Source: Chloroflexota bacterium (GTDB taxonomy: Bacteria; Chloroflexota; Dehalococcoidia; Lucifugimonadales; Lucifugimonadaceae). From it: a DNA stretch of 64,000 bases. The translations under genes were made by a program, and so were the position numbers. Positions 1 to 64,000 of the stretch are shown piece after piece. The notes under the pieces were generated by a model, which saw only the letters and a list, made by a program, of their open reading frames with translations, did no database searches and was not told where the DNA came from. Each line of letters begins with the position of its first letter. Positions within the stretch are counted from its first letter, which is position 1. Where the stretch lies: positions 1-64,000 of the forward strand of contig JABIFF010000012.1 of NCBI GenBank assembly GCA_018650845.1. The letters run 5' to 3'.

Positions 1-246
<246 letters not shown>

Positions 247-322
247 CTATGCGTCGGTGGCCAATCACGACGTTTTTTCATATCGCCACGCCACCACGCC
301 TTATTTAAGAGGACCGCTGTTC

Positions 323-1606
323 TCAGTGATCCTCCGCGTGGCTGTCGTGGTCTCCGTGACTCGCGACTGCCATGACGCCAAATACAAGTGTGAGCATTGC
401 GAAGATGTACGCCTGGATAACGCCCACAAACAATTCCAGTCCCATGAATGGGATGATTCCAACAAGCGGCAGCAGGAACGCCATCGCTATAAGCAGAATC
501 TCACCGGCGAACATGTTTCCGAATAGACGGAAAGTAAAACTGATCGTTCGTGTCAGTTCACCGAATGCTTCAAGTACACCAACAAACGTTGCGATCGGAC
601 CCTGTGTAATCGGGTTGACCAGGAACTTTCCACCGTAGCCACGTACACCCAGAGCTCGGAAGCCCCAGATCTGAACTGTGAACATCGCAATTATTGCGAT
701 GGCAAGTGTGGTGTTGATATCGGTAGAAGCACCTCGAAGGTAAGGAACCAACAAACCAGCCGTTTGGCCAGTGAAGTTGTAATCGGTCTCGCTAGAACCA
801 CCCATGTCGTAGGTGAACGATTCCTTCACTACACCTTCGTGAATATCGTGCTCAATACGTTCCCAGACGGGATCGTGCGATACGTCTTCACCATGCTTTA
901 CTTCGTCGGCAAGGTGGTGAAGTTCGTCTTCAGTAAATGTAACGATGTGCTTGAGCGGAACTCGGGCTTGCTCGCCCTGTCCTAGAGGTACAAACACACC
1001 ATCGAAGGCAACAAATGTGTCGTCGCCGTGCTCTTCAAGTAAGTGGATGATAGCGAGTGTGTGCACTTGCTCATCGTTGTAATCAGGGTGCTCTTCGTGA
1101 ACTTCGGCTTCGAGTTCTTCAGTGTGGTGGTGTACCCACTCTTCGATAGATTCGATTCGGCCGATTGAACCAACACCGGGGAGAATTCCGACCCAGTTGA
1201 TGATCATCACTACTAAGAAAATTGTGGAAACCAGAGCTAGGAATCGTCGTCCTGCTTTAGGTGTTCCGCCAGCAACGCCGTCAACCGTATTGCTGAAGAA
1301 TTCGTAAATCATCTCCATCAGGTTCTGCCAACCAGATGGGACATCTTTTACGTTTCGCCCTGCTCGCCAGGCGATGAAGAGAAGAATAGCGCCGCCAAAC
1401 CAGAACATGATGGTCGAGTTTAGAAGCGGGTAGCTACCTATAAAGGCAATTCTCTCGGCGGGAATCGAGATGAATGGAATGGGACCGCCAAGAAATCCGA
1501 GACCGAATGATGCACCTAATGCACCACCAGCAACTGAAATCAGAAGCACCGCTATTGCGGCTATGGCGATTGCAAGAATTTTGGGACTAGAAAGGAGCTT
1601 TCCCAA
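323..1606 (-). CDS. atpB: ATP synthase F0 subunit a with a large His/acid-rich insert
   Basis: Membrane subunit a of F1F0-ATP synthase, providing the proton half-channels beside the c-ring. The family core is present: the PYLRGASTDINTT segment near residues 288-300, the essential arginine in FRLFGNMFAGE (Arg360), and the conserved glutamine in IQAYIF (Gln398). At 427 residues it is much longer than the usual 230-280. The excess is mostly one block at about residues 151-280, between an early transmembrane helix and the PYLRG segment. This block is rich in His, Glu and Asp (about 15 His) and is predicted to lie in the external loop. The C-terminal tail is also His/Asp-rich. It sits 38 bp after the AtpI-like gene and about 100 bp before atpE. 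Confidence 0.95.
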   Translation of the reverse strand: MGKLLSSPKILAIAIAAIAVLLISVAGGALGASFGLGFLGGPIPFISIPAERIAFIGSYPLLNSTIMFWFGGAILLFIAWRAGRNVKDVPSGWQNLMEMIYEFFSNTVDGVAGGTPKAGRRFLALVSTIFLVVMIINWVGILPGVGSIGRIESIEEWVHHHTEELEAEVHEEHPDYNDEQVHTLAIIHLLEEHGDDTFVAFDGVFVPLGQGEQARVPLKHIVTFTEDELHHLADEVKHGEDVSHDPVWERIEHDIHEGVVKESFTYDMGGSSETDYNFTGQTAGLLVPYLRGASTDINTTLAIAIIAMFTVQIWGFRALGVRGYGGKFLVNPITQGPIATFVGVLEAFGELTRTISFTFRLFGNMFAGEILLIAMAFLLPLVGIIPFMGLELFVGVIQAYIFAMLTLVFGVMAVASHGDHDSHAEDH

Positions 1607-1644
1607 GCGGCTTGTACCTAATTCTCTTTCGTTCTCTTTGGCAT

Positions 1645-1950
1645 TTATTGCCCTCTTCTAATCGCGCTGAGAAGCCGGATCATGCCAACGAATGCCGTTA
1701 GCACGCCCAGCGCCAGCCCTAGAATTGTGAGGACAGGTGCCGTGTCAAATTGTCGATCGAGCCAATACCCGCCGTAGGCTCCCAGGGCGATAGCAGTACC
1801 GACAAACCAGCCGATTCCGCCTACTCTCCCCAGCAACGCAATTGTTGCGGGCAGGCCACTCTTCGCTTGTTCCGAGGATGTACTTGGCAAACTACCGTTT
1901 TCGCTTTTGTTTTCCGTTGTTCCGGAATGCGACTCTGGTGCGTCTGACAA
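1645..1950 (-). CDS. AtpI/AtpZ-like F0F1-ATPase accessory protein
   Basis: A 101-residue membrane protein at the head of the atp operon. The first ~35 residues are polar and low complexity (Ser/Glu/Asn rich). Two hydrophobic helices follow, with the family pattern GWFVGTAIALGAYGGYWLD and a second helix rich in Leu/Gly. This matches the small AtpI/AtpZ group thought to help c-ring assembly or ion supply. The start is TTG at 1950 with AGGGGA just upstream. Function is inferred from position and hydropathy, since the family is weakly conserved. Gene order AtpI-AtpB-AtpE is the common bacterial one. Confidence 0.85.
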   Translation of the reverse strand: MSDAPESHSGTTENKSENGSLPSTSSEQAKSGLPATIALLGRVGGIGWFVGTAIALGAYGGYWLDRQFDTAPVLTILGLALGVLTAFVGMIRLLSAIRRGQ

Positions 1951-2128
1951 AGGTAATCCCCTGCTCTAAATGACCGATTGTGCATGCTATCACGAACGCG
2001 CCAGATTCAAAACGTAAAATCCACTTAACAGGCTCGGATAGAGGCTCATCTTTTTCGTGAGCCTTACAACGAAGTGGAAGACACGTAACTGAAACAAACT
2101 AGAAACAGGGGTTTACGCGCGTTTTAAA

Positions 2129-2154
2129 GAAAAAGACCTCGTCTAAAACGAGGC
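2129..2154 (-). terminator. Rho-independent terminator after the bifunctional nuclease gene
   Basis: On the minus strand, CCTCGT and ACGAGG form a six-pair stem around a five-base loop. A T-rich run (TCTTTTTCT) follows at once. It lies 38 bp past the stop of the gene at 2192-2806. Confidence 0.8.
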
Positions 2155-2191
2155 CAATTTTTGATTGATCGGATCGCGCTATCAGCTACTA

Positions 2192-2806
2192 CTAGCCACC
2201 CGCGACAGGGTCTGACCCGCCAGGTTTCCCGCTGTCTGGTTGGTCACTGGAGTCACTTGGTGAATCCATATCGCCTAGATCAAGCGATTCAATGAAGTCG
2301 GCGAATGCCGATAGCTTCTCAGCTTCTTCTTCGCCAACGGGTCCGCCACCCTCACGAGCTGGTGCTGCCGCTTCGTCTTCACCAACAAACGCCGTCTCGC
2401 CGTCTTTGTCGAGACGTACTCCGCACTTCTCCATTACTTCAGGAGCTGCGAATATCTGTACTTTCGCTCGAACGGCTAGTGCCAAAGCGTCGGATGGTCG
2501 AGCGTCGATCTCAACCGTCTTATCACCCTGATTCACGACGATAGTCGCGTAGTAGGTGTCGTTCTCCATGCTGGATACGACGATGTGGTCGATTACGCCG
2601 CCGAGGTCCTTAATAGAGTTGTGCAACAGATCGTGCGTTAAAGGACGGGGAACAGAAACTTCTTGCAAGCGAACTGCAATAGCGTCGGCCTCAGGCGGGC
2701 CTATCCATATAGGTAGGTACCGGTCGATTTCTTTTTGTTTCAGAATTACGACGCGCTGGTGGTTTAGCAAGCTAACCCGAATGCTGTCTATTACTAGTTC
2801 CATCAT
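2192..2806 (-). CDS. Bifunctional nuclease (BFN/DUF151) domain protein
   Basis: A 204-residue cytoplasmic protein. Residues 1-~140 form a BFN/DUF151 domain: the N-terminal ELVIDSIRVSL strand, the LPIWIGPPEADAIA motif, LTHDLLHNSIKDLGG, and the acidic/Arg block VEIDARPSDALALAVRA are all recognisable. The last ~60 residues are a Gly/Glu/Ser/Asp-rich, probably disordered tail. Members of this family have been reported to have RNase and DNase activity in plants, but the bacterial role is unsettled. The gene stands alone, with a clear terminator downstream and a repeat-bearing gap upstream. Confidence 0.9.
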   Translation of the reverse strand: MMELVIDSIRVSLLNHQRVVILKQKEIDRYLPIWIGPPEADAIAVRLQEVSVPRPLTHDLLHNSIKDLGGVIDHIVVSSMENDTYYATIVVNQGDKTVEIDARPSDALALAVRAKVQIFAAPEVMEKCGVRLDKDGETAFVGEDEAAAPAREGGGPVGEEEAEKLSAFADFIESLDLGDMDSPSDSSDQPDSGKPGGSDPVAGG

Positions 2807-3064
2807 GTTATTAGCCCCCCTCGCTTAGCGAATCCAGTGCCGGTTCGATCACCAAAATGTCAGTTCAGTTCATCTGTGGCAAACAGGTTACACCGAGACC
2901 ACGTTTACCGAGCAGTTGAAATGACACTCATCGGGACGATTCTGAAATTATGGTCGAAATCTCACCGCCCCCGTCACGTGCCATCCTGAGGCTCTCGAAG
3001 GACGGCAGATGGCCAGCAATCGGATGGGACATCAGCCCCAAATGCCCCTTTTGCTAACTCTGTC

Positions 3065-3085
3065 ATTCTGAACTCGATTCAGAAT
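3065..3085. repeat. Palindromic intergenic repeat (TTCTGAA type)
   Basis: Inverted repeat ATTCTGAA, five-base spacer, TTCAGAAT. Same design as the element at 3167-3187, with one base changed on each arm in a compensating way. That covariation suggests selection for, or origin from, a hairpin. Confidence 0.65.
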
Positions 3086-3166
3086 AGTGATCGAATCGAC
3101 GATATCAATCGACCAAGGCAAGATCGGTCGATCCCCATTCGTTATACATACCCATGTCGGCCGCTG

Positions 3167-3187
3167 ATCCTGAATCAAGTTCAGGAT
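3167..3187. repeat. Palindromic intergenic repeat (ATCCTGAA type)
   Basis: Perfect inverted repeat ATCCTGAA, spacer TCAAG, TTCAGGAT, 28 bases from the end of the DUF951 gene. It could act as a terminator stem but has no T-run. More likely it is a REP-like repeat. Confidence 0.65.
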
Positions 3188-3214
3188 GACAATGGTCCGG
3201 ATTTTCTGACGCCA

Positions 3215-3424
3215 CTATTGCTCAAAATTTGTCTTGCCAGCCTCTTCTCGAGAAACCGTCCGCCTCTCAGCGTCTCGCCTTGAAAGCATCAAGCGTCGTT
3301 CACACGTTAGGCACTTCATCCTAATATCGGCGCCGATTCGATAAACCTCCCAGTCGAAACCACCACATGGGTGCTTCTTCTTAAGCGTTATACGGTCGCC
3401 AACCTTAAACGGAGTTCCTGTCAT
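3215..3424 (-). CDS. DUF951 family small zinc-ribbon-like protein
   Basis: A 69-residue protein matching the DUF951 pattern: FKVGDRITLKKKHPCGG near the start, the EVYRIGADIRMKCLTC block, then RRLMLSRRD. Three cysteines (in HPCGG and CLTC) look like a metal site. The family is small, widespread in Gram-positive and related bacteria, and without an assigned function. It follows pyrF by 29 bp on the same strand and is probably co-transcribed with it. Confidence 0.9.
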   Translation of the reverse strand: MTGTPFKVGDRITLKKKHPCGGFDWEVYRIGADIRMKCLTCERRLMLSRRDAERRTVSREEAGKTNFEQ

Positions 3425-3453
3425 TCGATCAAGCCGCCAATTTGATTGCTGAA

Positions 3454-4302
3454 CTACTCGACCGTTAGGGTTTCCGTGTTCACAGAAGCGTCAGGTTTTA
3501 GGGCGTCGTTGAGCTGGTTCTTTAGCTTTTCAGCCTCACCATGAGCAGCAATATCGAAATCTTCAGGATTACTCGATGCGTAGATGATGCCACGAGACGA
3601 ATTCACTATGAATCCTCCACCACGCTCGTTCGCGCCAGCCCGAGCAGTGTCTTCTGCAACGCCGCCTTGTGCACCGACCCCGGGGATAAGGAAGTGGGGA
3701 ACGGGGTGCTTTGAACGAAGCGCTCGAAGATCGTCAGGGTATGTCGCCCCGACTACCAAGCCGACATTCTCAGTTCCTGCCCAGCGATCGGCCATATCGG
3801 CTACTCGATCGAACACCTGATCTTTTTGATCAGTTCCGTCGACTACGAGGTCTTGAATATCTCGCGAGCTTGGGTTCGAAGTCCGGCACACGATGTAAAC
3901 GCCTTTGCCGGGGTACTGCAAGAACGGCTCAACCGAATCGTTACCTTGGTAGGCGTAGATGGTCGCAATATCGACGTCCCAAGTTTCGAACATGGCTGTG
4001 GCGTAGGCGGTTGCCGTTGTGGAAATATCGCCACGCTTACCGTCGCCGACGATGACGTGATCGGGTGCAACATCGCGAATGTGCTGGATCGTCTTTTCGA
4101 GAATTTTGAAACCTTCGATTCCCATCGCCTCGTAGTAGGCGAATTGGGGTTTGAAGGCGGAGACGACATCTTTGGTCGCATCGACGATTGCGCAGTTGAA
4201 CGCCAGAATATCGTCGATTGGCACACGTTCAGGAGTTGGGTCGAGCCCCACACAGACAAAGCTTCCCATCTTGGCAGCGGCCGCATCCAGCCTTTCGAAC
4301 AT
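3454..4302 (-). CDS. pyrF: Orotidine 5'-phosphate decarboxylase, type 2
   Basis: Catalyses the last step of UMP synthesis, OMP to UMP plus CO2. The type 2 signature is clear: FVCVGLDPTPERVP near the N-terminus, FKPQFAYYEAMGIEG, and the catalytic stretch VGDGKRGDISTTA with its Lys/Asp array. LIPGVGAQGG and the phosphate-binding NSSRGIIYA follow near the C-terminus. The open frame extends about 120 residues further upstream, but that part is unlike the family. I start at ATG 4302; TTG at 4311 has a better-spaced GGAG and is an alternative. The gene lies apart from the pyr operon at 13.8-21.5 kb and precedes the DUF951 gene. Confidence 0.93.
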   Translation of the reverse strand: MFERLDAAAAKMGSFVCVGLDPTPERVPIDDILAFNCAIVDATKDVVSAFKPQFAYYEAMGIEGFKILEKTIQHIRDVAPDHVIVGDGKRGDISTTATAYATAMFETWDVDIATIYAYQGNDSVEPFLQYPGKGVYIVCRTSNPSSRDIQDLVVDGTDQKDQVFDRVADMADRWAGTENVGLVVGATYPDDLRALRSKHPVPHFLIPGVGAQGGVAEDTARAGANERGGGFIVNSSRGIIYASSNPEDFDIAAHGEAEKLKNQLNDALKPDASVNTETLTVE

Positions 4303-4403
4303 CGTCTGCAAATTTTTCTCCTCGAAGTGGTGAATACCGAACGTGTAAATTGCTGCACATAATTGTCGCACAACCTCGACGTTGATAAAGTCCGAATCTC
4401 TCC

Positions 4404-5105
4404 ATGCCAACCACTGAACCAACAACCGAACTGCTGCTCGAAATATACGATCGGCTGCTCGCCAATGTAGGCGAACGAAACTGGTGGCCGGTGCGATATG
4501 ACTCTGGAGCGGAAGCTGGATTCGAGATTGCGGCCGGCGCGATTCTTGTTCAAAACACCAGCTGGAGCAACGCCGAACGAGCCTTGAAAAATCTCCATGA
4601 AGCGAAAATCTGGGGCTATCAAGCGGTTTATGAAGCCGACGAATCGAAGATAGTTGAGGCAATCCGTTCGTCTGGCTACTACAACACCAAAACGAAGAAG
4701 CTCAGGGCGTATGCCCAAACGCTGGTCGAAGAATTCGGTGGCGATGACGCAAATTTGTTCGATCTCGAGCTTTCCGAACTTCGTGAAAAGCTACTGAGCA
4801 TCTATGGAATAGGCGAAGAAACAGCCGACGACATCATTCTTTATGCGGCGAAGAAACCAAGCTTTGTGATGGACGCCTACACCCGTCGACTTGTTGACCG
4901 TCTGGGCTGGAAAGTGGCAGGCAACAAGTACGCCGATTACCAGCGGCTATTTATGTCAAAGCTGAAGCCAAACGTAGAAATATGGGGCGAATTTCACGCA
5001 CAGCTCGATGGGCAAGCGGCGCGGGTTTGCATGAAACGCAACCCGCTCTGTGAAAGCTGCGTACTGCTAGATCTCTGCCCAACCGGCAAGAAAAACCTCA
5101 GCTAA
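4404..5105 (+). CDS. HhH-GPD DNA glycosylase with 4Fe-4S cluster (EndoIII/MagIII-like)
   Basis: A base-excision repair enzyme of 233 residues. The helix-hairpin-helix stretch is IYGIGEETADDIILYA, followed by the catalytic aspartate in FVMDAYTRR. Four cysteines near the C-terminus have the spacing C-x6-C-x2-C-x5-C of the EndoIII iron-sulfur loop. The position of the catalytic lysine of EndoIII (GVGxKTA) holds Glu in GIGEETAD. This suggests a monofunctional glycosylase, closer to the Helicobacter 3-methyladenine glycosylase group, rather than a lyase. The gene is divergent from pyrF with about 100 bp between starts and converges on the lipoprotein gene at 5125. Confidence 0.9.
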   Translation: MPTTEPTTELLLEIYDRLLANVGERNWWPVRYDSGAEAGFEIAAGAILVQNTSWSNAERALKNLHEAKIWGYQAVYEADESKIVEAIRSSGYYNTKTKKLRAYAQTLVEEFGGDDANLFDLELSELREKLLSIYGIGEETADDIILYAAKKPSFVMDAYTRRLVDRLGWKVAGNKYADYQRLFMSKLKPNVEIWGEFHAQLDGQAARVCMKRNPLCESCVLLDLCPTGKKNLS

Positions 5106-5124
5106 ACGCCTGTATCACCCAGGC

Positions 5125-5730
5125 TTATTCGGGTGGGCCAGCGATTGGCACAAGCTGAGCAGCGAAGAACGCTACGTTCTTGTGGTCGCTACCTGGCGGG
5201 AATTCAATCACGACTGTGGTCGGGAATCCGAAGATTGAATCGAAACCGAGCGAAACCCGTGCAGGATCAGCGTCGATAGCGTCCTCAATAAGCTGGAACA
5301 AACCTTCAATCGAGTAGTAACTATCCTGAACAGGCGCATCGGGAACTTCGAATCCTGCAGGCTCTGTACCGTCGGTCAGCACCGCATTATCGGCCCAGAA
5401 TACGTCTTCGACTTCGCTCTTGATGACTCGAACTTCAACGTTCGCCCGTTCGTAAGCGAATTCGCCCTCGTTCCACTGGAAGCCATATTTGTAATTGCTG
5501 CTTGGTCGCGTAGCCCACAACTGTCGGTGAAGATCGATACCCAAAAGCATTGCCGTCTTACGATCTACCTCTGCCCCGCTTGGGAGAACAGGTGGTGCGT
5601 CTATTCCGGCTGGAGGAGCTGGAGTAGATGTTGGCCGTGGGGTAGCGGTCGGTTCAGGATCCGACGAACAAGCTACGAGAGCGATTGCGAATAAGCCGGC
5701 GAGTAGTGCCAGCGATACAGTTCGTTTCAT
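5125..5730 (-). CDS. Lipoprotein with DUF6174-like domain
   Basis: A secreted lipoprotein. The chosen start gives MKRT, a hydrophobic segment, and the lipobox LVAC. A Pro/Thr linker follows, then a ~140-residue domain. That domain resembles DUF6174: a SNYKYGF strand, a YYSIEGLFQLIEDAI helix, then the FGFPTTVVIEFPP strand. The open frame begins 17 codons earlier, but the signal peptide fixes the start at 5730. It follows modC by 28 bp and may be transcribed with modABC. Function unknown; a link to molybdate uptake is only positional. Confidence 0.75.
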   Translation of the reverse strand: MKRTVSLALLAGLFAIALVACSSDPEPTATPRPTSTPAPPAGIDAPPVLPSGAEVDRKTAMLLGIDLHRQLWATRPSSNYKYGFQWNEGEFAYERANVEVRVIKSEVEDVFWADNAVLTDGTEPAGFEVPDAPVQDSYYSIEGLFQLIEDAIDADPARVSLGFDSIFGFPTTVVIEFPPGSDHKNVAFFAAQLVPIAGPPE

Positions 5731-5758
5731 TTGTTTACGGTTCAGATGTTGCGGGGTT

Positions 5759-6823
5759 CTAGGCATCGAATACTTCGACACTGCTTGATTTGAATACTAA
5801 AAATACGTCGCTACCGGGGTATATACCAAGCTCATTAAGTGCGTTTTCGGTTAGCTCTACGATGAATTTTTCGCCAGCGTCGACTTCAGCGAATACTTTG
5901 CCTTGCTTTGCCCAGACTTCAGAAACGCGCCCACCGAATATATTTCGAGCTGAGATATTCGTCGGTTGATCGGCTGCCAAAATTATTTGGTTTGCACCAA
6001 GTGAAACGACAACATTCTCGCCAGGGTTCTTATTTAAGTGACGAGTTGAGATTTCAACATCGCCTACTTTTACTGTGGTGAGATGATCGGTCGAGTCACC
6101 AATCACTCCGTCGAGAATATTTTCGAAGCTGTCGATGTCACCACCGGCGGCCGCAGCCCCAAGTAGCAGCGCCGAAGGTCGGTCGAAGCCTTCAACTTTT
6201 CCGTCTCGAAGAAGCATTGCCTTCGACGCTATCGACACCACTTCGGAAATTGAGTGCGATACGTAGATCATCGGCATTTCGAATTCGACGTGAACTCTTT
6301 TAAGGTAGTTCAATATCGAACCGCGCCGTGCGGCATCGAGTGAAGCTAACGGTTCGTCGAGTAGCAGCAATTGCGGTGAAGTAGCCAGAGCACGTGCAAT
6401 CGCCACTCGCTGGCGTTCGCCACCTGACAGCCCATCCGGCTTACGATCTAGTAAATGGCTGAGTCCAAGGAAATCGGCGATCTCTAGTGGAGCCAATCGC
6501 TGTTCGTCAGCATCAAGCAACTTCCAGCCAAATTCGATATTTCCTCGCACATCTAGGTGCGGGAACAGCGCTCCGTCTTGATAGACCGTGCCTATTCGAC
6601 GTTTTTCGGGCGAGACCCAAATGTTCTCTTCACTAGAGAATAGCGATCTGCCACCAAGCCCGATTTGCCCACTGTCTGGACGAACTACACCTGCGATGCA
6701 GTTGAGCAGGCTTGATTTACCCGCGCCCGACGGCCCAAACACTGCTGTAATCCCATCGTCGAATTTACCGGCGACATCGAGAGAAAATTCGTTTCGATCG
6801 AGCTTCACATCAAAGGAGATCAT
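5759..6823 (-). CDS. modC: Molybdate ABC transporter ATP-binding protein
   Basis: The ATPase of the molybdate importer, 354 residues. Walker A is GPSGAGKSS at about residue 31-39, the Q-loop is in TVYQDGALFPHL, the ABC signature is LSGGERQRVAIARA, Walker B is LLLLDEPLASLD, and the switch histidine is in YVSHS. From about residue 230 there is a C-terminal Mop/TOBE-type domain with the NIFGGRVSEV motif, typical of ModC. Its start overlaps the end of modB by four bases (ATGA), so the two are translationally coupled. Confidence 0.93.
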   Translation of the reverse strand: MISFDVKLDRNEFSLDVAGKFDDGITAVFGPSGAGKSSLLNCIAGVVRPDSGQIGLGGRSLFSSEENIWVSPEKRRIGTVYQDGALFPHLDVRGNIEFGWKLLDADEQRLAPLEIADFLGLSHLLDRKPDGLSGGERQRVAIARALATSPQLLLLDEPLASLDAARRGSILNYLKRVHVEFEMPMIYVSHSISEVVSIASKAMLLRDGKVEGFDRPSALLLGAAAAGGDIDSFENILDGVIGDSTDHLTTVKVGDVEISTRHLNKNPGENVVVSLGANQIILAADQPTNISARNIFGGRVSEVWAKQGKVFAEVDAGEKFIVELTENALNELGIYPGSDVFLVFKSSSVEVFDA

Positions 6824-7515
6824 CGATCACGCCCCTTAGATGATTCAATGCCGTTCGTCGAACGTTTGAGTAGCCAGTTGTGAACAGCCAAAGCGGCTAC
6901 ACCCAAAACTACCGACACCAATGCGAGTCTCCACGCTGCGTCTGTATCGCCAGCGGAGATACGAGTGAATATCGCCGACGGCACGGTCTGCGTTCGACCG
7001 GGAATATTTCCGGCTACAACGATAGTTGCACCGAACTCCGACAATGCTCGGACGAAGCCCAGCAACGTTCCAGCGATAACGCCTCGATACGCTAGTGGGA
7101 GAGTGATCGTGAAAAACGTACGAACGGGTCCGGCTCCGAGACCGCGGGCGGCAGTTTCCAGCTTGGGATCGACTCCAGCCAGTGCAGCGGCGAATGACCG
7201 AACGACTAGCGGCAGTGAAACGATAGCTGCAGCAAGTGCAGCGGCTATCCAAGTGAACGCCAGAGTTGAGCCAAACAGCGATTCACTAAGTTGCCCTATC
7301 CAACCGTTCGTTCCAACAACCCACAGCAATGCATAACCAACCACAACGGGTGGCAATGCAAGCGGCAATGAGACGATCACATCAAGAGCGAATTTGCCTT
7401 GGAACTGCTTCCTTACAAGTAGCCACGCCACGAACATTCCGAGCGGCAACGTAACTGCAGTCGCAACAAGGGCGATTTGCAGAGATAGACCAACTATGGA
7501 GATATCGGAATTCAT
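6820..7515 (-). CDS. modB: Molybdate ABC transporter permease
   Basis: A 231-residue inner-membrane permease with about five hydrophobic helices. The ModB/CysT signature is present: SLPLALPPVVVGYALL in the second helix region and the ATPase-contact EAA loop ETAARGLGAGPVRTFFTITLPLAYRGV. The ending ALSEFGATIVVAGNIPGRTQT is also characteristic of ModB. It lies between modA (gap 45 bp) and modC (4-bp overlap). Confidence 0.93.
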   Translation of the reverse strand: MNSDISIVGLSLQIALVATAVTLPLGMFVAWLLVRKQFQGKFALDVIVSLPLALPPVVVGYALLWVVGTNGWIGQLSESLFGSTLAFTWIAAALAAAIVSLPLVVRSFAAALAGVDPKLETAARGLGAGPVRTFFTITLPLAYRGVIAGTLLGFVRALSEFGATIVVAGNIPGRTQTVPSAIFTRISAGDTDAAWRLALVSVVLGVAALAVHNWLLKRSTNGIESSKGRDR

Positions 7516-7560
7516 AGAGAGTGGATGAAATGTAGAAGAGCGATCATTGAATGATAGTCG

Positions 7561-8334
7561 CTAGTCGGAGAAACCTATTGTGAAGCCGGCGTCTTCAAAT
7601 ACTTTTTTCACATCGGATGAACTTGCCAAGAATTCGAAATAGCTCGTAGCTTCGGCTGATTTTGCGGAATCCTTCAACGCTCGGCCCACATAGACGATTT
7701 TGGGGTAGCCATCGAATATTTCACTCAATATCGATGCTGATTCAGATCCGAATGCATCGGTTCGATAAACAATGCCATATGGAGCGTTACCTGATTCGAC
7801 CGCTGCTAGTGCGGCCCGAACGTCCACCGTGAATATCAGATCATCAACGATATCGTCCCAAACGCCTGCCGATTCGAGTGCTTGGCGAGCGAACTGCCCT
7901 GCCGGAGCCAATTCGGGATCTGCGATAACTGTGCGTTCATCACTCGCAGCCAGCGCGCTCAGCGTTCCAACATGCTCTGTTCCGTCTGCTGCAATCACCA
8001 CCAAAAAATTTACAAGTCCGATACTTCCTGACGGCACAGGAATCGAAAGATCTTCAAGGATTGCCTTAGGCTTGTCACCAACGAAGAAAACGCCATCGGC
8101 CGGTGCGCCTAGCTTCGCGATTTGATTTGCCAATGCAATCGATCCACCAAAGCTGAATTCGACCTGATTCCCGGTTTCCCGCTCGTATATTTTTGCCGAC
8201 TCGGTAAGGACATCCGAAACTGATGCCGCAGCAAATATTAGTGGCACATCGTCATCTGTGTTCCCACCACACGATGCGATTACGCACATGCTGACTAACG
8301 CTAGTACAAAGTGAACTAACCGACGGTTCAACAA
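7561..8334 (-). CDS. modA: Molybdate-binding lipoprotein of the ABC transporter
   Basis: The substrate-binding protein for molybdate/tungstate, 257 residues. A signal peptide ends in the lipobox VIASC, so the protein is membrane-anchored outside the cell. The mature part begins with the ModA pattern LIFAAASVSDVLTE, followed by VEFSFGGSIALANQI (oxyanion-binding Ser) and GAPADGVFFVGDKP. The late segment GNAPYGIVYRTDA also fits. The start is TTG at 8334. It heads the modABC-lipoprotein cluster; no molybdenum-cofactor riboswitch was recognised upstream. Confidence 0.92.
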   Translation of the reverse strand: MLNRRLVHFVLALVSMCVIASCGGNTDDDVPLIFAAASVSDVLTESAKIYERETGNQVEFSFGGSIALANQIAKLGAPADGVFFVGDKPKAILEDLSIPVPSGSIGLVNFLVVIAADGTEHVGTLSALAASDERTVIADPELAPAGQFARQALESAGVWDDIVDDLIFTVDVRAALAAVESGNAPYGIVYRTDAFGSESASILSEIFDGYPKIVYVGRALKDSAKSAEATSYFEFLASSSDVKKVFEDAGFTIGFSD

Positions 8335-8387
8335 TTTACGTAAATTTCCTTAATGAAAACTATAAGCTCTGATAGAATTTAAAAGCT

Positions 8388-8461
8388 ACGGCTGTGGGCC
8401 GTTGCCGATACCCTGAGACAGTTACAGGGATCGTATATGAACAAGCACTGCAATCGCAGTG
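8388..8461 (+). promoter_or_regulatory. Three consecutive hairpins before the methyltransferase gene
   Basis: In the 5' region of the gene at 8473 three stems follow one another: ACGGC/GCCGT (8388-8402), CCCTG/CAGGG (8411-8429) and CACTGC/GCAGTG (8446-8461). The last ends 12 bases before the start codon, so it could mask ribosome entry. No known riboswitch class was recognised. The region also separates the gene from divergent modA. Confidence 0.35.
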
Positions 8462-8472
8462 GATCATGAGGC

Positions 8473-9303
8473 ATGAATTTGGTCACAGCGAGCGAAGAAT
8501 ACAACTTCACGAGCTTCTCCAACCTTCCGTTCTACACCAAGGTTAACGAACGTTTGCTCGACCTTGCTGAAGTTGGCAAGCAGCGAAAAATTGTCGACCT
8601 TGGCTGCGGCACCGGCGGAATCACCAAGCTCATCTTGGAACGGCTCCAGTCAGCTAAAGACACCGTTATATACGCAGTTGATCACTCGACTACAGCACTC
8701 AAGGCTGCAGCCGAAGAAATTGGCGACCGCAAAGATGTCGCAATCAATTACGTTCACTCTGAGGTTCAAAACCTTACCGGAGCGGTGAAAGACAAAGTAG
8801 ATGCAGTTGTTTACTGCAACTCGATTCACTACGTGCCAAACAAAGTAGAACTGGTCGATCAGATCAAGGACAAGCTTCTACCTGGCGGTATTTTCGCATT
8901 CAACACTTCGTTCTACGAAGGTTCGCACCCGGACGACAGCCTGCTGTTCTTCCGTAAGTGGATGATGCGTTCACTGCGTATTCTCAAACGCGAATACGGA
9001 CTATCTGCCGATAAGACCGCCAAGGTTGAATCACGAGTTCAGCTTAAAGCTAGCGATTACATCGATCTAGTTGAAAACGCAGGATTCAAAGTGCTAGTGA
9101 ACGACTTCAACCGAGTCGAAGTACCGCACGAAGGCTGGCACCACATTTCAGGCTTCTCCGATTGGATAGAAGGCGTAATGCCCGGTGTTCCACTCGATGT
9201 CGGACGTGAAGCGCTTCAGAAGGGCCTTGCACAAATATGGGATGAGATGAATCTCAAGACCATCCCACGAGTTTGGCTCTCAGTAAGCGCTGCTAAAGCC
9301 TAA
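8473..9303 (+). CDS. Class I SAM-dependent methyltransferase
   Basis: A 276-residue methyltransferase. Motif I is IVDLGCGTGGITKLI at about residues 38-52, the acidic end of the second strand is AVDHSTTAL, and the post-I/motif III area is LLPGGIFAFNTSFYEG. The C-terminal ~100 residues form a family-specific cap without a substrate signature I know. The in-frame stop just before ATG 8473 fixes the start, although the SD is weak. The gene is monocistronic, with a strong terminator at 9325. The substrate cannot be told from the sequence. Confidence 0.85.
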   Translation: MNLVTASEEYNFTSFSNLPFYTKVNERLLDLAEVGKQRKIVDLGCGTGGITKLILERLQSAKDTVIYAVDHSTTALKAAAEEIGDRKDVAINYVHSEVQNLTGAVKDKVDAVVYCNSIHYVPNKVELVDQIKDKLLPGGIFAFNTSFYEGSHPDDSLLFFRKWMMRSLRILKREYGLSADKTAKVESRVQLKASDYIDLVENAGFKVLVNDFNRVEVPHEGWHHISGFSDWIEGVMPGVPLDVGREALQKGLAQIWDEMNLKTIPRVWLSVSAAKA

Positions 9304-9324
9304 ATTCAAGTTACGAATTCATTA

Positions 9325-9357
9325 AGAAAACCCTGTCACTGGCAGGGTTTTCTTTGT
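9325..9357 (+). terminator. Rho-independent terminator after the methyltransferase gene
   Basis: An 11-base arm AGAAAACCCTG pairs with CAGGGTTTTCT across a seven-base loop. The 3' arm itself carries the T-run. It is about 20 bp past the stop at 9303. Confidence 0.85.
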
Positions 9358-9391
9358 TAACAAGTCCATTCATTCAATGCACATTTATACA

Positions 9392-9419
9392 TGCGTATGG
9401 GTGTTCACACCCATACGCA
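9392..9419. promoter_or_regulatory. Perfect 13-bp inverted repeat upstream of the GAF histidine kinase
   Basis: TGCGTATGGGTGT and its exact reverse complement are separated by two bases. It lies 75 bp before the kinase start and past the methyltransferase terminator. It has no T-run, so an operator or mRNA hairpin is more likely than a terminator. The bound factor is unknown. Confidence 0.5.
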
Positions 9420-9493
9420 CACACAAGGCACAGTTAGACTCACACGCGCCATCATTAGTAGCCACTAAGCTGAATTAGTTCCAGAAGCCTACT

Positions 9494-12400
9494 TTGTCAC
9501 TTTCTCTCAACCGTACAGCCTCAGGTTCACTCTCTGCTGAACTCGCACTCGTCAATGATCTATTGGCGATTTCAAGGTTGGTCAATTCCGTACAGTATCT
9601 AGAAGATATTGATGATGAATTCGGCAGACTAATTCTTTCGATCTCTGGTTCAGACCGAGTAACTATTTCATTACCCGACGGTGCCACAAATGCTGCCACA
9701 AACCTGCTGGTATTCGGGGATGAGATTCCGAACTTAGGTGCCGGTGCCGCACACCCTCCTTTGGACCTAGAAGAACCACGTTGGTTGCAAGAAGACTCGG
9801 CATATCACGTCGATGCAGCCATGAGAGAGCAACACCAAATAGTTCAGTGGTCTGAAAACGTAGCTGCGGCGGCCGGTCTCCGATCTAACATGGTTGCCCC
9901 TGTTCGGTGGCAAGGCGAGAACATTGCAGCGATAACGTTTAGGTCTAGAAATCTGGACAACTACGATTCTTCTCATTTGAAGATCGCTACCGAAATTGCA
10001 AACCAGGTCGCAGGCGCCATTGCCAACCAAATAGCGCTCCAGAAATCGTTCGCTATTGGTAGAGAACGTGAAGTTTTAGTCAGAATCAGCCGCATCGCCA
10101 CTGGATCGGGCGACCTTCACGACACGTTCGAGCGGATAGCTAAAACGATTGTTGAACTTGTCCCTTGGGATCGACTGGCTGTCACTGCATTCCAACCCGA
10201 CGGTGTCAGCGAAGAATACCTCTTTCAAACAGGTGTCCAATACGATTCGTTAGGTGATAACACGTGGACGCTAGTTGCAAACGACATGATCGAGCTCTTC
10301 GCCAATGATCCAACTCCGATAGTTGTCGACGGGCATTCGATGTCCGATTCTTCGGATTATCTGCGCGGCCAAGCACTCGTCGAAAGATCGGGGTTGAAAA
10401 GTTGGCTGCTCGTACCGCTTATATGGGGTGACGATCACATCGGTCATATCCATTTTCGTTCGCTTGAAGCTGAGGCATACAACGACTATCACATCGAGAT
10501 TTCGGCTCAAATATCTAGCCAAATAAGCGGAGCCATTGCCGGTTCGATGGCCAACGAAAATGTGGCGGAAGAATCACGCGAAAGAAAAGTTTTAGCTGAA
10601 CTTAGCCGGATACTCTCGTCAGGCCAGGCGATCGTCGATGATTTCGATCAGTTCGCAGAACTTGTTCGAACTCTAGTCGCTGCAGATCGAATTTCTATTT
10701 CGCGTAATTCTGAGACCGGTAGTCAATATTTCCCCTTTCTTGAGCACGGTGTACCTTTTGAAGGAATCCGCCCTGACGAATATGCAGACACACGTACTGC
10801 CATTACTACCCGGATTCAGAAGCTCGACGGTCCGACAATAATGGATGATTTGGCTGAAGATTCTGCGCAGGAATTGCAAGACTTCACGAGGTTTGCTAGA
10901 GATTCTGATCTGCACAGCTGGCTTGTAGCTCCAATGTTCTGGCGAGACGAGCTTGTCGGATCCATTCATTTCCGCTCCAAAACCAAAAACGCCTACACTG
11001 AGCGAGATGTTCGATTATCGGGCGAAATCGCAGCGCAGTTAGTCGGGCACATAGTCAACACAGATGCTTATGAACTGCTTGACCGTGAAGCCACCGTGCG
11101 CAATGTCATGGCCGAGCTAGGCCGAGTTTTAGCATCAACCAATGATTTTGTATCGGCACTATCTGAAATTGAAAAACTTACGTCATCACTCGTTTCATTT
11201 GATGGTTTTTCTGTCGGCCTGATCAACGAAAAAACAGAAACTTTTCGCAGACTCTATGCGAATGGTCTTTATGTACCGCTGGCTAACACCGAACTAGAAT
11301 TTAGTATCAATGATTCGATAGCCGTCAAAGCCATCCAAGCGAAGAAAACTGTTCGGCAACAGTTCGAGTCAATCAACGAAATCAGCAGTTACCCGAAATC
11401 GATTGAAGCATTCGAAACCGGAACACGTGGATTCCTGACAGCTCCTCTCATTTCGAACGATTCTGTAATTGGAGTGATGCAGCTACGCAGCAGCTCGGTA
11501 ACTGCATTCACTCCATCCGAAATAGAAAATCCCCAACGAGTCGCTGATCAGATAGTTGGAGCGTTATCGAACTCGCTAGCGAATGAGCAAATCCGCCTTC
11601 AAGCAGCCGCACTCGAATCCGCAGAGAACGCAATCGTTATCACTTCGCCTACAGGGAGAATCGAATGGGTGAATGGTGCCTTTACGAGACTCTTCGGATG
11701 GATTCCAACTGAAGTAATTGGACAATCAACTTCGATCCTCAAATCAGAAGATCCCAAAAACTGGGAAGAGGATGAGAAAATCTGGACTACTTTGAACCGA
11801 GGAGCGTCTTGGAGCGGAGTGCACGTAAACAAAAAGAAAGATGACACAGAATTTCCTGTAGAGCTTTCCGTTACGCCCGTGTTGGGCTCCGACGGTGAGG
11901 TGGCGCACCTCATTGGAATCAGACGAGATATTACCGACCGACTTATCGCTGAAGAAGCACACGAAAATTCTCTGCGCATTGAATCTGAAAACCGCGAGCT
12001 GCAACGAGTTGCATCTGCCAGGAGTGAGTTTCTGTCGACGGTTTCACATGAGCTTCGAACGCCACTGACCACGGTTTCAGCTTTTGCCGACATTTTGTTC
12101 AATAGCAATTCTGAGAATCTGACAGATCGACAGCGGAAGCATCTTGAGCTGATCAGAAAATCTTCTACTCAATTAGGTTCCCTGATCGATGACCTACTGG
12201 ATATATCGCAAGCTGACAGCGGCAAGGTAGCCCTAAACAAGAGCCCGTTCGACATCGAGCAAATGCTAAATGACGTCAGCGATTCTTCAAGAATTCTCCT
12301 CTCTACTCGCGAACAACGTTTGGATCTCGAATCTACTACTTACTCGATGCTCCTAACTGCCGATCGACCACGAGTGATTCAGATCATCAGCAATCTCTTA

Positions 12401-12718
12401 ACAAATGCGTCGAAATTTTCTGGCGATGGCTCGATCATACGTCTTGCGGCTTCAGTCATAGACGGGAATCTATCGTTCACGGTTATCGACCAAGGATCAG
12501 GGATTTCAAAAGCCGATCAAACCATGATGTTTAGTCCGTTTTTCAGAGGCGATAGCCAAAAGGCGGCGCAACCCGACGGACGTGGTTTAGGACTCGCAGT
12601 TGTTCGGTCACTCGTTGATCTTCACGATGGCACGATCACCGTCGATAGCAAATACCGCAAGGGCACTTCGATCACCGTAACCCTTCCTGGTGTAACCTCT
12701 GAACCGATCGATAGCTAG
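9494..12718 (+). CDS. Sensor histidine kinase with four GAF domains and one PAS domain
   Basis: A 1074-residue soluble signalling kinase without transmembrane segments. Four GAF-like units follow each other at about residues 20-185, 195-350, 365-520 and 530-695. Each ends in a V(A/G)xxI(H/T)FRS-like strand and a QxxGAI helix. A PAS domain spans 705-815 (ITSPTGRIEWVNGAFTRLFG). The HisKA domain carries the phospho-accepting His852 in SHELRTPL. The HATPase domain shows the N box NLLTNASKFS and the G boxes DQGSGIS and GRGLGLAV (about 965-1036). The start is TTG 9494. No response regulator gene is adjacent, so it is an orphan kinase. Its ligands are unknown. Confidence 0.92.
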   Translation: MSLSLNRTASGSLSAELALVNDLLAISRLVNSVQYLEDIDDEFGRLILSISGSDRVTISLPDGATNAATNLLVFGDEIPNLGAGAAHPPLDLEEPRWLQEDSAYHVDAAMREQHQIVQWSENVAAAAGLRSNMVAPVRWQGENIAAITFRSRNLDNYDSSHLKIATEIANQVAGAIANQIALQKSFAIGREREVLVRISRIATGSGDLHDTFERIAKTIVELVPWDRLAVTAFQPDGVSEEYLFQTGVQYDSLGDNTWTLVANDMIELFANDPTPIVVDGHSMSDSSDYLRGQALVERSGLKSWLLVPLIWGDDHIGHIHFRSLEAEAYNDYHIEISAQISSQISGAIAGSMANENVAEESRERKVLAELSRILSSGQAIVDDFDQFAELVRTLVAADRISISRNSETGSQYFPFLEHGVPFEGIRPDEYADTRTAITTRIQKLDGPTIMDDLAEDSAQELQDFTRFARDSDLHSWLVAPMFWRDELVGSIHFRSKTKNAYTERDVRLSGEIAAQLVGHIVNTDAYELLDREATVRNVMAELGRVLASTNDFVSALSEIEKLTSSLVSFDGFSVGLINEKTETFRRLYANGLYVPLANTELEFSINDSIAVKAIQAKKTVRQQFESINEISSYPKSIEAFETGTRGFLTAPLISNDSVIGVMQLRSSSVTAFTPSEIENPQRVADQIVGALSNSLANEQIRLQAAALESAENAIVITSPTGRIEWVNGAFTRLFGWIPTEVIGQSTSILKSEDPKNWEEDEKIWTTLNRGASWSGVHVNKKKDDTEFPVELSVTPVLGSDGEVAHLIGIRRDITDRLIAEEAHENSLRIESENRELQRVASARSEFLSTVSHELRTPLTTVSAFADILFNSNSENLTDRQRKHLELIRKSSTQLGSLIDDLLDISQADSGKVALNKSPFDIEQMLNDVSDSSRILLSTREQRLDLESTTYSMLLTADRPRVIQIISNLLTNASKFSGDGSIIRLAASVIDGNLSFTVIDQGSGISKADQTMMFSPFFRGDSQKAAQPDGRGLGLAVVRSLVDLHDGTITVDSKYRKGTSITVTLPGVTSEPIDS

Positions 12719-12748
12719 TCGCTCAAATTCCCTAAATAGAGGTAACCG

Positions 12749-13795
12749 TTGCCTGCACCCCAAGATGCTTCTGGCAAGCTTGCCGAAGAACTAACCGGAT
12801 TCCTTCGATCGAAATATGGTGACAGTGTTTCGATAGCGGGTGATCTATCTCGACTTCAGGGTGGATTCGACACCGACACCTACGCGTTTTCAGTAGAAAA
12901 CGCACCGGATAACCTCCCGAACGATCTGGTGCTTCGATATTTCCGCAATGCCAACGAGGCACCACGGGTAATACGCGAATCCGCTATTCAGAACGCAGCC
13001 GCCTCTGGCGGGCACGCAGTTCCGTCAGTTCCTGTCGACTCAAGTGGAGTTCTACTTGCCGGCCGGCCGTTCTTGTTGATGGAACGATTGCCAGGTAAAA
13101 ATCTTGGCGAGCTGCTCATTGCCGATCAATCGTACATTCCGCAGTTTCCGCTGATTATGGCGAAGCTGCAGGCAGGTCTGCACAAACTCGACACCACAAA
13201 ACTCCGTGCTCGTCTCACTGATTTAGGTGTTGATGTCGAGAACATGAAGCCAACACGACTGCTCAACGCAATCAGCGCTATCGCCGAAGCTTGTCAACTT
13301 CCTGATCTCGTCGAAATCAATCAGTGGCTAAAAGACAACTTCCCAGAGCAGCCTGAAAACCCTTCGATAATTCACGGAGATCTCCACCCGATGAATATCT
13401 TAATGAACGAAGGCAAAGTTTCAGGCCTGATCGACTGGGCGACATCGCTGTTCACTCACCCTGAATACGATATTGCTGTGACCCGTACGATCATTTCGAT
13501 AGGCCCCCCCGAAGATATCGGTATTCCTGTCGAAGAACTTAGCAAAATGCTGGCGTGGGGAAACGCTGAATACATGAAGGAATGCCATTCGCTTCAGAAG
13601 CTCGACGATTCGCTGATCGACTACTATTCCGTTCTGCGAATGTCACACGCCTACGCGAAAGTTCTTGGCAAGCGGCATGATGTCGATCTACGCTTCGTGG
13701 CCCACGAAGGCTATGCGTGGGATCGGCCCGACCTTTACCAAGTGGTCACCAGAATTATCGGTCAAACAACCGGTATCGAACTGGTTTCCGCGTAG
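12749..13795 (+). CDS. APH/choline kinase-like phosphotransferase
   Basis: A 348-residue protein of the protein-kinase-like aminoglycoside phosphotransferase superfamily. The N-lobe has LQGGFDTDTYAFSV and the VLRYF strand (degenerate, without the usual Lys). The catalytic loop is IIHGDLHPMNILM and the metal site is GLIDWATS. It starts at TTG 12749, nine bases after AGAGGTAA, 30 bp after the kinase stop, and may share its transcript. These enzymes phosphorylate small hydroxylated molecules. The substrate here is not predictable, and an antibiotic-resistance role should not be assumed. Confidence 0.83.
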   Translation: MPAPQDASGKLAEELTGFLRSKYGDSVSIAGDLSRLQGGFDTDTYAFSVENAPDNLPNDLVLRYFRNANEAPRVIRESAIQNAAASGGHAVPSVPVDSSGVLLAGRPFLLMERLPGKNLGELLIADQSYIPQFPLIMAKLQAGLHKLDTTKLRARLTDLGVDVENMKPTRLLNAISAIAEACQLPDLVEINQWLKDNFPEQPENPSIIHGDLHPMNILMNEGKVSGLIDWATSLFTHPEYDIAVTRTIISIGPPEDIGIPVEELSKMLAWGNAEYMKECHSLQKLDDSLIDYYSVLRMSHAYAKVLGKRHDVDLRFVAHEGYAWDRPDLYQVVTRIIGQTTGIELVSA

Positions 13796-13826
13796 CTCGT
13801 GCAAGGCGAACCTGAGACGACGAGGG

Positions 13827-16800
13827 TTACTCGCCGTCCAGATACTCAGCCAGAGTCTTGATGTTGTAAGGCTGTCCTGCGGTCACGCCAGCACCAGTGC
13901 CTTCGGCTTCAACCGCACATCGTGCAGTATCGATCGAAGTGAAACACGGAATTCGCTGCATCACAGCAGATCGTCGAATGTGGAAACCGTCCTGCATAGT
14001 CGATCTGTCACCAGTGACGGTGTTCACAACTGCGCTCACTGTTCCATCTTCGATAATGTCGACAACTGTTCGACCACTTCCGCCCTCTAGACGTTTTTCA
14101 ACTTCGATGACATCGACGCCCATGGCTCGAATCATCTCAGCCGTTCCGCCCGTAGCGTAGATCGTGTGGCCTGCTTCATCCAGCGTGCGAACCAATCCGA
14201 GAGCATCGGCCTTGTCAGGGTCGGCAATGCTCAACAGCACCGCTTCACCCTCTGGAATATTTAGTCCTGATCCAAGAAGAGCCTTAGTCACCGCACCATC
14301 AAACGTCGTGTCGATTCCCATTACCTCACCGGTCGACTTCATCTCAGGTCCCAAGAACGTGTCGACTCCAGCAAGCTTCGACATTGAGAAAACGGGGGCT
14401 TTCACAGCAATCAAATTTTGCTTCTTGGCGAGTCCACCTTTGTAGCCCTGTTCGGCAATCGACTTGCCACGCATCACATCGGTGGCGATGCGAACCATTG
14501 GGATTCGAGTGACCTTCGAGATGAACGGAATTGTTCGGGAAGAACGTGGGTTCACTTCAATGATGTAAATCTCTGGATCGCCAGATTTGCTTCCTGCACC
14601 GCTGGAATTGAATCCACGATATGTTCCGCCACCGGCGACGACGAACTGAATGTTCATCAATCCAACGATGCCAAGCGCCAATCCGATCCGACGTGTGTAG
14701 TCGACAATAGTCTCTACTTCGGCCTCAGTTAGTGACTGTGCGGGGTAGACGGCCATTGAGTCACCAGAGTGAACACCGGCTCGTTCGATGTGCTGCATGA
14801 TGCCGGGGATTAGAACATCCTCACCATCACAGACAGCGTCGACTTCAACTTCGAGCCCCGTAAGGTAGTGATCGATCAAGATCGTCTGCCCCGGGAAGTC
14901 ACGCATAGCCATTTTGAAATATCGAAGCAGCTCGGCAGGAGTTTGAACGATTTCCATAGCTCGTCCGCCAAGCACGTAGCTAGGTCGAACCAACACTGGG
15001 TAGCCAACGTTTCCGGCTACTTGGAGTGCGCTCTCAACATCGGAAGCCATACCGCCGGGAGGTTGAGGAAGTCCGTGTCGGGCAGTCACTTCTTCAAATC
15101 GGCCACGGTCTGATGCGAGGTCAATAACGTCGGGAGTAGATCCAAGCACTGGTAGATCGGCAACGCCAAGAGATTGCGAAAGGTTGATGGCTGTCTGACC
15201 ACCAAACTGCACCATCGATGAAGGATTTCCAGAAGCTTTGCCTGATCCTTCGTTTTCGATAATGTCTCGAACGCTCTCTTCGTCGAGCGGCTCAAAATAC
15301 AGCCGGTCGGAAGTGTCGAAGTCGGTCGATACGGTTTCAGGGTTCGAGTTGATCATTACCGATTCAACGCCCGACTTCTGAAGCGCCCAAGCGGCGTGAA
15401 CAGAGCAGTAGTCGAATTCGATGCCCTGCCCGATTCTGATCGGCCCACTACCCAGAACAATCGCAGTTTCACGATCGCTTGGAATAGCTTCGTTCTCCTG
15501 CTCATAAGTCGAATAGAAGTACGGTGTTACCGCCTCGAATTCACCCGCACATGTGTCCACCATTTTGTAGACAGGCTTGAAGCCCCACTCTTTTCGCATG
15601 GTACGAACTTGCTCAGGTAGGTAGTCGGCAAGCGTGCCGATCTGCGTATCGGCGAATCCAAGTCGTTTGGCGCGCCACATCAAATCAGGTGTGAGTTCCT
15701 CAGCGAGGAGAGTTCGTTCCATGTTCACAATGCGTTGGAGCGCACGGGTGAACCACGGGTCGACGCCAGTCTCCAGAGTTACCGATTCGGCAGTTCGACC
15801 ACTGCGAATGGCAGCGGTGAGTTTCCAAATACGGTCGTCGTCAGTTAGAAGGTCTGGCGGGCCATCTGTGCCCCATTCAGGATCTTCCCAGAGCAGCGTT
15901 CCTCGTCCGTTTTCGAGCGAGCGAACTGCCTTCTGCAAAGCTGCTTCGAACGTGCGATCGATAGCCATCACTTCACCGGTGGCCTTCATCTGAGTTCCGA
16001 GCGAACGATCACCCATTGGGAACTTGTCGAATGGCCATCGTGGGATTTTTACAACGCAGTAGTCGAGAGCAGGCTCGAACGCTGCAGTTGTCTTTTGAGT
16101 AACAGCATTTGAAATCTGATCGAGTGTCTTGCCGAGTGCGATCTTCGCCGCTACACGAGCAATCGGGTAGCCGGTTGCCTTCGATGCCAACGCGGATGAA
16201 CGGCTCACACGAGGGTTGACTTCGATGACGTAGTACATCGAGCCTTCTTCGTTGTACCCGGCACCCTCTCCTACGGTTTCAGCAACCATGTTGGAAGGTC
16301 GGTAGGCAAGCTGAACGTTGCAACCGCCCTTGATGTCGAGTCCGGAAATAATATTCAGCGAAGCGGTACGAAGACGTTGGTAGTCCTTGTCGTTGAGCGT
16401 CTGGCTCGGAGCCACAACGATCGAGTCGCCAGTGTGAACTCCCATAGGGTCGAGGTTTTCCATGTTGCAGATGGTGATTACGTTTCCTTCACCGTCTCGC
16501 ATCACTTCGTACTCGACTTCTTTCCAGCCGAGCAGCGACTGTTCGATTAGAACCTGTCCAACCTTGCTGGCTGCTATTCCGCCTGTGGCGATCTTTCGAA
16601 GTTCATCTTCGTTCTGAGCGATTCCGCCACCGGTTCCACCAAGTGTGTAGGCGGGACGAACAACAGCTGGATAGCCGATCTTGCGACCAGCTTCCACTGC
16701 GTCTTCAACGGTTTCAACTGCGAACGACGGGAGAACTGGTTCGCCGATTCGAGATAGCAGATCACGGAATTGCTCACGGTCTTCTGCCATCTCGACGGAT

Positions 16801-17186
16801 GCAACTGATGTTCCAAGCGCCTTGACGTTGTACTTCTCTAGGATGCCTGCTTTTTCGAGGTCGACTACTAGGTTCAGGCCTGTCTGCCCACCCATAGTGC
16901 CGATCACGCCGTCTGGACGCTCTCGGTCGAGAATGCGTTCGAGCACCGGCACAGTGAGTGGCTCAATGTAGATGCGGTCGGCCATGTCCTCATCGGTCAT
17001 GATCGTCGCCGGATTCGAGTTGACGAGAATGACCTCGACCCCTTCTTCACGAAGCGATCGGCAGGCCTGTGTGCCCGCGTAGTCGAACTCTGCAGCCTGA
17101 CCAATAATGATCGGACCCGAACCAATAACCAGAACTTTTTTAATGTCGCCTGGTGTCGTTGTTTCCTGTGCCACGCCGTTCGTCAA
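13827..17186 (-). CDS. carB: Carbamoyl-phosphate synthase large subunit
   Basis: Makes carbamoyl phosphate from ammonia (delivered by CarA), bicarbonate and two ATP, feeding pyrimidine and arginine synthesis. The N-terminal half begins with VLVIGSGPIIIGQAAEFDYAG. The second half repeats the motif as VLGSGPIRIGQGIEFDY, the internal duplication of CarB. ATP-grasp signatures (YVIEVNPRVSRSSALASKATG and IIEVNPRSSRTIPF) appear once per half, and an MGS-like allosteric domain closes the chain. At 1119 residues it is slightly longer than the usual ~1070, with small inserts such as GSGKASGNP and GFNSSGAGSKSG. It is the last gene of the pyrR operon. Confidence 0.97.
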   Translation of the reverse strand: MTNGVAQETTTPGDIKKVLVIGSGPIIIGQAAEFDYAGTQACRSLREEGVEVILVNSNPATIMTDEDMADRIYIEPLTVPVLERILDRERPDGVIGTMGGQTGLNLVVDLEKAGILEKYNVKALGTSVASVEMAEDREQFRDLLSRIGEPVLPSFAVETVEDAVEAGRKIGYPAVVRPAYTLGGTGGGIAQNEDELRKIATGGIAASKVGQVLIEQSLLGWKEVEYEVMRDGEGNVITICNMENLDPMGVHTGDSIVVAPSQTLNDKDYQRLRTASLNIISGLDIKGGCNVQLAYRPSNMVAETVGEGAGYNEEGSMYYVIEVNPRVSRSSALASKATGYPIARVAAKIALGKTLDQISNAVTQKTTAAFEPALDYCVVKIPRWPFDKFPMGDRSLGTQMKATGEVMAIDRTFEAALQKAVRSLENGRGTLLWEDPEWGTDGPPDLLTDDDRIWKLTAAIRSGRTAESVTLETGVDPWFTRALQRIVNMERTLLAEELTPDLMWRAKRLGFADTQIGTLADYLPEQVRTMRKEWGFKPVYKMVDTCAGEFEAVTPYFYSTYEQENEAIPSDRETAIVLGSGPIRIGQGIEFDYCSVHAAWALQKSGVESVMINSNPETVSTDFDTSDRLYFEPLDEESVRDIIENEGSGKASGNPSSMVQFGGQTAINLSQSLGVADLPVLGSTPDVIDLASDRGRFEEVTARHGLPQPPGGMASDVESALQVAGNVGYPVLVRPSYVLGGRAMEIVQTPAELLRYFKMAMRDFPGQTILIDHYLTGLEVEVDAVCDGEDVLIPGIMQHIERAGVHSGDSMAVYPAQSLTEAEVETIVDYTRRIGLALGIVGLMNIQFVVAGGGTYRGFNSSGAGSKSGDPEIYIIEVNPRSSRTIPFISKVTRIPMVRIATDVMRGKSIAEQGYKGGLAKKQNLIAVKAPVFSMSKLAGVDTFLGPEMKSTGEVMGIDTTFDGAVTKALLGSGLNIPEGEAVLLSIADPDKADALGLVRTLDEAGHTIYATGGTAEMIRAMGVDVIEVEKRLEGGSGRTVVDIIEDGTVSAVVNTVTGDRSTMQDGFHIRRSAVMQRIPCFTSIDTARCAVEAEGTGAGVTAGQPYNIKTLAEYLDGE

Positions 17187-17236
17187 TCAACTCTCCTATG
17201 TGCGCCTAACGCACAAACTTCTACTCTGCTGCACTA

Positions 17237-17274
17237 ACCCCCTCTCCCGGGGGAGAGGGCTGGGGTGAGGGTGG
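17237..17274. repeat. C-rich palindromic dispersed repeat between carA and carB
   Basis: CCCTCTCCC GGG GGAGAGGG followed by a TGGGGTGAGGG tail. A well-known type of intergenic REP-like element, here inside an operon. Relatives are at 31334, 32637 and, in a variant form, 21543, 33152, 35448 and 41309. Confidence 0.75.
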
Positions 17275-17295
17275 AATCGCCCACCCTAAAACTAC

Positions 17296-18513
17296 TTAAA
17301 CCTTGGCTGCCGCTTTTTCCGCTTGCCCAGCCTGAATCAGCCCTACAAACCGATCAAACAGGTACTCACTATCGTGCGGACCTGGTGATGCTTCGGAGTG
17401 GTACTGAATCGTCATGATCGGCATGTCACGGTGTCGTAAGCCCTCAACCGTCTGATCGTTCAAATTGATGTGGCTTACTTCCATCGCTTCGGGCAACCCA
17501 GCGGGATCAACCGCATACCCATGATTCTGGGCGGTCACATAAACCCGACCTGATTCAAGATCCTTCACCGGCTGGTTACCGCCACGGTGGCCAAAGTGAA
17601 GCTTGAAAGTCGAAGCGCCGAACGCTCTGGCAATAACCTGATGACCGAGACAAATGCCCATCATCGGAACCTTGCCAGCGAGACCTTTAGCAGTGTCCAC
17701 CGAACGATCCAATAATTCAGGATCGCCGGGTCCGGGTGAAAGCATCACGCCATCTGGGTTATGACCCAAAATATCTTCAGCAGATGCGTTATCGGGAACG
17801 ACAATCACTTCACATCCACGGGCTCGTAGTGAGCGCAAGATGTTCAGTTTCACGCCGTAATCGTTGACCACAACTTTCATGTAGTTGTCGCCCAAATCAC
17901 GCTGACCAATGCCACGCTCAACGTTGATGCCCATGCCACCCTGTCGTGCTCGACCACGTAGGTCGAAGAACGCTCGTGACTCTTCACCGGCATCACCGTT
18001 CCATGCATAAATATCGTCGGTCGAAACATCGCCTACAACGTCGAACTCACCGTATCGAGGTGCCTTCGCCAAAGTAGCAAGAGCAATTTCGACATCGGCA
18101 TTCGGAGTGATAATTCCCATCATCACACCGGCAGATCGAAGCTTGCGAGTGATCGCACGAGTGTCGACTCCCGAGATTCCGGGTACGCCGTTCTTCAGCA
18201 AATAATCGTGAACTGTGCCCTCTGAAAGTGGGTGAGATGGCTCTTCGCAATCGTCGCGAACCACAAAACCGTTCACCTGGATTCGAGTCGACTCAACGTC
18301 AGCCTCGCTCGTGCCGTAGTTACCGATCATTGGGTAAGTCGGAACGAGAATCTGGCCACCGTATGAAGGGTCGGTCAGCATCTCCTGATAACCCGTCATA
18401 GCCGTGTTGAACACAACCTCACCGGTCGTCTCACCCTCGGCGCCCAAGCGCTTACCGGGGAATACCGAGCCATCTTCAAGAACGAGATACATATCTCCAC
18501 GTACATCGCTCAT
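17296..18513 (-). CDS. carA: Carbamoyl-phosphate synthase small (glutaminase) subunit
   Basis: Supplies ammonia from glutamine to CarB. The N-terminal domain has LEDGSVFPGKRLGA and the FNTAMTGYQEMLTDPSY motif. The class I glutamine amidotransferase domain carries the nucleophile in MMGICLGHQVIARAFG and the His/Glu pair in IQYHSEASPGP. Its start codon overlaps the pyrC stop (ATGA), arguing for translational coupling and for the start at 18513 rather than the later ATG at 18492. A repeat-bearing spacer of ~110 bp separates it from carB. Confidence 0.97.
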   Translation of the reverse strand: MSDVRGDMYLVLEDGSVFPGKRLGAEGETTGEVVFNTAMTGYQEMLTDPSYGGQILVPTYPMIGNYGTSEADVESTRIQVNGFVVRDDCEEPSHPLSEGTVHDYLLKNGVPGISGVDTRAITRKLRSAGVMMGIITPNADVEIALATLAKAPRYGEFDVVGDVSTDDIYAWNGDAGEESRAFFDLRGRARQGGMGINVERGIGQRDLGDNYMKVVVNDYGVKLNILRSLRARGCEVIVVPDNASAEDILGHNPDGVMLSPGPGDPELLDRSVDTAKGLAGKVPMMGICLGHQVIARAFGASTFKLHFGHRGGNQPVKDLESGRVYVTAQNHGYAVDPAGLPEAMEVSHINLNDQTVEGLRHRDMPIMTIQYHSEASPGPHDSEYLFDRFVGLIQAGQAEKAAAKV

Positions 18514-19862
18514 TGTTTGGCTCCAGCTACAGCACTTAGTTCGAACACGGTCTCTCCTTGATAAATCGTCTGCACAACTCGCCCTGCCAGCTCAACGCCG
18601 GTCAACGGACTATTCACACTCTTCGATTCGAACTTCGTGGGGTCCACTACCCACTTGCTGCCCGGATCGATAATCGCAACGTCGGCCGAGAAGCCCTTCT
18701 TCAGGGAACCAAGGTCCTTCTTCAAAATCGCAGCAGGTCCAGCGGTTAGCGATTCGATTAGTCGAACCACAGAAAGCTTGCCCGCATCCACCAGCTGGAA
18801 AACCGACGAGAACGCCGTTTCTAGCACGTTGATTCCGTGGGCTGCTTCGTTATATGTGCACACCTTGTCGGTGGCGGCGTGAGGTGCGTGATCGGTGGCA
18901 ATAATGTCGATCAAGCCATCGCTTAGCGCTTCGATTACGGCTTCGACATCGGCTCGACTTCGAAGCGGAGGGTTCACCTTCGTATTCGTGTCGTAAGCCT
19001 CGGAACCTACCACTGCAGGTATTTCACCGTGAAGGCCAAATACCCATTCGTCGTTCAATGTCAGATGATGCGGAGTTACTTCCGCAGTGACATCGACTCC
19101 ACACTCTTTGGCTGATCGCAGTGCAACCAGCGATCCCATCGTAGAAATATGTGGGATGTGAAGTCGCGCTTTCGTGAGATCAGCCAAGTGCAAGTCTCGT
19201 GCGACCATTGCGGTTTCGGCTTCAGCAGGTACGCCTGCGAGACCCAATCGAGTCGCTACCGTTCCCGCGCTCATTACTCCGCCAGCCCCGATTTTCTTGT
19301 CTTCGGCATGGTTGATGATTGGCAGTCCAAGCTCGACTGCGTACGAAAGTGCCTGACGCATAAGGTTCGCATCGGCGACGGGGTTTCCATCGTCGGAGAA
19401 ACCGATCACACCGGAATCGGCAAGTTCGCCCATAGGAGCGAGCTGTTTGCCTTTTTGGCCAACCGAAATCGCACCGATTGGAAGAACTCGTACAACACCG
19501 TCGGCAGCTGCACGTCGCATTACATCGTCGACAACCGCTGCAGAATCCTGAACAGGATCGGTGTTGGGCATTGCACTTATCGTGGTGAATCCGCCGTGAG
19601 CTGCGGCACGAGTGCCGGTGACGATGGTTTCTTTCCACTCTTGGCCGGGATCACGAAGGTGCGTGTGCAGATCGACAAACCCGGGTGCAACGATCTTGCC
19701 TGAGGCGTCGATTTGCTCGTAGCCATCGGGCGCGCTGCCAGATGATGAGTCCGTGATGGCCTCAACAACACCGTTCGAAATCAGGACGTCAGCAACCCGA
19801 TCGATTCCCTGTGCCGGGTCGATCACTCTGCCGCCTGTTATCGCCAGTTTTCTGGCTGCCAA
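18510..19862 (-). CDS. pyrC: Dihydroorotase
   Basis: Third step of UMP synthesis: ring closure of carbamoyl-aspartate to dihydroorotate. It is an amidohydrolase barrel of 450 residues, class I type. The metal-binding motif is VDLHTHLRDPG at about residues 63-73, with TTISAMPNTDP (substrate contact) next and the late metal ligand in DIIATDHAPH. The start is TTG 19862 behind AAAGGAAA. It follows pyrB by 33 bp and overlaps carA by four bases. Confidence 0.96.
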   Translation of the reverse strand: MAARKLAITGGRVIDPAQGIDRVADVLISNGVVEAITDSSSGSAPDGYEQIDASGKIVAPGFVDLHTHLRDPGQEWKETIVTGTRAAAHGGFTTISAMPNTDPVQDSAAVVDDVMRRAAADGVVRVLPIGAISVGQKGKQLAPMGELADSGVIGFSDDGNPVADANLMRQALSYAVELGLPIINHAEDKKIGAGGVMSAGTVATRLGLAGVPAEAETAMVARDLHLADLTKARLHIPHISTMGSLVALRSAKECGVDVTAEVTPHHLTLNDEWVFGLHGEIPAVVGSEAYDTNTKVNPPLRSRADVEAVIEALSDGLIDIIATDHAPHAATDKVCTYNEAAHGINVLETAFSSVFQLVDAGKLSVVRLIESLTAGPAAILKKDLGSLKKGFSADVAIIDPGSKWVVDPTKFESKSVNSPLTGVELAGRVVQTIYQGETVFELSAVAGAKQ

Positions 19863-19895
19863 GTGCGTTTCCTTTTCTCTCTGTACTTACTAAAT

Positions 19896-20984
19896 CTAGG
19901 CTTCGTCGCCAGCGTTTGAGTCACTATTCGCAATTCGAGTCGATTTGCCCGGAGCACACAGTGCGTACAACACAGCCATTCGAACTGCCACACCGTTGCG
20001 AACCTGCTCTTCAACAACGCTCTGAGCGCCATGAGCAACATCGCTTGCGATCTCGACGCCTTCGTTCATTGGCCCCGGATGCATCAGCAATGCGTCGTCG
20101 TTCGCGAGTGCCATTCGAGCCGAGTTGATACCCCATCGGTCGGAGTATTCACGAAGACTCGGCAAGTGCCCTGCATCTTGTCGTTCCTGCTGAATTCTTA
20201 GTGCCATCACAACGTCCGCAGAATCAACTGCTTCATCAACATTATTTGCCAGCCGCAGGCCGCCAAATCCGGTCTCATCGCCAAGTGTTGACCCGAGCTG
20301 CCATTCGTCTGGAATCAGCGTGTTTGGACACGACACCGTTACTTCGGCTCCCATTTTCTGGAAGGCGATGATGTTGGATCGTGCGACTCGGCTGTAGAGA
20401 ACGTCGCCGACGATGGCGATTTTCTTGCCTGACATATCGCCGACATGATTCCGTACTGTGAACAAATCCAGCAGTGACTGCGTTGGGTGGGCGTGCGTTC
20501 CGTCTCCGGCGTTCACTACAGCTGCATCAGTGTGGTTCGAAATGAAATATGGAGCACCTGAGTGCGGGTGGCGAACTACCAGCGCATCGATCTGCATCGC
20601 CTGTAGCGTCTTCACTGTATTCAACAGCGATTCGCCTTTCGACACACTGCTGGCAGAGGCTGTGACGTTGATAACGTCGGCACCCATAATTTTGCCAGCC
20701 TGCTCAAACGACACGCGTGTGCGCGTGGAGTTCTCGAAGAACATCGTGATGATGGTCTTGCCCCGTAGAGCCGGAGTCTTTCGAACGTCCCTGCCCGTGA
20801 TTTCGAGCATGCCTTCAGCGCTATCGAGAAGTTCAGTAATCTCTGCTGAAGAAAGATCGTCGAGATCCAGCAAGTGGTGACGAGGTGTTGCCGAAGTTTC
20901 GACTCCGTCAGCCATGGCGTTTGCGGGCACATCGCCTGCTTCAGCGGCTGCGCCATTTCCTAGTGTCGTCGTTGGATTTGTCAT
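19896..20984 (-). CDS. pyrB: Aspartate carbamoyltransferase catalytic subunit
   Basis: Condenses carbamoyl phosphate with aspartate. The signature FFENSTRTRVSFE (carbamoyl-phosphate site), SVSKGESL, HPHSGAPYF and DGTHAHPTQSLLDLFT are all present. At 362 residues it carries about 35 extra N-terminal residues, Ala/Thr rich, before HHLLDLDDLS. An internal ATG at residue 24 could be the true start. However, the ORF start shares bases with the pyrR stop (TAATG), which favours 20984. No pyrI regulatory subunit gene is nearby, as is usual outside enterics and archaea. Confidence 0.96.
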   Translation of the reverse strand: MTNPTTTLGNGAAAEAGDVPANAMADGVETSATPRHHLLDLDDLSSAEITELLDSAEGMLEITGRDVRKTPALRGKTIITMFFENSTRTRVSFEQAGKIMGADVINVTASASSVSKGESLLNTVKTLQAMQIDALVVRHPHSGAPYFISNHTDAAVVNAGDGTHAHPTQSLLDLFTVRNHVGDMSGKKIAIVGDVLYSRVARSNIIAFQKMGAEVTVSCPNTLIPDEWQLGSTLGDETGFGGLRLANNVDEAVDSADVVMALRIQQERQDAGHLPSLREYSDRWGINSARMALANDDALLMHPGPMNEGVEIASDVAHGAQSVVEEQVRNGVAVRMAVLYALCAPGKSTRIANSDSNAGDEA

Positions 20985-21526
20985 TAGCTCTCACGTCCCA
21001 GTACAACGGCGTCATCGCCATCAATTTCCGTGATTCGAACCTGCACACGCTCGCCGCGGGCAGTGGGAATGTTTTTACCTATGAAATCAGGCCTGATCGG
21101 AAGTTCTCTGTGACCTCGATCGACCAGTACAGCCAGTTGAATTCGACTCGCCCGGCCGAAATCGAGAAGCGCTTCCATTGCGGCTCGAATTGTGCGACCT
21201 GTGTAGAGAACGTCGTCGACGATCACTACGGGTTTGCCGTCTACGCTGGTCGGAATATCGGAAGGAAGCGAAGGCTGACCTGATGCCACGTCGGGATCGT
21301 CTCGCCAAAGTCGGGGATCGAGGGTTCCTACTACGGGCGCAAAACCTTCGATGCGTTCGATGCTCTCGGCAAGTCGTTTTGCAAGATGCACGCCACGGGT
21401 CTGTAGACCGACCAAAACGAGATCGTTAGAGGAACGATTTTGTTCGAGAATTTCGTGAGAAATCCTCGTCATCGCCCTTCTAATATCGTCCTGCGTAAGC
21501 AGAACTCTCTCGATCTCGTTCGTCAC
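20984..21526 (-). CDS. pyrR: Pyrimidine operon attenuation protein / uracil phosphoribosyltransferase
   Basis: Senses UMP and binds the pyr mRNA leader to promote termination; family members also show weak UPRTase activity. Recognisable elements are VLLTQDDIRRAMTRISHEI, LVLVGLQTRGVHLAKRL, and the PRPP-binding loop VVIVDDVLYTGRTIRAAM, with RGHRELPIRPDFIGKNIPT near the end. The open frame runs 47 codons further upstream, but those codons cross a dispersed repeat and the leader terminator. I place the start at GTG 21526, six bases after GGAG, giving 180 residues, the normal family size. First gene of the operon. Confidence 0.95.
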   Translation of the reverse strand: MTNEIERVLLTQDDIRRAMTRISHEILEQNRSSNDLVLVGLQTRGVHLAKRLAESIERIEGFAPVVGTLDPRLWRDDPDVASGQPSLPSDIPTSVDGKPVVIVDDVLYTGRTIRAAMEALLDFGRASRIQLAVLVDRGHRELPIRPDFIGKNIPTARGERVQVRITEIDGDDAVVLGRES

Positions 21527-21542
21527 ATGCGCTCCGTTGTCA

Positions 21543-21575
21543 TCCCCCGGACCGGGGGAGTTAGAGGGGGAGAGT
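21543..21575. repeat. C-rich palindromic dispersed repeat in the pyr leader
   Basis: The module reads TCCCCCGGACCGGGGGAG followed by TTAGAGGGGGAG. It lies between the leader terminator and the pyrR start codon. Near-identical copies are at 33152, 35448 and (inverted) 41309. Confidence 0.8.
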
Positions 21576-21615
21576 AGTCCCAAGTGCGAAAGCACGCCCG
21601 GACTAAAAACTCCCA

Positions 21616-21644
21616 CAAAAAAATCCTTGCCTGCTGACAAGGAT
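21616..21644 (-). terminator. Leader terminator of the pyr operon (attenuator)
   Basis: On the minus strand, ATCCTTG and CAAGGAT form a seven-pair stem with an eight-base loop, followed by seven T. It lies about 90 bases before the pyrR start and 75 bases after the PyrR-binding-loop candidate. The 5' arm (CCTTGTC, 21642-21636) can instead pair with GGCAAGG at 21731-21725. The two folds exclude each other. Confidence 0.85.
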
Positions 21645-21721
21645 CGAAGTCGCGCTGTGCGTGACATGTGTGCGAAGAGACCACGTGCGGCATTTTGCCG
21701 AAGCGAGGGTGTCTAAGCGGA

Positions 21722-21758
21722 TTCCCTTGCCAGCCTCACTGGACTGGATTTAAAGGCC
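21722..21758 (-). promoter_or_regulatory. PyrR-binding loop (pyr mRNA attenuator element)
   Basis: The minus-strand leader contains CCTTTAAA, then CCAGTCCAGTGAGGCTGG, then CAAGG. The known PyrR recognition hairpin has the same order: an outer CCTT/AAGG stem, an inner CAG/CTG stem and the conserved UCCAGUGAGG apex. In established systems UMP-bound PyrR stabilises this hairpin, preventing the antiterminator and letting the terminator form. The matching terminator is at 21616-21644, and pyrR itself is the first gene after it. Confidence 0.88.
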
Positions 21759-22134
21759 CACAAAATATTCAGTTCTTAATACTCAAAGCTACCACTAACC
21801 AACATTAATCACAACGTGAAGTGGTTAACAAAATGGTTCCCAACAGGCTCACAGGAATACGCCTAAGAGGCCTTCTCCATCAAGGAGAGGGTTAAGTGAC
21901 GGAGAATGCCAATTAACAATCACCTCGATTCTGAATCTGGACCGATCAAGAAAATGTCATCCTGAGGTTCTCGAAGGACGACCCAAAAGGCATCACTCCC
22001 AACCTCATCATCCTGAGCCCCGTCGAAGGGTCAATCGCCCACGCCGCCACCTGCCGCCCGAGCGAACTCACGCGACACCACACCAGATCCCTCGGCTCCG
22101 ATGACTCCGCTCGGGAAATGAGACATACCTCTAG
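21759..22134. other. Intergenic region upstream of the pyr leader
   Basis: No gene seen. Two TCCTGAG...CGAAGG repeats lie at 21955-21981 and 22006-22032, and a decayed GGAGAGGG-type element is near 21869. The pyr promoter should lie in the first ~100 bases of this gap, but I could not choose a convincing -35/-10 pair. Confidence 0.5.
21955..21981. repeat. TCATCCTGAGG...CGAAGGACG dispersed repeat
   Basis: Nearly the same sequence occurs at 2981-3005, and a more divergent copy at 22006-22032. All three are intergenic. Confidence 0.6.
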
Positions 22135-22755
22135 CTAAAGCATCACCCAATCGCCGGGTGCTCCGCCTTCGGCTGGAGCTACCGCTCGCCATGAGCGGGG
22201 GTAGAGTTTGAGTCCACAAACACACCGCACCGAACGCATACGCTTCTTACGAACGATGAGCACTTTGCAATGACCGCACTTCGATAGGAACCGTGTCTGC
22301 GATTGCCACTTCTCGGTAGTGACATCGACGTACCGACGTGGCTTCGCACCGATCTCGTTACAAACCTGTCGAAATTCACGACCGTGTGCGCTCGGCTTGT
22401 CGCCCCAGCGTGCGTGAACTATTGCATGGGCTACTTCATGCAGCACCACTTGCCGAACATCGTTCTCGTCACCCATCGCTAGCAGTCGTGAAGATATAGC
22501 GATTTGCTTGCGAGATGGCATGTACGACCCGAGCGTACGTCGCATCCGACCCGACACCCGTACAGGCGGCAATGAAAGTCCGGGTTCGTGCTTGTCGAAT
22601 GTCGATTGAATAAGCAGGTCGACAGCTTCAGCCGTTGGTTTGCCTATCGGCTTCTGTTCGATATCGAATGCTAGTTGCCGCGAGTCTTCCTGCGACACCA
22701 TCCCGGATTTTCCGGGTGCAAGCGTCACTTGGGCAAGTTCGGCAGCGCGCCGCAT
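22135..22755 (-). CDS. SprT-like zinc metallopeptidase-domain protein
   Basis: A 206-residue cytosolic protein. The zincin motif HEVAHAIVH is in VVLHEVAHAIVHARWG at about residues 104-119, with the third ligand probably in AHGREFRQVC. A C-terminal zinc ribbon has two Cys pairs (CGHC and CVCG) about 18 residues apart. This arrangement matches the bacterial SprT family, related to SPRTN proteases. Bacterial function is not established. An upstream ATG at residue 19 could shorten the N-terminus. No operon partner. Confidence 0.85.
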   Translation of the reverse strand: MRRAAELAQVTLAPGKSGMVSQEDSRQLAFDIEQKPIGKPTAEAVDLLIQSTFDKHEPGLSLPPVRVSGRMRRTLGSYMPSRKQIAISSRLLAMGDENDVRQVVLHEVAHAIVHARWGDKPSAHGREFRQVCNEIGAKPRRYVDVTTEKWQSQTRFLSKCGHCKVLIVRKKRMRSVRCVCGLKLYPRSWRAVAPAEGGAPGDWVML

Positions 22756-22898
22756 GGTTTTTCGAACCGAGAAAGAAATACCAATAACCCCAAAACTATC
22801 GAAAAGGAATACAGACGTGAGTATCGAGATTTCCCGCGCAGAATAGAAAATCGGCGAGGTGCAATTTCGATATCTAAATCATCTCGCTAGAGATAAAT

Positions 22899-24005
22899 CT
22901 ACGAGAATCGACTCAGCGAAAATCCGCTGACATCGACAGGCGATTCAGTCCCTGCGACCAAAGCAGCCGTGGCGATACCCATGCCTGGCCCAAGCGCAAT
23001 TCCCTGCCTACCGCCGCCGGTCGATATCACGAGTCCTTCAGGGCCAGCTTCTGCGTCGATTACCGGCATTTTGTCGGGAGTCATCGGGCGCAAGCAGGCG
23101 GTTTGCTGAACTAGCTCGGCATCTTCCAAATACGGCAGCATGCCTACTGCAGAAGCAATGATTCGATCACGTGCGGCGTCGGTCGTTCGATCGTCGAAAT
23201 CGACTTCTTCTTCAGTCGTGCCAATCCACGTTAGACCATCTGATTTAGTAGTAGCGTAATCGGTGTCCCACCAGAGCGATATTTTCAATGGTGGATCAGG
23301 TGCGTTCAACCGAACGATCTGTCCTTTTAGTGGCGATACCGGCACAGTCACGCCAACACCAGCGAGCATCTTGGCGCTCCACGGTCCGGCAGCAGCCACA
23401 ACGGCATCAGCTTCAACTAGTTCGCCGTCTACGACGACACCCGATACACGGCCGCCGTTGACTGCAATATCAGTCACGTCACGGTTCACCATCACACCGC
23501 CGCGTTCTTCAGCCGCCTGCCATAGCGAAAGAGTCAGTATGTAGGGATCAACTTCAAAGGCGTGACCGAAGTACAGGCCCCCAATAACGTCGCTTGAAAT
23601 ACGCGCATCAATGTGACTCAGTGCGCCAAGTTCGAGCCAGCGCACATCGTACTTTCTATCGCCGGCATAGGATTTGTAAATCCGAATCATTTCGGCAGCT
23701 TCAGCTTCGTCTTTCACGACAGCCACTGAAGGTTTTCGAAGAAGATTGGTGTACTCGCCGTTCGGGCCATCTCCAGCAAGTTCTTTTGCGAGATTTTGAT
23801 GAAGTTCGATCGAGTAGTCAGATAAGTTCTGGTACTCGATCTCCCTAGCTCCACGAATTACTGGCTTTAGTCCGCCTTGTGCAAATCCCGAAGCGTGCGA
23901 CGCCAACGAATCACGCTCGAAAAGCGTGACGTCGTGTCCTTCTTTGGTCAGGTAGTACGCGGTCGAACAACCAGCGATACCGCCACCGATGATTGCCACT
24001 TTCAT
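22899..24005 (-). CDS. FAD-dependent oxidoreductase, DAO (glycine/D-amino acid oxidase) family
   Basis: A ~368-residue flavoprotein. It opens with the Rossmann dinucleotide motif VAIIGGGIAGCSTAYYLT and the ribose-binding acid in TLFERD. The DAO-family features VVAAAGPWSAKML (mid-protein) and a C-terminal FAD contact STGGGRQGIALGPGMG follow. The family oxidises secondary or primary amines such as sarcosine, glycine or D-amino acids; the substrate cannot be assigned. I prefer ATG 24005 over the TTG three codons earlier. It lies about 60 bp downstream of the malic enzyme gene on the same strand. Confidence 0.85.
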   Translation of the reverse strand: MKVAIIGGGIAGCSTAYYLTKEGHDVTLFERDSLASHASGFAQGGLKPVIRGAREIEYQNLSDYSIELHQNLAKELAGDGPNGEYTNLLRKPSVAVVKDEAEAAEMIRIYKSYAGDRKYDVRWLELGALSHIDARISSDVIGGLYFGHAFEVDPYILTLSLWQAAEERGGVMVNRDVTDIAVNGGRVSGVVVDGELVEADAVVAAAGPWSAKMLAGVGVTVPVSPLKGQIVRLNAPDPPLKISLWWDTDYATTKSDGLTWIGTTEEEVDFDDRTTDAARDRIIASAVGMLPYLEDAELVQQTACLRPMTPDKMPVIDAEAGPEGLVISTGGGRQGIALGPGMGIATAALVAGTESPVDVSGFSLSRFS

Positions 24006-24067
24006 TGGTGGCAATCTCGGGGATGCATGTATTGCGGGTCAGTTAATTTCGACAACACCGAGCTCGC

Positions 24068-25525
24068 TTAGCCTTGTGTCTTGAACGCTGCGTAAACTTC
24101 GTCGCCTCGACGCTGACGTCGACGAGCGACTCCGGTCTCGGATGCCACTCTAGCCACGCCACGAGAAACTCGCTTGGCAACGTTTTTGTCGAACACGCTT
24201 GGGATGATGAAATCTTCCGAAATGTGCGAATCGGGAATGACCCCAGCGATTGCGGTCGCAGCGGCGATTTTCATTTCGTCATTGATCTGGGAAGCTCGAA
24301 CGTCGAGCACGCCACGGAACAGTCCCGGGAAGCAAAGTGAGTTGTTCACCTGATTCGGGTAGTCGGTTCGACCTGTAGCCATAACGCGAACGTTGTCAGG
24401 AACTTCTTCAGGCCAAATTTCGGGGTCTGGGTTAGATAGTGCGAAGACGATGGCATCGGAAGCCATCTTCGAAACTTGCTCAGCGGTAACCAGACCCGGA
24501 CCAGCCAGACCCAACAGCATGTCGGCGCCAACCATTCCTTCAGCGAGAGTTCCACTGAAGTTTTCAGGGTTGGTGTTGTCGGCAAACCACTGTTTCATAG
24601 TGTTGTCGCCGTAATCTCGAGTTCGGTCGAGCGCCCCAGTTCGGTCGTAGCCGATGATTTTGGTCACGCCGTAACTCTGGAGAATTTTGGTGCAAGCGGT
24701 ACCAGCGGCACCAACACCTGCAACAACAATCGACAAATCTTCGGGCTTCTTATCAACAATCTTCAAAGCGTTGATCAAACCAGCTAGAACAACCACGGCA
24801 GTACCGTGCTGATCGTCGTGGAATACAGGAATATCGAGTTCGGCCTTGAGCCGTTCTTCGATTTCGAAACAGCGTGGTGCGCTGATGTCTTCGAGGTTGA
24901 TTCCACCGAATCCGGGGGCCATAGCCTTTACGATGCTGATGATCTCTTCGGTGTCGTTCGTATCGAGAACCACTGGCCAAGCGTCGACTCCGCCAAACTC
25001 CTTGAACAGGAGAGCCTTACCTTCCATCACGGGAAGTGAGGCAGCTGCACCAATATCGCCTAGCCCGAGCACAGCCGAGCCATCGGAAACGACAGCAACT
25101 GTGTGACCTTTGCCGGTGAGAGCCCAAACAGCGGCAGGATCATCATGAATCGCCATACAAACTCGACCTACGCCGGGAGTGTAAGCCTTCGACATATCGT
25201 CACGTGTTGTAACCGGCACTCGAGAACTCATCTCGATCTTGCCGCCGACGTGGAGTAGGAATGTTTGGTCGGAAACGCTGCGAACGCTCACGTTTTCAAC
25301 AGCTTTGATCGCTTCGACAACTTGGATAGCGTGATCGTGCCCTGACGTATTGACCGTGAAATCACGAACCATTTCGCCTTGTGACGTTTGTACAACGTCG
25401 ACACCCTGTGCGCTTCCCCCGGCTTCACCAATTGCGGAGGTGATTTTGCCCAACATGCCCGGAACGTTCGGATATTCCGATCGAACCGTAATGCTGTAAG
25501 CAACGCCCGGTGTTCGTACTGCCAT
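24068..25525 (-). CDS. NAD(P)-dependent malic enzyme with N-terminal ACT domain
   Basis: Oxidative decarboxylation of malate to pyruvate. Residues 1-~90 form an ACT regulatory domain (VPGMLGKITSAIGEAGG, a repeat of HDHAIQVVEAI type). The catalytic part has the SKAYTPGVGRVC tyrosine motif, GLGDIGAAASLPVMEGKALLFK with the general-base lysine, and the metal site EDISAPRCFEIE. FHDDQHGTAVV and the Rossmann motif VVAGVGAAGTAC complete it. At 485 residues it matches the ACT-containing bacterial type. Which amino acid or other effector binds the ACT domain is unknown, as is coenzyme preference. Confidence 0.92.
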   Translation of the reverse strand: MAVRTPGVAYSITVRSEYPNVPGMLGKITSAIGEAGGSAQGVDVVQTSQGEMVRDFTVNTSGHDHAIQVVEAIKAVENVSVRSVSDQTFLLHVGGKIEMSSRVPVTTRDDMSKAYTPGVGRVCMAIHDDPAAVWALTGKGHTVAVVSDGSAVLGLGDIGAAASLPVMEGKALLFKEFGGVDAWPVVLDTNDTEEIISIVKAMAPGFGGINLEDISAPRCFEIEERLKAELDIPVFHDDQHGTAVVVLAGLINALKIVDKKPEDLSIVVAGVGAAGTACTKILQSYGVTKIIGYDRTGALDRTRDYGDNTMKQWFADNTNPENFSGTLAEGMVGADMLLGLAGPGLVTAEQVSKMASDAIVFALSNPDPEIWPEEVPDNVRVMATGRTDYPNQVNNSLCFPGLFRGVLDVRASQINDEMKIAAATAIAGVIPDSHISEDFIIPSVFDKNVAKRVSRGVARVASETGVARRRQRRGDEVYAAFKTQG

Positions 25526-25788
25526 ATTTTCCTACTCCAAATAGCCCACTAGACGATGCGAAATTTGCTTACATCGCCAAAATTTTTCACGTTCGAATCA
25601 CGTTTGATTTACGTCGTTGAAAATGCACGCAAATTCTAACACTCCGCTGAGTTGCATCACTTGGTGTTAACGCACCAATATGCGGATATCGCTAAACCTA
25701 CATGGAAATCACCCCCTCGGCAGGGGCTCGAAGTGGTAAATCATCCGGTATTCTGAAGGGCGCAATTTTCGATATATGTACGGAGTAA

Positions 25789-26577
25789 ATGATGGCAGAC
25801 GCTGAGATCCCACGACTAAAAGGTCGTTTTACAAGCTGTGAACTGGTTAAGCGAGAAGAACTTACTGACGATTTGGTTAAGTTCTGGATCAAGCCTGCGC
25901 AGGATTACACCTTCAAGCCGGGTCAGTACTGCACCATCGGCGTAGAGGGCATCGAGCGCCCATATTCCATATCTTCCTCACCTGATGAAGAAAATATCGA
26001 GCTATTTATCGAGATCGTGCCTGTTGAGCACGGTGGTCACCTAACTCCACTTCTGGATCACCAGAAGGTTGGAGCAGAGATGACTCTTCGACCACGTGCA
26101 AAGGGCATCTTCGTCCTTCAGCCGCAGTTCAAACATCATGTCTTTGTAGGCACGGTAACTGGCGTGGTTCCTTATATCTCAATGCTTCGCAAGTTCCTAA
26201 GCGACCCAGAATGGCCAGCACCGGCTGATGGAGTTGCTCGTGAGGACTACACGTTCCACGTTCTCGAAGGCGCAAGCTACGACGACGAATTTGGCTACGA
26301 CGAAGAGTTGAACGAACTCGCTGCTGAGCACGATTTCATTCACTTCTACCCTTCAGTTTCACGACCTAACGAAGAGCGAAACGCCAACTGGACTGGCGCT
26401 AAGGGACGAATCAACCTGCTTGTTGAGGACTACCTTGAAAAGCTCGGTGTGAATCCTGCTGAGACCTGCGTTTACGCTTGTGGTCATCCTCAGATGATCG
26501 AAGACGTTGGTGAGCGCATGGAGCCAACCGACTACAACTTCATTGAAGAACGCTTCTGGAAAGAAGAAGACGAATAA
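25789..26577 (+). CDS. Ferredoxin/flavodoxin-NADP+ reductase-like protein
   Basis: A 262-residue flavin reductase. The FAD-binding motif is RPYSISSSP near residue 58, preceded by the KPGQYCTIG strand. The nucleotide-binding segment is VGTVTGVVPYISMLR at about 122-136. The C-terminus YACGHPQMIEDV and the final ERFWKEE fit the Fpr/FNR superfamily. Two ATGs lie in tandem at 25789 and 25792 behind GGAG. It is divergent from the malic enzyme gene with 263 bp between starts and is followed by a strong terminator. The electron partner is not visible here. Confidence 0.88.
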   Translation: MMADAEIPRLKGRFTSCELVKREELTDDLVKFWIKPAQDYTFKPGQYCTIGVEGIERPYSISSSPDEENIELFIEIVPVEHGGHLTPLLDHQKVGAEMTLRPRAKGIFVLQPQFKHHVFVGTVTGVVPYISMLRKFLSDPEWPAPADGVAREDYTFHVLEGASYDDEFGYDEELNELAAEHDFIHFYPSVSRPNEERNANWTGAKGRINLLVEDYLEKLGVNPAETCVYACGHPQMIEDVGERMEPTDYNFIEERFWKEEDE

Positions 26578-26631
26578 TTTGTCTCTTGCCTTTACGTTCT
26601 TTCTTGGATTGAACGTTCAGGGATGTTTGTG

Positions 26632-26665
26632 AAAAAGCCTTTTCCGCACTGGAGAAGGCTTTTTT
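26632..26665 (+). terminator. Rho-independent terminator after the FNR-like gene
   Basis: AAGCCTT and AAGGCTT arms, extended by TTCC/GGAG pairing around a short loop, are followed by a six-T run. It is about 55 bp past the stop. Confidence 0.85.
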
Positions 26666-26846
26666 ATTGCAGGAACGAATCGGAACAACTCTGAATATTC
26701 GGTTCTCACACTGATCGCAGTCGAGCGGCTAAACAAGCCAACGCATTCATCATCGCTAACAGTGATAACCGGCTTTATACTTGCCACCCTGAATATTTAT
26801 CTAAGAACTCAAGCATCAAACGCTAGCAACTAGAGGAAACTAAGAA

Positions 26847-27740
26847 ATGGCAGAACGAATCGGATTTGTCGGACTCGGAATTATGGGCAAGCCAATGGCC
26901 ATCAACTTGGCTAAGGGCGGTTACGACGTTACCGTCTACAACCGTTCATCCGCAGCAGTCGACGCAGTAGTCGCTGAAGGCGCATCAGCCGGAACATCAT
27001 CCGCCGATGTTGCCTCTAAGTCCGACATCATCGTTCTTATGGTTCCCGACTCCCCAGACTCCGAGGCAGTAGTTCTCGGTGAAAACGGTCTCCTCGAGGG
27101 CGCATCAGCTGGCGACTTGATCGTCGACATGTCTTCTATCGAGCCGGGCGTATCGCAGCGCATCCACGACGCTTGTGAAGCGAAAGGCGTCAACTTCATC
27201 GACGCTCCTGTTTCCGGTGGCGAACCAATGGCCATCTCTGGCGATCTCGCCATCATGGTCGGTGGTACGTCCGCAAACTTCGATCGAGCTCAGCCTCTAT
27301 TCGACATCATGGGCAAGTCTGCGGTTCTTTGTGGCGACAGCGGAGCAGGAAACACAACCAAGCTCGCCAACCAGATCATCGTTGGTGCGAACATTCACGC
27401 ACTTGCTGAGGCGCTAACCCTCGCAACGAAAGCCGGCGTGAATCCTGAAACCGTATTCAATGCGATAAAGGGTGGCCTCGCTGGATCTAACGTCATGAAC
27501 GCCAAGGGCCCAATGATGTTCGAGCGAAACTTCGCTCCTGGCTTCCGTATCGAGCTTCACTACAAGGACATCAACAACGCAGCCAAGACTGCTAATGATT
27601 TGGGCCTGTCACTTCAGGTTACAGCCAATTTGCAGCAGGTCTTCAAGGCACTAATTGAGTGGGGCGAAGGTGGCAACGACCACTCTGGCATTCTCAGCTA
27701 CGTAGAAAAGCTCACAGGCGTGACTGTTACGAACAAGTAG
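26847..27740 (+). CDS. 3-hydroxyisobutyrate dehydrogenase / tartronate semialdehyde reductase family
   Basis: A 297-residue beta-hydroxyacid dehydrogenase. The N-terminal Rossmann motif is GFVGLGIMGKPMAINLAKGG. The substrate-binding motif is FIDAPVSGGEPMA at about 116-128, and the catalytic lysine lies in GNTTKLANQI near 175. KDINNAAKTANDLGLSLQVT matches the GarR/3-HIBADH C-terminal motif. Between tartronate semialdehyde and 3-hydroxyisobutyrate the sequence does not decide. Clear SD (AGAGGAAA) and a terminator follow, so it is a single-gene unit. Confidence 0.9.
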   Translation: MAERIGFVGLGIMGKPMAINLAKGGYDVTVYNRSSAAVDAVVAEGASAGTSSADVASKSDIIVLMVPDSPDSEAVVLGENGLLEGASAGDLIVDMSSIEPGVSQRIHDACEAKGVNFIDAPVSGGEPMAISGDLAIMVGGTSANFDRAQPLFDIMGKSAVLCGDSGAGNTTKLANQIIVGANIHALAEALTLATKAGVNPETVFNAIKGGLAGSNVMNAKGPMMFERNFAPGFRIELHYKDINNAAKTANDLGLSLQVTANLQQVFKALIEWGEGGNDHSGILSYVEKLTGVTVTNK

Positions 27741-27757
27741 ATAAAAATTTACGCAAT

Positions 27758-27800
27758 ACACAGCCACTCACTCGAATTTCGGGTGGGTGGCTGTGTTTTT
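27758..27800 (+). terminator. Rho-independent terminator
   Basis: ACACAGCCAC pairs with GTGGCTGTGT, with a partly paired 19-base interior, followed by TTTT. It is 18 bp past the stop at 27740. Confidence 0.85.
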
Positions 27801-27861
27801 AATCGGGTTGCTAGTAACGTGAGCATCCGGCACGACTAGAAAGTACTGAGGGCTGATAAAT

Positions 27862-28677
27862 ATGAGTAAAGATGTTGCGAATCATTATTCGCAAGGCACG
27901 CTTGGAGATCGAATCGAATCGGGACTAAAGCTTGCTGTTGGCGGCGATCGACCAGTCACCATTGACGATCTCGCGCCGGTAGACGAATTTCACATCGGTG
28001 GTCGACCTGCCTCCGTGCATCTCTTTGACCAGCTAAATCTTTCACCAGACGATGCAGTGCTCGATATTGGAGCAGGCATTGGCGGAACAGCGCGTTTCGT
28101 TGCGCAGACCTACGGCAGCACCGTAACGGGCATCGACCTAACTCCCGAATTCTGCGAAGTTGCAGGTCAGCTAAACGATCTCGTTGGGCTTAGCGACAAA
28201 GTCGACGTCGTCGAAGGCAGTGCCCTCGAAATGCCGTTTGAAGATGATTCTTTCTCAGTCGCTTACATGATGCACGTTGGCATGAACATCGAAGACAAGC
28301 CAGCGTTGTACAAAGAAATTCGCCGAGTGCTAAAACCGGGCGGTGTTCTGGCGATATATGACGTACTGCAAGGCTCGAATCCCGAACAACTCACATTCCC
28401 TGTACCGTGGGCGACTGTGCCAGAAACGAGCTTTCTAGCGACTGAAAGCGAAATGCGAGACTACCTTGTAGCGGCAGGTTTCACCGTCGAAAAAACGACC
28501 GATAGAACTCAGTTCGCTAAAGAGTTCTTTGCCGCAATAATTCCGCCGGCTGGTGGCGCACCGCCGCCTTTGGGAATTCATCTCATTATTGGGAATGAAG
28601 CCCCAACCAAGCTAAAAAACATGGTCACCAACATCGGTGCCGGACGATGCGAGCCTTGGGAGATAATCGCTCGTTAG
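27862..28677 (+). CDS. Class I SAM-dependent methyltransferase (UbiE/small-molecule type)
   Basis: A 271-residue methyltransferase. Motif I is VLDIGAGIGGTARFVA at about 68-83, the acidic loop is GIDLTPEFCEVA, motif II is MPFEDDSFSVAYMMHVGMNI, and motif III is LKPGGVLAIYDVL. The MHVGMNIEDK region and overall size resemble sarcosine/dimethylglycine N-methyltransferases and related enzymes, but the substrate is uncertain. It is not similar in detail to the methyltransferase at 8473 outside the shared fold motifs. Confidence 0.87.
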   Translation: MSKDVANHYSQGTLGDRIESGLKLAVGGDRPVTIDDLAPVDEFHIGGRPASVHLFDQLNLSPDDAVLDIGAGIGGTARFVAQTYGSTVTGIDLTPEFCEVAGQLNDLVGLSDKVDVVEGSALEMPFEDDSFSVAYMMHVGMNIEDKPALYKEIRRVLKPGGVLAIYDVLQGSNPEQLTFPVPWATVPETSFLATESEMRDYLVAAGFTVEKTTDRTQFAKEFFAAIIPPAGGAPPPLGIHLIIGNEAPTKLKNMVTNIGAGRCEPWEIIAR

Positions 28678-28707
28678 GTTCGAACGATTGTTGCGCCCCC
28701 AGATCGC

Positions 28708-29274
28708 TCAACCCTCAACACCAATGCCTATCGCCCAAAGCAGGCGTGCGCAGCGTTCCAGCGCTTGTGCTGAATCACGCCCCTCGCACAGCACAATAAC
28801 GTTCCCTACTACGGCGTAATCGCCATAGAGCGGAGTTAGGCTCCCGCTGAACGCGCCACCGCCTCGACGGTCTTTCGTGCCTTCTTCCCAACGGACGTCG
28901 GCCGACCGCAATTTTGCGTCCTCACCGGTCACTTCTTCTGCGTAGCTAACACCGCTCGCAAGTGCCGTTGCGTGATCGGGATACATCCGAAGTTCGTACT
29001 GGGCTGGACCGTCCCATGTGTAAAACCCCATGTAAGCAGCGACAGCATCCGGCAAATCGGAAACGTCGTATTCTTTGGCGGTTTTGAATCGGTCTTGCTC
29101 GAAGTTACTGATCGAGAAATCTCTATCGGGTGCCGATATCTTCTCGAAAGTAGGATCACAGCAGCTACCGCTGTTACAGCCAGTGGCGGCGACGATCAAT
29201 GCAAACAGAAACGGCAGCAGCCATATCAGCCGCTTACGGACGACTTCTCTACCCCCGCGGCGAGTCTGATCCAT
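28708..29274 (-). CDS. Lipoprotein related to the three tandem lipoproteins at 55-58 kb
   Basis: A short lipoprotein. A basic N-terminus and a hydrophobic segment end in a lipobox-like AATGC. The C-terminal half shares a pattern with the proteins at 55427, 56271 and 57094: W...Y-rich strand, an Asp/Ala stretch resembling a DHATALA segment, then YGDYAVVGNVIVLCEGRD and a final Cys-containing helix ERCARLLW. It lacks the central cysteine pair of those proteins. I chose ATG 29274, which overlaps the end of the PAC2 gene by 26 bases and is likely coupled to it. Function unknown. Confidence 0.7.
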   Translation of the reverse strand: MDQTRRGGREVVRKRLIWLLPFLFALIVAATGCNSGSCCDPTFEKISAPDRDFSISNFEQDRFKTAKEYDVSDLPDAVAAYMGFYTWDGPAQYELRMYPDHATALASGVSYAEEVTGEDAKLRSADVRWEEGTKDRRGGGAFSGSLTPLYGDYAVVGNVIVLCEGRDSAQALERCARLLWAIGIGVEG

Positions 29275-30172
29275 CGTTTTCTGTACCGGCGTCAGTCTCA
29301 GCGACATCGCTCAAAAACTGTTCGATTTCGGGCGACAGAGAAATGCCTTCCGGTGATGCTGAATCACCCGATCCCGGATCACCCGAAGTGTCGGAATCGG
29401 TCTCGCGTTCGAACCGTTCAACCATTTCCTTCAGTTGAGGATTATCGAGCATTGCAGGGCTAACTTGGTCGTACTGTTTTTCGCCCATTTCGACCTCTGG
29501 AAGTCTGGAGCTAAAGCCGTAAAGCTCTGACAGGATTTTCAAAATTCTGGCGCTACCGGCGTAGTCGTCATCTAACTTCAAATAAAGAGGCAGGTGAACC
29601 ATCAGTGAAAGAGTTTCGAGCTTTAAATCGGAGAAGATTCGTTCAGAAATCTGAGAGGTCATTGAGGTAGGCCCCTGATATCGAGATTTCCCGATACTCA
29701 CGTTCCCAAATCCTTCAGGCGGTTCCCAGCCACGAGCAGACCCGGTTACAGATAACTCGCGGGAGTGAGGGACTGAGTCGTACATGCCACCAATTTGAAC
29801 GTATCGGGTAACGCCAAGAGCCTTCACAAGATCGACTACAGAGTCATTGAAATCTTCGGCAAAGGCGTGTGGCTCAAGAAGTTCCAACAATACGAGATCG
29901 TTCGAGCCAGGCCTGCGCGCATAGCTAATGCGGGTGTTTGGAACTCGCACTGAACGCACGTCGCCACGAAGTCGAATCTCAGGACGATAGCGAGTGAAAT
30001 CGTAGAATTTGCTCGGACGTTCTAGCTTGCCGATTCTCTCGGACGCGTACATCTTCCCGAGCCTGCGAAGCACGATCTTGCCAACGTTGATCCACGGCTT
30101 CAGAATCGCAATACAGTGCGGATCCTGTAGCGGCGGATCGGGCATTTCTATTTCAAAGTCGCCAATTTTCAT
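29249..30172 (-). CDS. PAC2 family (proteasome-assembly-chaperone-like) protein
   Basis: A ~307-residue protein of the ATP-grasp-associated PAC2 superfamily. It shows IAILKPWINVGKIVLRRL near the start, the central LVLLELLEPH and GVTRYVQIGGMYDSVPHSR segment, and the later LMVHLPLYLKLDDDYAGSARILK. This is the pattern of PAC2 proteins found in actinobacteria, archaea and Chloroflexota. The last ~60 residues are acidic and Ser/Gly rich. Its biochemical role in bacteria is unclear. ATG 30172 has a well-spaced GGTGGA; an earlier GTG adds nine residues. Confidence 0.83.
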   Translation of the reverse strand: MKIGDFEIEMPDPPLQDPHCIAILKPWINVGKIVLRRLGKMYASERIGKLERPSKFYDFTRYRPEIRLRGDVRSVRVPNTRISYARRPGSNDLVLLELLEPHAFAEDFNDSVVDLVKALGVTRYVQIGGMYDSVPHSRELSVTGSARGWEPPEGFGNVSIGKSRYQGPTSMTSQISERIFSDLKLETLSLMVHLPLYLKLDDDYAGSARILKILSELYGFSSRLPEVEMGEKQYDQVSPAMLDNPQLKEMVERFERETDSDTSGDPGSGDSASPEGISLSPEIEQFLSDVAETDAGTENDGSDSPRG

Positions 30173-30351
30173 AATTTCAGTTCCACCAACAGCATACACG
30201 GGTATTTTTTAGATTCGCCTGTGCAATTCCCGATACCTCGCCTGTTATATCTGGAGTGCTAAAATTCGCCACGTTGCCATTTCTTCAAGTTGAAATCATC
30301 TTGATATCTCTAGGCAGCCCAACTGAAATTCAAGAAAGCTCAGCCCAGCTT

Positions 30352-31323
30352 ATGGCAAACAAGTTCGTTTTTCTTCCGCCGCAATCAGACCTTTTCGACG
30401 AGTGGATTCCACGTCTGCTCGATAGTGCTCCGGGCTGGGAGATCGCAACTCCAACAACTGAGGCAGAAGCTCTAAAAGAACTTCCAGATGCCGACGCCGC
30501 TTACGGCACAATGACTCCTGAGCTAATCGCAGCGGCTCCGAATCTTGGCTGGCTCCAAGCCCCGGCAGCAGCTCCCGCAGCCGGCTACTACTTCGACGAG
30601 TTGATCGCTCACAAAGCAGCGGTCACAAACTTCCGAGGTATCTACAACGATCACATCTCGATCCAGATCCTCGCCTACATTCTCAACTTCACCAAGCATT
30701 ACAACGTTTACCGCGATCAGCAGAATGAACGTAAGTACGAAGTTCTTCAGGATCCCTACCACGATATTTTCTTGCCAGAATCGACCGTGTTGATCGTAGG
30801 TGTCGGCGGAATTGGCGCCGAGACTGCACGACTTTGCAAAGCGGTTGGCATGCACGTGCTTGGAATTGACGCACGACGTGAAGACAAGCCTGAGTGGGTC
30901 GATGACATGTTCACACCCGACCAGCTCGACGATCAGCTTGCTAAGGCCGATTTCGTTGTGCTGACTATCCCTCACACTCCTTCTACTGAAGGACTGTTCG
31001 ATTCGTCGAAATTCGCAATGATGAAGAATTCGGCAAAATTCATCAACATCGGTCGCGGTATGACCACGAAACTAGACGATCTGAACGAAGCGCTTCGATC
31101 AGGTGTGATCGGCGGAGCTGCGCTCGACGTTTACGAAATCGAGCCACTCCCATCCGATCATCCATTGTGGGACGCGCCAAACACGATTCTCACCCCGCAC
31201 ACCGCAGCGGTTGGTGGGGCGAATCTATTGGAACGTCGGTTCGAAATCGTTCTAGACAATTTCCGAAAATTCGCAGCTGGCGAACGGCTTCGAAACGAAG
31301 TAGACAAAGCCAACTGGTTCTAG
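30352..31323 (+). CDS. D-2-hydroxyacid dehydrogenase (NAD-binding)
   Basis: A ~323-residue dehydrogenase. The N-terminal catalytic domain is divergent (LGWLQAPAAAPAAGYYFDELI). The NAD domain carries VLIVGVGGIGAETARLCKAVG. The catalytic Arg/Glu/His set is visible in NIGRGMTTKLDDL, YEIEPLPSDHPLW and TPHTAAVGG. The open frame extends 32 codons upstream, but MANKFVF at 30352 fits the family start. It is close to the second such enzyme at 31631, with a glycine-zipper peptide between them. The substrate is unknown; glyoxylate/hydroxypyruvate-like acids are typical. Confidence 0.87.
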   Translation: MANKFVFLPPQSDLFDEWIPRLLDSAPGWEIATPTTEAEALKELPDADAAYGTMTPELIAAAPNLGWLQAPAAAPAAGYYFDELIAHKAAVTNFRGIYNDHISIQILAYILNFTKHYNVYRDQQNERKYEVLQDPYHDIFLPESTVLIVGVGGIGAETARLCKAVGMHVLGIDARREDKPEWVDDMFTPDQLDDQLAKADFVVLTIPHTPSTEGLFDSSKFAMMKNSAKFINIGRGMTTKLDDLNEALRSGVIGGAALDVYEIEPLPSDHPLWDAPNTILTPHTAAVGGANLLERRFEIVLDNFRKFAAGERLRNEVDKANWF

Positions 31324-31333
31324 ACTGCTAGAA

Positions 31334-31373
31334 CTCTCTCGCCTCCTCTCCATCGAGAGGGGGCTGGGGTGAG
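31334..31373. repeat. C-rich palindromic dispersed repeat
   Basis: CTCTCGCCTCCTCTCC...GGAGAGG-like arms (here CATCGAGAGGGGG) with the GCTGGGGTGAG tail, the same type as at 17237. It lies between the dehydrogenase stop and the small glycine-zipper gene. Confidence 0.6.
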
Positions 31374-31426
31374 AAATCAGCATCTCTGTCCTCCTCCTCC
31401 CATCCTGAATAAATAACGAGGACTAA

Positions 31427-31621
31427 ATGCCAGACAACGAAGACAACAAGAAGATAATCCAGACTAGGAATTCCGGCATAGGAATCGGTTTGGGTATAGC
31501 TATCGGAGCAGCCATCGGGGCAGCAACCGATAACGTCGGTCTCTGGATAGCGCTGGGAATCGCTATCGGTGCCGGAATAGGTCCAGTGATTACCTCTATG
31601 AGCAATTCGAAAAAAAAGTAA
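31427..31621 (+). CDS. Small glycine-zipper membrane protein
   Basis: A 64-residue protein. A polar, Asp/Lys-rich head of ~16 residues is followed by two hydrophobic segments full of GxxxG/AxxxG spacing (GIGIGLGIAIGAAIGAA and WIALGIAIGAGIG), then a SKKK tail. Start ATG 31427 behind GAGG. The pattern is common in small bacterial proteins annotated as glycine-zipper proteins of unknown function. It ends ten bases before the next gene, which suggests co-transcription with the dehydrogenase at 31631. Confidence 0.7.
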   Translation: MPDNEDNKKIIQTRNSGIGIGLGIAIGAAIGAATDNVGLWIALGIAIGAGIGPVITSMSNSKKK

Positions 31622-31630
31622 GGTTTCCAT

Positions 31631-32620
31631 ATGCCCGGTCAATCACCACCACTCGTGGTTCATATCGATGCCAAGGAATCTTCACTCGAACTTGAGAGAA
31701 AGGCCCTTGCTGGAATCGACTGCGAAATCGTGTCGGTCGCTGCCTCGTCTGAAGGCGAAATCATCGAGGCGGTGAAAGACGCCACGGTAATTCTCAACGA
31801 TCACTCCCCTGTTACTCAGGCGACGATCGACCAGCTAACCAACTGCAAGCTAATCATTCGTTACGGACACGGTTATGACACTGTCGATGTTGATGCTTGC
31901 ACTGAAGCCGGAATCATCGTGACCAACATTGCGGGATCAACTTCAGAAGAGGTTTCCAACCACGCACTTTCGCTATTGATGGCATCGGCGCGTGAACTAA
32001 AACGGCTCGATTTGGCGACTACTTCCGGACGATGGGCAGAGGTCTACTCACGGTCAATTCTCAATCGTATTTATGGTGAGACCGTTGGAATCGTCGGCTT
32101 CGGTTGGATTGGTCGTGCGATGGCTCGCAAGTGCAATGCATTGGGAATGAAAGTGCTGATCAACGATCCGTATGTAGGGGAACATCTGGCTACGGAATAC
32201 GGAGTTGAGTTCGTATCGAAAAACGAGCTGCTAGAGCGGTCCGACTATGTAACGCTTCACATTCCGCATCTCGATGGAACTCATCACTTCATCGATGCGG
32301 ACGCACTCGATCGTATGAAGACCAGTGCATATTTGATCAACACGGCTCGTGGACCGGTTGTCGATGAAATCGCTCTCGTCACAGCAGTCCAGAGTGAACA
32401 GATCGCTGGTGCTGGAATCGATGTGTATGAAGAAGAACCTCTTTCGCCGGACAATCCGATCCTCAAGATGGAAAATGTCATCTGCACTCCGCACGTTGCA
32501 GGTTCGAGCGAACTCGGCTGGGAGACTATCCGACGTCGTGCAGGTGAAGAAGCTGCACGAGTTCTGCGTGGCGAACGACCAACAGTAGTAGTGAATCCTG
32601 AAGTTCTCGGTCGTATTTAG
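31631..32620 (+). CDS. C-terminal-binding-protein-like D-2-hydroxyacid dehydrogenase
   Basis: A 329-residue NAD-dependent dehydrogenase of the SerA/CtBP branch. The NAD motif is VGIVGFGWIGRAMARKC at about 150-166. The active-site Arg is in INTARGPVVDE, the Glu in IDVYEEEPLSPDNP, and the His in CTPHVAGSSELGWE. RYGHGYDTVDVDACTEAGI in the first domain is typical of the group. It has no ACT or ASB domain, so it is not a classical biosynthetic SerA. Partner gene to the dehydrogenase at 30352, with which it shares fold but little sequence. Confidence 0.88.
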   Translation: MPGQSPPLVVHIDAKESSLELERKALAGIDCEIVSVAASSEGEIIEAVKDATVILNDHSPVTQATIDQLTNCKLIIRYGHGYDTVDVDACTEAGIIVTNIAGSTSEEVSNHALSLLMASARELKRLDLATTSGRWAEVYSRSILNRIYGETVGIVGFGWIGRAMARKCNALGMKVLINDPYVGEHLATEYGVEFVSKNELLERSDYVTLHIPHLDGTHHFIDADALDRMKTSAYLINTARGPVVDEIALVTAVQSEQIAGAGIDVYEEEPLSPDNPILKMENVICTPHVAGSSELGWETIRRRAGEEAARVLRGERPTVVVNPEVLGRI

Positions 32621-32636
32621 CGACCCAACCCTGTCA

Positions 32637-32762
32637 TGTCCCCTCGCCTTCGGGAGAGCGCCAGGGTGAGGGTAGATTGTCGCAGCGACCAAGTCATTCG
32701 ACGACGCCCGGAGCTAAACAAAACTGCGACGCAGAGCCGAGTAGTTCGACGACGAGTGCGAC
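32637..32762. repeat. Composite dispersed repeat (C-rich module plus 48-bp-type module)
   Basis: A CCCCTCGCC/GGGAGAG palindrome with CAGGGTGAGGG is followed by the second module, whose core is ACCAAGTCATTCGACGACGC and then CCGGAGCTAAAC. The core repeats in decayed form at 32730-32762. Better copies of the second module are at 33183, 35480 and 41201. Confidence 0.75.
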
Positions 32763-32985
32763 TAACTCTGGGAAACCACTTGCGCCCACTCACGATTCAC
32801 GATTGGGCAACAGACGTTAACTAAAACTGATCACCTGTTTGCGTGGGTCCTCGCAAACCTTCTTTGTCGCATTTCCGTATAATCCGCTAATCGGTCTTGA
32901 CCAAACCCTTAATCGGGCAGGCGGCCGTGGGCAGGAAAACTCTACTGTCCGGAGTTCGATTCCAAGAAGGAGGTGGTCTGTTTTA

Positions 32986-33018
32986 ATGTCTAGTACCAAA
33001 CGAGGTGTCCTACGTTAA
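32986..33018 (+). CDS. Possible 10-residue leader peptide
   Basis: ATG plus nine codons and TAA encode MSSTKRGVLR. Upstream AAGGAGGTG at 32967 is a perfect anti-SD match, but the spacing (12 bases) is long. The last codons lie inside the GAGGTG/CACCTC stem that begins at 33002, so ribosome position would change the fold, as in a leader-peptide attenuator. The next gene (Nudix) starts 175 bases later. It may be a chance ORF. Confidence 0.25.
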   Translation: MSSTKRGVLR

Positions 33019-33049
33019 AGTAGGGCGCCCTACCAGTAGGGCACCTCTA

Positions 33050-33112
33050 GAGTAGAGCCACCCGATCAGCAAACTCCCGTAAAACGGATATGCTGGTCCG
33101 GTGGCTCTACTC
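33050..33112 (+). other. Long three-tier hairpin
   Basis: GAGTAGAGCCACC pairs perfectly with GGTGGCTCTACTC. Inside, GATCAGCA pairs with TGCTGGTC (one G-T), and at the tip CCGT pairs with ACGG around AAA. There is no T-run, so it is not a standard terminator. Confidence 0.7.
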
Positions 33113-33151
33113 GCGTCTGGGGCAACTCCAGATGCAACCTGTCACATTTGT

Positions 33152-33231
33152 CCTCCCCCGGACCGGGGGAGTTAGAGGGGGAGATTGCGACGCGTGACCA
33201 AGTCATCCGATGACGCCCGGAGCGAAATCAC
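33152..33231. repeat. Composite dispersed repeat overlapping the Nudix gene start
   Basis: The C-rich palindrome CTCCCCCGGACCGGGGGAG, then TTAGAGGGGGAG, then the second module GCGTGACCAAGTCATCCGAT and GACGCCCGGAGC. The second module is translated as the first ~13 residues of the Nudix protein. Confidence 0.85.
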
Positions 33232-33721
33232 GAGACATTTCACGGCTACCGGCTTCGTCGTTCACGGCGATTCCACCCTGCTTCATTGGCATAAAAAAGT
33301 TCAGGAGTGGTTACCGCCCGGTGGTCACATCGACGACAACGAAGACCCTGTACAAACCACTCTTCGCGAGATCAAAGAAGAAACCGGCTTCAACGTTGAA
33401 ATCGTGCCGACTCAATCAGAACTAATCATCGGTAACCTCGAGCAAGTGACGGCTCCTCACAGCATCATGATTGAGAACGTTGTCGACAAAAAGCACGGCG
33501 AGCATCAGCACATCGATCACATCTACTTCACTCGGCTTATTGGCGATGAGACAACTGCCACCGACGAACATCCCGACGCCAGTGTCGGATGGCTTTGGGC
33601 GTCGCTCGACGATCTTGCCAGAAGCAAAAAGTTCGAAACACCTTCAGGCGAACTCAGGACACCACCCGAAGACGTGATCAAGCTGGGTTCAGCAGCAATT
33701 CGGCACGTATCTGGCGCTTAG
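33194..33721 (+). CDS. Nudix hydrolase
   Basis: A ~175-residue Nudix protein that hydrolyses a nucleoside-diphosphate-linked compound. The Nudix box G-x5-E-x7-REUxEExGU is readable from GGHIDDNEDPVQTTLREIKEETGFNV. Before it comes FTATGFVVHGDSTLLHWHKK, the usual first strand. The residues ahead of that (VTKSSDDARSE) are encoded by a dispersed repeat that also provides the start codon and a GGGGGAG SD-like stretch ten bases before GTG 33194. TTG 33185 is an alternative start. The substrate is not predictable. Confidence 0.85.
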   Translation: MTKSSDDARSEITRHFTATGFVVHGDSTLLHWHKKVQEWLPPGGHIDDNEDPVQTTLREIKEETGFNVEIVPTQSELIIGNLEQVTAPHSIMIENVVDKKHGEHQHIDHIYFTRLIGDETTATDEHPDASVGWLWASLDDLARSKKFETPSGELRTPPEDVIKLGSAAIRHVSGA

Positions 33722-33794
33722 CGCAGTACCTAATCTCCGCAATCCCGAAATATGACTACTTGCAAATAACAACTGCAAGACAGAAACTGCGCGT

Positions 33795-34538
33795 ATGCTC
33801 TCGCCGATCCAAGTCGCCATCGCCAATTTCGTCGATCACTGTCAGGCGATTCCAAACGCGCTCGGATCGCCCGGCAGTAAGACACCCATCCTCTCGACGA
33901 ATCAGCACACGCTAAACATCCCGTATCCGAACGGAATAACGATTAGTGGTTCTGACAATCCCGATTCGCAATTGAGCCAAATTCGGCAGTTGTTAGCTGG
34001 CAGACCCACCGACGCGACAACCTCGATCGTTGACTCCTACTCGTCGCTCGATCTGACACCTCTCGGATTTCACGCCATCTTCGAAACGCCATGGTCGTTC
34101 AGGTCACCTGCACCAGTAGAACCTCAGCAAACATCCGAACCACAACCTCGGGTTGAATCAGTCAATACTCCAGCCCAACTCCAAGAATTCGATCGGGTGG
34201 CGGCAGTTGGATTTGGCCAACCAGACGCCGATATCGTCTACTCGGCGCCGTTGCTAAGTGACCATCGATACGGCTTCTATTTCATCCGGCATTCGAACAA
34301 TGTCGTCGCTGGGATTCAGACCTTCACGAACAACGATTCCATAGGCATTTACACGCTATTCACTCTGCCTGAGTTTCAGCAAAAGGGACTTGCGACGCGG
34401 CTGGTTGAACATGCTTTGGCTTCTGAAATGAATCTGCCTGCAATCACAAATCCGAGTGACGATTCAGAGAGAATATTCGAAAAAGCAGGATTCACGAATA
34501 TTGGCACCCGCACAATCTGGCTCCACGCTCCCGACTAA
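33795..34538 (+). CDS. GNAT family N-acetyltransferase
   Basis: A 247-residue protein. The C-terminal half is a GNAT domain: GIYTLFTLPEFQQKGLATRLVEHAL is the acetyl-CoA-binding motif A, and the final strand includes FEKAGFTNIGTRTIW. The N-terminal half (to ~residue 110) resembles a degenerate first domain, as in tandem GNAT proteins, but lacks a clear CoA loop. The stop overlaps that of the convergent APH-like gene by four bases. Substrate unknown. Confidence 0.8.
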   Translation: MLSPIQVAIANFVDHCQAIPNALGSPGSKTPILSTNQHTLNIPYPNGITISGSDNPDSQLSQIRQLLAGRPTDATTSIVDSYSSLDLTPLGFHAIFETPWSFRSPAPVEPQQTSEPQPRVESVNTPAQLQEFDRVAAVGFGQPDADIVYSAPLLSDHRYGFYFIRHSNNVVAGIQTFTNNDSIGIYTLFTLPEFQQKGLATRLVEHALASEMNLPAITNPSDDSERIFEKAGFTNIGTRTIWLHAPD

Positions 34539-35710
34539 AACGAATCGGGATGCCGACCAACCGCGGGGCCTTCACCCATCACGTTAAGCAGCCGAGCTTT
34601 CATCCAGTGGTAAGCCGGTTCTGCCTTTGAATTTCCGTACCACTTCAACGCCTGCAGTCCCACGTGTAATTGACACACCAGCCAGCGTTCATCGAGACCC
34701 GGCACATCCCGCCCAATCGAAGCATATTGCTCCACAAACAACTGCTTGAGTGGGAGGTTCGACGCGTAAAGCTCGGTTCTAGCGCCATCGTACAAATGAT
34801 CCCCAATGATCGAATTGTCCCAATCCAATACAGCCGAAACCTCATCGCCAATCACCAGCGTATTGTCGTAGCCGAAATCGATGTGAACGACAGATCGCCC
34901 GACCTCGGGCAACGCTTCCAAAGCCGACATCATCCGTTCCGAAAAGTGCTCGAAAACGTCTGCTTCCAGAAAACCGCCACGATCGTCAAACCAATCTCTT
35001 CGTCGATCGTAAAAGCTGCCAGGCTCGCGTGAAAACGTCTCTTCTGTGAGGTACTCAGACCACGATTCACGCTGCCCATTGCCCTCGTCATTCATCCAGC
35101 CGTAACCAGTCGTATCCGAAATATCGATCTCCGAAATCTTGACCATCGCTTCAACCGCAGCCGGAATCAAATGCCGACGCCCCTCGTCTTCAAGTTCGCC
35201 CATGTGCTCGCCCGGCATCAAATCGCAAATGGCGTAGGCAAGGAGATATGAATCGGCAGAATGCTTCGACCTCTCGTCATCTGGAAGATTTCCGACCGCC
35301 ATCGGAACTTCGCCAGACGCCAACAGTCGAGGCGTAGGCAATCCAACCGCCGCCGCCCGAGGAGCGATAAACCGATCCTTCGTCACCGCTCCGCCATTCT
35401 CTTTGGCGACGAACCGAGCTACGTACTTCCCCGGTTCAACCGGCGTGTCCTCCCCCGGATCGGGGGAGCTAGAGGGGGAGACTGCAGCGGCGACCAAGTC
35501 ATCCGATGACGCCCGGAACAAATCACGCACCTCAAACCCAAACACGCTCGAAACCTGCCCGTGCTCGAACTGCGAAATATCACTAACCGCACCGCCCGCC
35601 CATTCTTCAAGAAACGAGGTCAGTTCAGCGATATCCAGTTCAGGTCGAAACAAATTTGCGAACTCCGTAAAACGTTCAACATCATCATGCTGAAGCCTGT
35701 CCCGTATCAA
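34535..35710 (-). CDS. APH-like phosphotransferase carrying an in-frame repeat insertion
   Basis: A 391-residue kinase-fold phosphotransferase. The catalytic loop is VVHIDFGYDNTLV, and the metal aspartate is in AVLDWDNSIIGD. The N-lobe strands EHGQVSSVFGFEV and GKYVARFV are interrupted at residues ~61-88 by RASSDDLVAAAVSPSSSP and DPGED. This is the antisense translation of the dispersed repeat at 35448-35529. The insert falls at the beta-turn between the strands and keeps the frame, so the enzyme may still fold. The substrate is unknown, and nothing points to antibiotic resistance. Confidence 0.82.
   Translation of the reverse strand: MIRDRLQHDDVERFTEFANLFRPELDIAELTSFLEEWAGGAVSDISQFEHGQVSSVFGFEVRDLFRASSDDLVAAAVSPSSSPDPGEDTPVEPGKYVARFVAKENGGAVTKDRFIAPRAAAVGLPTPRLLASGEVPMAVGNLPDDERSKHSADSYLLAYAICDLMPGEHMGELEDEGRRHLIPAAVEAMVKISEIDISDTTGYGWMNDEGNGQRESWSEYLTEETFSREPGSFYDRRRDWFDDRGGFLEADVFEHFSERMMSALEALPEVGRSVVHIDFGYDNTLVIGDEVSAVLDWDNSIIGDHLYDGARTELYASNLPLKQLFVEQYASIGRDVPGLDERWLVCQLHVGLQALKWYGNSKAEPAYHWMKARLLNVMGEGPAVGRHPDSF
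35448..35529. repeat. Composite dispersed repeat inside the APH-like gene
   Basis: TCCTCCCCCGGATCGGGGGAG, then CTAGAGGGGGAG, then the second module (CGACCAAGTCATCCGATGAC, GCCCGGAAC). It is close to the copy at 33152 and in the same relative orientation on the plus strand. It lies wholly within coding sequence of the minus-strand gene. Confidence 0.88.
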
Positions 35711-35813
35711 TCGATCAATCCAACCACAACCCCATCACCACATCACCGATTCCTCCGTCACAATAGACCACCGCAATACCAACAACCACACCCAGAAATA
35801 ACTACCTCTCCCC

Positions 35814-36890
35814 ATGCAAGCAATCGTCCTTCACGGCAAACAAGACATCCGATACACCACCGACTACCCAAAGCCCGAACCCAAAGCCGGCGAAGTGCTG
35901 CTTCGGATGACCTACTCATCCATCTGCCAAACCGATATTGAAATGTGGCAGCACGGCATGTTCAACTGGGGCGGCAAACCGCACATCCAGGGACACGAGG
36001 CCGCCGGAGTCGTGGTCGAAATCGGACCCGCCCTCGACGAAGGACCTAGTAACGAACGACGTGGATCCAAGCTTGCCAAAGCCGAACTCAAGGTCGGCGA
36101 TCGTGTAGCAGTCGAAAACGTGCGCACCTGCGGAACGTGCTTCTTCTGTCGCAAGGGAACCTCGCAGCTTTGCGAGAACGGACGCAACTTTGGGTTTAGT
36201 GACGATGGCGGACTCGCCGAGTTCGGTGTCTGGCCAGCGTCGTTGTGCATTCCCCTGCCCGACAATATGACTAACGAGGAAGCGCCGCTTGCCGAGCCGA
36301 CTTCCGTTGCGGTTCACGCTGTGGAGAATGCGAACGTTGTGGTTGGCGAAACCGCTGCTGTTATCGGATGTGGTGTGGTCGGACTCTGCACGCTTCAGGT
36401 GCTGAAGGCAGCTGGTTTGAAGGTCATCGCAATCGACCCTCGTGAGCAGAGTTTGAAAATCGCTCGTGAGCTTGGTGCCGATGAAGTACTGAACCCGAAC
36501 GAGGTCGACGCTGGAGAGCTTTTGCCGGGTCTAACCAACGGCTACGGACCTGATGTGATTATCGAGACAGCGGGTGCGCCCGGTACGGGCATGGACGCTG
36601 CGAACTGGGTACGACGCGGCGGCAGGGTGGTCATCGTTGGCTTCTCGCACACATCGCAAGACGACATCAACTTCGGACGCTCCCACATGGGCGAAAAAAC
36701 CATCATGGGCTCGTCAGCCACCTCCCACGACGGCTACCGAAAAGCCGTAGCACTGATCGCAAGTGGTGCGGTGAACGTGAAGCCCCTAATCTCAGCGCTG
36801 GTACCGCTGGACAAGGGAATCGAGGACGGTTTCGAGCGAATGCTCAAGCCCGAGAAGGATGTTTACCGGATTCTGGTTGGTAACGGGTAA
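35814..36890 (+). CDS. Zinc-dependent medium-chain alcohol dehydrogenase
   Basis: A 358-residue MDR-family enzyme. The catalytic-zinc motif is GHEAAGVVVEIG with an upstream Cys in SSICQTD. The structural zinc site has four cysteines in CGTCFFCRKGTSQLC. The NAD(P) motif is AAVIGCGVVGLCTLQVL near residue 180. A ~17-residue insert rich in charged residues (DEGPSNERRGSKLAKAE) follows the catalytic motif. It resembles sorbitol/threonine/galactitol-phosphate dehydrogenases, but the substrate is open. No partner gene is adjacent on this strand. Confidence 0.9.
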   Translation: MQAIVLHGKQDIRYTTDYPKPEPKAGEVLLRMTYSSICQTDIEMWQHGMFNWGGKPHIQGHEAAGVVVEIGPALDEGPSNERRGSKLAKAELKVGDRVAVENVRTCGTCFFCRKGTSQLCENGRNFGFSDDGGLAEFGVWPASLCIPLPDNMTNEEAPLAEPTSVAVHAVENANVVVGETAAVIGCGVVGLCTLQVLKAAGLKVIAIDPREQSLKIARELGADEVLNPNEVDAGELLPGLTNGYGPDVIIETAGAPGTGMDAANWVRRGGRVVIVGFSHTSQDDINFGRSHMGEKTIMGSSATSHDGYRKAVALIASGAVNVKPLISALVPLDKGIEDGFERMLKPEKDVYRILVGNG

Positions 36891-36998
36891 TAGCGTTTTC
36901 CATCTGAAGATGTTCGCGAAAAGCTAGGAAACGAGCTCGCATCAATGCGGTCTCTACGAATGAACCTTGCTTACGGCAATTTCGCCAGTTCTTTGCGT

Positions 36999-39668
36999 TC
37001 AGAACAGGCTGGTAAGCAATCTGAATAACCGGTCGATATCTTGGGGTTCACCAGGAAAAGCTAAACCACCTGTTGCCCCTGCAATGCTATCCAAAATTGC
37101 CAGATTAGCGCCATCTCCGTAGCCGATTGCATAAATCAACACTGGAATTTTTCCGGACTGTACGTAGTTACGTACCTGAGAAGAACTCATGATGCTGTCG
37201 GAATCTGCACCATCACTTAATACAATTAACAAGTTCAGACGATCATCTGCGCCTTCGCGCTGAAGGATGTCGTAACCGTGGGCTATTGCATCGAATAAAG
37301 CCGTGCCGCCCTCGTCATCCAATTTCGAAATTTCTCTCGACCAAAGTTGGCGGTCTGTTCCAATTGGAATTACTTCAGAAATAGCATCATCAAAGTCAAT
37401 TAGCCCGATCTTCTCACCGGGGTCTTCAATCATCGACATGAACAGTGTCAGAGAATCTCTGAGGCGACTGATCTTCCCACCGTCCATACTCCCGCTGGTA
37501 TCTGCAAGAATCAAAACATTGGCATCTGCGTTGAGCAGCCCTCCGGGATCAGGAGGTGCGACCACATTGTCGAGTTGAATCGGATCAACGAGAGTGAATG
37601 TATCCGGATCTTGACTTTGGAGCGGAGGTTCGGATACCTGCCCATCGATCTTTATTACACCCTGTTGCCAGTCCGATTCAAAAATCAGTCGATCAAATGC
37701 GATGATGTCTGTATACATCAATATTTTGACGTCCCAATCACCGGCCTGATTGGGCCAGAACCCCCATGCCACTTCTGAAGAGCTACCTGCCGGGACGTAC
37801 GAAGACCTGAATGGTAGATCGACTATCTTCCCGTTGGGCGACCTGACTTGCGCGGATATTCCGAATGCCCAGTCGAATTGACCTTCATTTTCTATGTGTC
37901 CTCCGAACTCAACAAAATCGCCTATCCCCACGTTGCTCTCGACTTTTGACAGAGAGGCTGATCCGGCAACGTTGTCGCCGATGATCTTTTCAATAGCCTT
38001 ATCTATGCGCACTCGAGACCATTCCACATGTTCGCTATTCAAGCATTTTTGTTTTTCGCACACATTAATCTTGTCAGCGGTCGAAACTAGGTGTGACTCC
38101 AATTCTTTGGGAGTTATTTCTGGATCGAAGGATCGAAGTAATGCCATAGTTGCCGTAACTATCGGAGCTGAAATCGATGTGCCGTCAACTCCCTTTGCCA
38201 CCCCCGGATTGAACACAGACGTTGTCGCAATATTGGTCCCTGGTGCACTCAGGGTCACATCCAAACCATAATTCGAGGTTCGAGTACGCTCATCACCTGT
38301 CGTAGAGCCGACCGCGACAAAGTTGTCGTGAGTAGACGCGATATTCGAAGGAATCGCAAATGCTGAATCGATTCCACTGTTACCAGCAGCCGTAACAAAC
38401 ATTATGTCCGGCATTAACGCTATGAAAGACTCAGCCGGGGTATTCCTGATTAGCCCACCGAATGAACACAGTCCCGCAACAAACGAATTATCATCATCTG
38501 TATTCTTGCAATCAGAGCCGTAACTCATATTCACCAAATCAATTGCTGATCGGCGTCGGTATATATCTGCGAGCGCCTTCAGTTCTGCATAAGTAGACAC
38601 CGTCATAACCAGTTGGTTGTCCAGAACAGCTTGCACGCCGATCTTGTAGAAATATATTTCGAATGGTATGTCCCCTACGCTTGCAAGTACTCCGGATGAG
38701 AGACGTCCGTTATTCTCAGCAGCGACAACGCCTGTCACGTAGGTTCCGTGGTAGTTGTGGAGGTTGTCGTCGAGTTCATCTGGCACTAGGTCGATTACCT
38801 GTACATGCTCTAAGTCAAACTCTTCAACGAACATTTCAAGATCTAGCCCCATGTCCAAGATGGCAATCCCTACAGGGTTCATTGACAGAGGGTGCTTCTC
38901 AAGTTCACGAATAGCATCCTCAAGTCCGAGAATTTCGAATGGCTTGCGTAAATCGCCAGAGAGTTGCATGAAATCTAGCTCATGTCCTGCTGCCGGCATG
39001 AGAATCTCTGGACTCACGTGAGTGACCCGATGATCAGCGGATAGGACATCCATGGTGGCTATCTGGGAAATGGAATCGGAAGATTCAAGTTCCAGTAGTG
39101 AAATATCACTACCCGTGATTTGATCAATCACAACAGCGCCAACTGATTTTGCGACAGCAGAGATGTCTTCGCCAGGTCTAGTTGTGACGATCAAGCGATT
39201 GACGACACTCGCACCTGAAATCTCAGGAAATTGGACGATATTTCTGGGATCTAGCGCAGGTACGCCACCTGTGTCCATAAATACGACAATCCGCGCTTTA
39301 GTAATCAGCCCACCGGCAGTAACCGTTGCCGATGTGGCTCCATCTCTCGCAGCGCGCACCACCTGGTCGGCACTGACGTAAGCTATTGAAGAGTCAGCGA
39401 TATTTATCGAAATATCACCTAAAGCGCTGCTTGCCGAAGACACTGAACCGTCGGACATTACCGCCAATACTGAAATTTTCTGCTCAATATTTCCGGTCGA
39501 TAAAACCACAGTATGCGGTTCTATTTTAAGCGACACAACGCTCGGTTCAGAACCGGCATCGACCGTCGAAACCGCCCAGACCAGTATCGACACCGAGATT
39601 GCGCCCGCAAGTATCACAGTGCCTAGACCGATCACAAGCGCTCGATCAAAGTGATTTACTAAGTTCAT
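36999..39668 (-). CDS. Membrane-anchored subtilisin-like protease fused to a VWA domain
   Basis: An 889-residue exported protein. One transmembrane helix (about 10-33) is followed by a Big2-like beta domain (~44-130). A propeptide-like region comes next, then an S8 peptidase domain (~265-540) with triad Asp272 (AILDMGLD), His307 (YHGTYVTG) and Ser498 (GTSISAP), plus oxyanion Asn430 (AAGNSG). A beta-rich CARDB-like segment lies at about 570-670. The C-terminus (~717-889) is a von Willebrand A domain with an intact MIDAS: Asp723-x-Ser725-x-Ser727, Thr789 and Asp819. Subtilase and VWA in one chain is unusual. A short membrane peptide gene lies upstream on the same strand. Confidence 0.88.
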   Translation of the reverse strand: MNLVNHFDRALVIGLGTVILAGAISVSILVWAVSTVDAGSEPSVVSLKIEPHTVVLSTGNIEQKISVLAVMSDGSVSSASSALGDISINIADSSIAYVSADQVVRAARDGATSATVTAGGLITKARIVVFMDTGGVPALDPRNIVQFPEISGASVVNRLIVTTRPGEDISAVAKSVGAVVIDQITGSDISLLELESSDSISQIATMDVLSADHRVTHVSPEILMPAAGHELDFMQLSGDLRKPFEILGLEDAIRELEKHPLSMNPVGIAILDMGLDLEMFVEEFDLEHVQVIDLVPDELDDNLHNYHGTYVTGVVAAENNGRLSSGVLASVGDIPFEIYFYKIGVQAVLDNQLVMTVSTYAELKALADIYRRRSAIDLVNMSYGSDCKNTDDDNSFVAGLCSFGGLIRNTPAESFIALMPDIMFVTAAGNSGIDSAFAIPSNIASTHDNFVAVGSTTGDERTRTSNYGLDVTLSAPGTNIATTSVFNPGVAKGVDGTSISAPIVTATMALLRSFDPEITPKELESHLVSTADKINVCEKQKCLNSEHVEWSRVRIDKAIEKIIGDNVAGSASLSKVESNVGIGDFVEFGGHIENEGQFDWAFGISAQVRSPNGKIVDLPFRSSYVPAGSSSEVAWGFWPNQAGDWDVKILMYTDIIAFDRLIFESDWQQGVIKIDGQVSEPPLQSQDPDTFTLVDPIQLDNVVAPPDPGGLLNADANVLILADTSGSMDGGKISRLRDSLTLFMSMIEDPGEKIGLIDFDDAISEVIPIGTDRQLWSREISKLDDEGGTALFDAIAHGYDILQREGADDRLNLLIVLSDGADSDSIMSSSQVRNYVQSGKIPVLIYAIGYGDGANLAILDSIAGATGGLAFPGEPQDIDRLFRLLTSLF

Positions 39669-39739
39669 TTGATGGCCGAATCAATCGAGTAAGTTAATCC
39701 GTGCTGACGGATGGTTTGACTCACCTGCTCACCAATTGA

Positions 39740-39883
39740 TTACTTTTCGTTTTCTTGAGCGATCCCATCTAGTGACCGTCCTAAGCGGACGATGAGATAG
39801 TAGATTCCAACTGAAACTATCAACGCTCCGACTGCTACCACCAAACCAGAGATTGCAGTAATTAGTGTTGCCATATCGGACAT
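39740..39883 (-). CDS. 47-residue single-pass membrane peptide
   Basis: A short ORF beginning MSDMATLITAIS. It has one hydrophobic segment (residues ~7-32, GLVVAVGALIVSVGIYYLIV), then a basic turn RLGRS and a polar tail ending ENEK. ATG 39883 has GGAG at the proper distance. It lies 71 bp upstream of the protease-VWA gene on the same strand and is probably co-transcribed with it. Function unknown; a stabilising or regulatory partner of the anchored protease is a guess. Confidence 0.65.
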   Translation of the reverse strand: MSDMATLITAISGLVVAVGALIVSVGIYYLIVRLGRSLDGIAQENEK

Positions 39884-40088
39884 AAAGTCTCTCCTTGTGT
39901 GCAATGCGAAATCAAGCCACAGACTACATGTAATGTCAACTCGGCTTTATACATCACCGATATCGCACCATGTAATTTACTGTTAGAAGATCAATTTATT
40001 CGCACCAGCAAGTCTCGTATCAGATAGCGAATTCATCAATCATGACGCCTGTTTTGAAGTGAATTGACAGCTTGACTGTGAAAGCCCC

Positions 40089-41111
40089 CTACCCCAAATG
40101 CTCTCGCGGAATCCTCAACGCCATCGAACCCGCCACGGTAACCACGTCATACTGCCCAACCATTCCGACCAACGTGTGCGCCGCCCAGTCCTCGAATCCA
40201 TAATCAGCGACTAGCCACTGGACCATGTCGGTGGTGGCTAGTTGGAGTCCTCGGTTTAGCGAGGAGCTGAATTCGGCTTGGCTGCCGAGGCTGATAATAA
40301 ATTCGTCCGTTTCGATTCGGGGCATGGTCAAATCCTGCAGCTTGCCATCAGCCCTCGAACCTCCAGCACTCTCGGCGTCGCCAGCATCAGCCTGCCCTAC
40401 ATTCGACCCAGCCTTCACCAGCGTGACCGTGAAATCAACGTCCATGGAGGTCTCGATTCCGTTGCCGAGCGGTTCGCCATCGCCTTGCAGCGCGTGTCCG
40501 TCGCCAACGTACAAGTAAGCTCCGGTTTGCGACACGGGCAGGTGCACGGTGGAGCCTTCACGAATCATGTTGTAGTCAATGTTGCCGCCGTACGATCCTG
40601 ATGGCCCCGACGTTGGAGTGAAGTCGCCTTCGGGCGCTACGCCGATGCAGCCGAGCATGGGTTCGGCCGGGAATTCCCGCACCTGACCCGGACTTTCCGG
40701 GTAGCGGGCGCTGACGACGTTTCGTTCGAGATCGATGTCCCACGGCAGCAGGTCGGAACGATCCTTGCGTACGAGGTCCATTTTGTAATCGTTAGAAAAT
40801 ACTTCAGCGACGTGATCGGGATTCAATGAAACCAGACCCAGCCGGATAGACGTGTAGCCCCAGTTGCGGTTGAGCTTCAGCTTGTCGAGCTTCACCGAGA
40901 TAGTGTCGCCGGGTTCAGCACCTTCGACATAAAAAGGACCCGTCAGCGGATTGCCGGTTTCGTGCAGGTGCTCGTCGTTCAGATCTTGCCCACCCGAATC
41001 GAGTGTCTTGGTTACAACTTTGTCGCCGGGCTTGATGGTCGCAAGCACCGGGTACGATTTCGAGAACGTGCGGTAGTAGGTTGTGGCGACTATTTCGTGC
41101 GTTTGTGGCAT
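40089..41111 (-). CDS. Acetamidase/formamidase family protein
   Basis: A 340-residue hydrolase of the FmdA/AmdA family, which releases ammonia from short amides. Typical blocks are NPLTGPFYVEGAEPGDTISVKL, AEPMLGCIGVAPEG, GSYGGNIDYNMIREGSTVHLPV and the acidic/His block YVGDGHALQGDGEPLGNGIETSMDV. A short Gly/Ala/Ser-rich insert (QADAGDAESAGGSRADG) is seen after residue ~245. The gene is alone; no amide transporter genes are adjacent. Substrate range is unknown. Confidence 0.9.
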   Translation of the reverse strand: MPQTHEIVATTYYRTFSKSYPVLATIKPGDKVVTKTLDSGGQDLNDEHLHETGNPLTGPFYVEGAEPGDTISVKLDKLKLNRNWGYTSIRLGLVSLNPDHVAEVFSNDYKMDLVRKDRSDLLPWDIDLERNVVSARYPESPGQVREFPAEPMLGCIGVAPEGDFTPTSGPSGSYGGNIDYNMIREGSTVHLPVSQTGAYLYVGDGHALQGDGEPLGNGIETSMDVDFTVTLVKAGSNVGQADAGDAESAGGSRADGKLQDLTMPRIETDEFIISLGSQAEFSSSLNRGLQLATTDMVQWLVADYGFEDWAAHTLVGMVGQYDVVTVAGSMALRIPREHLG

Positions 41112-41181
41112 GCGTCGAGCGGTTCCTGTGTGATGGCTGGCGAATCGCCCGGAATCGTAGCATGAGAGCGTTTAGCTCTGG

Positions 41182-41341
41182 GCGGTGCAGGACGACTCGG
41201 CACGCGCTGCAGTCTCGTTTAGTGCCGGGCGTCGTCGAACGACTTGGGCACGCGTCGCAGTCTCGTTTAGTGCCGGGCGTCGTCGAACGACTTGGGCACG
41301 CGCTGCAGTCTCCCCCTCTAACTCCCCCTATCCGGGGGAGA
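41182..41341. repeat. Composite dispersed repeat with two tandem 48-bp units
   Basis: Two 48-bp units at 41201-41248 and 41249-41296 differ by only two bases (CGCTGCAG versus CGTCGCAG). A partial unit precedes them at 41182-41200. A third partial unit runs into an inverted copy of the C-rich module (CTCCCCCTCTAACTCCCCC, TATCCGGGGGAG) at 41309-41340. The array is the reverse complement of the second module at 32675, 33183 and 35480. No cas genes or spacers, so not a CRISPR. Confidence 0.9.
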
Positions 41342-41390
41342 ATCGTTTATTTACTTTACTATTTGGTTTTATAACTATATGGTTTAATAC

Positions 41391-41759
41391 ATGACGACAG
41401 ACACTCTTTCAAAAACGTTCGCTGCTTTGGCTGATCCCACCCGCCGAGATATTCTCGCCCGATTGATGGCTGGCGAGGCATCTGTTTCAGAAATTTCAGC
41501 TCCGTTCGATATGACGATGCCTGCCGTTTCCAAGCACCTTAAGGTTTTGGAGAATGCAGGGCTGATTACACGCGGCAAATCGGCGCAGTGGCGACCTCGC
41601 AAGCTCAATGCAGGCCCGATGAAGGATATTTCCGAGTGGCTGGAATCGTATCGACAACATTGGGAAGAACGACTTGATCGCTTCGACGCATATTTGACTG
41701 ACTTACAAAAGCACGAAACTTTCGCCCCCGATCCAAATCAGAAAGACATCAAATCATGA
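41391..41759 (+). CDS. ArsR-family winged-helix regulator
   Basis: A 122-residue repressor-type protein. The wHTH spans residues ~8-85: FAALADPTRRDILARLMAGEASVSEIS, then recognition helix MPAVSKHLKVLENAGLI. It lacks the metal-binding Cys motifs of ArsR/SmtB and belongs to the SdpR-like subgroup usually paired with AHSA1/SRPBCC genes. Exactly that pair occurs here, with a four-base ATGA overlap to the next gene. It likely autoregulates the pair. Confidence 0.92.
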   Translation: MTTDTLSKTFAALADPTRRDILARLMAGEASVSEISAPFDMTMPAVSKHLKVLENAGLITRGKSAQWRPRKLNAGPMKDISEWLESYRQHWEERLDRFDAYLTDLQKHETFAPDPNQKDIKS

Positions 41760-42226
41760 CTGCTATCGAACATCCTGAACGAACGCTAGTGATTGAACGA
41801 ACGTTCGATGCTCCTCGAGAGCTTGTTTACGCAGCCTGGACTGATGGAGCCAATATCGACAAATGGTGGGGTCCGTCGATGATGACTACCAAGACGGTGG
41901 ATCGTGACTTCTCGGTTGGGGGTGCGTGGCGATACGAGATGTTCATGCCCGACGGGAAGAACATGGGCAAGATCGTCGAAAACCATTACGTCGAGATAGT
42001 CCCGAACGAAAAGGTTGTTTGGAACGAGCAACTCGCTGGGGACGATAGCAGCCGTGTGAACATAACTTTGCTGTTTGAAAATGCTGGCGAAGAAACCAAG
42101 TTAACGATGCTCATTCTTCACGATACGATCGAGCAACGAGACACAAACGAGACCAGTGGAATGCTGATGGGCTTCAACATGACTCTCGATAGCTTTACTG
42201 AGTACCTCTCTGCACAATCTAGCTAA
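41756..42226 (+). CDS. SRPBCC (AHSA1-like) domain protein
   Basis: A 156-residue START/SRPBCC-fold protein of the activator-of-Hsp90-ATPase C-terminal type. Family motifs are LVIERTFDAPRELVYAAWTD at the N-terminus, KWWGPSMMTT, GGAWRYEMFMPDGK, and ETKLTMLILHD. It is coupled to the upstream ArsR-like regulator. The ligand is unknown. Such pairs are common in heterotrophic bacteria and respond to unidentified small molecules. Confidence 0.9.
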   Translation: MTAIEHPERTLVIERTFDAPRELVYAAWTDGANIDKWWGPSMMTTKTVDRDFSVGGAWRYEMFMPDGKNMGKIVENHYVEIVPNEKVVWNEQLAGDDSSRVNITLLFENAGEETKLTMLILHDTIEQRDTNETSGMLMGFNMTLDSFTEYLSAQSS

Positions 42227-42245
42227 ATCGGTGTATCAACTTACG

Positions 42246-42284
42246 AAGTGCCGGCGCAGAATGATTCAGCGCCGGCACTTTGGC
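42246..42284 (+). terminator. Strong hairpin after the ArsR/AHSA1 pair (probable terminator)
   Basis: AAGTGCCGGCGC pairs perfectly with GCGCCGGCACTT over an 11-base loop. Only a short T stretch follows, so termination may be partial. It also overlaps the furthest upstream possible start of the next gene, arguing for that gene's later ATG. Confidence 0.65.
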
Positions 42285-42330
42285 GTTAAATACGAGCGCA
42301 GAACACAAATTTGACTCCGCAAAATTCCAA

Positions 42331-43263
42331 ATGGGCGAACTAGCAGCCGTCGCCAATGCCATTGTTTGGGCACTCACGGGTGTGCTGACTAAAGGCGTGG
42401 GCAAAAACGTTAAGCCAGCGCACATTGTTGCCGCTCAGGTGTGGATAGGTCTCGCCTTTTTGTTGACCGTGGGATTCGTGCTGGGTCAGACCGATGCGCT
42501 GATCAACGTCGAGTTTAGATCGGCCATGTTTTTGGCTGGCGGTGCGCTAGTGAACACAGCGGGTTCGCTGGTGTTTTGGCTGGCGCTTTCACGTGGAACG
42601 GTGAGTACGGTTTATCCGACCACGCAATCGATTTTCATTTCGGTTTCGGTGCTGGCGGGTTGGCTGTTTTTGGACGACACGCCTCAGGTGGGAGTGATCG
42701 GTGGTGCGGCGTTGATTATCGGTGGGGTGATTCTGTTGAATCTAAAGCCAGCGGTTGATCCTGAGGAGTCGGATTCACCTTCCGATGTTGCGGATGGCTC
42801 TACTGTCCGTCGCCCAAAACCAGCTCGCAAATTCAAAGGTGATTTCGTTGGTATCGGACTCGGCATCACGACGTCGTTTTTGTGGGCAGGTGGTTTCCTT
42901 TCGACGGTTGTTGGACTCGAAGATACGCCTCCGGTCGCTGCGGCAACGATTCGAAATCTGGTGCCGGCGGTACTGTTCGTTGGTGTGGCGATTTTCTTCC
43001 CGACGCAGCGGATAACTCGGGTGTTCAAAGGGAACGAAGTTCGGCTAGTTGCAGGGGCGTTTATGTTCGCCCTGAGCGCGCTGACGTTCGTGATTGCTCT
43101 CGACAACGCGCCGCCTAGCGTTGTGGTGGTGCTTGTGAATACGTCGCCAATGTGGGCAGTTGTGTTCGCTACTATCGTTCTGCGCGAACGGCTAGGTCGT
43201 TACGCACTCGGTGGTGCGCTGCTCAGCATGGCGGGAATTTTCGTGACTTTAGCGTTCCGTTAG
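42331..43263 (+). CDS. EamA-family (drug/metabolite superfamily) transporter
   Basis: A ~310-residue membrane protein with about ten hydrophobic helices arranged as two EamA repeats, separated by a hydrophilic stretch (DPEESDSPSDVADGSTVRR). Each repeat ends with the typical helix pair; the second ends APPSVVVVLVNTSPMWAVVFATIVLRERLG. An open frame from TTG 42280 adds 17 residues, but it begins inside the preceding hairpin, so ATG 42331 is preferred. Transported substrate unknown. The stop overlaps that of the convergent gene at 43260 by four bases. Confidence 0.87.
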   Translation: MGELAAVANAIVWALTGVLTKGVGKNVKPAHIVAAQVWIGLAFLLTVGFVLGQTDALINVEFRSAMFLAGGALVNTAGSLVFWLALSRGTVSTVYPTTQSIFISVSVLAGWLFLDDTPQVGVIGGAALIIGGVILLNLKPAVDPEESDSPSDVADGSTVRRPKPARKFKGDFVGIGLGITTSFLWAGGFLSTVVGLEDTPPVAAATIRNLVPAVLFVGVAIFFPTQRITRVFKGNEVRLVAGAFMFALSALTFVIALDNAPPSVVVVLVNTSPMWAVVFATIVLRERLGRYALGGALLSMAGIFVTLAFR

Positions 43264-44099
43264 TCCCACTGCTTTAGCAGTACGTCACGACTTCGGATTG
43301 CGGCTTCTTCTCGATCAGGTAGGCGCCCTGATGTTTCGAGTGCCACCACATAATTTCTCGACTTCACAAGCTTGCCAACTGATGTCCAGTCGATCAGCCC
43401 AGTCCCAATTTCCATGTGCTGATCTCGCACGTTCCCAGCACCTTCAGGACCACGAGCGTCATGGGCTTGAACGTGTTGAATCCGCTCGCCGAACGTTTCG
43501 ATTCCAGCGTCGATTCCGCCTGAGCCCCACGCATGACCTACGTCGAGAGTAATCCCAACAGCCGGACTGTCGATTTCGTCGACGGCATCAGCGAGTTCCT
43601 TGTGCGATCTGATCACCCAGCCGGGGTTGTAGTGCATATTCTCTAGCCCGATGATCACGTCGGCGTTCTCGGCTTCTATCGCAGCTTCTTTCACCCATTC
43701 GATGAAGAAATCCATTGCAAGCGCACGGTCGTCGTCAGACTCCTCGCCCTGCTCAACGCCGGGGACATGAAGTCGTCCTGGATGCAGAACAATGACTTCG
43801 ACACCTAGCTCGCCAGCGACGTATGCCTCTTGCCCGAAATCTTCGAGATCGCGTGCTCGTGTTGCGGCAACGTGAGAGCCGGGTAAGGCTGAGGGAGGAA
43901 AGTGGTGCGTGTAGCGGAGATCGTGCTCCTGCGACATGTCGTGCGCCCACTTTAGATCGACGAGGTTTTGTTTTGACAGGTAGATTTCGGGGGCGTTGAA
44001 CTCGACGCCGTTGAAGTTGTGCTCTATCGCAAATTCGACTGCATACCGCACCGATTCCTGGTTATCGAGCGAAGACGAGGCGACACTAATTTCGGTCAT
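43260..44099 (-). CDS. Sugar phosphate isomerase/epimerase (TIM barrel)
   Basis: A 279-residue xylose-isomerase-like barrel. Metal-ligand segments can be read: VIVLHPGRLH, DVIIGLENMHYNPGW, VGITLDVGHAWGSGG and IQHVQAHDARGPEG. This is the set of His/Glu/Asp residues of the superfamily. The family includes inosose and hydroxypyruvate-type isomerases and endonuclease IV relatives, so the exact substrate is open. The aldo/keto reductase gene ends seven bases upstream, and the two are probably one transcript. Confidence 0.85.
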   Translation of the reverse strand: MTEISVASSSLDNQESVRYAVEFAIEHNFNGVEFNAPEIYLSKQNLVDLKWAHDMSQEHDLRYTHHFPPSALPGSHVAATRARDLEDFGQEAYVAGELGVEVIVLHPGRLHVPGVEQGEESDDDRALAMDFFIEWVKEAAIEAENADVIIGLENMHYNPGWVIRSHKELADAVDEIDSPAVGITLDVGHAWGSGGIDAGIETFGERIQHVQAHDARGPEGAGNVRDQHMEIGTGLIDWTSVGKLVKSRNYVVALETSGRLPDREEAAIRSRDVLLKQWD

Positions 44100-44105
44100 A
44101 TATGA

Positions 44106-45029
44106 CTACTTACTAACTACTGAATATGGCAGCCGGAAATCGCCAAGTATTCCGGCTAGTTCGAGCATGTCGTTTGCTGAAAGTTTCCACTCGGCGGCGG
44201 CAGCGTTGTATATCGCTTGCTCAGGTGTTTTCGCACCGACAATACAACTGGTGACAACCGGGTTAGCCAGACACCAAGCGATTGCCAACTGTGCGCCTTC
44301 ACGTCCATGATCGCCCGCCCATTCGAGCAGTTTCTCTACGATCTCCATGGCGGGAACGAACACACTTTCCACGAATTCGGGCTTGCTCACCCGTTCGTCG
44401 TCGCTAGGGAACACGTGGCCGGGTCGATATTTACCGCTGAGCATTGCCTTCGCCAGCACGGAATGCGGTATCACGCCAATGCCTAACTCTTCGCATGCTG
44501 GCAACACGTCGTCTTCTACCTGCCGAGTGAGCATGTTGTATCGAGGTTGCGAGCTATGGATTGTGCCGTGCTTGGCGGCTTCTCGGTGATGATCGCCTGA
44601 GAAGTTCGACACTCCGATGTAGCGAATTTTGCCTTCGTCACGAAGTTTTTCGAGATTCGCCATAGTGTCTTCGATGGGAATTTCGAACTGTGGCCTGTGC
44701 AGTTGGTATAGATCGATATAGTCGGTTCCAAGCGATCTGAGGCTGTTCTCGATTGCCTCGGTCATGTGCTCAGCCGATTGATCGCCTGACAGCTTCGTGG
44801 CCAAGAAGACTTGATCACGTCGCCCTTTCAAAGCCTTGCCCAAAACACCTTCGCTGGTTCGATAGCCTTCGGCTGTATCTATGAAATTGGCGCCAGCGTC
44901 GATAGAGGCGTGAATAGTAGCGATTGCCTGATCATCGGGAATCACTCCCATACCGCCACCTAGCGGCCAAGCACCAAGGCAAATTACCGATACATCTGGC
45001 CCGTTCGTTCCCAGCTGTCGTGTGTCCAT
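44106..45029 (-). CDS. Aldo/keto reductase
   Basis: A 307-residue NADPH-dependent carbonyl reductase. The catalytic Asp/Tyr are in NFIDTAEGYRTSEGVLGKAL, the Lys in VFLATKLSG, and the His in YIDLYQLHRPQ. The cofactor region IGVSNFSG and the C-terminal SCIVGAKTPEQAIYNAAA match the AKR family. It sits upstream of the sugar isomerase/epimerase, which suggests a shared sugar or polyol substrate. That is inference. Confidence 0.92.
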   Translation of the reverse strand: MDTRQLGTNGPDVSVICLGAWPLGGGMGVIPDDQAIATIHASIDAGANFIDTAEGYRTSEGVLGKALKGRRDQVFLATKLSGDQSAEHMTEAIENSLRSLGTDYIDLYQLHRPQFEIPIEDTMANLEKLRDEGKIRYIGVSNFSGDHHREAAKHGTIHSSQPRYNMLTRQVEDDVLPACEELGIGVIPHSVLAKAMLSGKYRPGHVFPSDDERVSKPEFVESVFVPAMEIVEKLLEWAGDHGREGAQLAIAWCLANPVVTSCIVGAKTPEQAIYNAAAAEWKLSANDMLELAGILGDFRLPYSVVSK

Positions 45030-45082
45030 TTATCTCCTGATCGATTCAACCAAACTGATGTCGTGGACGTTATACACGAAAG

Positions 45083-45874
45083 CTAGTCCGCCATCTGCTC
45101 AAGTGCTTCACTTAGCAGTCGATTAAACCCGGCTGGATCTTCGTTCATGACGAAATGACCGTTTGTCGGCAAATATCGAAGTTCGATGCCCGCGCTGCGA
45201 GCTGCATCTTCGTCCATCGGGCGATCGGTGGCATTGAACGTGAACTTTGGAATGTCCAAGTCTGAAGCAAGATCGAACAAAGCAATATCGTCAGACATTC
45301 CCTTCATGGCGCCGACCGCTACTTCCGGAGATACAGAAATCATCCCCTCGGTAATCTCTTCTCGAAGGTCATCGGGGGTTGTGTCTGTGAACATATTCGA
45401 CACGAGAGAAGTTGTTGCGGACTCGTAATCGTCTACAAAACTTCGCCATTGAGATGCCTGCTTACCAGTGCTCGGGTCGTCCTTCAAATATTTGAACGTA
45501 TCGGCGCCAATCACTCCCGAAACCCGTTCCCCGAGCAATTGCGCAGCATGGATAATCACCATTCCCCCCATGGAATGCCCGATTAGCACTGCGGAGTCGA
45601 CGTTTTCTTGATCGAGAACAGCGCGTACATCTTCGGCGAACGATGGCATTGAATAATCGCTTCGCCCAAGCGACGATTCGCCGTGCCCAGCGAGATCAAT
45701 TGCAATGATGCGATAACGTCCAGAGAATGCCGAGACTTGGTCACGCCAGTGTGTGCGATTGCACGTCCAGCCATGAACGAAAATTATGGTCAAAGAACCT
45801 GATTCTTTAGCAGGTCCTGACACATCGTAGGCAATTTTCACGCCATCGAAAGAAACAGCAAATTTTCGTTTCAT
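45083..45874 (-). CDS. Alpha/beta hydrolase
   Basis: A 263-residue serine hydrolase. The oxyanion region is IIFVHGWTCNRTHW, the nucleophile elbow is IGHSMGGMV with Ser in GHSMGG, and the catalytic His is in LPTNGHFVMNEDP near the C-terminus. No signal peptide, so cytoplasmic. Substrate unknown: esterase, lactonase or haloalkane-like activities are all possible. It lies four bases after the end of the small membrane protein gene at 45878. Confidence 0.87.
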   Translation of the reverse strand: MKRKFAVSFDGVKIAYDVSGPAKESGSLTIIFVHGWTCNRTHWRDQVSAFSGRYRIIAIDLAGHGESSLGRSDYSMPSFAEDVRAVLDQENVDSAVLIGHSMGGMVIIHAAQLLGERVSGVIGADTFKYLKDDPSTGKQASQWRSFVDDYESATTSLVSNMFTDTTPDDLREEITEGMISVSPEVAVGAMKGMSDDIALFDLASDLDIPKFTFNATDRPMDEDAARSAGIELRYLPTNGHFVMNEDPAGFNRLLSEALEQMAD

Positions 45875-45877
45875 TTA

Positions 45878-46246
45878 TCAACCGTCAACAGTTTGGAGCT
45901 CACTCTCGATCTCTGCACATATATGAGATATTTCGTTTCTCGCGCCAATAGACAAATTTCGGGCACCCGACACCTCGGCTTCAACTAATTCGGCCAATGG
46001 AGCCTGAAACTCAAATCGCTTGTCTCGACCAAATTCTTGTAGTTCCTTTACCAGTGTCACGCGGAAAGGCTGAACTTTGGTTCGTAACGACTCAGCCATT
46101 CGGTCCATACGCTCACAAACTTCAAGTTGATCGAGGAGCGATTTCTCAAGAGGTGAGGGAGCTGTAACACTGGACCAGACGTAGATGACGAACGCCAATG
46201 CCGTTGTCATCAACAGAAATTTTCTATGCCGGTAGAGATACGCCAT
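45878..46246 (-). CDS. Hypothetical membrane-anchored protein
   Basis: A 122-residue protein that I do not recognise. A short basic head is followed by one hydrophobic helix (about 11-28). A ~90-residue helical, charged domain with two cysteines (CERM and HICAE) follows, probably outside the membrane. It directly precedes the alpha/beta hydrolase on the same strand with a three-base gap, so the two are likely co-expressed. Confidence 0.6.
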   Translation of the reverse strand: MAYLYRHRKFLLMTTALAFVIYVWSSVTAPSPLEKSLLDQLEVCERMDRMAESLRTKVQPFRVTLVKELQEFGRDKRFEFQAPLAELVEAEVSGARNLSIGARNEISHICAEIESELQTVDG

Positions 46247-46383
46247 TTCGAGTTACGTTCCCAATCCCTATTCGCAAACTCGCCGCCCACATCCGTACTC
46301 GACCCGAATCATACCCGCTTATTAAATGCGCGTAGTTCTCACTCACGATTTTGCCACCATGACCAGCTAATAATTAAAAGGCA

Positions 46384-46605
46384 ATGAGCAGCGCAGAACA
46401 GCCGCACCCCATCGTTCTTCAGTTGGAAAAAATTGAAGGCCGACTAGGCAAAATCGAAAAGGCTCTTGGCATAGACGATAAGCCGAAGACTTTCATCCGG
46501 AAACGGACGATGGTGATGATCGCCGTCATGCTCATGTTCGCATCAGGTCTCATGTACGGCGTTAACTACGTACTGAACGAACTTTTTGCGGCATTGCCCG
46601 CGTAG
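46384..46605 (+). CDS. Hypothetical small membrane protein
   Basis: A 73-residue protein of unknown function. Residues 8-~28 form a short amphipathic coiled-coil-like stretch (IVLQLEKIEGRLGKIEKALG). A basic KTFIRKRT segment and one transmembrane helix (MVMIAVMLMFASGLMYGV) follow. An AAAAGG precedes the ATG closely. No recognised domain. Confidence 0.6.
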   Translation: MSSAEQPHPIVLQLEKIEGRLGKIEKALGIDDKPKTFIRKRTMVMIAVMLMFASGLMYGVNYVLNELFAALPA

Positions 46606-46803
46606 GCAATCGCCCAACACTCCAGTCCGCCTACTCGCTCAATCGTCTCAGTCGCCACATGCATAAGTGCGATATCGAGAACGATTGCACCGAACTACCG
46701 CACCAATACACACAAGTGCATCTAGGTATCCCCTCCAATGCCGCTCGTATTCGAGCGTAGGAGTCTAGTAGTACGGGATAAACATTGGATGGAGTTCCAG
46801 TAG

Positions 46804-47871
46804 TTGAACATCGAAACTCACATCCTGCGAGTAATCTCACTACGCTCAGAAGACTCGCTCGATGAATCGTTCGAGACCATCCTGCGAAACGCAGGTCACA
46901 AGGTCACAGTTCTTACTTCGACAGAACCAGCCTTCGCACTGGTTAGTTCGTCGTGGCCCGATGTTGTCCTATTCGATCCCATTTCTCAGTTCGGCATGTC
47001 AGGTTCGATACAGCGACTCCGATCTTCGTTCGAAGGTACTATCGTCGCTGCGGGTCACATCCCAGACCCCACTATCGCCGCAATGCTCGAAGAGCTAGGT
47101 GTGAAAAAGTTCGCCGCTACAGCCAGCGAACTACTCACAATCCTCAGAAACGTACCGTCTCGAAACGACTATCTCCATAACGACCCAATCGGGTTCGTAT
47201 CTGATATCCCTGACTTCGCACCGGAACGTGCTCAAACTGTTGCACCTGAAGAACGTCAACTGGAACTTGTAAACGCCGATTCCGAACCTCAGCAATCGGA
47301 AACGGTCGAAGTTACGAGCCAGGACAATGTTGCAGAAACCCAATCGGTTTTTGAAGCAACCAAACGAGCAAACGCTTCGCTAAAACTTCCGTCATTACCG
47401 AAGTTCAAGATTTCACTTCCGATGAAACGATGGCACCGCACCGCACTGGGCGCTGCCGTCACTGCTGCCGTAGTTATTGCTGTTGCAGTTCCGTTCTTTG
47501 GCGATCGCCCAGCAAGTGAATCCGATGCTGCAAGCGATTCTGTCGCAAAGGCATTGCCAGTAGTACCTAATCTGCTAACCAAGCCACTCGCACCACTGAC
47601 ACTCGCTGAAATATCAGGCGACATTCTTCCGCTTGAAATCGCAGGTATCAAAGACCGAGCGGTTATCGAAGAACTTGCGATAGCGTTCTGGGGCGATACC
47701 GCTCCCGATGCGTTCGTGACAGTAAACGGCGCCCCCGTTGATGTTTCTGAGTACGGTGCTTTTGTGGTTGATTACCCACTCGAAGACGGCGCTAACTTCA
47801 TCGAAATTTTAGCGAGCGACTTCCAGGGCCGAACATCTAGCCAATCTTTCACCATCGTGAGTCTGCAGTAA
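46804..47871 (+). CDS. Hypothetical single-pass membrane protein with REC-like N-terminus and Ig-like C-terminus
   Basis: A 355-residue protein. Residues ~8-115 have the alternating strand/helix pattern of a receiver-like fold (VISLRSEDSLDESFETILRNAGH, then PDVVLFDPISQFG), but without a complete acid pocket. A polar linker follows, then a transmembrane helix at about 215-232. The extracytoplasmic ~75 residues end in a beta-sandwich-like segment (VTVNGAPVDVSEYGAFVVDY, LEDGANFIEI) resembling the glucodextranase B/bacterial Ig-like pattern. The start is TTG 46804. It is coupled to the next gene through TAATG. Function unknown. Confidence 0.6.
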   Translation: MNIETHILRVISLRSEDSLDESFETILRNAGHKVTVLTSTEPAFALVSSSWPDVVLFDPISQFGMSGSIQRLRSSFEGTIVAAGHIPDPTIAAMLEELGVKKFAATASELLTILRNVPSRNDYLHNDPIGFVSDIPDFAPERAQTVAPEERQLELVNADSEPQQSETVEVTSQDNVAETQSVFEATKRANASLKLPSLPKFKISLPMKRWHRTALGAAVTAAVVIAVAVPFFGDRPASESDAASDSVAKALPVVPNLLTKPLAPLTLAEISGDILPLEIAGIKDRAVIEELAIAFWGDTAPDAFVTVNGAPVDVSEYGAFVVDYPLEDGANFIEILASDFQGRTSSQSFTIVSLQ

Positions 47872-49412
47872 TGAACAGATTCACAGCCTCGTTCACGAAC
47901 CTCGCCCGCCCAATGGCAGTCGTACTACTAGCGATTGCCGTATTTGGATTGTTGGGAATTGGCGATTCTATTGCTGAAGCCAAAGAAACTCGGACTGCAG
48001 TTTTCGGCACAGCTGTAGATGCGCCTTCGGATGGCATTCTCGAAGTAGTTACTCGTGACGGCATTGTCATGCTCGTGATAACCGACGATACCCGAATCGA
48101 CAAAAAGCGTGGAACGCAAAAACTCGATCAGGTCACTTCCGGAACATCTGTCATCGGTTACTACACCGAATCTGACGATGAACTGCTTGCTGGAAAATTA
48201 ACGTTCAGAAAGCGAAACTCAAAGTCATCGTACCGGCACGTCGTTGGAGTCATTACCGATAAAGATGACGACACGATCACCGTCCAAACTGACGACGGTG
48301 AAGAGGTTGAAATAGGATCATCTGACGATCCTACTGACGATGAAACCGAAGAAGGCAGCCTTATCGTCACGGTAGTTGAAACCGATGAAGAATCTGGCGA
48401 AATCGATGCTGTTGCCGTTCGTTCAGCTGAGCAAACTATTTCACGATTGAACGATGCCATCGGTCACGAGATCACACTCGCTCAAGAGAAGCTTCTGAAA
48501 GCTCGCATGTCGGCAACTGCTTCGGTTCACCTAACCCGACTGTACGAGACTCTCGACGATATTCAAGCCGAAGCGCAGGAGAAGATCGAAGCCGCTTTCG
48601 CAGAATTCCAAACTAGTTATACAACCACCCTTGAAGACAATCTAATTTCACCACCGTTGGTGTTACTTAAGGGCAAGGTACTGACAAGAAGTTCCGTTCA
48701 GGTGGTCATAGCAAAGAATGGCAACGGGAACCGTTCGTACATAACTTTAACTCCCGACGTCGAGGTAGAGCTTCCTAATGGAAGTGACGGTCAATTGGGC
48801 GATGTTCTACCTGATACATGGGTAGAGATTTATGCACTGCCGCAAACCAAAATTTCCAGTCCGATAGCCCAGTCAATAAAAATAGTTCCAGCACCGACTA
48901 AACCCGGGAATAGCGGAAACGGCAATGGGAGCACAGGTTCGGATGCAGAGACCATCACGGGTACGATTGTTCTAGTTGATAACGGAAATTCTGGAACGCA
49001 GCGAGTGATCGTAGTTGATAATCCAGATGGTTCCGACGGTGCCGCGGCAGTTACTTCAGACACCACAATAAGTGGCGATGACGATCTAGTACCCGGACAA
49101 GAGGTTGAAATTGTTCTTGGCGACGACGGTTTTTCGGCTGATGAAGTCGTAGTTGTATCGTCACCATCTGATTCAACGGACGCAACTGCAACACCATCTC
49201 CACCGGTCGAGTACAAACTCATCGGAAAAATTAGAGAACTCGTATCAGCCGATGTCACCAGCGGTAGCGTCAGTGGTGTCATTCTCGATGACGTTTATCT
49301 GTCGTTAGAAACATTCTCGCCAGAGGCCGATCCGCTCGAAGTTGGTCAAGAACTCCAGTTCACCGTTATCGTCGATGAAGACGGGCGCTGGGTTGTTGTC
49401 GGCGTAGATTAG
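47871..49412 (+). CDS. Exported protein with DUF5666-like repeats
   Basis: A 513-residue protein with an N-terminal hydrophobic signal segment (about 14-33). The rest is a series of small beta-domains of the kind GxVxxxxxxxIxVxTxxGxxxxVxVxxxT: around residues 40-115, 120-180, 260-330, 360-425 and 445-513. A helical hairpin (~190-255) separates the second and third. Linkers are Thr/Ser/Asp rich, and the protein is strongly acidic. The beta units resemble DUF5666/OB-like repeats seen in surface proteins. It is translationally coupled to the gene at 46804. Function unknown. Confidence 0.65.
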   Translation: MNRFTASFTNLARPMAVVLLAIAVFGLLGIGDSIAEAKETRTAVFGTAVDAPSDGILEVVTRDGIVMLVITDDTRIDKKRGTQKLDQVTSGTSVIGYYTESDDELLAGKLTFRKRNSKSSYRHVVGVITDKDDDTITVQTDDGEEVEIGSSDDPTDDETEEGSLIVTVVETDEESGEIDAVAVRSAEQTISRLNDAIGHEITLAQEKLLKARMSATASVHLTRLYETLDDIQAEAQEKIEAAFAEFQTSYTTTLEDNLISPPLVLLKGKVLTRSSVQVVIAKNGNGNRSYITLTPDVEVELPNGSDGQLGDVLPDTWVEIYALPQTKISSPIAQSIKIVPAPTKPGNSGNGNGSTGSDAETITGTIVLVDNGNSGTQRVIVVDNPDGSDGAAAVTSDTTISGDDDLVPGQEVEIVLGDDGFSADEVVVVSSPSDSTDATATPSPPVEYKLIGKIRELVSADVTSGSVSGVILDDVYLSLETFSPEADPLEVGQELQFTVIVDEDGRWVVVGVD

Positions 49413-49592
49413 TGGTCGAGTCAACTCACTCGCAGTCGCTAACTTCCTGAGCGCCTATTCAACATTGCGCATGTGAACGATGGCACCTTGCCATTTGATC
49501 TTCGCCGAATTCGCCGATTCATCTGAAACGGCGTGCGATTCCCCCACTTAAAATTGCTGTGACACAGGCTCCAATCTATTGGGGCTAGACAT

Positions 49593-49850
49593 ATGGGCTA
49601 TGCTGACTACACATGGATAATCAGTAGAAAGCCGGGGCGCGCGGTGCCCGATCTACAGCCTGGTCAAAAAGTAACGGTGAATCTCATCGGTCTCCACATT
49701 GCGGAGGTCGAGTTTGGTGGGAGCACGACCGCTAACGGCGTTATCGAAGCGATCGACACCGAGTCGCGCGAAATCACTGTGAGACTCAATTTATCGTTTA
49801 GCGGCCAGCGATTCATTATCGTTTCGCCGGCCAGAGTCAGTGCGCTTTAG
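49593..49850 (+). CDS. Hypothetical small beta-rich protein
   Basis: An 85-residue protein. The repeated V/I pattern (KVTVNLIGLHIAEVEFGG, ANGVIEAIDTESREITVRLN) suggests a small beta-barrel like the single repeats of the neighbouring DUF5666-type protein. ATG 49593 has GGGG upstream. No signal peptide. It may be a stand-alone cousin of the repeats at 47871, but the similarity is only in pattern. Confidence 0.55.
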   Translation: MGYADYTWIISRKPGRAVPDLQPGQKVTVNLIGLHIAEVEFGGSTTANGVIEAIDTESREITVRLNLSFSGQRFIIVSPARVSAL

Positions 49851-49894
49851 TAAATCCTGGTTCGACCGGGCACGATTCGCAAAAGCCGCGCCAA

Positions 49895-50668
49895 CTAGCC
49901 TCGAATTTCGGCTAACGCCGATGTGTAGCCGTCCATCAAAACACTCACCTCGGTTGAGTAGTTCACTAAAAGAACTCCGGCATCACGCCACTGGCGCGCT
50001 TGCTCGGCTGAACTAACTAACATGGCGCATGTTTTACCGTACTTGTTGGCAGCCTCAACGATCTGCATTCGCTTTTCGTCGAGCACTCGATTCATATCCG
50101 GAGTGCCAAACACACCAAGATCTTGAGCGAGATCTTGCGGGCCAAGCGTTAGGGCATCGATTCCGTCCATCGAAGCAATTTCGTCAATGTGCTCAAAGGA
50201 CTGAGCCGATTCGAACATCACGGTTATAAAAACTTGATCGTTCGCGAATTTTAAGCGATCCATCACAGGCATCGACAAATCGAAATCGTTGCCTGGGGTA
50301 GCTCCGGCCATTCCACGTGAGCCACGGGGCGTATAGCGAGAAGCAGCGACGATTTCTGCTGCATGCTCGGGTGTGTCGACCTGCGGGCAGTGGATGTTGT
50401 AAATGCCCACATCGAGCAATCGTGTGATCCACTCTCGGTTAGCTTCTGGCGGACGAACCATCACCGGCATGTCGAGCGCCCTGCCCATCGCTGCAAAATT
50501 CGCAACGGTTTCGATAGATGGCGAAGAGTGTTCCATATCCAAACGAATGAAGTCGAGTCCTGCCTCTTTGAACATCGTCAACGATGCTGGATTACGGGTC
50601 ATATTGACCCAAGTCCCGATCTGCAGTTCGCCTCGTTCAACACCAGCTCTTAGTGGGTTCGCTTTCAA
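49895..50668 (-). CDS. HpcH/HpaI-family aldolase
   Basis: A 257-residue class II pyruvate-type aldolase. It shows IGTWVNMTRNPASLTMFKEAGLDFIRLDMEHS near the N-terminus, PVMVRPPEAN, and the metal/pyruvate site VMFESAQSFEHIDEIASMDGIDALTLGPQDLAQDLG (a Glu and an Asp ligand). The family cleaves 4-hydroxy-2-oxo acids to pyruvate and an aldehyde. Exact substrate unknown; no aromatic meta-cleavage genes surround it. Confidence 0.9.
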   Translation of the reverse strand: MKANPLRAGVERGELQIGTWVNMTRNPASLTMFKEAGLDFIRLDMEHSSPSIETVANFAAMGRALDMPVMVRPPEANREWITRLLDVGIYNIHCPQVDTPEHAAEIVAASRYTPRGSRGMAGATPGNDFDLSMPVMDRLKFANDQVFITVMFESAQSFEHIDEIASMDGIDALTLGPQDLAQDLGVFGTPDMNRVLDEKRMQIVEAANKYGKTCAMLVSSAEQARQWRDAGVLLVNYSTEVSVLMDGYTSALAEIRG

Positions 50669-50772
50669 CGTTGCTCGCCTTTCAATGATTTACACATCGC
50701 AATTTACCGGCGCGAGTGTAGAGCATCTTTCCTGTGGAGATAATTTGTTGAGTGAAGGAATCGGAATCTAAC

Positions 50773-51672
50773 TCACGATAGGAAACTCGAAATACTGTCT
50801 CGCAAACCTTCAGCATCGAGCCCGTGAGCCTCAACATGATCTTCAAGCACGCCGTACTTGCGCAGTTCCATATTTCGCAAGCCAAGTGACAAAAGTCGAT
50901 GAGCACGATCGTGTAGCGCACCCGAAACTTCCGAAGCCGATGTTCCGAGTAAGTACGGCTCGACCAATACGACTTCTGACGTACCAGTATCACGAAGCGT
51001 CCAGCTGTCGAACGGCATCACAGTTGTGGCGTACAGAACGGTTACATCAAGAGCCTCTGTTGCTTCGAGCACCCGATCGAGCATCGGTCCGACAGCGATC
51101 ACCGCTGGCGCACCCGATGTTCCCTGGCGTTCGACATGGAACTTCCCGGCTTCGATTGGGCGAGCTTCCGAGTTCGAATCTTCAGTTAATCGTACGTAGA
51201 CCCTGCCATCGCCAGAAGCAGCTTCGTCGAGCAACACGGCAGCCTCGTCGGCGTGACCCGGCACATGAATATCGAAATCGGGCAGAAGCTTTAGCAATCC
51301 CACATCACCGGGGGACTGGTGAGTGCGACCACTGATTGGCGCATCGAACGAGCCACCGACACTTACGAAAATTCCGCCTAATCCAAGATGAGCAAAGTCG
51401 ATCTTGATCTGCTCATACGGCCGTTCGAGTAGAAACGGTGTGTAGCTGTGAACCAAAGGCCTGAAGCCCTCTTTTGCAAGTCCAGAAGCCACACCGACCA
51501 TCAGCTGTTCACGAATTCCACAGTTGATAAATCGTCCCGGAAACTTGTCGAGTAGCCCGGCATCTCGGAATTGTGAAACGCCGATATCGGCAAGAACCAC
51601 AACTGAATCAGGATCAGTTTCGAGCATCTTCTCGGTCGATTCGATGAACGCATCTCGCATTGTTGCTGGCAT
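50773..51672 (-). CDS. Transketolase, C-terminal subunit (split enzyme)
   Basis: The pyrimidine-binding and C-terminal domains of a two-gene transketolase, 299 residues. Residues ~1-160 are the Pyr domain with the TPP-activating Glu in FINCGIREQLMVGVASGLAKEGFRP and the following GLGGIFVSVGGSFDAPISGRTHQSPGD. The C-terminal domain (~175-299) includes APAVIAVGPMLDRVLEA and VVLVEPYLLGTS. Its start and the stop of the N-terminal subunit share a base, so the two are produced together. Pairs like this are common in thermophiles, Actinobacteria and Chloroflexota. Confidence 0.9.
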   Translation of the reverse strand: MPATMRDAFIESTEKMLETDPDSVVVLADIGVSQFRDAGLLDKFPGRFINCGIREQLMVGVASGLAKEGFRPLVHSYTPFLLERPYEQIKIDFAHLGLGGIFVSVGGSFDAPISGRTHQSPGDVGLLKLLPDFDIHVPGHADEAAVLLDEAASGDGRVYVRLTEDSNSEARPIEAGKFHVERQGTSGAPAVIAVGPMLDRVLEATEALDVTVLYATTVMPFDSWTLRDTGTSEVVLVEPYLLGTSASEVSGALHDRAHRLLSLGLRNMELRKYGVLEDHVEAHGLDAEGLRDSISSFLS

Positions 51673-52367
51673 TACTTTGGCTCCACTTTGGCGACTACTA
51701 CATGTGGCATGCCCGGATGACTCTGCGTTAATGCCGTTTTGATGTCTTCGTGATCACGTCCATCAACAACAGCTGATGACCAACCCTCATTTTCGAATCG
51801 GGTTTGAATTCCGTCTGGCCAACCGAGCGACGCTGAGCCGTTATCGATAACGATTACCGTTAGATTTTCCAATCCCATACGACCTGCCATGGCGATAGCT
51901 TCGTGATTACTGCCTTCGTCTAGCTCGGCATCTCCAAGCAAGCAAAACACACGTGGGTCATTCTGGTTCCGCAGCCTGAGCCCCATAAGCATTCCAACAC
52001 CGATACCCAGGCCGTGACCTAGTGAACCAGTACCGATCTCAACGGCTGGAATCAACTCGCCGTCCGGGTGATAGCCAAGACGAGAATCGAATTTGCCCCA
52101 GTTCTTTAGCTCTTCAACGTCCAACAAACCCTTCGCAGCCAATACTGCGTAGTACGCCATTGGCCCATGACCCTTAGACAGAAGGAATCGGTCTCGATCT
52201 GGAGCCTGAGGATTTTCGGAGTCGATTTTCAGCACAGAATCGTAGAGAGTCCAAATCACATCGAGAGTCGACGTGGCACTGAACGAATGCTTTTCGTCGC
52301 CCGTCATCAAACTCATCAGCTTTCCGATGTCTTGGTAGGTGTATTCAGTTGCGGGGCTTTGAGTCAT
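51672..52367 (-). CDS. Transketolase, N-terminal (TPP-binding) subunit
   Basis: The pyrophosphate-binding half, 231 residues. Signature segments are DRFLLSKGHGPMAYYAVLA (His contacts), EIGTGSLGHGLGIGVGMLMG, and the TPP/metal motif LLGDAELDEGSNHEAIAMAG ending in LTVIVIDN. The usual GDGE is GDAE here. Together with the partner gene it interconverts sugar phosphates in the non-oxidative pentose phosphate pathway, or acts as a related ketolase. A SoxR-type promoter lies 47-77 bp upstream, facing this gene. Confidence 0.9.
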   Translation of the reverse strand: MTQSPATEYTYQDIGKLMSLMTGDEKHSFSATSTLDVIWTLYDSVLKIDSENPQAPDRDRFLLSKGHGPMAYYAVLAAKGLLDVEELKNWGKFDSRLGYHPDGELIPAVEIGTGSLGHGLGIGVGMLMGLRLRNQNDPRVFCLLGDAELDEGSNHEAIAMAGRMGLENLTVIVIDNGSASLGWPDGIQTRFENEGWSSAVVDGRDHEDIKTALTQSHPGMPHVVVAKVEPK

Positions 52368-52413
52368 TCTCTACACAATCCTTTTGGGTTTGATTCTCTG
52401 TTCACTAGCAAGT

Positions 52414-52444
52414 AGCCTACAACTTCAAGTTAACTTGAAGTCAA
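52414..52444 (-). promoter_or_regulatory. SoxR-type promoter and operator facing the split transketolase
   Basis: On the minus strand: -35 TTGACT (52444-52439), a 19-base spacer, and -10 TAGGCT (52419-52414). The 20-bp perfect palindrome ACTTCAAGTTAACTTGAAGT (52422-52441) fills the spacer. The core TCAAGTTAACTTGA is the same as in the E. coli soxS operator, and a 19-base spacer is the mark of MerR/SoxR-activated promoters. The soxR gene begins just beyond on the plus strand. Confidence 0.85.
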
Positions 52445-52458
52445 GAGGGATTTTGTTC

Positions 52459-52923
52459 ATGGTAGACATCTCGGTGCTTCTTACCATCGGTGAAGTATCA
52501 GACCGTACAGGTGTGGCGACTTCCGCGCTGAGATTCTATGAGACTAGCGGACTGATCGAGTCGCGGCGAACATCTGGGAATCAGCGACGGTATCAGCGGT
52601 CGACGATTCGCACTATCGCGGTGATCAAGGCCGCACAGCGAGCAGGAATTCCGCTGGACGAAATACGCGAGCGCTTGGCTCGGCTGCCGGCAGGACGAGC
52701 ACCCAACCGAGAAGACTGGGAGGAGTTGTCGAAGGCTTGGTCTTCAAGTCTCGATACTCGCATTGCACAACTCATCAGGGTCAAAGAAGATTTGGCAGAT
52801 TGCATCGGGTGCGGCTGCCTATCCATCGACAATTGCTCACTGATCAATCCCGGCGATGAGCTTTCGAGCACTCTGGCAGGAACGAGCAAGCTGGAACTAG
52901 TCACCGATTCCGGTTCCAAATAG
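52459..52923 (+). CDS. soxR: Redox-sensing transcriptional activator SoxR
   Basis: A MerR-family regulator of 154 residues, the same length as E. coli SoxR. The wHTH is LTIGEVSDRTGVATSALRFYE, followed by the GLIESRRTSGNQRRY wing. The dimerisation helix leads to the [2Fe-2S] cysteines 115, 118, 120 and 126 in DCIGCGCLSIDNC, the diagnostic C-x2-C-x-C-x5-C. The open frame starts 25 codons earlier, within the operator, so ATG 52459 with GGGA upstream is the start. It is divergent from the transketolase genes and should control them and itself. No soxS is nearby, as usual outside enterics. Confidence 0.95.
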   Translation: MVDISVLLTIGEVSDRTGVATSALRFYETSGLIESRRTSGNQRRYQRSTIRTIAVIKAAQRAGIPLDEIRERLARLPAGRAPNREDWEELSKAWSSSLDTRIAQLIRVKEDLADCIGCGCLSIDNCSLINPGDELSSTLAGTSKLELVTDSGSK

Positions 52924-52972
52924 CGTTTAGTGAACTGAGCCAAACAAGTACCACGTAATACACTTTCGCTTC

Positions 52973-54022
52973 ATGCCACTGCCTGTCACCCCAGATACCG
53001 ACAATACGACTACAAGATCGACTTCTCGTCGATCTGTGCTGCTGCTTGTGTTGATGATCCTGATCATCGTCGTAGTGCCGATGTCACTCGGACGCAGTCG
53101 CATACCCGTGCCGTTCGATCAGTCAGTGGCTGATTCGTTCGCCAGTTCAAACGCCGATGTGGTTTTTATCGGAAACTCACTTCTGGATAACCGAATTAAT
53201 CCCGATTATTTGAGTGAACTAATCGCCCGCGACGCGACGTCTCTCGCCATCGAAGGTACTGCTCCCGGTATTTGGTTCCTGCAGCTATCGAACGTAGTGG
53301 CAGCAGCTGAGAACGCGCCTAAGCAGATATTCGTCTTCTTTCATGACGATTTACTCACCAGGCCGATTTATTTCACAGGGGTCGAAGATCAACGACTAAG
53401 AGAGTCGTTGTCACATTCAAACATCAGTGGCTACGGGCTGCTGCCAGAACCAAAGGCATCGTTCGTCGATAGAGCGAGCGACGTATTCGAATCGCTGTAC
53501 CCAATCGCCAGCTCTGGTTCATATCGTGACAGTGGTCCCATTTCTTCCATAGGTGCAGGAATCGTTGGGATGAACAATGACGAAGCAACCGAATCGGCTA
53601 TAAACATATTCGGATTCGGCTTCAAGCGCGATCAAACGACAACCGTCCAGCAGCCTAAATATCACGGTAGCTTTCAATCAATGATTGGCAATTCGTTTTT
53701 GCCGTATATGCTCGAAATCGCCACTACGCTCGACACCGAAATAATCTTCGTGCGAGTAGCCGCCAGACCCAATGACGATGGCAGTCCGAACGAGCCTGAA
53801 ACACTCGCGAACTACTCCACCGATATCGACACGTATCTCACTTCGAAAAACGTCGGCTACGTCGATATGACGGGCCACATCGATGAAGGTGCTATCGATG
53901 CCGCCATGTACAACGACGGCTATCACCTGAAGAGTCGATTCCGAGACCACTACACCGAATTTTTCGCCGAATGGATGTTGTCGAATACCGGAACGCTTAG
54001 CGATTCAGGTGGGCAGCAGTGA
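52973..54022 (+). CDS. Membrane-anchored SGNH-hydrolase-like protein (partner of MBOAT)
   Basis: A 349-residue protein. A polar head is followed by one transmembrane helix (about 21-39). An extracytoplasmic domain follows with a block-I-like motif VVFIGNSLLDNRI (Ser69). A C-terminal NDGYHLKSRFRDHY resembles the Asp-x-x-His block of SGNH/GDSL acyl-hydrolases. Its stop overlaps the start of the MBOAT gene (GTGA). The arrangement is like DltD-DltB, AlgX/AlgJ-AlgI or PatB-PatA, in which an SGNH protein receives acyl groups moved across the membrane. The acceptor glycan is unknown. Confidence 0.75.
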   Translation: MPLPVTPDTDNTTTRSTSRRSVLLLVLMILIIVVVPMSLGRSRIPVPFDQSVADSFASSNADVVFIGNSLLDNRINPDYLSELIARDATSLAIEGTAPGIWFLQLSNVVAAAENAPKQIFVFFHDDLLTRPIYFTGVEDQRLRESLSHSNISGYGLLPEPKASFVDRASDVFESLYPIASSGSYRDSGPISSIGAGIVGMNNDEATESAINIFGFGFKRDQTTTVQQPKYHGSFQSMIGNSFLPYMLEIATTLDTEIIFVRVAARPNDDGSPNEPETLANYSTDIDTYLTSKNVGYVDMTGHIDEGAIDAAMYNDGYHLKSRFRDHYTEFFAEWMLSNTGTLSDSGGQQ

Positions 54023-55398
54023 CCTTTCAATCGCTCGAATATGCCGTGCTCCTAGCATTGGTCTTTGCCGTCTATTGGTTCATGTCGCGCCGTTACCAAA
54101 ACTACCTGCTTCTCGGTGCTAGCTACGTCTTCTACTCGTACGCCGATGTCCGAATGGCTTTATTGCTTGGCGGGTACACGTTGGTGACCTATTTTTCGGC
54201 AAGACGAATCGAAGAAGATTCGGTGAACGCTCGGCGATATTTAGCAGTTGTTCTGATTGCTTCCTTGGGCGCTCTGGCGTTCTTCAAGTACGCAGGGTTC
54301 TTTGTCGAGAGCATTGCCGATGCATTGAATCTCGTCGGGCTGGCAAGTTTCGATTCAACATTAAAGATCATCCTTCCTGTCGGGATTTCCTTCTACACAT
54401 TTCAGTCGATTGGTTACGTAATCGATGTGTACAAAAAACGAACTCATGCCATGCAAAATTTCGTCGATACCGCCCTATTCATCAGCTTCTTCCCTCAACT
54501 GGTGGCGGGTCCGATCGAGCGAGCATCGAAACTCTTTCCGCAATTAGAAACACGTCGTGCGTTCAATGTGGATCGAACTGCAAGCGGAATTACGCTACTA
54601 GCTTGGGGACTATTCAAAAAGCTAGTCATCGCCGACAACGTGGGCATGATTGTCGGCAACGTTTTCTCAGCCAGCCAGCCCGGAGGCACGATGCTGTGGG
54701 TCGGCGTTTTCGCATTCGGAATTCAAATCCTTGCCGATTTCTCTGGATACACAGATATCGCCCGCGGATCGGCTCGATTGCTAGGCATCGATCTATCTGT
54801 GAACTTCAAGCACCCGTGGCTAGCGTCCTCACCTGCAGATTTCTGGCGACGCTGGCACATCACTCTTTCCGAGTGGCTTCGTGATTACGTTTACATTCCA
54901 CTTGGTGGCGACCGTAATGGCAAACGAAGAACTGCCATCAACGTCGTGATCACGTTTGCGCTCGGCGGGTTGTGGCACGGTGCGGCGTGGAATTTTGTTC
55001 TGTGGGGACTTTTTCATGCCGGATTTATTTTGGCTTGGCGAGTGCTGAAAGCAGCCGGGACGCCATCGAATCGAGCGGTTTCCACGCTTGCGACGTTCCT
55101 CGTCATTGGCGCAAGTTGGCTGCCGTTTCGAGAGAGCGATCTCACGTATATGGCCGACAACATTTTTGGTGCTCCACAAGAAGCACGACTGTCGGTGGCA
55201 CTGGCGATTACCGCCCTGCTCTACTCGCTGCCGTTATGGCTTCACGCGATCGTAGATCGACCAGCGATTTCCAGCCTCTGGACGCGAAACGACGTGAGCA
55301 GGACGGCTGTATTCACCATTCTCACACTCACGTCGTTTGTAGCTATATTGGCTCTTAGAGCCGATACGACAGCAGAGTTTATCTACTTCCGTTTTTAG
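54019..55398 (+). CDS. MBOAT family O-acyltransferase (AlgI-like)
   Basis: A 459-residue polytopic membrane protein that moves acyl groups to extracellular acceptors. AlgI-type motifs are FFPQLVAGPIERASKLFPQL, SPADFWRRWHITLSEWLRDYVYIPLGG with His280, and the invariant histidine in FALGGLWHGAAWNFVLWG (His320). Start GTG 54019 overlaps the stop of the SGNH gene. No alginate or teichoic-acid genes are nearby, so the substrate is open. O-acetylation of a surface polysaccharide is the usual role. Confidence 0.92.
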   Translation: MTFQSLEYAVLLALVFAVYWFMSRRYQNYLLLGASYVFYSYADVRMALLLGGYTLVTYFSARRIEEDSVNARRYLAVVLIASLGALAFFKYAGFFVESIADALNLVGLASFDSTLKIILPVGISFYTFQSIGYVIDVYKKRTHAMQNFVDTALFISFFPQLVAGPIERASKLFPQLETRRAFNVDRTASGITLLAWGLFKKLVIADNVGMIVGNVFSASQPGGTMLWVGVFAFGIQILADFSGYTDIARGSARLLGIDLSVNFKHPWLASSPADFWRRWHITLSEWLRDYVYIPLGGDRNGKRRTAINVVITFALGGLWHGAAWNFVLWGLFHAGFILAWRVLKAAGTPSNRAVSTLATFLVIGASWLPFRESDLTYMADNIFGAPQEARLSVALAITALLYSLPLWLHAIVDRPAISSLWTRNDVSRTAVFTILTLTSFVAILALRADTTAEFIYFRF

Positions 55399-55426
55399 CA
55401 ATCGCAGTCGATGAAACCACGAAAGC

Positions 55427-56092
55427 CTATTCCACAGGCATCAACCATTCGGCAACTTTTTCGCAGTTGGTTGAAGGGTCGAGCAAGTTACCTTCGTCAC
55501 CCTCGCACATGAACACCACGTTTCCGACCACGGTGTAGTCGTTGTACGTAGGGAATCGAGTCGTGCATGTAGCAGGCAGTACATCATCCGAACCCTCGGA
55601 TTCAGGTTCTAGATACGATGCTGAGAACGACTTCGATGGAAAGCCTGTGTTTGCCTTTACGGCGGAAGAACCGACAGGACGTCGGCACTGAATTCTGTCC
55701 GTAAAGTCGCCATCACGAGCCTGATTATCACCTTCGCGTCGGAAGGTCTGATCTTCTGCTGCTGCAACTCCAAGCGTCTTAGCCTCTTCGGCAGAAGCGT
55801 AAATCAGAACACCAACTTCAGTCTGATTCATGTAGCCCCACTTGAATGTTGTAGCTCCGGGGTAGTCAAGGACGAAATCCTTTTGTCCCTTCCAACCGAT
55901 CGCCTTCACATCGGCCTCAGTGAAAATCTGAGTCGATTCAACCATTCGAATTCGCTGAGGTGTTGCATCGTCTCCACCAGATGCAACCAACGATTCGTCT
56001 TCAGCAGATCCACACGCAACCGCCACCGCTGCGATCAGCAATGCCGAAATCAGCAACAACTGAACTCTAGAAATAAGTAGAAATCGATTCAT
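55427..56092 (-). CDS. Lipoprotein of an uncharacterised four-member family, copy 1
   Basis: A ~221-residue lipoprotein: basic head, hydrophobic segment, lipobox VAVAC followed by GSAEDES. The mature domain runs from IRMVESTQIFTEADVKAIGW to the end. It includes FKWGYMNQTEVGVLIYASAEEAKTLG, a single central cysteine (IQCRRPVG), a late one (ATCTTRF), and the hallmark YNDYTVVGNVVFMCEGDEGN then a Cys-containing helix NCEKVAEWL. ATG 56092 (AAGG nine bases before) is preferred to the earlier ORF start. The copies at 56271 and 57094 are close paralogues. Function unknown. Confidence 0.78.
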   Translation of the reverse strand: MNRFLLISRVQLLLISALLIAAVAVACGSAEDESLVASGGDDATPQRIRMVESTQIFTEADVKAIGWKGQKDFVLDYPGATTFKWGYMNQTEVGVLIYASAEEAKTLGVAAAEDQTFRREGDNQARDGDFTDRIQCRRPVGSSAVKANTGFPSKSFSASYLEPESEGSDDVLPATCTTRFPTYNDYTVVGNVVFMCEGDEGNLLDPSTNCEKVAEWLMPVE

Positions 56093-56203
56093 CAAAAATA
56101 GCCTTAAGTGCAACCGTGCGAATTAGGGGTTTAGAACGACGAACCATATGGTACTTGGAAACCTATCCAATAGCTGATGCATTTGTAAAAGGTGCTTAAA
56201 CGA

Positions 56204-56231
56204 AATCAGGCCACCGAATAGTGACCTGATT
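56204..56231 (-). terminator. Hairpin after lipoprotein copy 2 (probable terminator)
   Basis: Minus strand AATCAGGTCAC pairs with GTGGCCTGATT around a six-base loop. A short T-rich tail follows. Almost the same sequence follows copy 3 (57035-57063), so the unit of duplication included the terminator. Confidence 0.7.
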
Positions 56232-56270
56232 CCTAAAATATTTCGTAGTACAAGAGAGTCGCTTAGCCGA

Positions 56271-56927
56271 CTAGGAAGGGTTCAACCACTCAGCAACTTT
56301 CTCACAGTTGGTCGAAGGTTCGAGCAATCGACTTTCATCACCCTCACACATGAACACCACGTTTCCAATCACCGTGTAGTCGTTATACGTCGGATATCGG
56401 GTCGTGCATCCTCTAACCTGCGAGGCATCATCTGGACGATCAGAATTAGGCTCTAGGTAAGAGGCATAGAACGACTTCGATTTGAATCCAGTGTCCGCCT
56501 TTGTAGCCCTGGAACCAACGGCAAAGCGGCAGGAAATCCTGTCAGTAAAGTCGCCATCACGAGCTTGATTGTCACTCTCGCGCCGGAAAGTCTGATCGGC
56601 TGCTGCTGTGACTCCAAGCGTTTTGGCGTCTTCGGCAGAATCGTAAATCAGAATGCCGACTTCGGTCTGATTTAGGTATCCCCATTTGAACGTCGTTGCT
56701 CCGGGGTAATCAAGCACGAAATCCTTCTGAGCCTTCCAGCCAATCGCCTTTACATCGTCTTCGGTGAATATCTGAGTCGACTCGATCATTCGAATTCGCT
56801 GAGTTTCTTCTCCACCCGACGCAACCAACGAGGTGTCGTCAGACCCACAGGCGATAGCTACGAGAGCGATCACAATCGCAAACACTGCAAATAGCTGCGC
56901 CTTAGAAACGTTCTTCGCTCGAACCAT
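56271..56927 (-). CDS. Lipoprotein of an uncharacterised four-member family, copy 2
   Basis: A ~218-residue paralogue of copy 1, and the closest to it (same TQRIRMIESTQIFTEDDVKAIGW and LDYPGATTFKWGY blocks). Lipobox VAIAC. Four cysteines of the mature domain are conserved among the three tandem copies, probably forming disulfides outside the cell. The hallmark YNDYTVIGNVVFMCEGDESR is present. Start ATG 56927 behind AGAGGTG, good spacing. It is followed by its own hairpin, so the three copies may be separate transcripts. Confidence 0.78.
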   Translation of the reverse strand: MVRAKNVSKAQLFAVFAIVIALVAIACGSDDTSLVASGGEETQRIRMIESTQIFTEDDVKAIGWKAQKDFVLDYPGATTFKWGYLNQTEVGILIYDSAEDAKTLGVTAAADQTFRRESDNQARDGDFTDRISCRFAVGSRATKADTGFKSKSFYASYLEPNSDRPDDASQVRGCTTRYPTYNDYTVIGNVVFMCEGDESRLLEPSTNCEKVAEWLNPS

Positions 56928-57034
56928 AAATAACACCTCTAAATGTGTAGCGAACGCTAGCTAGCTACAACGTGAAAAATTTCTTGCGGTGAAGAGTATC
57001 GAACGTTCACATGTCTGGGTCACTTCTTAAAACA

Positions 57035-57063
57035 AATCAGGCCACCAAAATGGTGACCTGATT
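57035..57063 (-). terminator. Hairpin after lipoprotein copy 3 (probable terminator)
   Basis: Minus strand AATCAGGTCACC pairs with GGTGGCCTGATT (one G-T) over a five-base loop, followed by TGTTTT. It is the near-copy of the hairpin at 56204. Confidence 0.8.
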
Positions 57064-57093
57064 CTTCATAACTATTCACACCGCAAAGAACGG

Positions 57094-57771
57094 CTATTCA
57101 GCAGGAATGAGCCATTCCTCGATATTCTCACAGTTGGTGGAAGGTTCGGTCAGGTTGCGGTCGTCACTCTCGCACATGATCACGATGTTTCCGATAACGG
57201 TGTAATCGTTGTACGTTGGGAACCGGTTCGAACATGCCTGCCCAACACCCTGGATGTCGTCAGATTCGCCAAGTTCAGGATCAAGGTACGAAGCCGAGAA
57301 TGACTTCGAGGTGAAACCTGTATTGGCCTTCACAGCCGATGCGCCAGCAGCGTCTCGGCATGAAATTCGGTCAATGAGGTTACCGTCTGGAGCTTGACCG
57401 TCTCCCTCGCGCCTGAAGGTCTGACCTTCGGCTGCGGTAACTCCGAGAGACTTTGCATCTTCTGCGCTGGCGTAGATAAGAACTCCGACTTCTTTCTGGT
57501 TCATGTAGCCCCACTTCGCAAGCGATGTGCCCGGGTACTCCAGAATGAAATCGCGCTGCCCCTTCCAGCCAACTGCTTTCATATCGGCTTCAGCAAATAC
57601 TGTGGTCGATTCGATTGTCCGAATGCGTTTCGGCCAGTCGTCAGTACCACCCATTGCTACACCGTCGCCACCACCATCAGAGCCACAGGCTACTGCGACC
57701 ATAGCGATCAGCAGTGCTGAAATCACAAGCAGTTGTGCTCGCGATACTTTTGTCATTCCATTCATCAACAT
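57094..57771 (-). CDS. Lipoprotein of an uncharacterised four-member family, copy 3
   Basis: A 225-residue paralogue, more divergent than copies 1 and 2. Lipobox VAVAC then GSDGGGDG. Shared blocks are IRTIESTTVFAEADMKAVGW, KWGYMNQKEVGVLIYASAEDAKSLG, ISCRDAAG, and YNDYTVIGNIVIMCESDDRN. The first ATG has AAAGG at short distance; a second at 57765 is possible. Role unknown. The single conserved domain and repeated acidic N-terminal linker suggest a binding protein at the cell surface. Confidence 0.78.
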   Translation of the reverse strand: MLMNGMTKVSRAQLLVISALLIAMVAVACGSDGGGDGVAMGGTDDWPKRIRTIESTTVFAEADMKAVGWKGQRDFILEYPGTSLAKWGYMNQKEVGVLIYASAEDAKSLGVTAAEGQTFRREGDGQAPDGNLIDRISCRDAAGASAVKANTGFTSKSFSASYLDPELGESDDIQGVGQACSNRFPTYNDYTVIGNIVIMCESDDRNLTEPSTNCENIEEWLIPAE

Positions 57772-57868
57772 TGACCTTTAGTTGGCGCGAATCGCGCAGA
57801 TTCTTTATCAAGTTACGTTTAGTGCGAAAAGACTACCGCATCTCCAGCCTTCATGGGATTCGATCCTG

Positions 57869-59539
57869 CTACAGAACCGTGCTGCCAACACTGGTAGGCA
57901 TTTCGATAGGACTTGGGTCTTCGGTATCGATCATCCATCCAGCTAGCAACGAACGCAACTCGGAGATCACATCAGCATTTTCAGGGAGATGGGCGACATT
58001 TTTGAGTTCCCACGGATCCTTTGTCAGATCGTAAAGTTCATCCACGTCACCCGGACCACCGTCAGAACCTGAGGTCAATGTGGCACCACGAGCCATCGGG
58101 TCGGTTACATACTTCCACTCTTTTGTCCGCACCATTTTGCGACGACCCTCAGCTTCACGCGCCCAAAGCGTATGGATCAGCGATTCGTAGCCGAGTGGTT
58201 TCGGCAAATCGTCCAACATATCCATCGTTACGAGCGGACCACCAGCGCCATATTCAGAGAAGGCTGCGTGACGAGCATCTGCAGAAGTTACCGTGGGTAA
58301 TGGTCGACCCTGCATTCGTCGTGTTTCAGTTTCTGACAGCACCGTATCTTCATGGCCGCCGTTGCGAGCCCAACCGGTTCCGATTCCGTCGAACGAAGCC
58401 AATCCCTGTAGTTCAAGCAACGTAGGCAAAATGTCGATCGTGTTCGCCATCGAGTCGTCGGATACGCCCTGAGGCACTCCGCCAGCCGGCCATGAAACGA
58501 TCAAAGGAACTTGTACAAGGGCGTCGTAGAACACTCCGCCCTTCACTGCCATTCCGTGCTCACCACCAAAATCGCCGTGGTCGGCAGTGAATACAACAAT
58601 TGTGTTCTCACGAAGCCCCAGCTGTTCCAGCTTGTCGAGAACCCGACCGATCCCATCGTCAACAAATCGTGTCATCGCCTGATAGACACTCACCAACCCA
58701 CGTCGATCTTCTTCAGAATCGTCGGTTTGTCGCAAGAGCTTCGCCAACATACGGTTTCGCTCTGGCGCAGTGCCATCGGTGTACTCATCGGTACGCTGCG
58801 GCGGCATGACGACGTCTTCTGGCGGGAACATGTCTACATATCGACGAGGCGCCTCGTACGGCTCGTGAGGATCAGGAAACGACACCCACAACGCGAACGG
58901 ATCTGGTTCGCCCGAGTCGGTAGCTGCAAAATCTCCAGCAACGTACTTTTCTAGGAACGCTTCTGTTTGGCTGGCAATTACCGATGTTCCAAAATTTTCT
59001 TCGGGATTATCGGAAATTTTGTATGCGATTCGAGGGCTCTGACCGTTCTTGCGAAGAGCGGCACGATCTTCGTGGCCAGCATTGATATCAGCTTCAGGAA
59101 CAACCCACTCCATACCGGTGTTTCCGACGTTCGCACCTTTGTAACGGTTATCTTTCGGCAGCCCGACGTGTGACACCTCGCAGCGAACATCGAACAAATC
59201 AAGATCGCTTTGTTCCACAAATGCGTGATTCTTGCCGATGAGGCCGGTAGTGAATCCGTTATCTTTCCAAATTCGAAATGCGTGCTGCTCGTTTTCAGGC
59301 ATCAGCGTTTCGTTTCGACGACAGCCAGTCGAATGCGGGTACCGACCCGTCATCACCGATGTCCGAGCTGGAACGCAGAGCGGGTGCGGAGTTATCGCAT
59401 GCTCAAAACGAACACCTTCATCAGCTAACCGTTCGAGAGTCGGAGTTTCGATCCCGATTTCTGAATACATACGAAGGATGGAAGATTTCATCTGATCGGC
59501 CATGATGAAAAGAACGTTAGGAGTCGAATTTTGGGACAT
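57869..59539 (-). CDS. Sulfatase (arylsulfatase/choline-sulfatase type)
   Basis: A 556-residue sulfatase. The formylglycine signature is PLCVPARTSVMTGRYPHSTG at about residues 53-72, with the C-x-P-x-R core; the Cys must be oxidised by a maturase. The first metal-binding block is NVLFIMADQMKSS, and the second metal/sulfate block is TIVVFTADHGDFGGEHGM. No signal peptide, so cytoplasmic. No maturase gene is in the window. The substrate (choline-O-sulfate, a glycan or other ester) is not decided by the sequence. Confidence 0.92.
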   Translation of the reverse strand: MSQNSTPNVLFIMADQMKSSILRMYSEIGIETPTLERLADEGVRFEHAITPHPLCVPARTSVMTGRYPHSTGCRRNETLMPENEQHAFRIWKDNGFTTGLIGKNHAFVEQSDLDLFDVRCEVSHVGLPKDNRYKGANVGNTGMEWVVPEADINAGHEDRAALRKNGQSPRIAYKISDNPEENFGTSVIASQTEAFLEKYVAGDFAATDSGEPDPFALWVSFPDPHEPYEAPRRYVDMFPPEDVVMPPQRTDEYTDGTAPERNRMLAKLLRQTDDSEEDRRGLVSVYQAMTRFVDDGIGRVLDKLEQLGLRENTIVVFTADHGDFGGEHGMAVKGGVFYDALVQVPLIVSWPAGGVPQGVSDDSMANTIDILPTLLELQGLASFDGIGTGWARNGGHEDTVLSETETRRMQGRPLPTVTSADARHAAFSEYGAGGPLVTMDMLDDLPKPLGYESLIHTLWAREAEGRRKMVRTKEWKYVTDPMARGATLTSGSDGGPGDVDELYDLTKDPWELKNVAHLPENADVISELRSLLAGWMIDTEDPSPIEMPTSVGSTVL

Positions 59540-59587
59540 AGGTTGTACTTTTGTTATCTATAAAACGAGTAAATGCTGGCTGCCGAA

Positions 59588-60229
59588 CTACTGTCGATCT
59601 ACCCAAGCCTGCGAGCGTGGAATATTGCCTTCCCACTCACTCAGCAAATCATTGTGCCAAACCCACGACTCGCCTAGGAACTCCTGGCCATCGAGTTCAC
59701 CTCTACCGGTAGCCCAAAGGAGCGTGAGCCAGCCTGGTGTATCGAGCGGCGCCCAAGGGAACAGTCTTCCCAAAATTCGCTGACACAGCTCGTTGTCGGG
59801 GTCGAATTCGGCTTCAGTACCAACAACAGAGTCGTGACCGTGCATTAATATTTCGACACAGCCCATCGCCAGAAACGCCTCGGCATCCGCCATTCCTGTT
59901 GGATGAAAAGCGCGAACACCGGCAGGCGTTGATTCGGCAATTCTTGCTAGCGCAGCCGCACTGAAATCGATTTGCCCTGCCGCACCTTCTACAGTGCCTT
60001 CCTGATAGTGCAGACCTGCCGACTCCAAATGCTCCTGAACTCTCATAGCCAGATCGCCTGAGTAGAAATCGAGAGAGTCGGCTATGTGCGCCGCAGTTTT
60101 CGAACGTGTCCATTCGAGACCGTATGCGAGCTTGTTCCATAACTCAGTATCGAGTCTGCGCAACGAATCAACACACAATTCCGCGGCGGTCAGTAGATCG
60201 GCGCTTGTTACAGGATTTCGTTCGCTCAT
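59588..60229 (-). CDS. DinB/MDMPI-like (maleylpyruvate isomerase family) protein
   Basis: A ~213-residue four-helix-bundle protein. WTRSKTAAHIADSLDFYSGDL has the first metal-type histidine, and EAFLAMGCVEILMHGHDSVVG contains the His-x-His pair expected of mycothiol-dependent isomerase-like DinB proteins. A C-terminal region with LGRLFPWAPLDTPGWLTLLWATGR is typical. Start ATG 60229 overlaps the M20 peptidase stop (ATGA). Activity unknown; family members are thiol-dependent transferases or isomerases. Confidence 0.78.
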   Translation of the reverse strand: MSERNPVTSADLLTAAELCVDSLRRLDTELWNKLAYGLEWTRSKTAAHIADSLDFYSGDLAMRVQEHLESAGLHYQEGTVEGAAGQIDFSAAALARIAESTPAGVRAFHPTGMADAEAFLAMGCVEILMHGHDSVVGTEAEFDPDNELCQRILGRLFPWAPLDTPGWLTLLWATGRGELDGQEFLGESWVWHNDLLSEWEGNIPRSQAWVDRQ

Positions 60230-61584
60230 CTTCCACCACACAAATCGTAGGCGATTGCCAGCATGCTTCTCGTCCCGCTGATCAATGATGCTATTCCCAC
60301 TGATTCATCGGTACCGTGCGCTCGTGAAAGCATCGGATCGTCATCCGGGTGTGACCCGGTAAAACCGTACGTAATGATTCCAAGATCACGAGTAAATCGT
60401 GAATCAGTAAAGCCGTTGCTTATAGCCGGGATCCATTGGATATCGTCTCGTCCAACCGCAGCTGCTTGAGCCTTACGTATTGAGTCGGTGAGTTCCGTTT
60501 CAAATTCCGATGAGTTCGGAACCGACATGTAGTCGATTTCGTATTCAAGCCCATCGATACCTTCGAATGCCTGATCAAGCTGTCGCCTGACATACGCTTC
60601 ATCTTGGAACGGGAGGGTTCGGATATCGCAGGTGAGTTTGATTTCTTCAGGCACGCTGTTTGACTTGATGCCACCTGAAATCATCGTAGGCGTCAGCACC
60701 ATCCTCGAAAGTGCCTTCAGGAGCGATCCGAGTCGTGGCGAGGTTTCGTTCATCTCGGCGACGATGCGATCGATGTTCATCGGAGAAGGTTTTTCTTCAA
60801 CTCCGAACGAACCTACGTGATCAAATATTTCTAGCGATGTATCTAGTTCAGGTCGGTAACCCTCGATGGCCCCGAGTGCTCTAGAAAGCTTGTAGCTGGC
60901 GTTCACACCAGTCCACGGAACCGATGCGTGTGCACTTTCGCCACGAAGGGTGATGTGCAACTCCATGCGCCCCTTTTCACCGGTGCCAAGAAGATAGGTG
61001 AGAGTGTTGCCCATTTCGACAGGAGTTCCACCGCCCTCGTTAACAGCGAACTGAGCTTTTAACGATTCAGGATGATTATCGGCGAGCCAACCAAAGCCCC
61101 AGCGACCGCCGTGTTCTTCGTCGGCACCGCTAACCAATCGAAGACCATGGTCGAGCCGAACGCCCGATCGTTTCATAATCGCCATCGCCATCAGTTGGCA
61201 CGTGAGCAACGCTTTGCAATCGGAAGCGCCGCGTCCGTAAACACGCCCCTCGGAAATCTCAGCTGCAAACGGATCCCAATTCCATTTGGTTTCATCTTCG
61301 ACAGGGACAACGTCGGTGTGCGACATCAACATCAGACGCGTGTCATTGTCGGCACCGGGATAGACCGAAATGATGTTTCCGCGATCGGCGTCACGGGCGA
61401 GGATTTCGGATGAGAGACCGTCTTCGTCGAGCCAGTCACGAATGAATTCGGCTACCGCAGTTTCTCCGCCGGTTGGCATGAAGCCGGTGTTTACCGATGG
61501 AATTCTTACTAGCGACTGTTCGAGTTCAACAATTTCGTTCGTTGCCGACTCGACCTGATCGAGCAGGCTTTGGAGTGATGGCAT
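60226..61584 (-). CDS. M20 family metallopeptidase/deacylase
   Basis: A 452-residue dizinc hydrolase (ArgE/DapE/CPG2 type). Metal and catalytic blocks are LMLMSHTDVVPVE (first His/Asp), GRVYGRGASDCKALLTCQL (bridging Asp), LVSGADEEHGGRWG (catalytic Glu pair), and the late His in LSRAHGTDESVGI. The lid domain contains ITLRGESAHASVPWTGVNA. Specificity is unclear: dipeptides and N-acyl amino acids are both plausible. It is translationally coupled to the DinB/MDMPI-like gene. Confidence 0.9.
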   Translation of the reverse strand: MPSLQSLLDQVESATNEIVELEQSLVRIPSVNTGFMPTGGETAVAEFIRDWLDEDGLSSEILARDADRGNIISVYPGADNDTRLMLMSHTDVVPVEDETKWNWDPFAAEISEGRVYGRGASDCKALLTCQLMAMAIMKRSGVRLDHGLRLVSGADEEHGGRWGFGWLADNHPESLKAQFAVNEGGGTPVEMGNTLTYLLGTGEKGRMELHITLRGESAHASVPWTGVNASYKLSRALGAIEGYRPELDTSLEIFDHVGSFGVEEKPSPMNIDRIVAEMNETSPRLGSLLKALSRMVLTPTMISGGIKSNSVPEEIKLTCDIRTLPFQDEAYVRRQLDQAFEGIDGLEYEIDYMSVPNSSEFETELTDSIRKAQAAAVGRDDIQWIPAISNGFTDSRFTRDLGIITYGFTGSHPDDDPMLSRAHGTDESVGIASLISGTRSMLAIAYDLCGGR

Positions 61585-61725
61585 TCGTTGTTCCTCGTAA
61601 GTTGTCCTGGTGAATAGCTTTCACTCTGGAAATTAGCATTCAGACAACGGACGGTCAACGTACAAGCATTCGAGAATCGTTTGAATAGAACGCACGATTC
61701 AGGCGGTCGTATTTTTTTTGGCAAC

Positions 61726-61763
61726 AAAAAGGGATGGCACCGAAATACGATGTCATCCCTTTT
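61726..61763 (-). terminator. Terminator after the NYN gene
   Basis: Minus strand AAAAGGGATG pairs with CATCCCTTTT over a 17-base loop, followed by T-rich sequence. It lies 30 bp past the NYN stop. The T-rich arms could also serve plus-strand transcripts. Confidence 0.8.
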
Positions 61764-61792
61764 CAAGAACATTTCTTACAACGAGTCGGAGT

Positions 61793-62902
61793 TTATTCTT
61801 CCTCGTTGTTGTTCAGGCCCAAGCGACCTCTCCAGTTACGGCGCCGAGTAGCGCTGCCAACCGGTTCTGCATCGGCAGGTTCAGGCTTTGAGGCCGGAGC
61901 CGGTTTTGATGCAGAGGCTGGTGCTGGCTTCGATTCAGCATTAGGTTCAGCCGCTGACGATTTCCTTAGTGGCGGAGGCTTTGGTGCAGATCGACCATTG
62001 CTGGTGCCGTTGCTTGTCGACGAACTCGTTCCACCAACGCGTCGGCGGGTTGGAGTGCGGCGAATCTTAGAATCGCTAGCGGAATCGTTCGCTGCATCAT
62101 CCTGCTCAGGAGCTGCTGTTGCGCTAGATGACTTACGAACTGCTGGCTTGCGAGTTCGAGTAGTCGCAGTGCGTCGAGTCTTTGTTCCAGCTGCCGATGT
62201 TGCAGTCTTACGAGTGCTCGATCGACGTGAAGTAGCTGCCTTAGTAGCGGCTTTGTCTTCACCATTAGGCGAAGCAGCTTCGTCGGAAACTTCGGGTCGT
62301 GAAGAAGCGGCAGATCGTGATCGTGCCTGAGCACGAGTCATCCACAGGCCAGTAAAGAATGTCTTGTTGAACTTCTGCACAACGTCGGCAACTCGAGCCG
62401 ATTCAGCAGAAAGGTTCATGTCGAACGCTGCCACTTCAATGTGCTTACCAACGTCCTTCGCAGCCTGCAATGCAGGGTAGAAGTCAGCGTCACCACTCAC
62501 GACGATAGCCGTGTCGTAGTGATTGTTGTAAGCGTTTGTAACAACGTCGGTCGCCAACATTACGTCGACGCCCTTCTCAACCATGATGTCGCCACGCTGT
62601 TTCCAAATTCCGAGTCGAACTTCTACGTAAGGAGTGTCGTATAGGGAATCGAGGAATTTTGACTGTTCGACACCCACGTTCGGGTTCGTGTCAGATTCTT
62701 GGCGAATGTTGTAGTAGTAAATACGTTGCAGTTGTCGACCGTTTGCCAGTTTTTGGGCGAACTTGTCGAACTGCAAGTCGTGCCTGCCACACTGCTGCGA
62801 GAGCACGTGATACAGGTTGCTTCCGTCGATAAATACCATTACGCGATCTGTCTCGCGTTGGGTCGACACTTTAGAAGACTTCGAAGGCATCTCAGCCACC
62901 AC
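61793..62902 (-). CDS. NYN domain RNase-like protein with long basic repetitive tail
   Basis: A 369-residue protein. Residues ~20-180 are a NYN/PIN-like (LabA/DUF88) domain: VMVFIDGSNLYHVL with the first Asp, EKGVDVMLATDVVTNAYNNHYD with two more acids, and VVSGDADFYPAL with the fourth. These are the expected metal ligands of this nuclease fold. From ~190 the chain is a low-complexity tail of Arg/Lys/Ser/Thr/Ala repeats (TRRTATTRTRKPAVRKSS), Pro-Ala-Ser-Lys repeats and a final RRRNWRGRLGLNNNEEE. The tail likely binds RNA or DNA. A later ATG (residue 5) is an alternative start. Confidence 0.85.
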   Translation of the reverse strand: MVAEMPSKSSKVSTQRETDRVMVFIDGSNLYHVLSQQCGRHDLQFDKFAQKLANGRQLQRIYYYNIRQESDTNPNVGVEQSKFLDSLYDTPYVEVRLGIWKQRGDIMVEKGVDVMLATDVVTNAYNNHYDTAIVVSGDADFYPALQAAKDVGKHIEVAAFDMNLSAESARVADVVQKFNKTFFTGLWMTRAQARSRSAASSRPEVSDEAASPNGEDKAATKAATSRRSSTRKTATSAAGTKTRRTATTRTRKPAVRKSSSATAAPEQDDAANDSASDSKIRRTPTRRRVGGTSSSTSNGTSNGRSAPKPPPLRKSSAAEPNAESKPAPASASKPAPASKPEPADAEPVGSATRRRNWRGRLGLNNNEEE

Positions 62903-63245
62903 CTAATAAGTCATCGCCAGTCGCGCGGCTCTTCGGCTCGCACAGTCGGCGGCTATTTTTTCACAGGTGAGTCAAGATGGGCGGAGGCGGGAGAATAATT
63001 CAAATAGTTGCGATCGCCCGTTTAGACTTCACTCTTTTATTCTAACTCCAATTTTTAGCAAACTACCGTGTAAACCATCCAAATTCGACTGGCGGTTACG
63101 CCAACATCAGTTCGGCACCGTAATATCGTTATCCCGCTTGACTCTCGGGCGCATCGGAAACATTATTGCGATTGCGGAAATAATACTTCGCACAACATCA
63201 GCCTCAGCGGCTACCTAATCTGTACAAGGACCTCAGTTAACCACC
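62903..63245. other. Gene-free gap between the divergent NYN and beta-propeller genes
   Basis: No gene is seen in these 343 bases. It should hold the promoters of both flanking genes; one candidate is listed at 63138. No repeat was noticed. Confidence 0.5.
63138..63166 (+). promoter_or_regulatory. Candidate sigma-70 promoter for the beta-propeller gene
   Basis: TTGACT at 63138-63143, a 17-base spacer, and CATTAT at 63161-63166. The start codon is 80 bases downstream. The match is fair in the -35 and moderate in the -10. Confidence 0.4.
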
Positions 63246-63938
63246 ATGAAAACCGTCAAACAAATCGAAACGCCATGTGAGATGCCGAACGGTCTGCAAT
63301 GGACTGACGAGGGTCTTTTTGTGATGGACCAGAAGACCGACAACGTTTATGTAGTCGACGAAACTGGCAAGGTTCTACGGACTATTCCGACCCCGACAGC
63401 GAATGGTTCAGGCATCACAGTTGGTGGCGGTTTTCTTTGGACAGCGTCGAACGGTAATTCGGTTTCTAGACCTTCGCGTTCAACCGATACAGGCCTTGGC
63501 TACATCTACAAGCTAGATATCCAAACTGGTGAAGCAATCGATCGATTCCGCACTCCAGACGGCGGGGGAATTCATGGGATCGAATGGGATGATGGCAAAA
63601 TTTGGGTTACCGCCTTCCAGCCAACAGCTATCTACCTTATGGATACTGCCGACAACTACAAGATCGTCCATTCCTTCGAAGTTCCGACACCTCGACTCCA
63701 CGGATTAGCTCGTGTTGACGATGGTCTGTGGTGTGCCCACACAACCGACAATGTGATCATCAAGTACGACGTCGATTCAGGTGCTGAGCTCGACCGAATC
63801 ACCCTCGATGAAGGCGATGCGTTCGTTCACGGCATGTCGATAAAAGACGGCGATCTCTGGTACGGCGATGCGAACTTTGCCGGCAAGCACAACACTGCAA
63901 TCGTTGGTAAGCCTGAAATCGGCATCATCAAGCGATAG
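63246..63938 (+). CDS. Beta-propeller-like protein (SMP-30/glutaminyl-cyclotransferase type)
   Basis: A 230-residue protein made of repeated ~40-residue units of the type GLxWxDGxLWVxDxxxxxIYxLD: PNGLQWTDEGLFVMDQKTDNVYVVD, SGITVGGGFLWTAS, HGIEWDDGKIWVTA, HGLARVDDGLWCAHTTDNVIIKYD and HGMSIKDGDLWYGD. Five blades are visible and a sixth may be shared with the termini. No signal peptide. Such propellers include lactonases and streptogramin-lyase-like proteins. Activity is unknown, but the adjoining amidohydrolase suggests a small-molecule hydrolysis pathway. Confidence 0.78.
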   Translation: MKTVKQIETPCEMPNGLQWTDEGLFVMDQKTDNVYVVDETGKVLRTIPTPTANGSGITVGGGFLWTASNGNSVSRPSRSTDTGLGYIYKLDIQTGEAIDRFRTPDGGGIHGIEWDDGKIWVTAFQPTAIYLMDTADNYKIVHSFEVPTPRLHGLARVDDGLWCAHTTDNVIIKYDVDSGAELDRITLDEGDAFVHGMSIKDGDLWYGDANFAGKHNTAIVGKPEIGIIKR

Positions 63939-63963
63939 ATAATCAAAGCCAAAGGATTTCAAC

Positions 63964-64000
63964 TTGAACACAATTCCAGTTGTAGATAGCCATCATCATT
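63964..64000 (+). CDS. Start of an amidohydrolase (partial)
   Basis: TTG 63964, eight bases after AAAGG, opens a frame reading MNTIPVVDSHHH up to the window edge. The V-D-x-H-x-H opening is the first metal site of amidohydrolase-2 family lactonases/decarboxylases. It lies 25 bp after the propeller gene on the same strand, so they probably form an operon. Only 12 residues are visible, so the call is tentative. Confidence 0.6.
   Translation, partial: MNTIPVVDSHHH

Follow-up and report, generated by a model that had tools for sequence, protein, structure and literature searches.

A single-copy structured RNA gene with a conserved ten-codon reading frame in Chloroflexota bacteria

Short-ORF attenuators are known as parts of operons. 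In the trp- and his-type attenuators, and in the topAI-yjhQ upstream ORF (PMC12121999), a Shine-Dalgarno (SD) sequence precedes a short ORF whose end lies inside a helix, and leader-peptide attenuators combine helices that compete around the stop codon with a terminator hairpin. Dual-function or peptide-coding bacterial small RNAs (sRNAs) are small free-standing transcripts in which an ORF and a structure are both conserved (PMC5521070). The downstream-peptide motif of cyanobacteria, or yfr6, of about 250 nt and once taken as non-coding, carries a conserved short ORF behind a structured 5' domain (RF01704; PMC2864571). The locus described here resembles each of these in part and is conserved in a largely uncultured group of bacteria.

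The locus lies within the first 64,000 nucleotides of contig JABIFF010000012.1 of a Chloroflexota bacterium (assembly GCA_018650845.1, forward strand), a stretch referred to throughout as the window. A preliminary description had proposed a candidate structured RNA of no known family in an apparently gene-free interval. The structured single-copy element at about 32878-33117 is genuine, a small RNA gene of Chloroflexota that had not been catalogued before, and its existence, structure and ORF conservation emerge from sequence comparison. With a free energy of -119.3 kcal/mol, the plus-strand fold of 32880-33150 has a z-score of -7.3 relative to dinucleotide shuffles, which bears out the proposal that the pairing is far beyond chance. 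The minus strand also folds strongly (z = -5.2 against dinucleotide shuffles), as expected of inverted repeats; the plus strand is taken as sense because the promoter, the SD, the ORF and the U-tracts of relatives all agree. Conserved sequence extends from about 32850 to about 33117 in the genus alignment, and everything outside these limits is excluded from the element for want of conservation there, including a TCTGG/CCAGA stem (about 33115-33134) that had been counted as part of the structure. The element occurs once in its own genome, which disposes of the suspicion that its stems belong to a dispersed repeat, and a search of a phage collection gave no match to it. A dispersed 23-nt repeat, AGTCATCCGATGACGCCCGGAGC, does flank the element, at 32692-32714, 33201-33223 and 35497-35519 (three matches against none expected); its copies sit in longer repeat units on either side, and one of them overlaps the annotated-like 5' end of the following NUDIX ORF.

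None of 4227 Rfam 15 families matched the window at its gathering cut-off, in keeping with the earlier impression of novelty, and at E values up to 10 only four weak, unrelated matches appeared. The CC2171 sRNA of Caulobacter (RF01867) was rejected at 11.2 bits (E 7.2) against a gathering score of 75; the GAAAGGAGGUGAUC stretch of its model aligns with the SD region of the element and the rest has no match. Neither tmRNA (RF00023) nor RNase P RNA (RF00010) matches at the locus, and the genus has both elsewhere, above cut-off in 12 of 19 genomes for tmRNA and found in 17 of 19 for RNase P. A literature search, with preprints and most subscription journals outside its scope, returned no paper on such an RNA in Chloroflexota.

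The element begins with its own promoter. The TATAAT that had been remarked upon just upstream of the structure, at 32878-32883, is its -10 box and is kept in relatives, in which the distance from TATAAT to the SD is nearly fixed. At about the -35 position lies a genus-conserved sequence, CAAACCTTCTTT (32854-32865), that departs from the TTGACA consensus, and a promoter scan of the window for a consensus -35 found none at the element; in relatives from other genera and classes TTGACA stands 16-17 nt upstream of TATAAT. The 5' domain that follows had been drawn as closed by GACCA/TGGTC, a helix that would pair with the SD and that shows no covariation. From 15 genus sequences RNAalifold gives two other stems instead: P1, CGGTC 32892-32896 with GGCCG 32923-32927, in which two pairs vary yet stay paired and one pair is broken in two sequences, and hairpin P2, TGGGCAG 32928-32934 with CTGTCCG 32945-32951, which encloses the conserved loop GAAAACTCTA, shows compensatory changes at two pairs and is paired in all 15 sequences. 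In 21 order-level elements the 5' domain is likewise closed by a stem, 5-9 bp long and immediately 5' of the SD. Its best length averages 7.5 bp, compared with 4.8 in shuffles (the maximum among 300 being 5.8); the 21 elements have 17 distinct stems, and all six aligned pairs have changed on both sides. Inside this order-level domain a GAUGAMAGYUUA-like stretch is conserved (for example in L277, L278 and L208), possibly as a site for a ligand or protein.

Between the 5' domain and the ORF, AAGAAGGAGGTGGTC is invariant across the genus sequences. The SD itself, AAGGAGGTGGTC at 32967-32978, is likewise invariant in the genus and pairs over 12 nt, with one G-U, with the usual 16S 3' end, GATCACCTCCTT, which is the general form rather than a reading from the host genome. 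Its AAGGAGG is kept in the family alignment and is the most constant stretch of alignments A2 and A4. Structure prediction gives the SD an intermediate openness that varies among relatives (median 0.37 unpaired), with no clear on or off state.

What had been described as gene-free holds a conserved ORF of ten codons at 32986-33018, ATGTCTAGTACCAAACGAGGTGTCCTACGTTAA, which encodes MSSTKRGVLR behind this perfect SD. Within the genus its stop is TAA, TAG or TGA at a fixed place, and the last residue varies. An ORF is present at this position in all relatives examined, with 10-12 codons in nearly all of them and in each of 44 listed elements from the family and the first order-level set. Of 26 group representatives, 26 have an ORF of 7-20 codons after the SD, where dinucleotide shuffles lead one to expect 4.8. 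Starts vary among ATG, GTG and TTG and stops among TAA, TAG and TGA, and changes in length are multiples of three that keep the frame, so that the element has the conserved ORF under frame selection by which peptide-coding or dual-function sRNAs are recognized. In genus g7 the peptide is MSDSTNGGSLL, one codon longer than in the window, and in other families of the order it is typically MDSSSRRCSR-like, with a TTG start and a TAG stop. Among the order-level ten-codon ORFs the start is TTG in 19 of 19, and serine codons 3-4 are almost always AGY; the start region there may be constrained in its nucleotides as well as in what it encodes. The 3' half of the ORF forms one arm of the central hairpin, so that peptide conservation in this half is inseparable from conservation of the RNA; its amino acids follow the pairing, and no peptide selection is claimed for it. 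A conserved SD-led ORF that is itself an arm of the central hairpin makes it very probable that the RNA is translated.

The central hairpin pairs the end of the ORF, strand 1 (GAGGTGTCCTAC, 33002-33013), with strand 3 (GTAGGGCACCTC, 33036-33047) over 12 bp, and strand 3 contains an anti-SD-like CACCTC. In alignment A4 it is a 13-pair helix with nine pairs changed on both sides and 93.5% of cells paired. Right after the stop codon a palindrome, GTAGGGCGCCCTAC (33020-33033), forms a small inner hairpin; most genera of the family have GGGCGCC or GGCGCC here, and two have GGGTACC. In genus g2 (L194-L199) the loop of the central hairpin contains some 60 extra bases. The GAGGTG/CACCTC unit recognized earlier thus exists, at 33002-33047, but the three-way arrangement with two hairpins then drawn for it is not the favoured fold: the 12-bp hairpin with its small inner hairpin comes out about 13 kcal/mol better than that alternative, which was built by hand and not optimised.

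Competition between helices is a property of the other families of the order. In 21 elements from 16 families strand 1 is again the end of the ORF (AGGUGUUC-like) and strand 3 reads GRRCACCU, and a further strand 2, AGGUGUUC, lies directly 3' of the UAG stop. Strands 2 and 3 can pair at seven or eight of eight positions in 21 of 21 elements, and strands 1 and 3 at seven or eight of eight in 20 of 21, with true compensations. Strand 3 has a purine at both positions that face a U of strand 2 in all 21, even where strand 1 is unpaired there, which favours the view that both helices are real and mutually exclusive. In the genus of the window GGGCGCC has replaced this strand 2, and the alternative helix is weak, its hand-built fold being the worse by the margin given above; only the ORF-arm hairpin is evident there, and the case for a possible helix switch comes from the order-level families.

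The element ends in a 63-nt terminator-like hairpin (33050-33112), confirmed as first described, with its 13-bp outer stem at 33050-33062/33100-33112; 19 of its 21 pairs in A4 are changed on both sides. It contains a C.C mismatch (33063/33099) that is conserved in the genus and, within CCACC-C-GG / CC-C-GGTGG, is kept family-wide (L161, L163, L212, L213 and others, with G045 as the exception), even in AT-rich g10, where nearly all other stem bases differ. No U-tract follows the hairpin in the window's genus, which weakens the case for termination before the NUDIX gene there. Relatives that do have a U-tract 3' of the hairpin include genera g7 and g2 as well as members of other families; in g7 TTTTTT follows the last hairpin in three of five loci read, a textbook terminator, and many order-level elements end in a hairpin and a T-run.

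Covariation, which had been proposed as a check on the structure, was assessed on an alignment of 19 sequences, drawn from nine genera of the family plus two further families and aligned with MAFFT rather than fitted to the structure, the structure being derived from the same sequences. Pairing holds in 95.1% of its cells, and both partners have changed in 28 of the 34 pairs. The covariation score of 0.568 compares with 0.277 after shuffling and 0.11-0.15 when partners are slid by one to three columns (up to 0.151 at -3). The idea of a new structured RNA therefore holds in that the family is new, covaries, has a promoter and is single-copy, but not in its picture of a purely non-coding RNA, which missed the SD-led ORF.

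Blast detected the element in 17 of the 19 genus genomes, in one of which a contig end cuts it. In the other two (G005 and G012) the contig opens with the NUDIX gene, at base 2 or 3, which would put the element off the assembly, and true absence was rejected for both. Genus g7 was first reached by blast of the element core over the family, and the elements of g3, g9, g10, g11 and g12 were found in the regions upstream of NUDIX orthologs. Covariance model R1 recovered the element in 53 of 76 family genomes, and the broader model R2 in 107 of 250 order genomes and 37 of 97 genera. Genera g4, g5 and g6 (G027-G043) have small genomes (0.7-1.5 Mb) in which no element was found, and most of them keep the NUDIX gene; the loss appears to be lineage-specific. 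Order-level matches in G459, G407 and G565 look different and were left out of the support. In other Chloroflexota classes GAAAGGAGGTGATG is followed by an ORF beginning MDSS (MDSSIKPSAVASLLK, MDSSHCCPSIETSCTEVTVC or MDSSSASRHALSMCIHLVPVA, each ending in a stop), with stems and terminators. Because some weak model matches at similar E-values are spurious, the MDSS-type elements of family f129 are regarded as likely homologues of the window's RNA, and those of f125, f143, f144 and f163 as no more than candidates. Matches L253, L255 and L267 and the partial matches in G682 and G755 were rejected as having no SD-led ORF or no full match, and pattern matches L323, L327, L332, L337 and L338 were judged spurious likewise; a reversed-pattern control also gives matches in several genomes. 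Named contigs of g7 belong to Dehalococcoidia/Chloroflexi MAGs, and the host group is, we presume, probably the marine SAR202.

In the window the element is followed on the same strand by a putative NUDIX hydrolase ORF (33185-33721), a context outside the element that is assigned by its GGH...REIKEETGF motif. At every readable locus of the genus a D-2-hydroxyacid dehydrogenase-like gene and the NUDIX gene flank the element, all on the same strand, the NUDIX gene being downstream. In the window two adjoining dehydrogenase-like genes stand upstream (30256-31323 and 31631-32620); this order is kept in many genus genomes, and some of the stretches read have one copy only. Taken by itself, such an arrangement would suit a 5' leader of the NUDIX gene, a cis-acting leader-peptide attenuator in which the mini-ORF controls read-through of the terminal hairpin. 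NUDIX is indeed the next gene on the same strand in the window's genus, in g3, g7, g9, g10 and g11 and in one g12 genome, and a short ORF with competing helices and a terminator is the classic attenuator layout; an SD-led short ORF upstream of a terminator-like hairpin is present, without a U-tract in the genus. A regulated gene downstream in the same direction is not constant among the members. In g8 a convergent gene comes right after the element and separates it from NUDIX; in g2 two other genes follow, which look like a nucleotidyltransferase/HEPN-like pair, and NUDIX is elsewhere; in G075 NUDIX is on a different contig. The next gene is also convergent in families f4 and f10 and in G197 and G359, and by simple longest-ORF calls it is convergent in 17 of 22 further order-level loci. 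The NUDIX gene occurs without a detected element in g4, g5 and g6, and the spacing between the two is not conserved and contains inserted repeats. Because the downstream gene in relatives is convergent, different or distant, the element is regarded as a free-standing gene; a NUDIX leader is rejected as its general role, and the attenuator reading is unlikely, whereas a side effect on NUDIX in the window's genus is possible. As judged from their sequences, the elements of other genera and families retain a promoter and a hairpin or terminator of their own. In g2 the element lies about 80 nt upstream of the pair just mentioned.

The reading that we favour, with somewhat more confidence than doubt, is that of a free-standing translated regulatory RNA in which a ribosome reading the mini-ORF switches the helices. 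Comparison supports the promoter, the structure, the ORF and the order-level competing helices; transcription, translation, switching and function we infer. The small RNA, about 230 nt long here and about 110-165 nt in most of the order's other families, would be driven by its own promoter, and its 3' hairpin would act as a terminator in many relatives. The strong SD would drive translation of the 10-12 codon ORF, the second half of which is predicted to form an arm of the long hairpin, with the stop codon in the hairpin loop. A ribosome reading the ORF would melt this hairpin and free the 3' arm with its anti-SD-like CACCUC; in other families of the order a second arm, the AGGUGUUC after UAG, may capture the 3' arm instead, so that the position of the ribosome would decide between two mutually exclusive helices. 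Translation of the mini-ORF would in this way switch the fold, and probably also the activity of the RNA or its own initiation, and the freed CACCUC arm might bind either the SD of the same RNA or other mRNAs. Taken together, the comparison suggests a widespread RNA with a fold that is changed by translating ribosomes. A much bolder extension, which we offer as speculative and consider unlikely, is a phylum-wide free-standing translation sensor with a mini-ORF of 10-20 codons, in which the anti-SD-like strand released by ribosomes would act on its own start site and in trans on mRNAs or 30S subunits, and would report translational capacity without a downstream gene.

The remaining explanations differ in what they take the product to be. 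If the RNA is a micro-mRNA, what matters is the peptide that it encodes (MSSTKRGVLR here, MDSS... elsewhere), and the structure would serve only to adjust its synthesis or stability. The strong SD and the conserved start, stop and frame speak for this, as does an N-terminal MDSS common to families and classes of the phylum, the remainder of the peptide differing; yet the second half varies freely between genera with its codons tied to the stem, and the near-constant use of AGY for serine at order level means that even DSS may reflect a nucleotide constraint. We consider this reading improbable, though not strikingly so. The 12-nt pairing of the genus SD with the 16S 3' end, and the constancy of AAGGAGG in A2 and A4, could instead point to a non-coding RNA that docks on the 30S subunit through its SD-like sequence, the ORF being incidental. 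Survival of start, frame and stop through indels and codon changes, together with the excess of ORFs over shuffled expectation, makes this very unlikely. A mobile repeat or a chance fold, which the strong inverted repeats and the flanking 23-nt repeat might bring to mind, is already refuted by single copy and covariation, and also sits badly with a neighbourhood kept within the genus and an order-wide distribution; we give it practically no credence.

Set beside the systems described at the outset, the element has the machinery of the short-ORF attenuators, an SD, a mini-ORF, helices meeting at the stop codon and a terminator, formed here into a gene of its own. Like the trp/his-type attenuators and the topAI-yjhQ ORF it has an SD and a short ORF with its end inside a helix, and like leader-peptide attenuators it has competing helices around the stop, at order level, and a terminator hairpin in many relatives; it differs from them in having no constant downstream gene, the next gene often being convergent, no run of a single amino acid in the peptide and, in the genus, no U-tract. 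With the dual-function sRNAs it shares a small, predicted free-standing transcript with a conserved ORF and structure, but its ORF has only 10-12 codons and is itself half of the main helix, and it is conserved across the order and more loosely in other classes of the phylum, in one copy, while matching no Rfam family. With yfr6 it shares a conserved short ORF behind a structured 5' domain; its sequence and structure are different, again with no Rfam match. It would provide the largely uncultured Chloroflexota, here marine Dehalococcoidia, with a lineage-wide small RNA open to experiment, and it contributes an ORF of ten codons, far below annotation limits, that has strong comparative support. 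If translation toggles its fold, it would offer a compact example, accessible to testing, of regulation of an RNA through its own translation.

Follow-up and report, generated by a model that had tools for sequence, protein, structure and literature searches.

A soxR gene divergent from genes for a split transketolase-like enzyme forms a predicted regulatory cassette in Chloroflexota and Actinomycetota

The 64,000-nucleotide stretch of Chloroflexota DNA analysed here (the window) carries a soxR gene divergent from tktN and tktC, which encode the two halves of a thiamine diphosphate (ThDP) enzyme of the transketolase type (Table 1). Considered as a whole, the data are quite likely best explained by a SoxR-tktNC regulatory cassette whose enzyme works outside the pentose phosphate pathway. 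Within this reading, control of tktN/tktC by SoxR is, from the sequence features and the conservation described below, very probable.

Table 1. Features of the soxR-tktNC locus, in window coordinates.
Feature	Position	Strand	Description
HpcH/HpaI-type aldolase	49895..50668	-	follows tktC after 104 nt; perhaps a third cistron
tktC	50773..51672	-	299 aa; Pyr and C-terminal half; G106 and S114 at the positions of EcTK H461 and D469; GRTHQ motif
tktN	51672..52367	-	231 aa; thiamine-diphosphate (PP) half of a split transketolase-like enzyme; without the C-terminal loop seen in the characterised split chain
MerR/SoxR-type promoter of tktN (predicted)	52414..52444	-	-35 TTGACT 52444-52439, 19-nt spacer, -10 TAGGCT 52419-52414
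Putative SoxR operator	52422..52441		perfect 20-bp palindrome ACTTCAAGTTAACTTGAAGT; sequence scan; position kept in relatives
soxR	52459..52923	+	154 aa; redox-sensing MerR-family activator (predicted), from NCBIfam TIGR01950, the 2zhg alignment and cysteines C115, C118, C120 and C126

The soxR product scores 201 bits against the NCBIfam SoxR model TIGR01950, above the curated cut-off of 116.9, and its nearest solved chain is Escherichia coli SoxR (2zhg, E 2e-42), with which the cluster site CIGCGCLSxxxC could be aligned. The four cysteines of the CX2CXCX5C motif, expected to hold the [2Fe-2S] cluster, are unchanged in 20 relatives. The best start is the ATG at 52459, the TTG at 52384 being a mere opening of the frame. 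By these features the gene is a true SoxR, for which redox-dependent activation is predicted. The preliminary description had already recognised a SoxR with all four cluster cysteines, lying divergent from tktN/tktC, and both statements are borne out, the genes being on opposite strands on either side of a 91-bp gap.

This gap holds the sequence ACTTCAAGTTAACTTGAAGT, which is identical to its own reverse complement and is the one perfect 20-bp palindrome of the window (0.06 expected). The perfect dyad sits inside a 19-nt spacer, as found for SoxR-activated promoters, whose class has 19–20 nt; a plain sigma-70 scan makes no promoter call here because it allows spacers of 16–18 nt only. The palindrome and the two hexamers 19 bases apart, facing the transketolase genes, are therefore as first described. 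The statement that the palindrome lies exactly between the hexamers holds for its inner 17 bases, the last three bases of the 20-mer overlapping the -35 hexamer. Such an overlap with the operator edge is normal for SoxR/MerR promoters. When sites were scored for TTGAC plus the palindrome (maximum 21), the window site reached 21, a value attained by 0 of 200 dinucleotide shuffles. A genome-wide search for the palindrome, which the preliminary description had suggested, found the 14-bp operator core TCAAGTTAACTTGA a single time in the 2.48-Mb genome. The window expectation, the single genomic core and the shuffle controls rule out a chance palindrome. The idea of a large SoxR regulon in this genome was likewise abandoned, as the exact core occurs once; two additional matches to a looser pattern resemble chance because reversed-pattern controls yield as many. 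From the uniqueness of the core, the high-affinity SoxR regulon of the organism may thus be this single site.

SoxR is patchily distributed in the family, in 14 of 76 genomes. Genomes with a close tktN homologue were identified by protein search, and soxR and tktN lie side by side and diverge in the window's genome (G000) and in seven others from three genera of the family (G013, G077, G079, G080, G084, G086 and G088). A phylum-wide draw of 400 Chloroflexota genomes contained SoxR in 20 and, excluding the window's genome, tktN adjoins it in 13 of 19. The operator occurs upstream of tktN in all 22 Chloroflexota genomes that have both SoxR and tktN (scores 17–21, with 0 of 200 dinucleotide shuffles equalling the observed scores) and in none of the six SoxR-negative ones (scores 10–14), a difference with a Fisher p of 2.7e-6 that is nominal, the genomes being related and the counts phylogenetically non-independent. 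The genes that recur across genera are soxR, tktN and tktC only. A wider operon including the aldolase was discarded, since this gene is kept in G013 only among the loci compared. Recurrence in the family, in the phylum and in Actinomycetota also rules out that the arrangement is a lone oddity of one metagenome-assembled genome (MAG).

Several loci show variations on this layout. G021, which lacks SoxR, retains an apparent decayed box. The soxR gene of G077 (L072, about 6099–6518) contains two in-frame stops next to an intact operator and intact tktNC, a snapshot of regulator loss. In G017, a transposase-like and an integrase-like gene lie next to the relocated soxR (L038, 931–2903), and tktNC with its operator is found on a different contig; the separation may be the work of mobile elements. 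Elsewhere in the window, positions 52973–55398, directly downstream of soxR, encode a membrane-anchored protein and an MBOAT O-acyltransferase that look like a polysaccharide O-acetylation pair and are conserved in G013 only, and positions 55427–57771 hold three tandem paralogous lipoprotein-like genes (about 221–228 aa, RIRxxES motif), of which G013 has two copies.

Three genus mates present another partner for the regulator: in G010 (C56, L037), G015 (C76, L040) and G004 (C15, L039), soxR is divergent from a gene for an MFS transporter, with a perfect SoxR core in the gap of G010 and G015. A search of G000, G013 and G017 did not find this MFS gene, and no split tktN was found in G010 or G015. 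In the SoxR tree the MFS-linked proteins are nested inside the tkt-linked group, which contradicts SoxR-MFS as the ancestral arrangement of the genus; the pump link therefore looks derived. Read most simply, the regulator would have been retained and re-paired with the MFS gene within the genus.

Beyond the phylum, about 85,000 species genomes were scanned with the tktN alignment, which yielded 585 relatives; the best 80 of these 585 were examined and comprise Chloroflexota and many Streptomyces, Kitasatospora, Streptantibioticus, Saccharopolyspora, Amycolatopsis and Actinopolymorpha. Of the genes in these 80 loci, tktN and tktC alone are present in nearly all, and soxR is the recurrent divergent neighbour, adjacent in 22. 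With a pattern built once the sites of Chloroflexota and a single one from Streptomyces were known, so that the figures describe conservation and are no blind test, the TTGAC-operator architecture was found upstream of tktN in 77 of these best 80, mostly Streptomyces; 0 of 200 mononucleotide shuffles matched each of the 77 sites, and in 77/77 the operator was the single top-scoring site of its locus on either strand. Many Streptomyces sites read TTGACCTCAAGTTTGGTTGAGGT, in which one inner dyad base is altered (CTTG to GTTG), and their affinity for SoxR is therefore uncertain. SoxR is encoded in 37 of 40 genomes tested among the best 80; the three without it are L125 and L131, the two Chloroflexota that have no box, and L177, a Streptomyces. 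Two of the 40 are misfits: the Streptomyces G525 has a box and no detected SoxR, and the Actinopolymorpha (L197) has a SoxR and no box that we could find. In a maximum-likelihood tree, a branch with 100/99 support separates the tkt-linked Actinomycetota SoxRs, together with almost all of those from Chloroflexota, from the sampled general SoxRs of Actinomycetota (Streptomyces), so that the tktNC cassette has its own SoxR lineage. At loci lacking a dedicated soxR copy, the general SoxR likely acts in trans.

As to the enzyme, tktN and tktC are two frames with a one-base overlap, and their products score above the cut-offs of Transketolase_N (TktN, 111 bits) and Transket_pyr (TktC, 87 bits). For both chains the nearest solved relative by sequence is the split transketolase of Carboxydothermus hydrogenoformans. 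Of the predicted structures (pLDDT 84 and 88), the TktN model matches transketolase N-halves, including the 6yak N chain, and the TktC model finds its best fold match in 1-deoxy-xylulose-5-phosphate synthase (DXS) and also matches the C chain of the split transketolase. The dxs model gives 73 bits, far under its cut-off of 466, and DXS identity was not supported. By alignment, the ThDP and catalytic positions are kept in TktN (H27, H67, H100, D146, E151, N176) and in TktC (E55, H118, R6, R161), R6 and R161 resembling R358 and R520 of E. coli transketolase (EcTK). Using EcTK numbering and the place of H261 as we take them to be, the transketolase fold and ThDP/catalytic residues are thus present and the residues of the sugar-phosphate pocket (H261, H461, D469) are not: the position of H461 is an invariant glycine, that of D469 is serine or another residue among relatives, and the TktN chain ends before the loop expected to carry H261. 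In E. coli transketolase, a change of D469 admits aromatic, non-phosphorylated aldehydes (PMC5073344).

TktN and TktC would assemble into a ThDP enzyme of the transketolase/DXS fold, which we infer to be an alpha2beta2 assembly by analogy with that of C. hydrogenoformans. Catalytic residues that are kept together with an altered donor/acceptor pocket would most likely point to a non-canonical substrate, and a role other than on canonical pentose phosphates is, on sequence grounds, on balance likely. One option is a carboligase for less polar aldehydes; another is that the ThDP-bound carbanion would feed electrons to a redox partner, as relatives in Rhodococcus suggest. Indeed, a plasmid search returned proteins of the fas operon of R. 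fascians pFiD188 as relatives of tktN/tktC. FasB and FasC belong to the same subfamily as TktNC, with 58% identity over the TktN part and 51% for TktC; FasB (L238, 4806–6665) carries an N-terminal ferredoxin, and the fas operon includes a P450 and cytokinin genes, whereas tktN in the window has no such fusion. No soxR is annotated in 10.7 kb of the fas region, and a search of the open-access literature returned no FasB paper. If Fas function is as we presume it to be, the comparison suggests, as a lead, that members of the FasB/TktN subfamily may serve as electron-supplying ThDP enzymes.

In its fuller form, this second option would have TktNC oxidise a ThDP-bound ketol or oxo-acid and pass the electrons to ferredoxin, flavodoxin or a quinone, for redox homeostasis or for the re-reduction of SoxR. 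The order of the R. fascians operon, a P450 followed by the ferredoxin-TktN fusion and then FasC, speaks for such a function, but within about 4 kb of the best 80 of 585 tktN loci no ferredoxin motif was found and a P450 motif occurs at one locus only, and we regard it as possible, on the unlikely side. Somewhat more doubtful is that TktNC is an ordinary transketolase through which SoxR boosts the non-oxidative pentose pathway for sugar phosphates and NADPH, possibly replacing transketolase activity lost to superoxide. Benov and Fridovich reportedly traced such a loss, in 1999, to oxidation of the ThDP intermediate by superoxide; the fold, the ThDP residues and the two EcTK-like arginines are all kept, and G000 has a transaldolase and, like G013, no other transketolase that could be found. 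Against it stand the changes of H461 to Gly and of D469 to Ser, the absence of the loop expected to bear H261, the co-occurrence of a canonical full-length transketolase with TktNC in G079, G086 and G443, and the fact that no other gene of the pentose phosphate pathway travels with the soxR-tktNC pair. Moreover, no transketolase was found in the genus mates G001, G010 and G015, nor glucose-6-phosphate dehydrogenase (G6PDH) in G000 and G013, in all of which MAG gaps may hide genes. On these grounds we do not accept the function in the non-oxidative pentose pathway that the preliminary description had assigned to the locus, and the link that it drew to NADPH supply finds no support either, no G6PDH having been found in G000 and G013.

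For the regulatory part, we propose a mechanism from the known action of SoxR and MerR proteins, what is observed here being the components, the distances between them and the fact that they are conserved together. The tktN promoter has an over-long spacer of 19 nt, within which SoxR with its [2Fe-2S] cluster would occupy the 20-bp operator; redox-cycling compounds would oxidise the cluster, SoxR would distort the DNA and bring the -35 and -10 hexamers into alignment, and tktN-tktC would be transcribed. That SoxR regulates itself only, with tktN as a bystander of the divergent layout, is very improbable: SoxR boxes are often found in divergent gaps and soxR autoregulation has been suggested for some Streptomyces (PMC4146615), but the hexamers point toward tktN, the box is missing from the Chloroflexota without SoxR (0/6), and we reject this reading because the box remains in front of tktN even where soxR has relocated, as in G004 and G017, where soxR is on another contig, and in most Streptomyces. 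Conservation of the operator and of the soxR-tkt pair in relatives, proposed beforehand as a check, was found, with the same pair, operator and spacing, in Actinomycetota as well as in several families of Chloroflexota, and strongly supports the direct control of the split transketolase that had been claimed from the window.

The idea of a link between SoxR and transketolase is not wholly new. A table footnote in a study of Streptomyces (PMC4146615) notes a conserved SoxR site for SAV_1623, a putative transketolase of S. avermitilis; in the open-access literature this footnote is the only such link that we found, subscription papers lying outside the search. SAV_1623 is a one-line prediction there, neither generalised nor among the six tested targets, which are a pump, oxidoreductases and a monooxygenase. 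As in the Streptomyces regulon (S. coelicolor ecaA-D, SCO2478, SCO0320ext; PMC4146615), SoxR would act here as an activator without SoxS, through a soxbox in the target promoter; unlike in that regulon, a soxR gene lies next to the target, its product falls into another SoxR group, and the unit to which it belongs spans two phyla. SoxR also drives a nearby target in the regulation of the MFS pump gene mfsA of Stenotrophomonas (PMC4411124), whereas here the predicted target is a ThDP enzyme of metabolism. The split-gene transketolase of C. hydrogenoformans (6yak, 6yaj; PMC7661550) consists, like TktNC, of two chains with the same domain split, and differs in that the C terminus of TktN is about 40 residues shorter, the EcTK H461 and D469 positions are replaced and SoxR control is predicted. 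From DXS, TktNC is distinguished by its two chains and by His100, which is kept in TktN and is Phe in DXS (PMC7661550).

Taken together, we tentatively propose, at somewhat less than an even chance, that the cassette which Chloroflexota and Actinomycetota have in common specifies a hitherto unrecognised, non-pentose ThDP enzyme of the response to redox cycling, which would condense reactive aldehydes or pass electrons from a ketol or oxo-acid to a partner and which travels with its own SoxR lineage. Outside the enterics, the SoxR regulons that have been tested are made up of pumps and redox tailoring enzymes. If our reading is true, the response to redox-active antibiotics would gain a metabolic branch, in the form of a conserved transketolase-type target that many Streptomyces and uncultured Chloroflexota carry together with a dedicated lineage of SoxR. 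The pair, which also occurs in cultivable Streptomyces and Kitasatospora, would bear on the old question of the connection between ThDP/transketolase chemistry and stress from superoxide and redox cycling.
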